Source: Apostichopus japonicus (Eukaryota > Echinodermata > Holothuroidea > Aspidochirotida > Stichopodidae). Taken from it: a DNA stretch of 64,000 nucleotides. Numbering within the stretch: position 1 is the first letter of the stretch; each line of letters begins with the position of its first letter. The notes beneath the pieces are model-generated. The model did not search any database. It was not told the origin of the DNA and saw only the letters and a program-made list of their open reading frames with translations. A program made the position numbers and the translations under genes. Shown here one piece after another: positions 1 through 64,000 of the stretch. The stretch spans positions 14,766,178 through 14,830,177 of the forward strand of contig NC_092579.1 of NCBI RefSeq assembly GCF_037975245.1, read 5' to 3'.

Positions 1-2268
1 CATCGGAGTGCTGCGAAACTGGCTGCTTTGGAACTGTGTGACGTGATACATGAATTGGAAACGGCATCTCCCGACGCATTATTCATCGTCAATGGGGATT
101 TCAATCATTGTAGCCTCCGGAAAAGTAATGTGCACTACTATCAACATGTGACTTGCACAACACGGGCTACTGCTACCCTGGATTTGCTCTATTCAAACGT
201 AAAGGATGCCTACAACTCCATTCAATTGCCAGCCCTTGGTAATGCCGATCATAACCTCATCAACTTACTACCCAAGTACAGACCTATTGTTCAGAGGCAG
301 AAACCGTCGACCGTGACTGTTCAACAATGGAATGAAGACAGCTTAGAACATCTTAGAGCTGAACTGGATGCTACTGATTGGAATGCCTTTATAGACGCTG
401 CCGGGGACTTGGATGAATTGACGGAAACAGTAAGCGATTACATAAATTTTTGTGTTGAACTTACAATTCCAACAAAGCATATTAAAGTTTATCCTAACAA
501 CAAACCTTGGATTACGAAACGGGTAAAGGACGTCATCAATAGGAAGAAAGGGCTCTTCGGTAAAGGAGATCATGAGGGATTGAAGAAAATCCGGTCTAAA
601 CTGAAAAGGATTATTCGCGAGGAGAGGGCAGCGTACAAGGACAAAGTTGAAGGGCATTTTACTGGTGGCAACATGAAGCGCGTCTGGGAAGGCGTGCGCT
701 TGATGAGTGGTTACAACAATAAACCAAAATCTTGCCTATTACCCAGAGTGGATGAAGACTATGCGAACGAACTGAATTGCTTTTATAATCGTTTCGATCG
801 ACAGGATTTTTCAGCTGAACACGACGATTTTCAACAGCAGTTCGCAAATTCTGACTGTGACATCACGGTTACTGAAGGTGAGGTTCGTCGTCATTTGTCA
901 AGACTCCACTCATCGAAAGCTGCCGGACCAGACAAGCTCTCCCCGCGGGTCTTAAAACAATGTGCAATACAACTTTCGAACATTTTAACGTATATTTTCA
1001 ATCAATCTTTCACAACCCGTGTTATACCTAACTTATGGAAGCAATCATGTATCATACCAGTACCTAAAACCAGTGCAATATCATGTTTGAATGACTTACG
1101 TCCTGTTGCCCTCACTGCTGTGCCCATGACAGTTTGTGAACGTATATTTTTAGAACGCTTTAGACCATTCGTAACTCCATTTTTAGATCCTTTCCAGTTT
1201 GCATACCAATCAGATCGAAGTTGTGAAGATGCCATTCTTTTGATCCTCCATAAACTATATTCTCATTTAGAACATTCTTGCCGAGGACATTTTGCCCGTG
1301 TGACATTTTTCGACTTTTCGTCTGCTTTCAACACTATCCAACCACATATTTTAGTCAGTAAACTTAAGAATATGGACGTTCCCGGTGGTTTTATTCACTG
1401 GATTTTAAACTATTTAACTAACAGAACTCAGTTGGTGAAACTCAGCCATTCGTGTCTATCCGATGTTATTCTTTCAAATACAGGGGCACCCCAGGGAACA
1501 GTTCTAGCACCGTTCCTATTCACACTTTATACGTACGATGCCAGGTCATTAGAACAAGGGTGCTCACTCATCAAGTTTGCTGACGATACTGCCATGATTG
1601 GCTTAGTCAATGGTGATGAAGCGTATTTACGTCAAATTCAGTCTTTTGTGAACTACTGTGACCTTAACTTCCTCCAATTAAATGTTGCTAAGACCAAAGA
1701 AATGATTATTGATTTTCGTCACAATACTAATCCTCCACCCCCTGTTGTTGTCAAAGGAAGTGTAATTGATCGTGTTACGTCATATAAGTATCTTGGGGTA
1801 GTGCTGAATGATCACTTGGCATGGGGAGATCATATTGATATATTGGTTAAAAAGTTGAATTCTAGATTGTACTGCCTCCGTAAGATGTCGAATTTTAATG
1901 TTCGTCATGACATCCTTGAAATGTTTTATAATTGTACCATTAGCGGGGTTTGGCGTTATTGCTTGGTTTGCTGGGGTGGGAATGTAAACAAACATGAAAT
2001 AGATCGTATTAATAGCATCATTAAGAAAGCAGAGAGAGTAGTCGGGGAACCCTTGCCTTCCATTGACTCGGTCTACCACAGCCTTCTCGAGTCCAAACTG
2101 GACGCGGTATGGAAGGACCATACCCACCCCCTCTATGAGCTACTTCATAATAGTCAGATGTCCAGAGGCAGTGGCAGGTTGAGACTTCCGTGTCTCAAAA
2201 CCAATAGATACAGAGATTCTTTCATACCCCGTGCAATTAAGCTTTTTAATGAGGTTTTATTACGTTGA
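1..2268 (+). CDS. LINE ORF2: endonuclease-reverse transcriptase, CR1/Rex1-like, open at left edge
   Basis: This reading frame is open from the first base of the window to a TGA at 2266-2268, so its true start lies to the left. Counting residues from base 28, the C-terminal part of an apurinic-type endonuclease is visible (GDFN near 23-26, ADHN near 73-76). A reverse transcriptase follows: a fingers region around 340-400, palm motif FFDFSSAF at 427-434, GAPQG at 486-490 and the catalytic FADD at 517-520. The C-terminal thumb includes YKYLGVVL. Such proteins nick target DNA and copy their own RNA into the genome. There are no stops or frameshifts in 2.2 kb, so the copy is either young or under selection. 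The Rex1/CR1 assignment rests on overall look plus the 3' tail; other non-LTR clades remain possible. Confidence 0.9.
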   Translation, partial: HRSAAKLAALELCDVIHELETASPDALFIVNGDFNHCSLRKSNVHYYQHVTCTTRATATLDLLYSNVKDAYNSIQLPALGNADHNLINLLPKYRPIVQRQKPSTVTVQQWNEDSLEHLRAELDATDWNAFIDAAGDLDELTETVSDYINFCVELTIPTKHIKVYPNNKPWITKRVKDVINRKKGLFGKGDHEGLKKIRSKLKRIIREERAAYKDKVEGHFTGGNMKRVWEGVRLMSGYNNKPKSCLLPRVDEDYANELNCFYNRFDRQDFSAEHDDFQQQFANSDCDITVTEGEVRRHLSRLHSSKAAGPDKLSPRVLKQCAIQLSNILTYIFNQSFTTRVIPNLWKQSCIIPVPKTSAISCLNDLRPVALTAVPMTVCERIFLERFRPFVTPFLDPFQFAYQSDRSCEDAILLILHKLYSHLEHSCRGHFARVTFFDFSSAFNTIQPHILVSKLKNMDVPGGFIHWILNYLTNRTQLVKLSHSCLSDVILSNTGAPQGTVLAPFLFTLYTYDARSLEQGCSLIKFADDTAMIGLVNGDEAYLRQIQSFVNYCDLNFLQLNVAKTKEMIIDFRHNTNPPPPVVVKGSVIDRVTSYKYLGVVLNDHLAWGDHIDILVKKLNSRLYCLRKMSNFNVRHDILEMFYNCTISGVWRYCLVCWGGNVNKHEIDRINSIIKKAERVVGEPLPSIDSVYHSLLESKLDAVWKDHTHPLYELLHNSQMSRGSGRLRLPCLKTNRYRDSFIPRAIKLFNEVLLR

Positions 2269-2417
2269 CTTTCATATATTGACTTTTTCTTATTATTCTT
2301 ACTGTCTTATTGTACAATATACACATCTATTTTTGTAACTTTTTCACTGTTTTATGAGCGAGTGCCTGAATTTCCCTTTGGGATCAATAAAGTTTTACTT
2401 ATCTTATCTTATCTTAT
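1..2417 (+). mobile_element. Non-LTR retrotransposon (LINE), 5' part outside window
   Basis: The element consists of the endonuclease-RT frame plus a short 3' UTR (2269-2417). The UTR contains an AATAAA-type signal at about 2387 and ends in a short tandem tail of TTATC units (about 2398-2417). A microsatellite-like 3' tail instead of poly(A) is usual for CR1/L2/Rex1-type elements. The 5' end and target-site duplication cannot be judged because the left part is missing. Confidence 0.85.
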
Positions 2418-3329
2418 CATACTAGGCCTAGCTAAGTAAGGTTCAAGCTGTCTCGACGATATGCTACTTGCAGAACTGTTCATAAAATTCGGGAACGCTC
2501 TCATTCCACAGACGGCAAATGAAATCCGAGGACTGTCCCTGTAAATCTGGTCACCTTTTTACTGTTAGTTGTTACTTGATACATCTTGTTACTCCTGGGC
2601 AGGTCCAAGCTATTGTATCCCTAGAAGCCAAATTTCAAACTTTACTGAAGCACCCTAAATGTGGTGTCATGTTAAAGCTGAATTATTGAAGTTTCAGATT
2701 TTCATAATTTTTTTGAATTGTTTTGCATATTCGAACAATTACAGCCGGCTAATTTGCATAAATTCAAATTGCAGTGTGACGTACGGGACATTTGGAATCC
2801 TATTTCCCTGCCAGCAATATGAACTAATTTAATATAAGTTATGTGGGACATGATACACCCTTCCTTCCAATAATTTTGACATATTATGTTTGTGGGTTCA
2901 TCAATTAAATATGCTAATTAGCTAGTGTCCAAATACTGATGTCCCGTACGTCACAATTTTCAGCACTTTTTTTCAAGTTTTGATATGGAGGAACAATTTT
3001 TTTGGGGTGATATTCTATAAAGTTCTAATTAAGAACATTGTGCAACAGAATCCATCCCCAAAAAATTGAAATAATATTCACTTCAAATCTAATTATCAAA
3101 TTTAAAAATGTGACGTACAGGACAAAATGTGACGTACGGGACGTAGTGTGGTGGAAACCCTGTATTTACACATAATAAGCATGCATGGACCTCTACTGGA
3201 AACCTTCCAATGCTTACAAATTTATTTTGTTGAAAGCTGGTAGTTGCAACTTATAATCCCTGCATGCCTGAAGAGCACATCATGGCTTCAAATAAACTAC
3301 TGTTTAATGTCAATTGTGTGTGTGTGTGG

Positions 3330-4437
3330 CAGGGTTCGGTTTCTTCCGGAAGAAACCTATTTCTTCCAGGGACGTGGAAGAAACTGGAAGAAACCTGTTT
3401 CTTCCAGGTTTCTTCCAGTTTCTTCCGGAAGAAACTGGAAGAAACCGGAAGAAACTGGAAGAAACTGTGAAAATTGGCATATATGCAGCACAGCCCACAT
3501 ACATGATAAAGAGACAAATAGCTTACCACCATCTGACTGAAATGCATGCCATTGAAACCATCAAAATATGATATTTTTGTTTTGAATATAATTTTGGGTT
3601 TTTTTCTAGACCAAAAGATGTTTGCTTATAAATCACAATATTGAAGGACTACTTATCATCTCGCGATCCCCCCATCAACCAGAATTGCATAACTGGCCAT
3701 ACTTTATGAATGATTAACCTGGATTGGCCCATGCACTGAGGATTTAATACAATGAACACCAAGCAAATAGCCGAACAATACAGATCTATTAGATTTTGGC
3801 AACTCCCTAAATTGCAACTTGTAGTTAATAAGAGGACTTGTCATCCCAACAGCAAAAGAACAAACATCCACAATTAAACACAGCTGACCATGAGCCAGCC
3901 CTCATTTCACACTACAACTTCAAGTCTAATCTGTAACCCTCATGAGTTCAGTCTCCACAAAATATGGTCAAGTAGTGGTCAATGTAATCGTAGTAATGAG
4001 GGTGCATTGTAGTAGGCCTACACTAGTTTCCAGGGAACACTCCCTCCACTCAGAAACTAGTTTTTAACTAAGAAATGGGCTATAATCAGGACCATTCTGG
4101 TCTGCAAAATATTGCTTGCCCATAGTTGTTCCCTTAATTGTCCGATGCTACAGTAGCCTAGTACTATATTGTGTACAGTATATGCTGGAGGCAGGTCATG
4201 TGCTCCAAACCTAGATATAAAGTAACTAGATGACACTATAGTGCTTCTTGTCCATTTATTACATAGTTAGACATCATTGCAGGTTGTTATGAAACTTTAT
4301 CAACAGTTTTTCCCCAAAAAATGAGTTTCTTCCATTTTGTCCGGAAGAAACTGGAAGAAACCTATTTCTTCCGAGTGGAAAAAACCGCGGTTTATTCCGC
4401 GGTTTTTTCCACCCCCGGAAGAAACCTGCGAACCCTG
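3330..4437. mobile_element. hAT-type non-autonomous DNA transposon (MITE), 1,108 bp
   Basis: The ends are inverted (CAGGGTTCG at 3330; CGAACCCTG ending at 4437) and flanked by a perfect 8-bp target-site duplication gtgtgtgg (3322-3329 and 4438-4445), the hAT hallmark. Both subterminal regions (3338-3470 and 4325-4430) are packed with the word ggaagaaac and its inverse, giving strong fold-back potential. There is no transposase frame, so the element is non-autonomous. The flanking GT-rich tract makes the duplication slightly less informative, but the termini support the call. Confidence 0.87.
4375..4412. repeat. Perfect 16-bp hairpin inside the MITE
   Basis: Arms gtggaaaaaaccgcgg (4375-4390) and its exact reverse complement (4397-4412) are separated by six bases. 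It sits in the right subterminal region of the hAT-type element and is probably part of its fold-back structure. Confidence 0.9.
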
Positions 4438-5572
4438 GTGTGTGGGATACAGAATCATCTACAATGCTATTCAACATTGACATTGAATGATGACGACTTC
4501 AAGAATATTGAGTTTGCATTTCAACATTTCGTAGGCCTATTGTGAAGTGTAACTATCATGACTGTGCAACAATGTTCTTGTGTCCTGAACTTAGATAGTA
4601 GACATTGAGATTTTTAGTTACAAGTGTTGAGTTTCGCTCGCCCAATTTTTGCAGAGGACCATCACTCATGAGTTTTTTCAATAACCAGTATTAGGTCTAT
4701 AGAGCTTTCTTTGTTGTACTAGTTTCATAGATCGACATTACGTGGACGTTACCAGTTACTGTGGACATTTCGGTATGTTTTGAATGGGATGGATCATATT
4801 TCAACTTCAGGGTCAATAGTGGGGAGTCTCAGTATGGTACAGTGTTGTACAGTATATACCAAAACAGTTTTGCACCAAAACTTTGCATCTTGGATCATTT
4901 GTGGTTTAACAAAGCTAAAATTGATGTTATGAGTATTTGATGTATGTGTAGAGTAGATTAATACTTTACGCATTCCATGTTTTATGTAGTGGAATGATCT
5001 CACAAGTACAGTCACTGCTCTTTTCGATCCCAGAAAGAAGGAAATATGGCATGAAACTACCAATGATATTGCTCTGGCATATCCAAATTAATGTTTTTAT
5101 GTAGAAATCAGCTTGTTATGGTATATTCAGGAATAAAAATATGAGTTTTCATAGTCAATTTGTATATGGACAAATTGTCCCGTACGTCACATGTCCAGTA
5201 CGTCACAGGACAATTTTCATTTGTGTAATCACTGAACTGGAATGGCTTCATATTTTTTTCTAATATGTTACAGCTTAGCCCTTGGAAGGTTAGGCTATTC
5301 ACTAGTTATAACAGCTTGATCACTGCCCTCCTAATTTCAGAGGGATTTCAGCTTTGCTCTTAAGTAAAAAAAAACACAAAATTCTCTGGTCCCTTACGTC
5401 ACACTGTACATTAATTAAGATGGGACCTAATGAAAGCAAGTGTAGGAAATCTTCATGAGTTTGTAATAAAGTAGCAGCAATAACAAATATAAAAACCTGA
5501 AAAAGTTTCTGGAAAATAGATTTTTTATAACTTTAAGACACATTTAAGTCTCTGAAATGTCCCGTACGTCAC

Positions 5573-6590
5573 AGTGCAAATAGCTTGGACATGCCCTCCT
5601 ATGAGTATGTGTAATCCTATTCCTGTCTCCAATGTTGGGCAATATGCAATTTCTATTATGCAGGCCACTTTTCTGACATTTTACACTAAATACGACTACT
5701 ACTAGGGGTCACTCAGGTTTTAGTTCGGGTAATCAGGGACATAACGGTAGAACTTTGTCTAACGCACATTAGGCCTAGACTATGGCCTAACGTAGCCTAT
5801 GCTACTCAAAGCTCAAGTTAGGCTGCTGCAGGTCTTCGGCCTAACTGTATGCCATAATGATTACATAAGAACTTACTTGCTTGATCTGTAGGATTCATGT
5901 ACTTCCCACTCTTCGTGGTATTCATCGAACGCCTGCCCATTTTGCTGTGTTGTAGGTTCGAAACCTGCTAAAATTAATAAATAAATCACCAAATATTCAG
6001 GGTGAGACACAAGCAAATGAAATGCAATAGAGACAATTATACATCTAGTGTATTAGTTCTGCGAAATGTTTCATGCGTAGGACCAAAGAGAGGGCAGTAT
6101 ACACTTTTAGGTCTCAAGTTGATTTTCGGAGAAGAAAATATGAACATGTACCCTAAATGTATTTTTAGAATACATTTTAGGGCGTGTAACATTTGTAGTG
6201 TGAAAATGTTCAGACAAGATTCGCGCTACACATTCGGGTGGAGCAGATGGGGCGGGGTGTGAGCTGAGGACGCACACATCGAAATTTGTAGTCACTACGA
6301 AACCGATCAACGTTGTCGCTTACTGCACGTTTCAACTTTCCGGTAATTTTACCGAAAATTGTGACATTGAGCTTGGTGAGTGACCGCAAGCATATGAATA
6401 ATGGAAGAAATACGGTCCACATTGGCATTTCTTTCCAGACATCGCCTGATACCGATCTGATCCAATTCAACTCTCGTGCAATCGCACCTCATCCCAGTGC
6501 CCTCTCATTTTGCCGGGCTGTAAACACCGACATCTAAAGGTTATTTGCAACATATTTGCTATGCGTGCATTTTATTTTGCATTTTTGCTA
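5573..6590. other. Intergenic stretch, nothing recognised
   Basis: I see no splice-bounded exon, RNA gene or clear repeat here. Several short open frames exist on both strands but show no familiar motif. The word aggccta and relatives recur, as they do throughout the window. Confidence 0.6.
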
Positions 6591-6840
6591 GGAGTGTTAG
6601 CTCAGTGGTTAACGCCGGTGCCTTTCAATCATAAGGTCCCCGGTTCGAGTCACTCCCAGATTAATGTACGTCGTCCAGTTACAGAGTTGTTGACAATTGA
6701 CAATTCATAAACATGGACGTTAAATATGAATGTAAGAGACTGACTTTGGTCAGCTTGCGGCTTTGATAAGCCAATGAGGCTTCTTCGCGAGTTCCTGCTT
6801 GCAGGAGGATCTAAAATACATGTGGAAACGCAAAAGAAGA
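6591..6840 (+). mobile_element. tRNA-derived SINE
   Basis: The first 75 bases look like a tRNA gene with an A box (ttagctcagtggttaacgcc near 6597) and a B box (ggttcgagtc near 6643), the internal RNA polymerase III promoter. A non-tRNA body follows with a small stem (cctgcttgcagg near 6800). No clean cloverleaf with a convincing anticodon can be drawn, and the body continues past the tRNA end, so this is a SINE and not a tRNA gene. The boundaries are approximate. Confidence 0.75.
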
Positions 6841-7270
6841 AAAGTGCCTTAATCATAATTCTTGAAGTTACGGGACGCCCGAAAGGTGGAATTGAACCAC
6901 TCTGTCGCTAGACAGCTACAGGTTTGAAGCCTGCACACCACACCAGTGAAGCTCATCCGGGCAATTATTAGGTTTGACAGAATAGTATATATATGACTAA
7001 AATTTGGGGACGATGATATAAACTTGGATAAAACATTTCTTCCCAAATATGCACTTTGATTTAAATCGAATTTATTTTAATACGTTTCTTCTAGACGCAT
7101 GTTATCACATTGCCTTTGATATATTTTTAAGCCCATGTCAGTGGAATTTATGCGTATTTGCAAGAATTTAACTTAAAACTATAATTATTCATTGACGTAA
7201 CCATTAAAATGAATATTCAAATATACAAATACCAACGAATTTTATAAAATAATAAATTAATTGTCATTTA
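6841..7270. other. Intergenic, AT-rich, nothing recognised
   Basis: The region is AT-rich, with no exon or RNA gene that I can support. Confidence 0.55.
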
Positions 7271-7309
7271 GCCTTTGAAGAAGATCCTGCTAGGATCGAA
7301 ACGTCAGGC
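7271..7309 (+). ncRNA. Decayed hammerhead ribozyme motif (Penelope-like element type), copy 1
   Basis: The parts are in hammerhead order: stem I strand gcct, a core close to CUGAAGA, a stem II hairpin (gatcct-gct-aggatc), GAAA, a minimal ACGU stem III, C17, then aggc closing stem I. Hammerheads with such a minimal stem III are known from Penelope-like retroelements. The core here reads uUGAAGA, so the invariant C3 is U and cleavage is probably impaired. It is likely a remnant of an element's terminal repeat. Confidence 0.65.
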
Positions 7310-7778
7310 CAACTTCCAACTAAGGGCGACATATAGATGTCTCCCTATGTGAATTTAACTCTTTCACATCACCTAGGTCGACATCAGCATCAAATAACAC
7401 TAAGGGCAACATTGGCGAATTACTGTTATTTCGTCACATTGAACCAAAGTTAGGACTCCAGTATGGGTACTATCAAAAATAACGATAGAATTTAGGTAAT
7501 GCGGCTTTACAGGGCCCAGGACAGGCCCCGAAGGGACAGTGACAAGTTTACATTCATCTGCCTAAGCATATAACATTGGCATTAAAGATTCAGTCTGTAA
7601 AACAAACCAGCATCCATCTATAGATATTCGCCAGAAGTGCACTTTCTCTATTCTGCTGTCGGGCCAAGTAAAAAGAAAAGTCGACCAGGTGTACTGGGGT
7701 GCACCAACAGTGTACCGAGGTTCACATCCAGTGTACTGAAGCATATTGGGGGCAACTAGCCTACAGGGTGCTAAGGTA

Positions 7779-7801
7779 CACCCAGTGTAGGCTACTGTGT
7801 A
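7779..7801. repeat. Left target-site duplication of the U2-headed retroposon (23 bp)
   Basis: This 23-bp stretch, beginning cacccagtgtag, recurs at 8001-8023 with one mismatch. The two copies exactly bracket the insert at 7802-8000. Confidence 0.85.
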
Positions 7802-8000
7802 TACTTTTTAAGAAACAAAATTCGCCCAGGAAAGAACCTGGGCACGAAAACCAAACTACCGAACGACTGATCCGCTCTCAACACCAGTCCCCTTGCATCG
7901 GGACTGTGACTGTGTGATCATCGTCGGGTGTGCATCACCATTCCCCTCGAAAGGGAACAGATACGTACACATGATCTTAGCCAAAAGGCCGAGAAGCGAT
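7802..8000 (-). mobile_element. U2 snRNA-headed retroposon (SINE-like), 199 bp
   Basis: On the minus strand the insert begins precisely at 8000 with the conserved U2 snRNA 5' end (atcgcttctcggccttttgg and onward through taagatca). It stays U2-like for about 45 bases, up to the branch-site recognition region, which is altered (guacgua where U2 has guagua). The rest is not U2. It contains hairpins ccctttcgaggg, agtccc-gatgcaag-gggact and gcccagg-ttctttc-ctgggc, then an AT-rich 3' end. The insert is bracketed by a 23-bp target-site duplication. Flush 5' end plus duplication show LINE-type retroposition of a chimeric RNA. SINEs with snRNA heads are known but uncommon. The origin of the 3' body is unknown to me. 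Confidence 0.82.
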
Positions 8001-8023
8001 CACCCAGTGTAGCCTACTGTGTA
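8001..8023. repeat. Right target-site duplication of the U2-headed retroposon (23 bp)
   Basis: Matches 7779-7801 at 22 of 23 positions and abuts the U2 5' end. Confidence 0.85.
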
Positions 8024-9190
8024 GGCCTATTGGTGGCGTTCATATAAAGACCCTATAGTAGGTCCCTCTTACGTCAAATCCTTCATTTCAACCACATATC
8101 ATATGGCGTTAACAGATGTATAAAATAAACGTATCACCGTGTCCAATTATAGTGTGAGGCGTATTCTAGTTTGTGTTAACACATTGTTTACTTGTTGTTA
8201 TTATGACGTCACACAGGGCTCGCGTTTTGGTGGTTTGCTCTGTGTTGTGGCGGGCTGTGAATCACGCGTCATTAGAAGCGTATACAGATGTTTTGTTTTG
8301 AATGATTCGTGTTGTGGGGCTGGAAGACAGCCAAATTGGTTTGAGTGCTTATTTGCATTTGCTCATCTGCATATCGGGTTGGCACTCGCAAATCAAGAGT
8401 TGGGTGAGAGGTCAGCTACAAGTTTGGACCAATCAGGTCAAAAGGCAGAGCGTGTCCTGTGCTTGTTGTCGTAATTTGTTATTATAGAATCGGGGGGTTT
8501 GGGTTTGTCTCCCAAAGACGTATCGGGCCGGGAGTTGAAGTTTGTCTCTCGAAGCCTACAGACGTATAACGAAGGGCTCCGTAATTTATATTTATAATCA
8601 GCATTTATCCTCGTGTATTTTAACCACACAAAGTTTTAGTTGTATTCATCATTAAGATTATATACCAAGAGTTAATAAAAAGAAACAACTTATAATCAAA
8701 TATCCGCTTTTGAAGACTTTTTATGAAGACTTTCATGTTTACGCTCGGTTTAACGATACTAGTGTAAGGCCCGGCTTACCGTTACCAACTTATACCTGGA
8801 ACTATCAAAAATAAGCCTTACAATAGCATATTGCACATATGAATCAAAGAAAGGTTGGAATATTGGTCAACTGATGTCAGTGAATTTGGTGGCAGTGGAG
8901 TCTGGCAATGAAAGGTAGCCATCTAATTATCGTGATATTTCAATAACTATCCAAGCATATCCTAATACCATGGCAACAAAGCAGAGAAGCAGTAACACAA
9001 CAAACTGGTAATTAGAGAACTCGCCATATTGTCATTAAAATTAGTTGAGCCTTCTTACCAATTATTCCTTATTAAATATTTCCTTCAAATCTAAATTACA
9101 GTTCGTGATAAATCAAAATAAAACAAAAACTGTTAGCAGACTGCTTATCCACTAGAGAGCCTGTGTAAGAGAATGTGTAAAAGTAAGTGG
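8024..9190. other. Intergenic, nothing firmly recognised
   Basis: A palindromic CRE (tgacgtca) lies at 8214-8221. No exon with family resemblance was found on either strand. Confidence 0.5.
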
Positions 9191-9229
9191 GTCTGACGTT
9201 TTGATCCTAGCAGGATCTTCTTCAGAGGC
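9191..9229 (-). ncRNA. Decayed hammerhead ribozyme motif, copy 2
   Basis: Same family as 7271-7309, on the minus strand: gcct, intact CUGAAGA core, stem II agatcct-gct-aggatc, then AAAACGUC. The invariant G12 of the GAAA box, the proposed general base, is A, so catalysis should be lost. Stem I closure is also imperfect (agac instead of aggc). Confidence 0.65.
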
Positions 9230-10858
9230 TGAACGACAGTACATAATGGCAGTTGTCTCGAAAGGTTTGATTACCCCTTGGAGAATTAACTTTTCCAAAC
9301 CACAGAATACTTTGTTGTTGTTACATTGTGTATGCCTGTGCAGTAAGCTGATGTATCGTCAAATATATTACTACGATTTTTATTTTCGGTGAAAATAATC
9401 TTATTTCTGAAGTACTTTCTTGCGATGTGTTTTTTTTCGTACAAATGTCTGATAGTTGTCTGTTTTTCAGAGAGAAAGCTGTTGCTACCACATAGGCAAG
9501 CTCATCGGTGTATCTGGCAATATTCATGCAAACCTTTTCCTGAAAAGGAAAATTTCATACTTTACTTTGCGATTATGCTACAAAAATGTCCTGCCTTTGA
9601 AGTTGACAAAAGTGATAAGATAAAATCATCATTAAACGAACGGCGGTAAAAAAAATATATGTGACCATAGGAATCAATTGCCAAAAAGCAACATTTCTTA
9701 CTTCCTAAAAACCTGTCAAATTTCCAAAAAGTTTAGTATCATGACTGTGAATTTGCGACAACTGTATTCATTGGATAACTCGTTCTAGATAGCCGAGTAT
9801 TCAATCAAACCATGACATCATCAGTCATCTAACGTCAGATCACTACCGGTTACTTTTAAGAGGTTCATGTGGAGTGAACCAATAAGAGAAAGGAAACAGA
9901 ATCAATACAACAAGAAGACCAAAAAGAGAATTGTCATATTTTTTGTTCTGTTTAATGTTTATAGCAAAATAAAAGAAGGTTCACAACTGCTACCATTGCA
10001 TATGGAAACAAGCAATTGAATTATGCATTGCATATTCAACATTTAAATTAGTTACAAATGTAGAAGTACTTGCTTAATGTCGCCTGTGTAAAACATTGTT
10101 CCTACATCGGTCAAGACATTCATACCTGATAATGTGATGATTCTTTTGACTGAACATGCAAAACATACAATCTTTACACCTGTCTTTCGTCCAAAGATGG
10201 ATAAAATTCTTGTAGTGTATAGTTCACTGTTAATCGAGGCATTGGCAATTTGCCTCTCCAAAATAACTGTTATCGGCTAACTAAAAGTTTAACAAATTGA
10301 TATTAGTAACAACTTCATTCCCAAGGTTTATATGCAATTGAGGCAAGGACCTAATGTGTAAAAATCTTTGTTCAAACTGTTGCAGGCCTACGCTCACCTC
10401 CAACTAAATGTGACCTCCGAACAATACTGAATTTAAATTGGGTGCATGTGGCCAGCGGTGGAATACAGTTGAATTCAAAAGGGAACTAGCTACAAGCATT
10501 GCAATTATTACCATAGAAGGAGTTCAAAATGTCTGATGCCATCACAAATTTACTTCCACTTACAACAGTTCCTTCTTATAAAATTGTACTTCTTCTGACA
10601 ATTCTTGATTCCACGCCAAGTCCTTGTCAAAAATGTTCTTTCATTTCCATTCAGATTAAATTTTTAATTGGATTATATTAAATGCCAACTATTTTCAAAT
10701 GTTTGGTACCACTTCATAAATTTGATTGCTGGCATCCAGTATGCGAATCGAGCCAATTTCCTTAAACAATCATCCGTGTGATTATGACATAAAACAGCTA
10801 TCAGAGAATTGCACCGAGAGTGTTCAATCTCGTCATCAGATCTCTACTTTTGTTAGTT
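9230..10858. other. 3' flank of the MAD1 gene, including presumed 3' UTR
   Basis: No coding sequence was recognised. On the minus strand an ATTAAA lies at 10663-10668, about 190 bases after the MAD1 stop. It is a plausible but unproven polyadenylation signal. Confidence 0.4.
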
Positions 10859-11032
10859 TCACATGAGCGAATGATGTTGCATAACCATTGTCTGTTTGCT
10901 GAATAGGTCAAGGGTCAGACCACTGAGGAATGCTGGGATACTGTCCTGCTGTTGGAGGTGGGCCTCGATCAAATCTGTCAGGCTGCCTGAATATTCATTC
11001 TCCAGAAGTTGCATCTCGCCCTCAGATGTCGA
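10859..11032 (-). CDS. MAD1L1: MAD1 terminal exon
   Basis: Encodes [16 protein letters not shown] and continues through [14 protein letters not shown] to a TGA at 10861-10859. The tail after the conserved phenylalanine ([13 protein letters not shown]) is slightly longer than in human MAD1. Confidence 0.94.
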
Positions 11033-14000
11033 CTAGATCAAACAAGAGAGAGTAAAGGTATCATCTTCATCGACTCGAGGGAAATTGATTACGGCAGTAA
11101 TGAACAAAATGATGGGAAATGAAATGAAATGTCAATGAAATTCGAACTAGCTGACAGGGTTACCACTAATACTCTCTATCTTACAATGAGGTCATGAATA
11201 GTTATTTGCTATCTTAATATGTGGAAAAATAGTTATTTGCTATCTTAATATGTGGAAATATAGTTATCTGCTATCTTAATATGTGGAAATATAGTTATCT
11301 GCTCTCTTAATATGTGGAAATATAGTTATCTGCTATCTTAATATGTGGAAATATAGTTATCTGCTCTCTTAATATGTGGAAATATAGTTATCTGCTATCT
11401 TAATATGTGGAAATATAGTTATTTGCTATCTTAATATGTGGAAAAATAGTTATTTGCTATCTTAATATGTGGAAATATAGTTATCTGCTATCTTAATATG
11501 TGGAAATATAGTTATCTGCTATCTTAATATGTGGAAATATAGTTAACTGTTCTCTTAATATGTGGAAATATAGTTATCTGCTATCTTAACATGTGGAAAT
11601 ATAGTTATCTGCTATCTTAACATGTGGAAATATAGTTATCTGCTATCTTAATATGTGGAAATATAGTTATCTGCTATCTTAAAATGTGGAAATATAGTTA
11701 TCTGCTCTCTTAATATGTGGAAATATAGTTATCTGCTATCTTAAAATGTGGAAATATAGTTATCTGCTATCTTAATATGTGGAAATATAGTTATTTGCTA
11801 TCTTAATATGTGGAAATATAGTTATCTGCTCTCTTAACATGTGGAAATATAGTTATTTGCTATCTTAACATGTGGAAATATAGTTATCTGCTATCTTAAC
11901 ATGTGGAAATATAGTTATCTGCTATCTTAATATGTGGAAATATAGTTATTTGCTATCTTAATATGTGGAAATATAGTTATCTGCTATCTTAACATGTGGA
12001 AATATAGTTATCTGCTATCTTAAAATGTAGAAATATAGTTATCTGCTATCTTAATATGTGGAAATATAGTTATTTGCTATCTTAATATGTGGAAATATAG
12101 TTATCTGCTATCTTAATATGTGGAAATATAGTTATCTGTTCTCTTAATATGTGGAAAAATACTTATCTGCTATCTTAAAATGTAGAAATATAGTTATCTG
12201 TTCTCTTAATATGTGGAAATATAGTTATCTGCTATCTTAACATGTGGAAATACAGTTATCTGCTATCTTAATATGTGGAAATATAGTTATTTGCTATCTT
12301 AATATGTGGAAATACAGTTATCTGCTCTCTTAATATGTGGAAATATAGTTATCTGCTATCTTAACATGTGGAAATATAGTTATCTGCTATCTTAACATGC
12401 GGAAATATAGTTATTTGCTATCTTAACATGTGGAAATATAGTTATTTACTATCTTAATATGTGGAAATATAGTTATCTGCTATCTTAATATGTGGAAATA
12501 TAGTTATCTGCTATCTTTAATGTAAAGACTAGGACATCTGATCTTTGCACAGCCTGACTGGAAAGGATCTTATCATGTGTCATCTCGAACAGCAACAAAA
12601 CTGACTTCAGCATATACGCAAAGAGCAGAGTCTTTGACTACTACTCTCCGTGCAAGGAGCTGATATTATTTGTATGCCATGCTATGTAAAGTAGAGCAGT
12701 ATACCTGATTTCTGCCAAGAAGACTGTCTGAAAAAAATTGTTTTTTTTTATATGCCATGATAACCAAAACACCAAGCAAAGCAAAAGTCTAATTCCTGCA
12801 CTGGGTTTATGCAAATGAGGTTGCAGCAAATCAAATTGTTTGTCTGCATATATGGAGGTGATGATGTCATCTATATCTGAACAACAATTAACAAAACAGA
12901 ACAGAAAAGTATAAATCTGACTACATGCAGCTATATGCCACCTGACACCATACAGAGCAGCAAACCTCATTCCTGCTCTTCTTAAACAGGGTATCAGGTA
13001 TCATTATGCCATCTTAAACACCCCGAAGAGAGGAGCAAATCTAATTCCTGCTCTACTTAAACAGGGTACCAGGTATCATTATGCCATCTGACACAATACA
13101 GAGCAGCAAACCTCATTCCTGCTCTACTTAAACAGGGTATCAGGTATCATTATGCCATCTTAAACACCCCGAAGAGAGCAGCAAATCTAATTCCTGCTCT
13201 ACTTAAACAGGGTACCAGGTATCATTATGCCATCTGACACCATACAGAGCAGCAAACCTCATTCCTGCTCTACTTAAACAGGGTATCAGGTATCATTATG
13301 CCATCTTAAACACCCCAAAGAGAGCAGCAAATCTAATTCCTGCTCTACTTAAACAGGGTACCAGGTATCATTATGCCATCTGACACCATACAGAGCAGCA
13401 AACCTCATTCCTGCTCTACTTAAACAGGGTATCAGGTATCATTATGCCATCTTAAACACCCCAAAGAGAGCAGCAAATCTAATTCCTGCTCTACTTAAAC
13501 AGGGTACCAGGTATCATTATGCCATCTGACACCATACAGAGCAGCAAACCTCATTCCTGCTCTACTTAAACAGGGTATCAGGTATCATTATGCCATCTTA
13601 AACACCCCAAAGAGAGCAGCAAATCTAATTCCTGCTCTACTTAAACAGGGTACCAGGTATCATTATGCCATCTTACACCATACAGAGCAGCAAACCTCAT
13701 TCCTGCTCTACTGAAACATGTTATCAGGTATCATTATGCCATCTTAAACACCCTGAAGAGAGCAGCAAATCTAATTCCTGGTAAAGGTATGAGGTATATC
13801 TATGCTCACTTACCCTGAAGAGCAGCTTATCTGACTCACGTTCTGCATACATGGAGATAAGGTTGTATTTATTATCTGAGGGAGTACTGATGCGGTATCC
13901 TGTCAACCTGTAACACGCTTCTCGGAAATCATGAATCTTGCTCTTGAAGACTTCCTTCAGTCTCTGACCTCTCAACTCGCTGGCTTCCAACTCTTTCTTC

Positions 14001-17000
14001 AGCTCTGATAAGGTTTGACAGTAAAATGTAATTATTACCCCCAACATATTCCTAAAAAGGATTTATATTTATAAAAAAAAAGAAAACAAAGAAGATATAC
14101 AGGGTGAAAAACTGGTTGGTTTGTAAACACTACAGATTTGGAGAGAATGACTCAAAGTCAGGAGGTCAGCTTGCACCATAACCTCTTGTACAAGAGAATG
14201 TCCGCACAGACGGTACATGTTTAGTTTGTTCCAAGAAAGTAAGAGCAGTGACTGAAACAACGAGAGGATTCCTGCTGCACCATCTGGAAGATAATAACTA
14301 TCCTTCAAAATAATAACTATTACTTCAAAATCATATGTAAGGAATGATCAAATTGTCACATGAGTGCAGAATGTAGTTTAGGTTTTAGAGATACAATACC
14401 ATCAAAATCATGATGGAGGGGAGGTGGGTGGGGGGGGGAGAGCTGGGATCAATTTCATGTACTACATATGAGCTACATCCCTCTAACCTGATGCTGGTGT
14501 AAGAAATGGTTTAGGGACAACTGTACTGACCCCACGTTTTCCAATTCAATACCCAGTGGAGGTGTTTATGGCAGTATACACATGGTTGGGTCCACAGTGT
14601 AATGTCTCCCACAGCGCCAACATTCATCATCGCAGACTATGTTTTCAGGTCACTTTATCACGGTCAAAATGGATGTATGATACTTACCGGAGAAGTATCA
14701 CTTATCAAAGAAATATTAGCAATTTTTCTTACATCCCTGCAACCATTTCATTGCAGTTGCACTTGGTGGAAAGAAGACAGGATAGCCTACTCTGAACATA
14801 AGAATTTGGGGGGGGGGGAGATCTATGTAGATGACAGTAACTGCTCAATACAACCCTTTTCCCCTTGTTGGACAAGACAGAACACTTCATAACATTCTTG
14901 TGGAACAGAAGTCATTAGTCGTTTCAAAGACGTTGATTAGTGATGCGGTTATGTAGTTTCATCAACGAAATTTAACCAGCCGCTTCAAGAGTGTTTCTGA
15001 AATATTCAAATATTCTATTATATCAACTAATGACTTCTTTGACAAACCATCAACTTCTTTGACTAACCATTGACTTCTTTGACTAACCAACAAATTCTTT
15101 AACTAACCACCCACTCCTCTGACTAACCATAGACTTCTTTGACTAACCATACACTTCTTTGAATAACCATCAAAATCTTTGACTGATCATTGACTAACCA
15201 CCAAATTCTTTGACTAACCACCCACTCCTCTGACTAACCATAGACTTCTTTGAATAACCATCAACTTCTTTGACTAAACATAGACTTCTTTGACTAACCA
15301 TAGACTTCTTTTGACTAATCACCAAGTTCTTTGACTAACCACCCACTCCTCTGACTTACCATTGATTTCTTTGACTAACCATTCAATTATTTGACTAAAC
15401 ATTGAATTCTTTGACTGACCATCAACTTATTTGACTAAACATAGACTTCTTTGACTAACCATCAACTTCTTTGACTAACCACCCACTCCTTCGACTAACC
15501 ATAGACTTTTTTGAATAACCATCAAATTCATTGACTAACCACCCACTCCTCTGACTAACCATTGCCTTCTTTGACTAACCATTGACTTCTTTGACTAACC
15601 ATAGACTTCTTTGAATAACCATCAACTTCTTTGACTAAACATAGACTTCTTTGACTAATCATTGGCTTCTTTGACTAACCACCAAATTATTTGACTAACC
15701 ACCCACTCTTCTGACTAACCATGGACTTCTTTGACTAACCATCAAATTCTTTGACTAACCATAGACTTCTTTTGACTAACCACCAAATTCTTTGACTAAC
15801 CACCCACTCCTCTGACTAACCATCAACTTCTTTGACTAACCACCCACTCCTTTGACTAACCTTTGACTTCTTTGACTAACCATAGACTTCTTTGAATAAC
15901 CATCAAATTCTTTGACTAACCACCCACTCCTCTGACTAACCATTGACTTTTTTGACTAACCATAGACTTCTTTGAATAACCATCAACTTCTTTGACTAAC
16001 CATAGACTTCTTTGACTAATCATTGGCTTCTTTGACTAACCACCAAATTCTTTGACTAACCACCCACTCCTCTGACTAACCATTGGATGCTTTGACTAAC
16101 CATTCAATTATATGACTAACCATTGATTTCTTTGACTAACCATCAACTTCTTTGACTAAACATAGACTTCTCTGACTAACCATCGACTTCTTTGACTAAC
16201 CACCCACTCCTTCGACTAACCATTAACTTCTTTGACTCACCATCGAATTCTTTACTGTTCCTCTTCTCAAGTTGTAGTTTAATATCCTGAGTATTGGCCT
16301 CGTGTCCCATCTCCTCAAGGATTCGGACCCGCTCCTTCAACACTTCCACTTGCTCAATCAACTTCCTCTCATCCTCTGTTCTCTTCTTCCTCAATTCAGC
16401 AGCCGGGTTTGAGGAGAAAGTCAAAACTTTGGTTCTGGTTGGATCAAAGTCTCCCTAAATTATGGATCAAAACAAAAGGTAACTATTTTGTGCTTTCACC
16501 TTTGTTAAGTGCAATAAGATGACGTACGAATTTGAGAACTAAAATTTGAACGCATGGCCAGCAGTTTTGTGGTATCAACTTGATGCTCTGTCCTTGTTGA
16601 ACCAAAGAGGAAGACCAGGAAAATAGAGCCATGATGAAGGATTAAAAATGACAGCAATAAGGATGTCAGAAGTTTTCATCCTGGAGGTGATATGAACCAG
16701 TTACCTTCATATTTTGCAGGTCTTTATACATTTTTATCATCTCTTTATGCTCATGATTTTCTTCCTCCAGTTGCCTGATCTTCTCCTTCAAGTCCTCAGA
16801 GTCACTCCCTCTGCCAAGTTTGGTGTTCATCGCCTCTAATCTGGCATTTTTCTCCTCTAGGTCCTAACAGAGAGATACAAGGTGAAGAGATAAGATTCAA
16901 TCACAGAGTGAAGAGAGAGGAATAGGGACTGATGTCATGTTGTCATTGTGTCAAAGGTCACAAACAGTTCACACTATTTAATCTTAAAGATCATCAGTGG

Positions 17001-20000
17001 CGCTCTCGTATTTTCAGCCAGCTTAGATTGCTTAAAGTACTTTCTTGGAGTTGTAATTTTCATATTAATCTTAATAGGATTTATTACCTTAACAGGGAAC
17101 AATGCGGTAATAACAGATGGGCAGATGACGCCAGTGGGCCAACAAGGTCAAGAGGCCAGCAAGGTCAAGGAGCTTTTGAAATCACTTTTAGAAAACATAT
17201 GCCTATATTGTTTCCCCCTTGTGCTTGCAAAACTTAATGAGGTACTTAGGAGGGGAGAAGGGGGGGGGAGGAGGTGGATACAGGTGTGATGCTTCAGGGA
17301 CCCAGAGAGTGCTAATCCAGCCCTGACATAAATTAATATCTCAGTGAGTGAAATAATCCGCAGCTGAATGGTAGATTGTGTGGTGAAGTTTGTATGAAGT
17401 GACTATAATTTCGCTTCCTAACATGTTTTTCGAGGCAATGCGGTTGACCATCATAAGTGCTGTTGGTGTTCCATGACACGAATATGCAGAATCATAGAGA
17501 GCTTGCTAGCTAAAGCACTCAGATCAAACAAAGGGGTAGCTTTCAACCTGCAGTACCAACCACTTGCCTCCACCCTACTACTATAATTATGGATTATATT
17601 CTTACCTCCTTTTCCACCTGAAGTCGTGATATATCTGTTAACTTCTTCTCCGCTCTCCCTAATTTGGCTTCAAGCCCAATCACTTTTTCTCTCAGTAAGT
17701 AATTATTTTCGTTGGTAGCTCTGAAATGGACAAACAATTATAAGAACAGATGTAAGTTTACAAATATGATCATCAGTTGCTGGGATACATTATGTGTGTC
17801 GAGCAAGTACATACTTTTATCGTGTACAATTCCGATGAAGGACAAAAAAAAATGACCTTACAATTTAGACAAATTCAAGCAATTTTCCAGACAATCATCT
17901 TCAATCACCAGAATATCCCTTTAAGTAAAACGAGCTGAGGTTTTTATTGTTTGTTAAAGTAAATGTTAATTGCATCTTTTGAGGTGACAAAAAGTATACT
18001 TCGTAGCGTTTGTGAATAAAATTACATCAGATATAGCCAATTTATACAACGTATAGAATGTACTCTGAAAAATGAAATGCGATAGAGTAATTTTGAGTGG
18101 CCTTGATGATGTAACAGATCATAGAGGATCAGATTATCCCAGGATTAACTGGCTCTTAAATTCTTCAAAATGGAGACAAATAGCTTATAACAAGGTATAC
18201 TAGTCAGGGTTGATTCATGGTTCAACTTTTGATCTAACCAGTAAGATGAAAATCTGGCCATCTCACCTCAGATATTCATTTTCTTTGGCCAGCCTCTTAT
18301 TTTCTTCCTCTAGTATTGGCATTCTCTTCACGTCATCGCCGACAGCCTTCGCCAGGGAAACAGAATCTTTGTGGTCCTCTATCTTCTGCAACAACTCCTG
18401 AATGAAGAAAAACCTGGTCATTAAATGCTGCTTGTATTTGTATAAATGTACCTATTCTTCTGCAAAAACTTGAGAAATATTGATGGCAAGTTTTATTGTT
18501 GGCAGGCGCCAATAAGGTAGCCTATTAGGTTCAGGCCTCATGAGATGGGGTGGGGGGGGGGGCATGGAGAGGGTGCTACAGACCCAAGGCCTGGGTTCAA
18601 TTAGGGGTCCTCGGAAATGTGGGATAAGAATAGTTAATTAATATAAGTTCATATTATACTGCAGTCACTTGACGAAATTTGACCCTGGGGCCTGATCTTG
18701 CTCTCAACATCTCTGGAAGATGTTGCACGCTGCTTGATAGCCAGATGTTACACATCAGCTTCATTCGATAAACCTTAAAGGCAGCAGGAAAGGAGGGCCA
18801 TGCATAAGCTCATAGCTTGCATTTGTTTGATATTTGTCTAGCCCATGTATTTGTTTTAACTTATCATTTGGTCTGTGAAAATAAGAGGCAGTTTGTTTAA
18901 GAATTATTGCAAAAATACAGGCAAAATTTTAAGGTTTCACAGAAGCTGCATACTCAAGGCCCGACATACAAGATCAGGTATAAACCTAGTCAAATGCTGG
19001 AGTGTTTTTTCTTCTTTATTTTCAATATGAGGTCATCCACATGAATAAAATTACAGAGGGTGAAGAAAAAGGAAAATTCACATGATGCCCATTTCAAGTG
19101 CAAACATGATGTGATATCCACAAGGCATTTGCACTTAATATTTCAAAACAAATCTAGAGAATAACAATAAGCATCTCTTTGTTCCCTCCCTGCTTTTGTT
19201 TGCTACAAACCAGAAAGTTGAAAGAGAGGGATTTTTAAGAAAAATTAAATGCCATTCAAAGATTACAGATTCATTCTTGCTAATAATATCTCATAATCTC
19301 TCAATTCTTGCTAATAATAACTCATTCTGACTGATTTCTGTTTTCTAACTTAGAGGTGGTTACTTGAACACTAGTTAGTGAACAATGACATCCATTACAG
19401 TATGTAAGGACAGTTGTGTCTTCATATCCTGTACTAGGTGATTAACACATTAATCTAGAGCGAGTTATAATTTAAAACTTCAAAATGGGGACTTTAAGAG
19501 ATATTGAAGCTGCAGGGAAAACGGGCGTCGTTGCATGGAGTCATATGATGTCATTGCATAGCATGACTAGTTACCATGGGCTTAATCACAAATCACTACA
19601 ACCCTTGAAAAACTATTTTACCTCCATTGATATTTATTTAAGAAATATGACCTGTTTTACCTTATTGGTCTGTCTTAATTGGAATAATTCCACTCTGTAT
19701 TCTTCTATTGTTCTCCTGTTGGATCCAGCATTGGCTGCTCTCCTGTAAGAGACCAAGAAAATGATACCTTGTCAAAAGAGATAAACCAGCAGTACGGCTG
19801 AATCAATATGCAAACAAGAGAGAATAGCTCTGCAGACACTAGCAGTGCCTACTGTGTAAACTGTGGAGTACTATGCAAACTGTGGAGAACTAAAAAAAAC
19901 TGTGGAGTAATGTGTAAACTGTGGAGTACTGAGTAAACTGCGGAGTACTGTGTAAGCTGTAGAGTACTATGTAAACTATGTACTATGTAAACTATGGAGT

Positions 20001-23000
20001 ACTATGGAGCATTATGTAAACTGTGGAGTACTGTGTAAGCTGTAGAGTACTATGTAAACTATGTACTATGTAAACTATGGAGTACTGTGGAGCATTATGT
20101 AAACTGTGGAGTACTGTGTAAACTGTGGAGTACTGTATAAGCTGTAGAGTACTATGTAAACTATGTACTATGTAAACTATGGAGTACTGTGGAGCATTAT
20201 GTAAACTGTGGAATACTGTGTAAGCTGTAGAGTACTATGTAAACTATGTACTATGTAAACTATGGAGTACTGTGGAGCATTATGTAAACTGTGGAGTACT
20301 GTGTAAACTGTAGAGTACTATGTAAACTATGTACTATGTAAACTATGGAGTACTGTGGAGCATTATGTAAACTGTGGAGTACCGTGCAAACTGTAGAGTA
20401 CTGTGTAAACTGTGGAGAACCGTGTAAACTGTGGAGTACTATGTAAACTGTGGAGTACTGTTTAAACTGTGGAGTACTGTGTAAACTGTGGAGTACTGTA
20501 TAAACTGTAGAATGCTGTGTAAACTGTGGAGTACTGTGTAAACTGTGGATTACTGTATAAACTGTGGAGTACTGTGTAAACTGTGTAGTACTATGTAAAC
20601 TGTGGAGTGCTGTGTAAACTGTGGAGTACTGTTTAAACTGTGGAGTACTGTGTAAACTGTGGAGTACTGTGTAAACTGTGTAGTACTATGTAAACTGTGG
20701 AGTACTGTGTAAACTGTGGAGTACTATGTAGACTGTGGAGTACTGTGTAAACTGTGGAGTACTGTTTAAACTGTGGAGTACTGTGTAAACTGTGGAGTAC
20801 TGTGTAAACTGTGTAGTACTATGTAAACTGTGGAGTACTGTGTAAACTGTGGAGAACAATGTAAACTGTGGAGTACTGTGTAAACTGTGGAGTACTGTTT
20901 AAACTGTGGAGTACTGTGTCAACTGTGGAGTACTGTGTCAACTGTGGAGTACTATGTAAACTGTGGAGTGCTGTGTAAACTGTGGAGTACTGTATAAACT
21001 GTAGAATGCTGTGTAAACTGTGGAGTACAGTGTAAACTGTGGATTACTGTATAAACTGTGGAGTACTGTGTAAACTGTGGAGTACTATGTAAACTGTGGA
21101 GTACTGTGTAAACTGTGGAGTACTGTTTAAACTGTGGAGTACTGGGTAAACTGTGTAGTACTATGTAAACTGTGGAGTACTGTGTAAACTATGGAGTACT
21201 GTGTAAACTGTGGAGTACTTTGTAAAGGGTAGAGTACTATGTAAACTGTGGAGTACTGTGTAAACTGTGGAGTACTGTATAAACTGTGGAGTACTATGTG
21301 AACTGTGGAGTACTGTGTAAACTGTGGAGTACTGTGTAAACTGTGGAGTACTATGTAAACTGTGGAGTACTGTGCAAACAGTGGAGTACTGTGTAAACTG
21401 TGTAGCACAAAAGATTACACACAATTAAGCCTGGCTGCAGTTTGCTGCAGCCCCATCAGCATTCGACCCTTGACACATCACTTGGAACAATTTAAGTTAA
21501 AACTAGAGGATTTCATAACAAGGGTTTAGCTCAAATTTCCTGCTGATAGGCCACATGATATATCTTTATAATTAATATAACACAAATACCTCCATGGATA
21601 TTACTTCTTTGTAAGCCAGGAAGACATGGAAAAGGATTCTCACAAAAGACTATAATTAATATATTTGTATTGAATATAGGTATCTGTCGTTATGCTGCCA
21701 ATGCTAAGATTATTGTCAAATAATCCTTGATTCAACCAATCAATAGTTTATTTTCTCCACAGCAGGAACTGATATAAAAATATGAATAGAATAGATCCCA
21801 TTGAAAAAAACTATTTTTAAAATTTTCTGTATCCCTGCTTGAAAATTGAGTTTATTATAATAAAAAATACATGAGATGTTTGACCTCATCTGTTGCTTAA
21901 GCTGCATCTTCAACTCCTCCAAAGCTGTTTCCATGGTCTCCACCTTTGAGTCCTTCCTGTAATAGTTAGAAACAAAAATATATAGCAAAAAACTAAGAAA
22001 AACAGTAGAGTACAGCAAACAAGATTGTAATTTGTGGCTACACAGCTGGACACATGCCATGTTTGTCATTGGCATGATTCAGTTGTGTGTCAAACAGTTC
22101 CACATAACAATAATGCTTACTTGACTTGGTGGTAAGTGACTTCAGCCTGCTCTAGTCATATTGAACACTAAGTGACTAAAGATAAATTGACCTGTCACTT
22201 AATGATGACTTGTAAATAAATCTGTTACCGAGGAATAACTGGAGAAATTTATATCACAAACTGATGACCAAAATATACACGTGTCCCGCAGCCTACACTA
22301 AGAGACCACATATAAATGTCCTAGTCAGATAGCGATTACAGGCAAAGAGATCTGTCAAAAAGGTGGCTAATGCAATATATTTACCTGTAATTGAGTATTC
22401 ATCAGCACACAGAGACCTGCCATCAAGATACTGCAGTAAAAATGACCTTCTACATACTAACTGCTAGTAGAATAATTGCCTCTCATTAAGTGTATGCAGC
22501 TGTTTTAAAAAAAGACCCGTTGGGCAGCAATTACGGCTACAGGGAAATGAGAAAATTCAAACTTACTGCGTTAGCTCATTCTTTAATTTAGAGATGTGTG
22601 ACCGTGAAGACATCTGCAGCTGTGAATTACAGAATGAAAAAGACAAAGTATTGAAATCATAGTTAAACTGTACAAAAAGTAGGTAAAATCAGAGATGAAT
22701 TCATTCGGAACATTGTTTCTTGACTGAAAGATGTCAAATAATACTACATGCATATTTATCAACTAATATCTAACTAATTTTCTAAATTAAATCTCCTAGT
22801 TGTGATGTTTGTCATCTAATAGCATGTATACGACAATTAACATTCAGGTACTTTATCATACAAAGTCATTTGCTACTTTTTAATGGCAATTCAGACGTCT
22901 TTAGAGATTGCTTGACATTACAATACAGACTGTGACAAGGTGTGTTCCGTTCATCTCGAAGACTTTATAGTTCAAATCAAAAAGCAGGTCAATTCTTTTG

Positions 23001-25477
23001 TTTTAGTATTTCTTGCAAGTCACATGACTCACAACATACACTTTTCTACTTCAAATTATATATACATGTATTATAAGATATAACAAAAAGCAATAAAATA
23101 AATTAATAAAATAAGTGTACATCTTGCAAAGCATTTTCCAGTTTGAGTTTCTTCTGTTTTAATTCCTTCATCTCATTATCATGCTTTTCCCTCAGGGTAT
23201 CTTTTGACGATTTCAAATTTGACAGCTCCTCTGATAACTTCCCGTCTCTGTTAACGAGGACGGTTAGCTTGTTTCTCAGATCTTCGACTTGCTCCTCCAA
23301 CAACTGTAAAGGAGAGGACATAGAAACAGCATAGGTGAAAATTCTGCTCACAACAAAATCGTTGGCTATTAGAGCTTAGAAATAAAGGAGACAAAAAAAA
23401 AAACCCACCATCATCACTGGTCTATGTGATCAAGATTAGTGCGATAAATAACTTCAACAAACAGAGAAGAAGAAAAATCTCTTTCCATTTGGGAGATATC
23501 ACAGGTTTAATATTCCATCACCCAGATCCTGATGTTCAAGTAAGAATCATAAAGCTGTTTATCTTTTAATAGAATCTTCCACAATCCAGTAGTACCATAA
23601 TAAATAAAAAAATAAGGAAAGATAAGGTGTCTCAAAGCACAGTCTGCTGGTCAACCAAAATCGCACAAGAAATGACATACTCTAATTTGCAAAAGATTGC
23701 AAAAATGGAAAATAGGAAATCTTACACTAAATTTGAAAGATCTATGGAAACTTTCCTGTTATGGAATAAGTGGTTTGCATCCCTCCTGTCGAATGGAGGA
23801 GGTTGGTCATAACCATATAGAGATGCCGGTTTTAGGTTTAGATGGATTCCATTTATGCGTGAGGATTACACGTTTTTGTTAAATTCAAAATAATGCAAAG
23901 TAACAGTTCAACACATAAAGAAGCTAAGGGATGAATTAATTTAGATTCAAAGATGATCAAAGGCCATCTACAGTAAAGAAATGTTTCTTTATTAATTCTC
24001 ACTAAAACGAACTCACTGTCTTCTCTTGCAACTCCTTGCTGTGGTCCTTCTCCGTGTCAATTCTCGCACGTTTTGCTGAACCCTTCAGAACGTTCAACTC
24101 ACTTTCTAGTTTAGCTATGCGACTCTGATTCAAAAATCTCTCCCCAGCTTGCTCTCGAGCCAGTTGCTCTTGTCTGCTTTTCTCTGTTCAGGATAAATGA
24201 AGAGCAAAATTATCATTCTTGCAAGAAGACATCTAATGCACAGAAAATCATAGCATAGATCACCACAAAATTACTTTTTACTGTGTTACAATTTTTTTTA
24301 CTGTCACAAAGTATTAAATATGGAAATAACTGGACGGTACTAGTTCAAGACAGTTATCGGCAATTAAATGACATCTCTTTAGCAGATATGTTCTTTCAAT
24401 TTCAAAGACAGAAATAGATTATTGACTAAATGCACTGGTATATTTACAGTGCACCAAATTCCACCACTCAAAGTCATTGTCTCATTTCATTAAGTGTTCA
24501 AAAAACAGCTTCATAAGAGAGTCTGAGGTGGAAACTGTAAAGTGTTGTGTATTTAATCAATTGTATAATTAGTCATTAGATTTAAATATTACTCCATGTT
24601 ATCTCCTACTCTGCTGGTACTTTTTTAAGAGGGTGTGACCTATCATGACTCATTATTGTACTGTATTGAATTGTTCATGAAGAACAAAGAATAAACAGAG
24701 GTGTTTCAGCCAGAGAAGAATAAACATCACAATATTCTACTTAATAGTGATAATCGTTGTGTTACTTTTCCGTCCTCGGTTACTTGTGCTACAAACACAA
24801 CTTAGGTTTCATCAAAATGCATGGAACACCAGTTTTAACACATCAGGCGTTCTTAAATCCAGCCTCTAAAAAACTTCAATCTGGTCAGCTAAGAAATTGA
24901 CTCACAATGTTGTACTGTACTAATCCATAGAATGGGGACCCTTCAGCATGCACATTGCTCAAGCTACAGGAGGTGAAGAATAATTGGCACTTTCCTCCAA
25001 CTAATTTTTCTCTCTGGCCCTGGGAAATTATAATGTTTCTCTTGGGCCCTGGTAAATAACAAATTGAGAACCCTTGTAGGAGGAAGCGGAAATAGTTCGT
25101 TGTTTAAAAGCAAGAGACAAAAATTCCAGGAAACTCCCCCCAAAAGAGAAGGAAATTACATCATGATCATGACCATAGAAACAGTTACCAAACATACAGT
25201 AAGTTCACAATGGATTGCATCTAGTATTAAACTGCAACCAGCTACATAAAACAATGTTTACAAGGGTATGCAGTGCTCAAAGCATAACTTAATCACCTTT
25301 TTGATTTGTCAAGTCATCCAAACCTACTGTAGGTCTAAACCTCTAAATGCTTAAAAGATGTAGCAATGTTATTAACTGAAGCACAACTGAAAGTTTCTTA
25401 CCAAATTTATTTGACAGGAAAGTGTTGAATTCACCCATCATGTTTAGAACAACAGTATTTTCTTCCGGCAGATCCAT
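10859..25477 (-). CDS. MAD1L1: MAD1 spindle assembly checkpoint protein, 12 coding exons
   Basis: Exons, 5' to 3': 25477-25402, 24183-24017, 23303-23121, 22619-22567, 21956-21885, 19742-19661, 18397-18267, 17720-17606, 16863-16705, 16454-16256, 14004-13814, 11032-10859. All boundaries are GT-AG and all phases agree, giving 533 residues. MAD1 is a long coiled-coil homodimer that recruits MAD2 to unattached kinetochores and nuclear pores. The N-terminus ([17 protein letters not shown]) resembles vertebrate MAD1. The MAD2-interaction motif is present ([10 protein letters not shown], about 354-363). The BUB1-binding RLK lies at about 427-429 (GQRLKEVF), and the globular C-terminal domain ends with a [16 protein letters not shown] segment. 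Human MAD1 is 718 residues. The shortfall falls between exons 8 and 9, where I found no exon. I am sure of the identity; the number of exons may be incomplete. Confidence 0.95.
11197..12522. repeat. MAD1L1: 31-bp minisatellite, about 42 copies, MAD1 intron 11
   Basis: The unit is about tagttatctgctatctta plus atatgtggaaata, with a few recurring single-base variants (t/c at the ttatYtgc position, ctctc for ctatc, aacatg for aatatg). The variants are scattered along the array, which suggests ongoing unequal exchange. Confidence 0.95.
12955..13785. repeat. MAD1L1: Two-subunit higher-order tandem repeat (about 74 bp x 2), MAD1 intron 11
   Basis: Subunit A (containing taaacaccccgaagag) alternates strictly with subunit B (containing gacaccatacagagcag). 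Each is followed by the shared words ttcctgctctacttaaac and caggtatcattatgcc. The AB dimer of about 147 bp repeats five to six times. Adjacent dimers are nearly identical, so the dimer is the unit that was amplified. Confidence 0.9.
13814..14004 (-). CDS. MAD1L1: MAD1 exon 11, RLK motif and start of C-terminal domain
   Basis: Encodes [19 protein letters not shown] followed by the [11 protein letters not shown] block typical of the MAD1 C-terminal domain. Its two-base start completes the codon left by exon 10, so exon 10 joins it directly. Confidence 0.94.
15030..16250. repeat. MAD1L1: 20-bp minisatellite with donor-like units, MAD1 intron 10
   Basis: The plus-strand unit is close to ttctttgactaaccatagac, about 60 copies. 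On the transcribed minus strand each unit reads ggttagtcaaag, which resembles the 5' splice-site consensus (g|gttagt). The array begins directly after the genuine donor of exon 10. Confidence 0.93.
16256..16454 (-). CDS. MAD1L1: MAD1 exon 10, carrying the MAD2-interaction motif
   Basis: Begins with [11 protein letters not shown] and includes [12 protein letters not shown], the MAD2-binding segment. The rest is coiled coil. The donor (aaca then gtaaag) is weak at -1. The 20-bp tandem array of intron 10 starts within about 15 bases of it. Confidence 0.93.
19842..21404. repeat. MAD1L1: 19-bp minisatellite, about 80 copies, MAD1 intron 5
   Basis: The unit is close to actgtgtaaactgtggagt. The left third (about 19960-20390) shows a higher-order arrangement with deleted and fused units (for example tatgtactatgtaaactatg) repeating about every 100-120 bp. 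The long frames across it are artefacts. Confidence 0.95.
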
Positions 25478-25487
25478 GTTTGCTGTT
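25402..25487 (-). CDS. MAD1L1: MAD1 exon with the start codon
   Basis: An acceptor (ctacag) precedes 25487 and 10 bases of 5' UTR lead to ATG at 25477-25475. The donor is gtaag, starting at 25401. At least one upstream non-coding exon is therefore expected, probably between 25.5 and 29 kb. The encoded 25 residues plus one base (phase 1) join exactly to exon 2. Confidence 0.9.
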
Positions 25488-26022
25488 CTGTAGAATGTTC
25501 AAAGTTTCATAGGAAATAATTGGTACCAGTTATAATTAATTGATACCAGTGACATGTCAATGTTCATACAGACCTTGTACAGAGATATCTAATAGCCACA
25601 TAATTCTTGTTATTCAGCATCAATTGAAAAGGCATTGTATGTATTGCAATTTCAAACTTTCTTCAAATCAATACAGTACCTCTGTTGTTTAAGAACAGAC
25701 ACAATTCCACTTTGCAATTTTTGTATCAAAACATATAGGCCTAGGCTAAAATATAAAAATAATATCTGTTTCTCCTCAGAAATCAACCTCATGAATTTCA
25801 CATTCATTCCACTTATTATAGTATACTGTGTTGCAATATGTATGGTGAACCCCTCAACAGTACTTCTACCGACAGGTGTTTGGCCTTGCTAAACTTAAAT
25901 TTCTAAATTACTGTAGGTCAAACAGATAGGCATGTCCATTAGATCTAGCATAACTTAGTAAAGTTGAGTTTAGTTCTATCATCTATGCCCATATTATTTC
26001 GTGTAAAACTAAAAGTAAGTGG
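25488..26022. other. Upstream of MAD1 coding start, nothing firmly recognised
   Basis: This should be MAD1 intron leading to an upstream 5' UTR exon. I could not identify that exon or a promoter. Confidence 0.4.
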
Positions 26023-26061
26023 GCCTGACGTTTTGATCCTAGCAGAATCTTCTTCAGAGGC
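26023..26061 (-). ncRNA. Decayed hammerhead ribozyme motif, copy 3
   Basis: Same family as copies 1 and 2. Stem I gcct/aggc is paired and the CUGAAGA core is intact, with a one-base change in stem II (gattct). The GAAA box is again AAAA, losing G12. The flanking word aagtaagtggg is shared with copy 2, so these are two insertions of one repeat family. Confidence 0.65.
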
Positions 26062-26194
26062 GAAATATATTATTTTGTTAAAGACAAAGTGTATTGTGAT
26101 TGTGAAGGCCCACAGTACCTACCCAGCTATAGGCCTGCTGTAGGTAGAGGCCATAGTATTAGTAGTACAACTAGTAGTACTAGTAGAACTAGCC

Positions 26195-26963
26195 GGGTAC
26201 CGTTATTCTCCGCACACGTTACTTTCCGCTGAAACAAAACGGTGTTTTCCGCACACAAATTTGTCAGCGGAAAACAACGTTTTTTTCAGCGGAAAGTACC
26301 GTTTTTTTTGGGAGGAGCAAAATGGCTTACTGAAATGATTAGGCACATGGAAGGATTTAGGAGGATGGAGAAAATAGAATTTGACTTTAGCAGGATAAAA
26401 TGTAGCTCCAAGACTAGATTATTATTAGGATAGCTTGGGTTGTAGCTTAGGCTGTAAGCACTAGATTAGGCTGTAAGCACAAGTTTAATTTTAGTTAAAC
26501 AGCGCCACCTTATTTTGTTGTAGTTTTCGATATGGCGTGAAGGTGAAAAAAGGTGAGCTGCCATGACGATTTGGTCTCGCTAAGTTTCATCCTTTAGGGG
26601 GCGGGCGGGGGGGGGAGGATGGGGTGTCTTTTGTGATATTTTAACATTAACAAGAACAGAGTACAGAGTGAGAATATATAGGGCTATATAATATTATGCC
26701 TCATACTTCTTTAAGTAATCCCTAATTACAAACACCCTAAGCCTCCTGTAAATTATAAGCAGCATAACTGTTCTGACATAAACTCTGTCATAACCATCCT
26801 TATCGACGTTCTTTGATACTTTCTCATGTTATTTTCATCATCCTGAATTTGGTATCCTTAAAGTGAGAAAGAATATAGTGTACAGGTAAGTGGAAACACA
26901 CAAGAATTTTTTCAGCGGAAAGTAATGTGCGGAAATTACCGTGTGCGGAGAACAACTGAAACC
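26195..26963. mobile_element. Inverted-repeat DNA transposon (MITE) with 9-bp duplications, 769 bp
   Basis: Flanked by a perfect 9-bp duplication gaactagcc (26186-26194 and 26964-26972). The ends are inverted and share gttattctccgcacac (left) and gttgttctccgcacac (right, reverse complement). Subterminal repeats of tttccgctgaaa and ttttccgcacac lie in both orientations. The 9-bp duplication and GG-starting termini fit a Mutator-like origin, though an 8-bp hAT reading is possible. No transposase. Confidence 0.8.
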
Positions 26964-26972
26964 GAACTAGCC

Positions 26973-28511
26973 TAGGCCTAGTAGAAGTCTAGCCTAGGTG
27001 AAGTACTACTGAAATGTAGACCTAGACCTTTGACACCCGACAATTAAATGTTTGGCATGAATGTATAAATGTAGCCTTAAATAAGTTGTTGTGTACCCTA
27101 AGGCTATAGTGGGCTTGGCCTCGGCCTATCTGTTACTCAGTACTATTGTCGCTGGTGTAGCCTATGTTAACTGAGCCTAGGCCTGTAACTGTTAGTGTTA
27201 CGTTATGTTACTGATCGTTTCCTTAGTCCTAAAGTTAGATTTAGCACGGTGAACATAGGCTACCCATCTAAGCTATGCACCGATATTTTATTCATTTGCT
27301 CCTAAGCATGTGGTAAACGGATCAACCGGAATTACTTTACTGACAGGTAAGTTCTGCGGCAAGACGTGATAATACAGGGATGGCCAGGCGTTAGATCTAG
27401 CACACGGCAGTCAGGTTAGAACTTTTTTACTGTTACTACAGTGTTAGGACATTATCAAATAGCCCGTGAAAATTATACTCAGGGTTTACCATGCCGTTTA
27501 GCATTTATGTTCCATATCAATATGATTATTTGTTTATATTGATAGCGCATGTATAATCAACGTTAGCGTAAACTATAACTAACGGGGCTCCACCACAGAA
27601 ATTTATACATTTTTTAAGTTTCGACAACTGTTTTACCAGCTGCTAAATGCCCATGAAATGTAATTCATTTCAACAAGTATATATCTTTCCACAAAATGCG
27701 AGCTAATCTAGTGCATCAAGTGTTTTTATGTGTAAAAATGAGGGATACTTTGAATTTAAGATCAGGATGTCGTCGAAACCGCGCTACTATAATGTAGGCA
27801 CCCTTTGTGCGAGTATTGTTTTAGTGTACCAAGATGGCGCGAGCGACCTTCAAATAGCTGCAATGCGTATTGTTGTCAGCAGTTGCGATATGGTTTCTTA
27901 TGTATTGATTTCTGTGGGCTCCACAGCGGTTTTGCTTTTCAAAACCCCTCACAGAAGTGTGTTTGTATCTATGACTGAGCTGCCAACTAGAACAATGACT
28001 TATAAATTAATGCGAATACGAATTTCGAGATTAAAGGGACGCTTTCAACGCTCCAAATGTAACGGATCGTGCTTGCCAATGTGTAGTAATAAATAAATGC
28101 ATATTTACGCACGGTTATGTAACAATTTGAAGGGAGATTCGATCAACATGCTGCAGCGTGTATATCCGCTGAGCTGTTTCATGCAGATGCATGCACTGGC
28201 GAAGTATGCCTACTTGTTGCTGTGGCTAAGATTTCCACCTGATGAGGGTACATCCTAAATAGGCCTACATAGAAAGCTCTTCGGAGTCCGTAGTCAGAAG
28301 ACCTAAACAGAAAAATTCAAGCGCGGTAAAGAAACATATGCAGAGTCCAAGCTCAAACCAGTAGTTTTTGGTGATCATCGAACCTCACAATAATGATAAG
28401 CTTATACAAATCTCCATGTCTCATTGGAATTGGGTGATTGTAGTGCGCAACAAGGGGCACGGGTCCTCGATGAAGCTGACAACAACCACTACCGACCTTC
28501 TTATATTGAGC
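26973..28511. other. Intergenic; possible MAD1 promoter region
   Basis: No exon is supported. The word aagatggcgcg (27833-27843) resembles the YY1-type element often found near starts of housekeeping transcripts. It lies in the wrong orientation for MAD1, so I do not call a promoter. Confidence 0.3.
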
Positions 28512-30025
28512 CAGGGACGTAGCCAGGGGGGAGCAGGGGGAGCGACCGCTCCCCCCCTTTCAGTGTCGATTTTTTTTTTAACTGTTGTTTTTTAGCATGG
28601 TATTTTGTCAGTGCTCTTTTGATCTTGAATACTCGTCAGCTCCGTTCACTCGATTGTAATCGTAGTAACATTCACGCCGACTGATTCAACAACTTACTTA
28701 GTTTGGCAGATGCAATTAGCTAAATTAAGCTTATAGCCAATTACAAGCCTACAGTTGGCCACTGCGTAATAAAATACATATTGCCTACCTAACCGCACTC
28801 TATGGAATGTCACGAACTGTATGCACAACAACGTCGACAACGTTCATTCTATGAGTCGTCCTAAGTTGTTGCACGAACAGCATGTTATGAAGCTAAGCTA
28901 GCAATCGTACGTGATACGCACTTCCTATAATAATTATTACACTGCTAATACACTGCGATAACGATATTTGTTTTTAGGCCACTGCATATCTGGCTATATT
29001 ACAAAATATGAAAGTTTATATTGTCCATCAGTTAAGTTTGTCAAATGTATTATAGTCCAGACATTGGACAATAAACAAGAATCATCCTACTGGAAAAATT
29101 GTAAAAGAGCACTACGTTTGTCTTTCTGATATATTATGTAAAAGAACATGTAAAAGAATTCAAACAAGAAACAAAATCTGCTGATAATGATATCATATGA
29201 TCAGGGCGTAGCCAGTATGTAGCACTGTAGGCCCGGGCCTACATTTTTTTGGCCAAGTTATCTCTTTTTTTTTAAAAAAACACCCATAATTCAAATCGAT
29301 AAGCTTGCTGGACGAGTTTAAGAGTCTATAGACAGGAAAAACTATTGAAATGAACGTAGCAAGAATATGGCTAAATTAGGTGACCTATTCAGGCTGTCAT
29401 CTAGGCTGTCATTTCTATCGCGTGCCGTTTCATTCAACACTCTACCCGCCGAAAAAGACTAGGATCCGATCTTTTTCAGTTTTTTAACATGTAGTTAAGA
29501 ACCCGTTTACGCAGATAATATTTCAGTTGAGAAAACAGTTGAGAAATTCAGATGGCAATCGTCGGATAGCTCTCGCCTGCTCTTATTAGGCTATTAAACA
29601 TTTACTAGCTACAGTTGTATCAAAGACAACTACTGGCTATAGTTGTATCAAAGACATTTCTGGCCTATCTTTGTTTCTACAAGTATCAGAACTTGAAAAG
29701 TAAGACTACTCTGTACATGTACCTTGTTAATTTTAATACATTATGTAGTATTGAATTACGTACTATTTTAACTCGTTTGTTTTTTGGGTTTAAAAGTGAT
29801 ATTGAATGAGGTGTCTCAAGTTAGCAAGAGGCCAAGGAACCAGAATGAACACTCGGGAAGGGCCGTTTCCGGCCATCTGGGGGCTTTGTAAAACCAAAAC
29901 TTTTCTTGTACGCTGCGCGCCAACCGATGGTGGCGCTCCGCTCAGATAGTCGTGCCTACAACTTTGAAAATCCATATCATTCGCAAAAAGTGCTCCCCCC
30001 TTTCAAATTCCTGGCTACGTCGCTG
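28512..30025. mobile_element. hAT-type DNA transposon, non-autonomous, 1,514 bp
   Basis: The left end cagggacgtagccagg (28512) and right end ctggctacgtcgctg (to 30025) are inverted. They are bracketed by a perfect 8-bp duplication tattgagc (28504-28511 and 30026-30033). A G-run and C-run (28540s, 29990s) lie just inside the termini. A second terminus-like word (cagggcgtagccag, about 29201) suggests a nested or composite insertion. No transposase frame seen. Confidence 0.87.
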
Positions 30026-30244
30026 TATTGAGCAGGAATTCGTCCTGGGAAGGTTTAAAAAAATACGGCTAAATATACTTTGGCATTCACAGTGATGTAT
30101 TAATATTGCTCACACAACGTTTAATGCAAAGAAACTTCTCTTTATCGTTTATTAATTGATGCAATGATAGCGTCTAACGCACACAACATATTTGGAGGCC
30201 AGCGGCTTGCACAATAAAAGATGAATTATATAGAAGGAGATATT

Positions 30245-30359
30245 TGATTGGTCTGTGTTTTGACTGAGCTGAATGTTGTCCAATCATATTTATATATACA
30301 TGTATAAAGAGTAGACAATGTCTTCTTTGATATATTGCTTGAGCCATGTTATGACGTCA
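30245..30359. promoter_or_regulatory. Promoter-like cluster without a recognised gene
   Basis: Two CCAAT-type words (inverse at 30245-30250, direct at 30280-30284) and a TATA-like tract ending tataaag (about 30303-30309) are followed by a palindromic CRE tgacgtca at 30352-30359. The spacing is plausible for a plus-strand promoter. I found no exon downstream, so this may be chance. Confidence 0.25.
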
Positions 30360-31236
30360 TAGGGTTCTCGAGAAAAGCTGTTTGAATACGGGATGAAAGT
30401 GAACTTCGCTAAGACTCGACGGCAACTTTTTTCTAAACGTTCGTTTGACGATTTGTGAGTTAGACGGAGGAGAACATAATTTTCTGCTAACCTTTATTCA
30501 TAGAGTCAAATGAACACAAAAAACCTTTCTAAAACGGATTGACCAAGAACTAGTTTACCCACAACCGTCAAAAGAACGAAAAGAATCGCTATAAAATCTG
30601 CCAAATATTAAGTTTTTTTTTTCCTACACGAAAACTTTGTTTATGTAACCAATGCTGATCAATGGTTTCAATATGCATGTGTGGCGAAAGATATGAATGG
30701 TTCATTTTTTTTATATTTTGTGAATGCATCTGACCACAGCAGAGTGAATGGTGTTATCATGAAATTGAACTGTAATGAGTGTTTTTCTTGATAGTTTTTA
30801 ACCCAATTTAGAGCATAAAACATTTTTGTGGGGGAAAGTTACATTTTGATAATATTCTAAATCCAAAGGATATTGCTAGTAAAAAAAAAAGAGAAAAAAA
30901 AGGAAAGATAAATCAACGAGAATATTATAACGGAACGATAAAGATTTTAAACTCATGTCATGACAATGATGACACCCATACCATACTGAGTGTGATCCTC
31001 TTCTAGGAATGAGGGAGGATTTGGCCTTTCAAAATTGGATACATTTCAATCCACCATGTGAACAAAATATTGAGAAGCAGCTTAGTTGTAGCAACAGAAT
31101 GATACATTTATCTATTATTTATTTTTTTGGTTTTCCTTTCTTTTTCTAAGATAAACGTTGTATTTTACGTCTTCTGTAAAGAAGGGGTTGTCCCTGTGGT
31201 CGTTGAATCGGAATTCCATGTGGAGGGCGAGGAAGG

Positions 31237-31611
31237 CAGTGGCGGAGCTAGGGGTATTGGTCAGGAAGGGCGAGAATGGTCTGTATGGGCGCTTTCGACT
31301 TTATCTAAGCGGAGCGCCACCACAGGTTGGCGCGGAGCGTACATAAATTTTTTGAGTAAAGATACTCCCTAGATCGCCGGAAATGACCTTTTCCGGGCCT
31401 TGCTAATCTGCAGATTAACGAAGAATAAATAGGTGTTATCGCCAACAAAATGTGACAAATGTCAATAGGTAGATGAGAGCGCAACAAAAAAGTAAATAAT
31501 CGCGAATAACTACAAAGTGGTGAATAGCTGAAAAGGGCGCCAGCTGTCCATTTGAGTTCTTCAGGGGGGGGGGGGCATCCGCCCCCTGACTGTATGGACG
31601 CTCCGCCACTG
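31237..31611. mobile_element. hAT-type MITE, 375 bp
   Basis: Inverted ends cagtggcggagc (31237) and gctccgccactg (to 31611) are flanked by 8-bp duplications with one mismatch (gaggaagg 31229-31236, gaggaggg 31612-31619). It has internal homology to 28512-30025 around the words cggagcgcca and ttggcgcg. No coding capacity. Confidence 0.78.
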
Positions 31612-31619
31612 GAGGAGGG

Positions 31620-32086
31620 GGTCTGGGGTGCCTCGCCAAGGAAAAAAACTACCATAAGTTGTTTGTTAAATATACGCACTGAAGTAAAATGCATAGTAAG
31701 CATACAGGAAACTGAAACAAATCTAACCTACAAAACAAAAGAAAACTTATTATGATGCTCATCTAATGTTGCCAACCCCTCTCTCCCACTCATTATCTCA
31801 ACAAAAGCACAGACAGAAAAGGGAATACATTATTTACTTCGTTTTAAAGAATAAAAATAGTGATTACAAAACCACTTTAAGGCGCTATAAACTTATCATG
31901 TCTATTTGATAAAATGTTGACACGTTATAAAATGTTGATAAAATGTCGACAAGTTATACACGCAGATGTTCAAAAAATAATAAGTCATGAAGTCATCGTG
32001 AAGTCTTTCTTCAAGGAGGAATACATACATCTCTAGTCCTACATACATAAACGGCGATTTGAATAACTAATATATATATATATAGG

Positions 32087-32143
<57 letters not shown>

Positions 32144-32722
32144 CCCTAAAGTGTACAGTACCAGGACACCGTCAAAAAACCCACCTTGGATGGACTTTCC
32201 ATTTAAAGCCACATATAAGTCTTAATGCAAATGCGTCGTTAAGGATAAATTCACCGCAGACTGGAGGGATTGATAGCAGTGCATGGAACTTGGATCGCAT
32301 CTTTTATGCAACTCATTGACAGATATATCAGAAAAGCGATAGTAACTGTGTCTCCTTTACGTACTTCAAACAATTTTTAGTATGATAGAGGGACACTTGC
32401 ATATGTCCCCCTATTCACAGTTAAGAGTACAGTACATATGTTCACATAATGTGTGCATTTATACAACTCTCCGATCGGTATACGGTTTAAGTGTGTGTGT
32501 GGCATTCATTCATTGCATGTCATAGGAAAGAATCTTATATAAAAAAGTTATAAAAAAGTTGACTGCATTATCGGCAATTTTAAGCAATTAATTTGCTCGA
32601 AATATAACCAGCTAATGTAGAACTTTCAATTGTCAGTATACACATTTTAGTAGATTATAACAACACTATTTTCCAATGTTACGGTGTGACAAAAACCCAA
32701 CTTATGGTAAAGATTTCTTGAT
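31620..32722. other. Intergenic with a (TA)n tract
   Basis: A TA dinucleotide run spans about 32070-32142. Nothing else recognised. Confidence 0.6.
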
Positions 32723-33879
32723 TAGAGTTCGACCTATTAAATGATAATCAGCTTTACCGAGTACCTATTAGTTTCTGTGACAATCGGGCCGATGCCTATT
32801 ACCTTTAGTGGATAAGCAGTTTTATTTTAATATTTCATTGAAAAAGATAACACAATCCCGAACGTTTGCTTCAAATTTTGCCATATGTAAGGGAAACCTT
32901 CCGATGGAACGTTGTTTAAACGATCATACACAGTAAGTCAATGGCGCTTCTCCATTGACATTACTACACGTGGGAAAACCACACACTAAAGTCCCATTGA
33001 CGTTTTCGCTGGAAATCAGACATGCTTTAGTCGGTAAGTTTAATTACTGCAAAGGTGATATTTTAGCAGGTATAGTACATTAGGTCAGGGGAAAGAAGTT
33101 GCTTCGGGTTTTTCGCAATAATATGCGTAAGAATATTTGCCTAATCAGTGATTAGTAATCACAAATGGTAATGCAGTAGAACTACCGAGGACTGTCGCCA
33201 AACATTTCTAGGGAATTTTAGGAGTATTTGGCGCCTTGATTGCATAATTTTATGGCATTTGTAGAAAATTGGGCGTATTTTCAAACTAAACAGTTATTAA
33301 GCTCAACAGTTCTCTAGCCAGACTGGCCTAATGTGCGTAGAACTCACAATGAACAAAGCGTAACGTCACTCTCACTTTCCAGTTTTCACCTAAGGTGAAA
33401 TGGCCAAAGTGGTTTAAAAGTATATTGATTTGGTTTTACATTTACTCGAAACAATTAATCTTTCATATCAATCTTTAATATTAAACCAGATAACAGGAGG
33501 TTTCGTTAGATGCAAGAAGCGAAGTGAAAAAAAGAATAATAACGTCGTCTCTCTAAGCTTATCGCGAGTATACTGTATGATGTTAACTGCTAAAACTGGA
33601 TAGTATATCGAACAGCATTAGTACAAACTCGCGTGAGGGACTTGCGATACCGCTTCACGGTAGATTAGCGCACCTTCCCCGGCTATGAATAGCGCTGAAT
33701 CGAACTTCTCCCGTTGTAGTTGTGGAGAATCAAAAGCGCGTAAAATACAATCCTTGATGTGGAACTTAATAATCGGTTCCAAATCATCGGTAGCGCAATG
33801 GATTTTGCCGATGCCGGTTACTGATTGTCTGATAATCGGCCCGATGCCGATTATCTAACCTATTATCGGTCGAACACTA
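32723..33879. mobile_element. hAT-type non-autonomous transposon, 1,157 bp
   Basis: Terminal inverted repeats tagagttcgacc (left) and ggtcgaacacta (right) lie between perfect 8-bp duplications ttcttgat (32715-32722 and 33880-33887). Subterminal regions at both ends contain inverse copies of words such as aatcgggccgatgcc and gataatc. No transposase frame remains. Confidence 0.85.
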
Positions 33880-33887
33880 TTCTTGAT

Positions 33888-35306
33888 CAGAAAATGCTGT
33901 CAATGTATAATTAGCAAAAGTTAGTCTTTTACGAAGTTCTAGTCTTAGCAGTCTGTTTGTAGTGTTCATGGCACACTTCTACCTCTCTTATCTGTGTAGC
34001 TTTAACCTCAAACATAGCTTGCTCAGATTTTTCCACCGAGGAAACCTAATTAGCTTGGTCTTTTACAAAGCCAGTATACTTCAGGCATACTGTGGTCACC
34101 ACATGACATTAAATTAGGGTACAAGTTGCATTATAAGAGGCTTTATTTTGTTAGTGGGGGGGGGGGTGTGGGCGGCTGTATTTATGGGTGTGAAGGTTTT
34201 TTTGCCACGGATTTTATTCAGTAAACTCTTGGCTCTATTGTTGAACCACTAGTGTGCATAGGGAGTAAAATGTTGGGGTTGTGTGAGTGGAGGTGGGGGG
34301 CAGACTTGTGACTATCTTGACGGATATGGCTTTAATCCATTTGGCTAGATGGAAGATCCATGTCTAGCATATTCAATGACATTGGTCAGCAATTCATCAA
34401 TCATACATCCTTTCCCTCCCCCATCACAGCCTATGTTCCCTAAGCCTTTTTCAATGTTACCAGAAACACAATACATATGATCACATTTTGCACAAATTGT
34501 GATTGGTAATCAGCCAGCTGCACAGGGAACTGAGGTCTACTTTATACTTTTACTAATTCTAGGCTAGTCAATAAAGCATTTGGTAAACGAATTAATATCT
34601 AGCAATTGCAAGAAAGTATTACGGTATTACCTAGGCTTCCAAAGTCAATCTCGACGGCTCTCATTTTGATAGTGCAACATGGATACCGCGCCGATTCGCG
34701 AATAAAAGTTAGGTTTACCGTTCTTGCTTGCATACAGTGTGAAAACTTGCGGCCATACGGACAACACGTTTACCTGTACACACGTCCATATGAGCTCTAC
34801 ATTACACTAAGCGACATTGCGCGGTGATGACGTCACAAGGTTTGTATACCAAAAGAAACTGCGTCAATATGAACATGGATATCAGTATATGTATCACCGA
34901 AAGGGATAGGGATCGAAATTGTGACTTTCAAGGTCACAGTTCCATTGGTCAGTTTTACCAGCATTAAAAGAGCATCGATAGTAAAACATATACCGATAGG
35001 ACGATAAAATAAACGAGATATATCTTGATGGGTCCCTAATAGCTAAATTTTGCACAGGTCACATATACTACTACAAAATTTGCCAAGCTATAAATATCCA
35101 TTCAGATGTATAATCGTCCAATCAAAATAAAGGGGTGTAGAGGGCAGCATCCACGATCAATGGGTACTAATTACCTGTACACCGAAGCCCTCATAACAGA
35201 ATGAACATACCCTTAAACATTAGGGGAACACGAAAATGTTCTCCTAACGTTACTGTCCCTCTAAGGTAGCAATTTTCAATATGCAATGGGCACCTAATGT
35301 GCACTT

Positions 35307-35348
<42 letters not shown>

Positions 35349-35403
35349 TAGATATATATATATAGATATATATGTATATATATATATAGGTGTATATATA
35401 TAG

Positions 35404-35446
<43 letters not shown>

Positions 35447-35530
35447 GAGACGTTTACTCTATACACCACGAAACCGAGTTATCTTAAGAATAAATCCTTT
35501 CTGTAAAATCAGTTATATGACATAGGCCTA
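33888..35530. other. Downstream flank of SLC23 gene
   Basis: Holds the presumed SLC23 3' UTR and an imperfect (TA)n tract with GATA and GTG variants (about 35309-35443). A palindromic CRE (tgacgtca) lies near 34828. The plus-strand frame at 34606-34827 shows no recognisable motif. Confidence 0.5.
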
Positions 35531-54605
<19,075 letters not shown>

Positions 54606-56459
54606 TGTGGTTCAATTTTGTGATGTCTAAAACTCAGCTAAACGTTCTTTCTATTCTCGAGTAACACAACCTTCTTCTTCGTCCGTTACTGCTTTCTTCA
54701 ACCGACCGAAGTATTACTGGACAATGACGTACCTTATACAGACCCCGTTTACAAGAGTAGGCTGTTCAAATACCGTGTTGACTATAGTTTTCAAGTTCAA
54801 TTTCACTTTTGTAAGGGCGCCACACCATATGTAGTTTGGGTTGAATTCTAAACGCTTGAATTTGTAGTAAACCGTTAAAGTCCAAACGATCATGATATAC
54901 TTTCAAGCCAAGCTCAAGCTTCGCTTCTAATAATAGACTTTACATATGGTAAACTCAGCACAACAATGAAACTTTGTCCGGGCGAAAAAAAAATCCGAAA
55001 ATCGATGAAAAATCATTTAGTATTACTCGTAAAATGAATGTTCCTTATATTTTGATGAATTGCGGTCCTCGCTTATGGTTTATACTCGGTGCATGGTTGA
55101 TAAACTTGGTGGCGACAAACTGAAACGCAACATGGTCTGCATCACTGTAAATTCGACTTAAACCGTGCACAAATGGCGTCTCTTCGCTGTGCTTAAAGGC
55201 ATAAAGACTCGCCCCAAACCGCGCTCTGAAAAAGTTAACTTTCCGTTGCTTACAAGTGAAGTTTTCTGCTTGTCACTACAAAATGCAGACAGTAATAAAA
55301 CGTGATACCTTGTTATCTTTAGCTGGACCTGAGATGTCCATCGCTGTATCGTTTGTACACTGTGCTGTGGGTATTGACCGCAGCTGAATGTACACTAGTG
55401 TCTAATTACCGACGGTAGTAAGCTGTGCGTGTATTTTCTGGGATCGATAGTGGTGTTTAACACTTCTGTTACACCTCATTCGAAACTAGGTCAAATTACC
55501 GGCTTTAGACGTTTCTTTTTGCGCGAGTCTTTACACCCTTTTACGTAAGACTGTGGTACTGGGACCGAAAACAGCATTATGATGAAATGCTCAAATTAAG
55601 TTAGGACAAGTCAGACTACAAGTTTTTCAAGCATATTCAACATTCAAGAAAGTGTTACTGGACTTTTCGCAAGGCTTGAAACCATTCGGATTATTCCCAT
55701 TAATGGAATAACTTATGTCTGCCAAGGAGACGCTTCAGTAGTGAGGGAAATGATGAGAGGACGGTGGCAATAGAAAGCCCAATGTTAACAATATGTCAGG
55801 AGTGACTATTATTTGATTATTTAGCATATTTTCGTATTATCTTTCCATATGATTGCAGAGGAGACCATCATTATTATTATCATTATACTCTCGGTGTGGT
55901 CAATAGTGACCATTATTTGACAATCTAGCATATTTGTAACCAATGACTACTGGTTACTTTTTAGCACGTCGATGCCAAGGGGAGCCCGTTAATGTTTAGT
56001 CCCCAGACATGGAGGTAATTGCACACCATTAGACAACGTACAAATGTCATGCAATGCCATGTCGTAGCCAACCTTAGTATGAAAAAAACCCTATTATGTA
56101 ATTAGACCGCCTGACGTTACAAAATGTGCAACATGGTGAAGACATAAATACCGTGCTCGTGTCTACATGTTTTAAAATGAATTCGTTGTGTTTGTCAAAG
56201 TTTCCTTCTTTGCTACTACCCTATGGAACGCGAAAAGGGCAAAAAGTCGGTAACCACGTCCGGCGAATAGGGCAAAAATTAGTTGTCCTGATTTGTAGTA
56301 ACAACCAAGTAAATATCGCGAACAACGTAGTTTGTAGCAATGACCATGTAAATATCGTTAACGTCTTCATCTGTAGCAACAACCAGGATTTCAAGATTGT
56401 GTATGGTTTCGACAATTTATCCTTTACCGACTTGTTCATACTTGCTAACAGTAGTTGTA
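54606..56459. other. Upstream of SLC23; presumed promoter region, not resolved
   Basis: No exon was recognised. The SLC23 5' UTR and promoter should lie here or in an upstream exon. A diverged tandem motif (tgtagcaacaacca and aaatatcg) recurs three times at about 56290-56390. Confidence 0.4.
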
Positions 56460-56467
56460 CCAGAGGT

Positions 56468-56832
56468 CAGTGGCGTAGGAAGGTACTTTTGAGTGGGGGG
56501 GGGCTGAAGACTGATGGCCGGCCTGGGGGAGGGGTCTAAGGGGAGGGGGTGTCCCCCTCCCCTTTGGATTTTTTTTGCATTTCCAGGTGGCCTCAGATGC
56601 AATTTGGTGCAATATAGCACACTTCAACTCCCACTCCATTTTGTAAAGAATTTTGCATTTTCACCTGGCCTTAAATGCAATTTGGTGCTCCAAATGAGAT
56701 TTTTTTTCTCATTTGGAAATGAAAAAGGGGTTTTTTGACTTGCGGAGTGGGGGGCGGAATGATACTTCCGCCCCCCACATTTTTCACTGGGGGGGCTGGC
56801 GCCCCCCAGCCCCCCCGGTTCCTACGCCCTTG
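56468..56832 (+). mobile_element. hAT-type MITE, 365 bp, copy 1
   Basis: The ends cagtggcgtaggaagg (left) and ggttcctacgcccttg (right) are inverted, with a perfect 8-bp duplication ccagaggt (56460-56467 and 56833-56840). The inside has strong hairpins of G-runs against C-runs. A near-identical copy in opposite orientation lies at 57001-57380. Confidence 0.9.
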
Positions 56833-56840
56833 CCAGAGGT

Positions 56841-57500
56841 CATTGTCTTAAACTCCAAAAGTCACATAGTAGGATTAATATTCGGCATAACTTTTTTTCT
56901 AATAGGGTTGTGTATGAGTGGAATGGTTTGCCTGAGAAAGTTGTACTTGCAAGTAGTGTCAATGGGTTTAAGAATGCTTTTGGACAAGCACTTTAAGCAT
57001 CAAGGGCGTAGGAACCGGGGGGGGGGGGGCTGGGGGGGCGCTAGCCCCCAGTGAAAAATATGGGGGGGGCGGAAGTATCATTCCGCCCCCCCGCTCCGCG
57101 AGTCAGAAAACCCCTTTTTCATTTCCAAATGAGAAAAAAAATCTCATTTGGCCGGAGCACCAAATTGCATCTATAAGGCCAGGTGAAAATGCAAAATTAT
57201 TTACAAAATGGATTGGGTGTTGAAGTGTGCTATATTGCACCAAATTGCATCTGAGGCCACCTGGAAATGCAAAAAAATTCCAAAGGGGAGGGGGACACCC
57301 CCTCCCCTTAGACCCCTCCCCAGGCCGGCCATCAGTCTTCAGCCCCCCCCCCCACTCAAAAGTACCTTCCTACGCCACTGTTAAGCATTGTAATCGGGTC
57401 TGAGTGTTTGTGTCTTCAGTTTTCTCTCTCTATAGGGGTCCTTGATGGGGACTTAAGTGTCCCTCCTGATCCTTTTTTCTACTAAACTAAACTACTAAAC
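56841..57500 (+). pseudogene. 3' relic of a LINE, split by a MITE
   Basis: Before the second MITE (56841-57000), one frame reads NRVVYEWNGLPEKVVLASS followed by VNGFKNA, typical of the C-terminus of CR1/L2-type RT proteins; a frameshift follows. After the MITE (57389-57500) come a UTR-like stretch and a tail of tactaaac units. The interruption dates the MITE insertion after the LINE. Confidence 0.6.
57001..57380 (-). mobile_element. hAT-type MITE, 380 bp, copy 2 (inverted)
   Basis: Same element as 56468-56832, reversed. Ends caagggcgtaggaacc (57001) and ccttcctacgccactg (to 57380), perfect 8-bp duplication ttaagcat (56993-57000 and 57381-57388). Different duplications show two independent insertions 168 bases apart. 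Confidence 0.9.
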
Positions 57501-59465
57501 TAAACATCGTTAACAACGTGATTTGAAGCAATGACACCCTTCACAAAGGTTTTGGAGGCGGAGCCTAAAATTTCTAGTAGCGGCAAATTTTTCTTTACGT
57601 TCATTGCGGAATACTGATGCATTTATACAAGTGTTTTGCACCGACTTTTGGTATGGTTGAGATTGATTTAGAACAGTAGCCCGATAAAAATGTTAGCCTG
57701 AGCTAGAGGAGTTAAATCACTAACACACCATGGGATGGTTGTTACAAAAGACCTACATTTGGCGTTTTGGGAATCAAATGTTCGAACCATGAAAATTTGC
57801 AAACACATGTAATTTGGGAGGAGCCCTCTCCCCCCCCCCCCCCCCCCCGTTTGCACATTGAACTAAAAGTGTACAACCTATTGCTTATTCATCTATTCGT
57901 CATTAAAGCCAGAGAGTGTTTGTATCTGGGCCTCTAAAGGTGCCAAATTTAACAAGCAAACAGACTCTCCTTCGGGGACCATGGCCCTTCTGGTCTTCTC
58001 AACACCACTGGCTGGGCTTGATGGCTGATATCCAAGTGACACTTAGAAAAGACATAAAGCTAACCAAAAAACAAAAGTTGGGCCGATATTGATCATAATT
58101 TAAATCTTCTATTTTTTTCTTGCATTCTCATGAATACAAATGTTCTTTGAATAAATGGCTGACTCTAACATTTTCCCATCACCCTGTCAACTTTTTCAGG
58201 CATTTTCATGAAGGTTCTATAGCCAGTTTGATTACATTACTTGTAAGTTACGAACGTTGCAGACTTGTCTTAAACGTAAATTATAAATCTGATACAGGTA
58301 AAGTGTAAAGGGAAAAAGTCTTAACTTAATCAATCAAAAATCTTTTACATTTGAATCTGTCAGTCTGAGTTTATGAAAATTGTAGTGTAAGTATATTAAA
58401 AGTAAATTAAACTTAATTCTAAAATCTTAGTCACCTCTTTGACTTCGTTCATTAAAAATTTAACTTACACACACCTTTTGACATCATTCATCAAGCATGA
58501 TCAACTTTGATGATGAAACAATGTTTTATCTTTAATTTTATGTGTGAGCTTTTGTGCGTGCGGGTGTGTGTGTTCCAGTATAACCAAACGACTAGAAGGG
58601 TCTAGTGAGAGAATGAATTATCTAAGAACTCCACAATACATAAAGAGGGGAAACATTGAACACATGATCATGTGGGGCTGGGGGAGGGTGGAGGGGGATC
58701 ATGTAGGGGAGGATGATGGGGGAATGCCCATTCAAATTAAGCATGCAGCATCTACACAGCAGAATTTGAACAAAATCGAAGCTGACGCCTGACAGTAAAT
58801 ACAAGACTCTAGGAAACATTGCCCTTCTCGTGGCAATTCAATGTGCAGCCTACTGATATTTTGAATAACTTCAAGTAACATTTACTCTTATTTAACAAAA
58901 CTGTGTATGCTGATGACCTGAACAACCCTGGATATTAGACGTTACCCCCAAGTTAGGCAAACTTGATGGATACCAATGGTTTGTACAATTCTTTATAGAA
59001 ATACCCTAATCTTGGCAAAATTGAAGTTTCCTTACCTAGTTAACATTAACTAGGTTAACATTAATCTTGGCAAAACCTCTTACCCCTGGACACCACATAG
59101 TTAACAGTAACTTAAGATGTGGTTTTAACCACACACCAGGTTCAAGGTTCACATTTCAACTGAAAACATATGAGGTATTAAATTATTAATAACAATTAGT
59201 TCAGTCATCCATAAATCGCATTTTGCAAATTCTGTTTAGAAAAATCGTCTCAAGAAATAAATAAAATTAATATGTTTAACAACTGCCCAAGGTCAGATTG
59301 TTGGTATTGTCCCTTGTGGAATGTGCGGCAGGGAGAGATCACCTTCCAAAGATTCTTGCATTCTCCTTTCATTCTCCTTTCATCGGCATACAACCAACGC
59401 AATGCGTCCTCTCCTTCAGTTTTGGAGATCTATTTTTTCACACTCATGTGATCTCACTTCTTTCC
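57501..59465. other. Intergenic, nothing firmly recognised
   Basis: Contains a C-run (about 57829-57848) and AT-rich stretches. No exon was supported on either strand. Confidence 0.55.
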
Positions 59466-59589
59466 CTCCAGCTGAACCGATTTACCTTCCAGATGAGCCA
59501 ATTTACCCTCCAGATGAGACGATGTACCCTCCTCCAGCTGAGCCCATTTACCAGCTGAGCCTATTCACCCTCCAGCTGAACCCATTTAT
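59466..59589. repeat. Short degenerate minisatellite near 3' end of M3 gene
   Basis: About five units of 20-27 bp built on tccagctgaacccatttaccc and tccagatgagccaatttaccc. The proline-rich plus-strand frame across it (LPDEPIYPPDE) is a by-product. Confidence 0.75.
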
Positions 59590-59659
59590 CACACTTTCAC
59601 GATTTCCTCTTTACAACTCCACAGCTATTAAACACGGTTCATCAGTAGTAAGGACTACC

Positions 59660-62600
59660 TCAGGTCAATCCATACAGTTTGAGCAAGGCATCTGGTTTAG
59701 GGTCGCGACCTCTGAACTTGTTGAAGACTTCAGTCGGATGAGTTCCACCGCCGAGAGATAGAATAGTATCTCTGAACCTTTAGGCAAATAGAGGAGAGGA
59801 CAGTTGCAAAGCATCTCAAGATAAGAAAAAGTTTTTCAATATCACAAATGGTAGGGCCCGATGAAACTTCCGACTCTTGGCTCTTGTAAACCATAACCCT
59901 TTGTTACATAATGTTACGTTATCAAGTAATTAGATGGCTGATTGGCTATCCTCGCTAGACAAGAACGAAAAAAGTTTCACGGCATTGCAGAAACAGTGGA
60001 TGTGCTCAAAATTCATTTTTCAGTATTTTACAATTATATATTGTAAAAAATATATTACTTATTTATTACATATATTATTATATATTTATTATATATTATT
60101 TATTTGATTAGAAAGTTTCAAAAAAATTCAAAGTGTGCATTATTATGTTGAATGAAACTGACCAGTCAAAGAAATGACCTACAGTGTAAGGGATATTTAA
60201 TATCAACTAGTCAACTCCTTTAATAACGTAGACCTTACCTTCTTCCAACTTTGGATAGATTTTCATCGTTACTAAGACCAGCTTCCTCAAAGGCACTGAA
60301 TGCATCTGCTGCTAACACCTGATTGTCAGAAACAAAAAGTTATTCTTACTGAAAATTTGTGCACGGTGAATCTTTGCTTATTTTATATTGTTATTATTTA
60401 TTATTATTATTTTTGGCTTATTATATTTAAGTAAGGGAGCATAGCCAAATCTAGTCGGTGCCTGGTGCCGCGCAAAACTTCTGCCCATTGTGCTGCTACT
60501 GAATATTCTTCACGGCCCAGTGACCACAGTACTGAACTTGGCAAGTTAATGCGGCAGCCGTTGGTTTGGTCTACGGACAAGTAACAATAGGCTTTCATAG
60601 CAACATGAAAGAGTGACAGAAATTGATGAATAGGAGCTTACTTGCTCAGTCTGTCGCAACCTATCAATGGTCTATTGTTCGCATTCATTGTGCCTTGGTT
60701 TATTGTCGTCCAATTGTTTCGATATTCCCCTTCCATAATACTGACATCCCATGATTGTGTGTAGCCTAACACCACACTGAAGTCAATGGAAATATCTAGC
60801 ATAACTTTAGTGATAAGATTTCTGCAGCGACGGTATTTTTACAACAGGCACTTTTACGGAAATTTCTGCTGTATCACTTGCGAAATACTGAAAACATCTA
60901 GCGAAGAAGAAATCCATTTCAAGGGGTTGATATATAGATGTAGAACTTACAAGTGAAGGCTTTAGATTGTTGCCGGGCGATCGTTGCACTTATCGCGGAA
61001 ACAATAGTGTCGGTCCTGTTATTGTAGTATCAAACCCCTTTCATTGCGATTGCCCGCTTGTCTTTGGCTAACGATTGGCGCGCCAATTTATTTGATTTCC
61101 TATTAAAAAGGGTTCCGGTCACATTTGAGCATACTGATTGGTGCGGTCAATTTTATTTTTAAATCGATCAAAATGCAAGACAACACTAATCCTTAACACG
61201 TTGTAAACTTGTGAGGCTTGTATCTATCATTACTGGGATACATTTCTAAATGAATAGTCAATAATCGAGTACCGTGCTTTAAACACTCTGCTGAAATAGA
61301 AAGATCCTATCTACATTAATACTACATTGGATTTCGTCGTCAGACAAGTTGCTTCAAAATATTCTTCCGAACTCGTAGTATCCTAAACTGAGACAGGTTT
61401 TACCGGCATGGCTGAAATTGGAGTCCGTTGGCTAGAACCAGAAAGGTACGTCGGCAAGCGTACATTTGTAAAATTGTCGGACTTAATATGCGATCGTTCA
61501 AAGGATCTTCCGTCTGGAACTGTTGTTAAAGCTAAATGGAGGTCAACTGGCCGAGTTTAAAAGGCAACGCTTTTGAACAATCTCATGGCGAAAATTAAAC
61601 GCAAGCAGAGCTCCAACCAACGTCAACCCGCAGTTTTAAGAACACCCAACGAAAGTGAGCCTGATTCGGATGACGATATGACCCTAGCATACCAGAGTGT
61701 TACTACTGAGAAAGTTCAACATGAAAAGCATGAGTGTCCTCATGTGAAAAAGCTCCAAAACAAAATCGTTATGCTGGAAGAAACTGTGACGTCAATGGCA
61801 ACAGAACTGAAAGAACTTAAAAATACTCTATCGGAAGTTAATACAAATAATACCCAACAGATCCTAACCGTACTTGAAGCTATTACCCAAAGTCATGACA
61901 CTGCACGCGAAACTCAAAATTTGATGAAAGTCAGGGTCGCAGCTGAAGAGAAAGCCCAGGAACAGCAGAGAAATCTCCTCAATAACAACGGGAAGAGGAT
62001 CCAACCGGCATTTGGTTTGGTAGAAAATGGACTTGTAACTTGTCACAAGAACGGCCGTAAGCTAATATCTGTCGAACAAGAAATTTACCGTCGAATGTTT
62101 GACGATTCGAAGACAGGTACGAGTTTCCTGAGGAAACTAATGAAATGTACATTTTCAGAGGAGGAGCTGGCCGAAAGTAACTTCAGTGGAGGATCGGTGA
62201 TATCAGCGATAGGGACGACCGTCAAAAAATGTCTGGACCGAGATCGCATAATGGCCATCCTAGGTCAGGTCGAACTAGAATTCCCCAACTCAACCAAAGC
62301 GGCGAATTTTACGAGAATGAGAGACGCCATTAACCAAGAATGCAGGAGAGTTGTGCAGCATGTTCGACAGGATGCCGTTTAGAAGTGACTTTTGTGGTTT
62401 TTTTTAATTATTTCTATACAACTCTGCTAACTCTCTGGGACTTGCAAGGAACTTGATGGAACATTCACCTTTCTGAAAATAATTGGGACGTTAATCAGTA
62501 ATTTTTTATAGTAAGGCTTATTCTTGTCTTACTCCACTACCTTTTTGTCTTTCTAAAGATATGTTGTGTTTTATAATGTTATTGGAAGTTTCTCAGAAAG

Positions 62601-63787
62601 TTCTACATGTATCGTTACTCTCAACATTACCTTGATTTTTTCTTTCTTATTTTATTAGTCATAGCTTTTTACCTGTCGTACTGTGTTTGTACGTGGTCAT
62701 GTTAGTTACATTTCTAAGTTACGCACATCGTATACCAACTGTACGATAACTTTTTCTAAGTGGCCTAGCTTTTACTTCTGCGTATATTTGTAACAAATAG
62801 GATGCATCTCAAAGCTGTTTGATAAAAAAGTCATTGAAAATTTCGAATTCTTCACACACATAGCCCAAGTAAAGCGGGAATATTATTGTCCAATCAAATA
62901 ACACGACCAGCAACACTGCCGCGCCGATAAATATCCATTGAAAATTAGTACTGAGTCTCACATGTATAAATGTATACAGTGCTTAAGTACTGTATAAATT
63001 GTAAATTTTGTCTTCAGCTAGCTGACACGCAACTATCGCAAAAACCGGTCCCAGAGCACAGTCTCCCATTTTTGAACGAATTTTGTTGAAGACAATGTTA
63101 ATAAAACAAATGGAATTTACAGTATAAAGTTGGTAGTAATGTATCATAAGGTCGATATTGCAAATGTAGGCATATATTTTCTATTCCTTCTTCTTTCCTT
63201 TTTGTTTTCTTTGTGAGTGCGACTGGGGTGGAAGTTCGTTCGGGTTCAGTATAATTAACATGTGAACATGAAAATAAGAAGATCGAAATGAAACAAAACA
63301 AACAATTTTCTCATTTATTAGTCCGTGCTTAAACACTGGAAAGGTAACGGTTTGAGCAAAGATAAACTATACAAAAGATCGGCACACTTTTGCTACGATA
63401 AAGAGTATTGTCTGCAGGAAAAAAAGAACGTAGCAACCCTGATACCAGGATTGTCCAAGTTGCTTCGGAGAGTCACTCATGCATATCGTTAAGCTCCTCC
63501 CATTCTGCATAGGACTTTTGCAGGGCTAGTGAGCTCAAAGCGTAAAGGGGTCATTGTGCAGTTGTGGCGCAGCCTGGCGCCGACTAGATTTGGCAACGTT
63601 CCCTTATAGTCCATAAATAAATTGGTTAAACTTAATTATGAATATTTATTAACTATAAAGATAGAAAGTCTTAAGGCAATTCGACTGCGTTTTTTATGTT
63701 ACGTACCTCCGCCCACTTATAGGAGTAGTATCCTGCTGCATAGCCCCCACCAAAGATATGCATGAAAGAACAAGGAAACCTATCTTC
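59660..63787 (-). CDS. M3A metallo-oligopeptidase (oligopeptidase A/organellar type), last three exons
   Basis: Exons: 63787-63707 (27 codons), 60318-60239, 59777-59660 with TGA at 59662-59660. The phases (0, 2) agree. The sequence is the C-terminal end of an M3A peptidase: [20 protein letters not shown] includes the substrate-binding histidine and tyrosines of the family. [24 protein letters not shown] and [17 protein letters not shown] follow. These zinc enzymes (HEXXH lies upstream, outside the window) degrade short peptides. The closest look is bacterial PrlC/OpdA and plant organellar oligopeptidase, not vertebrate thimet oligopeptidase or neurolysin. About 92 residues are visible, and upstream exons must lie beyond 64000. 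The intron 60319-63706 holds a 3.2-kb inserted element. Confidence 0.93.
60432..63606. mobile_element. 3.2-kb inverted-repeat element carrying a BEN-domain frame
   Basis: Inverted ends: left from 60432 (taaggga then gccaaatctagtcgg), right to 63606 (reverse complement with the same 15-base core). About 34 bases align with about five mismatches. Between them lies the BEN-domain frame 61408-62382. I could not find a convincing target-site duplication, so the superfamily is open. No transposase or polymerase was seen. The whole unit sits in an intron of the M3 peptidase gene. Confidence 0.62.
61408..62382 (+). pseudogene. Intronless BEN-domain protein frame with one internal stop
   Basis: ATG at 61408 opens 50 codons ([18 protein letters not shown] onward) that end at TAA 61558-61560. 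The same frame then continues without a break to a stop at 62380-62382, with a Met at 61585. Features after the stop: lysine-rich start, acidic patch (ESEPDSDDD), a coiled coil around 61730-61850, and a C-terminal BEN domain from about 62010 to 62360 ([46 protein letters not shown]). BEN domains bind DNA or mediate chromatin contacts. The N-terminal part resembles the BEND5-like start. Either a nonsense mutation split the gene, stop readthrough occurs, or the downstream Met is used. Lack of introns fits an element-borne or retrocopied gene. Confidence 0.75.
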
Positions 63788-64000
63788 CTGAAGGAATCAA
63801 AGAGAAAAGAATTGTTCAAACCAGTCAAAAGCTAAAAATCAGTCATTGAACTTTATTAAGGTCGTTCTCGTAAGGGCCAACCTCAGTCTAGAATCTCCTC
63901 TTAGATTGGTTAATTGGCCAAATTGGTTTGATTCAACAAGACCAATGTATAGCGATAGGTCTGCAAAAGAAGGAAGCTCTTTGTCCCTAGGACCACCTCA
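63788..64000. other. M3 peptidase intron, continuing past the right edge
   Basis: No further exon of the peptidase could be recognised before the end of the window. Confidence 0.5.

Follow-up and report, generated by a model that had tools for sequence, protein, structure and literature searches.

A U2 snRNA-headed SINE family of Apostichopus japonicus with copies inside U2 genes

Introduction

Because snRNA promoters are external to the gene, a retrocopy of the RNA leaves the promoter behind, and how an snRNA-headed SINE is transcribed is a puzzle. This question is raised by a short insert in a 64,000-nt stretch of the genome of the holothuroid Apostichopus japonicus (assembly GCF_037975245.1, contig NC_092579.1, positions 14,766,178–14,830,177; hereafter the window). 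An initial annotation, made from the letters of the window, described the insert as a chimeric retroposon with a U2 snRNA head. Here we describe its structure, its relatives in the genome and the copies from which such an element could be transcribed.

Structure of the window copy

The SINE copy occupies positions 7802–8000 of the minus strand and is 199 nt long. Read from 8000 to 7802, it begins at U2 nt 1, follows U2 up to nt 45 and then passes into an unrelated body, an organization proposed in the initial annotation and confirmed by comparison with host U2 and Rfam U2. The head (7955–8000, minus strand) consists of nt 1–45 of the host U2 gene, which begins ATCGCTTCTCGGCCTTTTGGCTAAGATCATGTGTAGTATCTGTTC, with one extra C at 7965, as placed by the Rfam match, the host U2 genes and the alignment of copies. 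The motif ATGTGTA in the SINE head is a host trait, since host U2 itself reads ATGTGTAGTATC.

The body (7802–7954, minus strand) is not derived from U2, is common to the family and has the 3′ terminus AAAAAGTA. The three hairpins ascribed to it are found both in the sequence and in the consensus fold, all on the minus strand: TTCCCTTTCGAGGGGAA, with a long loop, at 7941–7957, CAGTCCCGATGCAAGGGGACTG at 7885–7906 and GCCCAGGTTCTTTCCTGGGC at 7824–7843. The folding energy of the consensus is −75.8 kcal/mol, whereas 200 shuffled versions average −58.0 kcal/mol (sd 4.1; z −4.3); hairpins form within the body. Target-site duplications flank the insert at 8001–8023, on the side of the U2 head, and at 7779–7801, on the side of the tail. 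They agree at 22 of 23 positions and are flush with both ends, as first annotated; by a simple estimate, a 23-bp repeat that is flush and has a single mismatch far exceeds what chance would give.

In a local scan, the insert scores 43.6 bits against Rfam U2 (RF00004, E 1.9e-7), with most of the model deleted. The gathering score of this family is 46 bits, which explains why the insert is absent from the whole-window Rfam scan at gathering scores. It likewise falls below the cut-off at which a U2 structure would be counted as a U2 snRNA gene or pseudogene. The branch-recognition word reads GTACGTA in place of GTAGTA. This alteration, pointed out in the initial annotation, is present in the window copy but is private to it and not a trait of the family: the extra C occurs in none of the 43 other SINE rows of the alignment, which comprise 39 fetched copies, one copy beside a U2 gene on C15 and three copies from the U2 array described below.

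Several other features were observed in the window. A tRNA-Sec gene or copy lies at 6877–6962 of the minus strand (77.4 bits against a cut-off of 47), and a 54-nt inverted repeat (89%) is found around the SINE region, at 7262–7315 and 9185–9238, with a third piece at 26010–26061 (96% over 52 nt). The LINE reverse transcriptase frame at 28–2268 of the plus strand (746 aa, RVT_1) is unrelated to the SINE as far as seen. An ATCC tetranucleotide array extends over 1.07 kb (39546–40612, 98% matches), and an open frame at 61573–62382 of the plus strand matches a BEN domain, narrowly exceeding the cut-off. Elsewhere in the assembly, C35 carries an intact COX1, open over 517 codons under translation tables 9 and 5, in the order cox1, nad4L (by eye), cox2. 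Table 9 yields the conserved residues, and this gene order agrees with that of echinoderms. Broken COX1 pieces on C29 represent nuclear mitochondrial DNA or assembly debris.

A dispersed family of about a thousand copies

The initial annotation had proposed a genome-wide search for the insert, which revealed a SINE family. Whole-genome pattern counts, allowing up to three mismatches, yielded 896 long-loop head/body junctions (a set that may overlap the short-loop one), 173 short-loop head/body junctions and 1,043 SINE tails, each against zero in the reversed control. A DNA search with the window copy gave at least 42 matches, namely the window itself and 41 others (from the best 40 of 2,560 candidates scored). 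These 41 matches lie inside positions 21–227 of the query, on the insert and off the duplications.

The window copy belongs to the long-loop subfamily and is 1.0% from the 195-nt consensus. Aligned copies, in a sample chosen for likeness to the window copy, are 1.0–6.2% from their consensus. For a second sample, 39 stretches were chosen from the 100 exact short-loop tail matches listed, and gave 43 alignable copies. The 5′ starts of these copies fall at nt 1–3 (15 copies), nt 4–9 (10), nt 10–45 (11) or later (7), so that 25 of the 43 cluster at the start of U2, within nt 1–9, with truncated copies besides. L109 and L110, a pair in this sample, represent one locus that was duplicated. Of the 82 tail matches from the two samples of copies, 61 are accompanied by a direct repeat scoring at least 9; the remaining 21 have none. 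The family is thus short, non-coding and repeated with a fixed structure, and many of its copies carry a target-site duplication of their own, supporting the original reading of the insert as a U2-headed chimeric retroposon.

Beside the fetched copy L015 there is a second, more diverged one (70% over 117 nt). On C5, eight exact SINE heads on one strand, 3–4 kb apart (11.042–11.066 Mb), represent a duplicated segment rather than separate insertions. Within the window, a diverged relative of the SINE body is located at 44063–44112 of the plus strand (82% over 50 nt); next to it, the opposite strand carries a permease-like open frame. As a gene-derived source of the body this candidate was rejected, for it falls outside the permease-matching part of the frame (residues 84–144 of 196). 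By match alone, it resembles 16 other places in the genome at 74–90%. A scan of IMG/VR for a word of the SINE body gave no matches.

SINE copies inside U2 genes

A covariance search of the genome, in which every candidate was scored, found 46 U2 matches, all above the cut-off. Four of them are on C15 and the rest form a tandem array on C16, with a unit of 645 bp. A census of U2 3′ parts, with one mismatch allowed, counted 89. The upstream junction is normal in 60 of them (56 on C16 and 4 on C15); another 28, all on C16, are interrupted, and one lies on C20. Judged by junction letters, 28 of the 84 C16 units are therefore interrupted, a heavy insertion load on an essential gene family. The SINE accounts for six of the 28. 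Among the 22 SINE-free junctions, nine were read as DNA and are LINE tails, and the others were judged from the junction letters.

The SINE copies in U2 genes are outside the window, in the C16 array. Across the genome, the SINE 3′ end is joined to U2 at eight places (seven exact and one with one mismatch; zero in the reversed control). Six of these joins are in the C16 array, all in U2 orientation, one is on C20, in a U2-like copy whose head is doubled, and one is in a chain of SINEs on C5. The six SINE-interrupted units end ..CTTAAAAAG|TATCTGTTC, which is the published Keno/Utopia site. A 3′ junction with U2 at nt 38|39 is thus found in the six array copies and in the C20 copy, the point being fixed to within 3 nt because the GTA before the junction is common to the SINE tail and U2. 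The family is not strictly confined to U2 genes, about a thousand copies being dispersed.

Three array SINEs, at 31059, 31132 and 31133 kb, consist of the normal U2 upstream sequence, U2 nt 1–45 (with one base changed at 31059 kb) and the whole body, after which U2 resumes at nt 36–39. The flanking unit sequence on both sides is 99.8–100% identical to the array unit. The SINE at 31134 kb is 5′-truncated and has TATCTGTTCTTTTCAGC at either end. The copy at 31006 kb, also 5′-truncated, sits in a U2 fragment behind a LINE and shows the same TATCTGTTCTTTTCAGC duplication. A 5′ truncation together with a U2 duplication of 17–19 bp is the mark of target-primed insertion, and we conclude that these two copies were retrotransposed into U2. 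At 31021 kb, a truncated SINE sits in the head of another SINE. The U2-headed SINE family is real and recently active, and part of its copies lie inside U2 genes behind the U2 promoter. A literature search of partial coverage returned no recognised description of a SINE inside U2 genes.

LINEs at the same insertion point

At the nine junctions read, LINEs inserted in U2 join it at the same point as the SINE. One array LINE, K1, encodes an AP-type endonuclease (Exo_endo_phos) and a reverse transcriptase (RVT_1) in a single frame, with a CCHC knuckle in a different one; together with its insertion in U2, this endonuclease and reverse transcriptase are traits expected of Keno. The K1 C-terminus has at least seven matches at 98–100%, all within the array, among 150 scored. 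Other array LINE families end ..CTTGAAAGAAA(A)G|TATCTG. In the published accounts of Keno and Utopia, U2 resumes after the insertion at nt 39, TCTGTTC (PMC4640811, PMC6136364). The end of the SINE, AAAAAGTA|TCTGTTC, falls on this same point within the 3-nt overlap GTA.

The initial annotation had expected a LINE tail in common with the SINE to reveal the mobilizing partner. This expectation was not borne out: against the LINE ends read, a subset of the genome's LINEs, the SINE body and tail gave only chance matches of 8–13 nt, and none of these ends shares the 3′ end of the SINE. Some SINEs have no tail in common with a LINE. The partner is indicated instead by the insertion point in U2 genes, which SINE and LINEs have in common; no longer homology was seen between their ends, and it is site and neighborhood that link the SINE to a LINE.

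LINEs 29–41% similar to the C-termini of array LINEs crowd at C17:15–25.6 Mb, C16:26–31 Mb and C11:13–14.6 Mb, and exact short-loop SINE matches crowd in the C17 stretch too. A separate LINE family with a poly(A) tail, 43% similar to the C-terminus of an array LINE, is represented by L149, L150 and L153 (on C13, C8 and C15, respectively), with kin on C11 and C18. In three of five ends read, it is located immediately before tRNA-like genes (tRNA identity by eye), and it is perhaps a tRNA-gene-targeting Tx1-like LINE.

Dispersed copies occupy U2-like sites

The pre-insertion sites of dispersed copies were drawn from 82 tail matches in 79 stretches. Dropping 21 without a repeat of score 9 or higher and two duplicates left 59 unique sites, that of the window copy included, which were set in U2 register and evaluated against the composition of the window. 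Two reduced sets hold 55 sites (without four TA-repeat sites) and 47 sites (also without SINE-adjacent sites and two repeated sites).

The 59 sites carry the U2 letter at T37 in 26 cases, at A38 in 54, at T39 in 37 (p 4e-7) and at C40 in 30 (p 6e-8). The preference at T41 is weak (29, p 0.002), and there is none at G42 (6, p 0.98). The strictest set of 47 shows A38 in 42, T39 in 27 (p 1e-4), C40 in 26 (p 5e-8), T41 in 21 (p 0.03) and G42 in 4. Counts at A38, T39 and C40 are 21, 13 and 10 in the head-picked sample (n = 23) and 21, 14 and 16 in the tail-picked sample (n = 24). Dispersed pre-insertion sites therefore resemble U2, with a short preference. That for A38 may stem from the SINE tail, which also ends in A; the site of the window copy has C at this position. 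Certain families of Utopia, too, use U2-like targets that lie outside U2 (PMC4640811, PMC6136364).

Re-insertion beside earlier SINEs is frequent. On C2 (21.947–21.949 Mb), a chain of mostly truncated SINE pieces has TATCCTAT after each piece, and C5 has a chain of four SINEs; both chains result from repeated re-insertion at a single site.

Promoter-bearing copies and alternative origins

A genome pattern search for the C16 U2 promoter followed by the SINE gave five hits, of which three are the array SINEs. The other two, at 31145379 and 31097054, were rejected as promoter-bearing SINEs, both being truncated K1 LINEs. Dispersed short-loop copies are equal to array copies, L126 over 191 of 191 nt and L116 and L122 over 188 of 188 nt. 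The loop is short in all promoter-bearing array SINEs but long in the window copy and in most head junctions. Since the assembly contains no long-loop SINE with the C16 promoter, the source of this larger subfamily was not found; the only long-loop copy seen inserted in U2 is in the U2-like copy on C20. Either the long-loop source is present in other individuals or has been lost, or the subfamily was made otherwise.

Chimeras with an snRNA part are usually ascribed to template switching. By that route the family could be an ordinary SINEU-type element, its head added once when the reverse transcriptase switched from U2 RNA, with the copies in U2 genes incidental and the sources elsewhere. The long-loop subfamily, which has most of the copies and no promoter-bearing array copy, agrees with such an origin. 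We consider it rather unlikely, as the U2 landings share one point with U2-specific LINEs and make up 6 of the 28 interrupted units, and as a known promoter lies upstream only in the array copies, to which dispersed copies are equal. It would also leave transcription from U2 nt 1 unexplained.

Alternatively, the array copies might have arisen not as retrotransposed sources but when dispersed SINEs and U2 genes, by way of the head they have in common, underwent gene conversion or unequal exchange. Heads identical to U2 over 45 nt and the seamless heads of the full-length array copies would be expected from this process. However, the two truncated array copies with their U2 duplications, and a 3′ junction point that is also that of the LINEs, make it improbable as the origin of the array copies. 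Gene conversion could also spread array copies once present.

A cryptic internal Pol III promoter in the body, with the U2 head as a passenger, would be in line with Pol III transcription of most described SINEs (PMC7245038). We give this practically no weight: the best A-box in the SINE has two mismatches and the best B-box four, and 493 and 497 of 500 shuffles, respectively, do as well, in a search that scored tRNA-Gly, the control, at 0 and 1 mismatches. Furthermore, Pol III would stop before the SINE tail, because a T5 run is present near the 3′ end, at 180–184 of the 195-nt consensus. Finally, the single intact copy in the 64-kb window might suggest a processed chimera formed only once, which the initial annotation had named as the alternative, or a U2 pseudogene whose body comes from a host gene. 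Both are refuted by about a thousand copies with the same body, one that no host gene explains.

A proposed mechanism

The DNA structures in the array, the identities between copies, the common insertion point and the site preference are all observed, and they point to another origin that we regard as probable: the head would be the captured 5′ part of the target gene, the U2 promoter would make the RNA, and a Keno-type LINE would move this RNA into U2 genes and, by leakage, to other sites as well. The U2 promoter, which normally serves Pol II, would transcribe the array copies from U2 nt 1, giving an RNA composed of U2(1–45), the body and read-through U2. A U2-specific LINE of the Keno type, suggested by the common site and the neighborhood, would nick U2 near nt 38|39 and reverse transcribe the SINE RNA, and the read-through U2 at the end of this RNA could base-pair with the target at the nick.

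Insertion into U2 would yield further array copies, some of them 5′-truncated with U2 duplications of 17–19 bp, and such products are present in the array. A full-length head could anneal or recombine with nt 1–38 of the target U2, by which the promoter would be regained. Insertion at U2-like A|TC sites, also beside earlier SINEs, would produce the dispersed copies, the window copy among them; these products are likewise observed.

Together, these steps may form a promoter-capture cycle. A promoterless SINE would keep the 5′ part of its target, a full-length insertion into U2 would rebuild promoter, head and body as a new source, and leakage to U2-like sites would make the dispersed family. 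We put this fuller version forward tentatively, leaning slightly against it.

Relation to known elements and implications

SINEU, described by Kojima in 2015, reportedly comprises snRNA-headed SINEs of crocodilians with U1 or U2 heads, and is said to prefer a Mariner element as its target and to be linked to Tx1-Mar. The family described here is likewise a short non-coding retroposon with an snRNA-derived 5′ head, in this case 45 nt of host U2 from nt 1. Set against this description, it differs in its echinoderm host, its U2-like sites and its copies inside U2 genes. With Keno and Utopia it has in common the insertion point, U2 resuming at nt 39; those elements are protein-coding LINEs, whereas the SINE is non-coding and keeps the 5′ part of U2 as its head. 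SIDEs are short internally deleted R2/R1 elements in fly 28S rDNA that are thought to use the promoter of the host gene. Both they and the U2-headed SINE are short non-autonomous elements in a multicopy RNA gene, but SIDEs stem from the ends of their own LINE, while the body of the SINE matches no LINE end read. The family is thus of the snRNA-headed kind, and what is new is that some copies reside in U2 genes, downstream of the U2 promoter.

SINEs that sit in U2 genes with the U2 promoter upstream, and that are identical to dispersed ones, offer a concrete and testable answer to the question of how an snRNA-headed SINE is transcribed. If the promoter-capture cycle is true, the snRNA head would serve at once as target homology and as promoter adaptor, and the same cycle could explain other snRNA-headed SINEs too. 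The finding would add a SINE to the LINEs and DNA transposons that live target-specifically in multicopy RNA genes.
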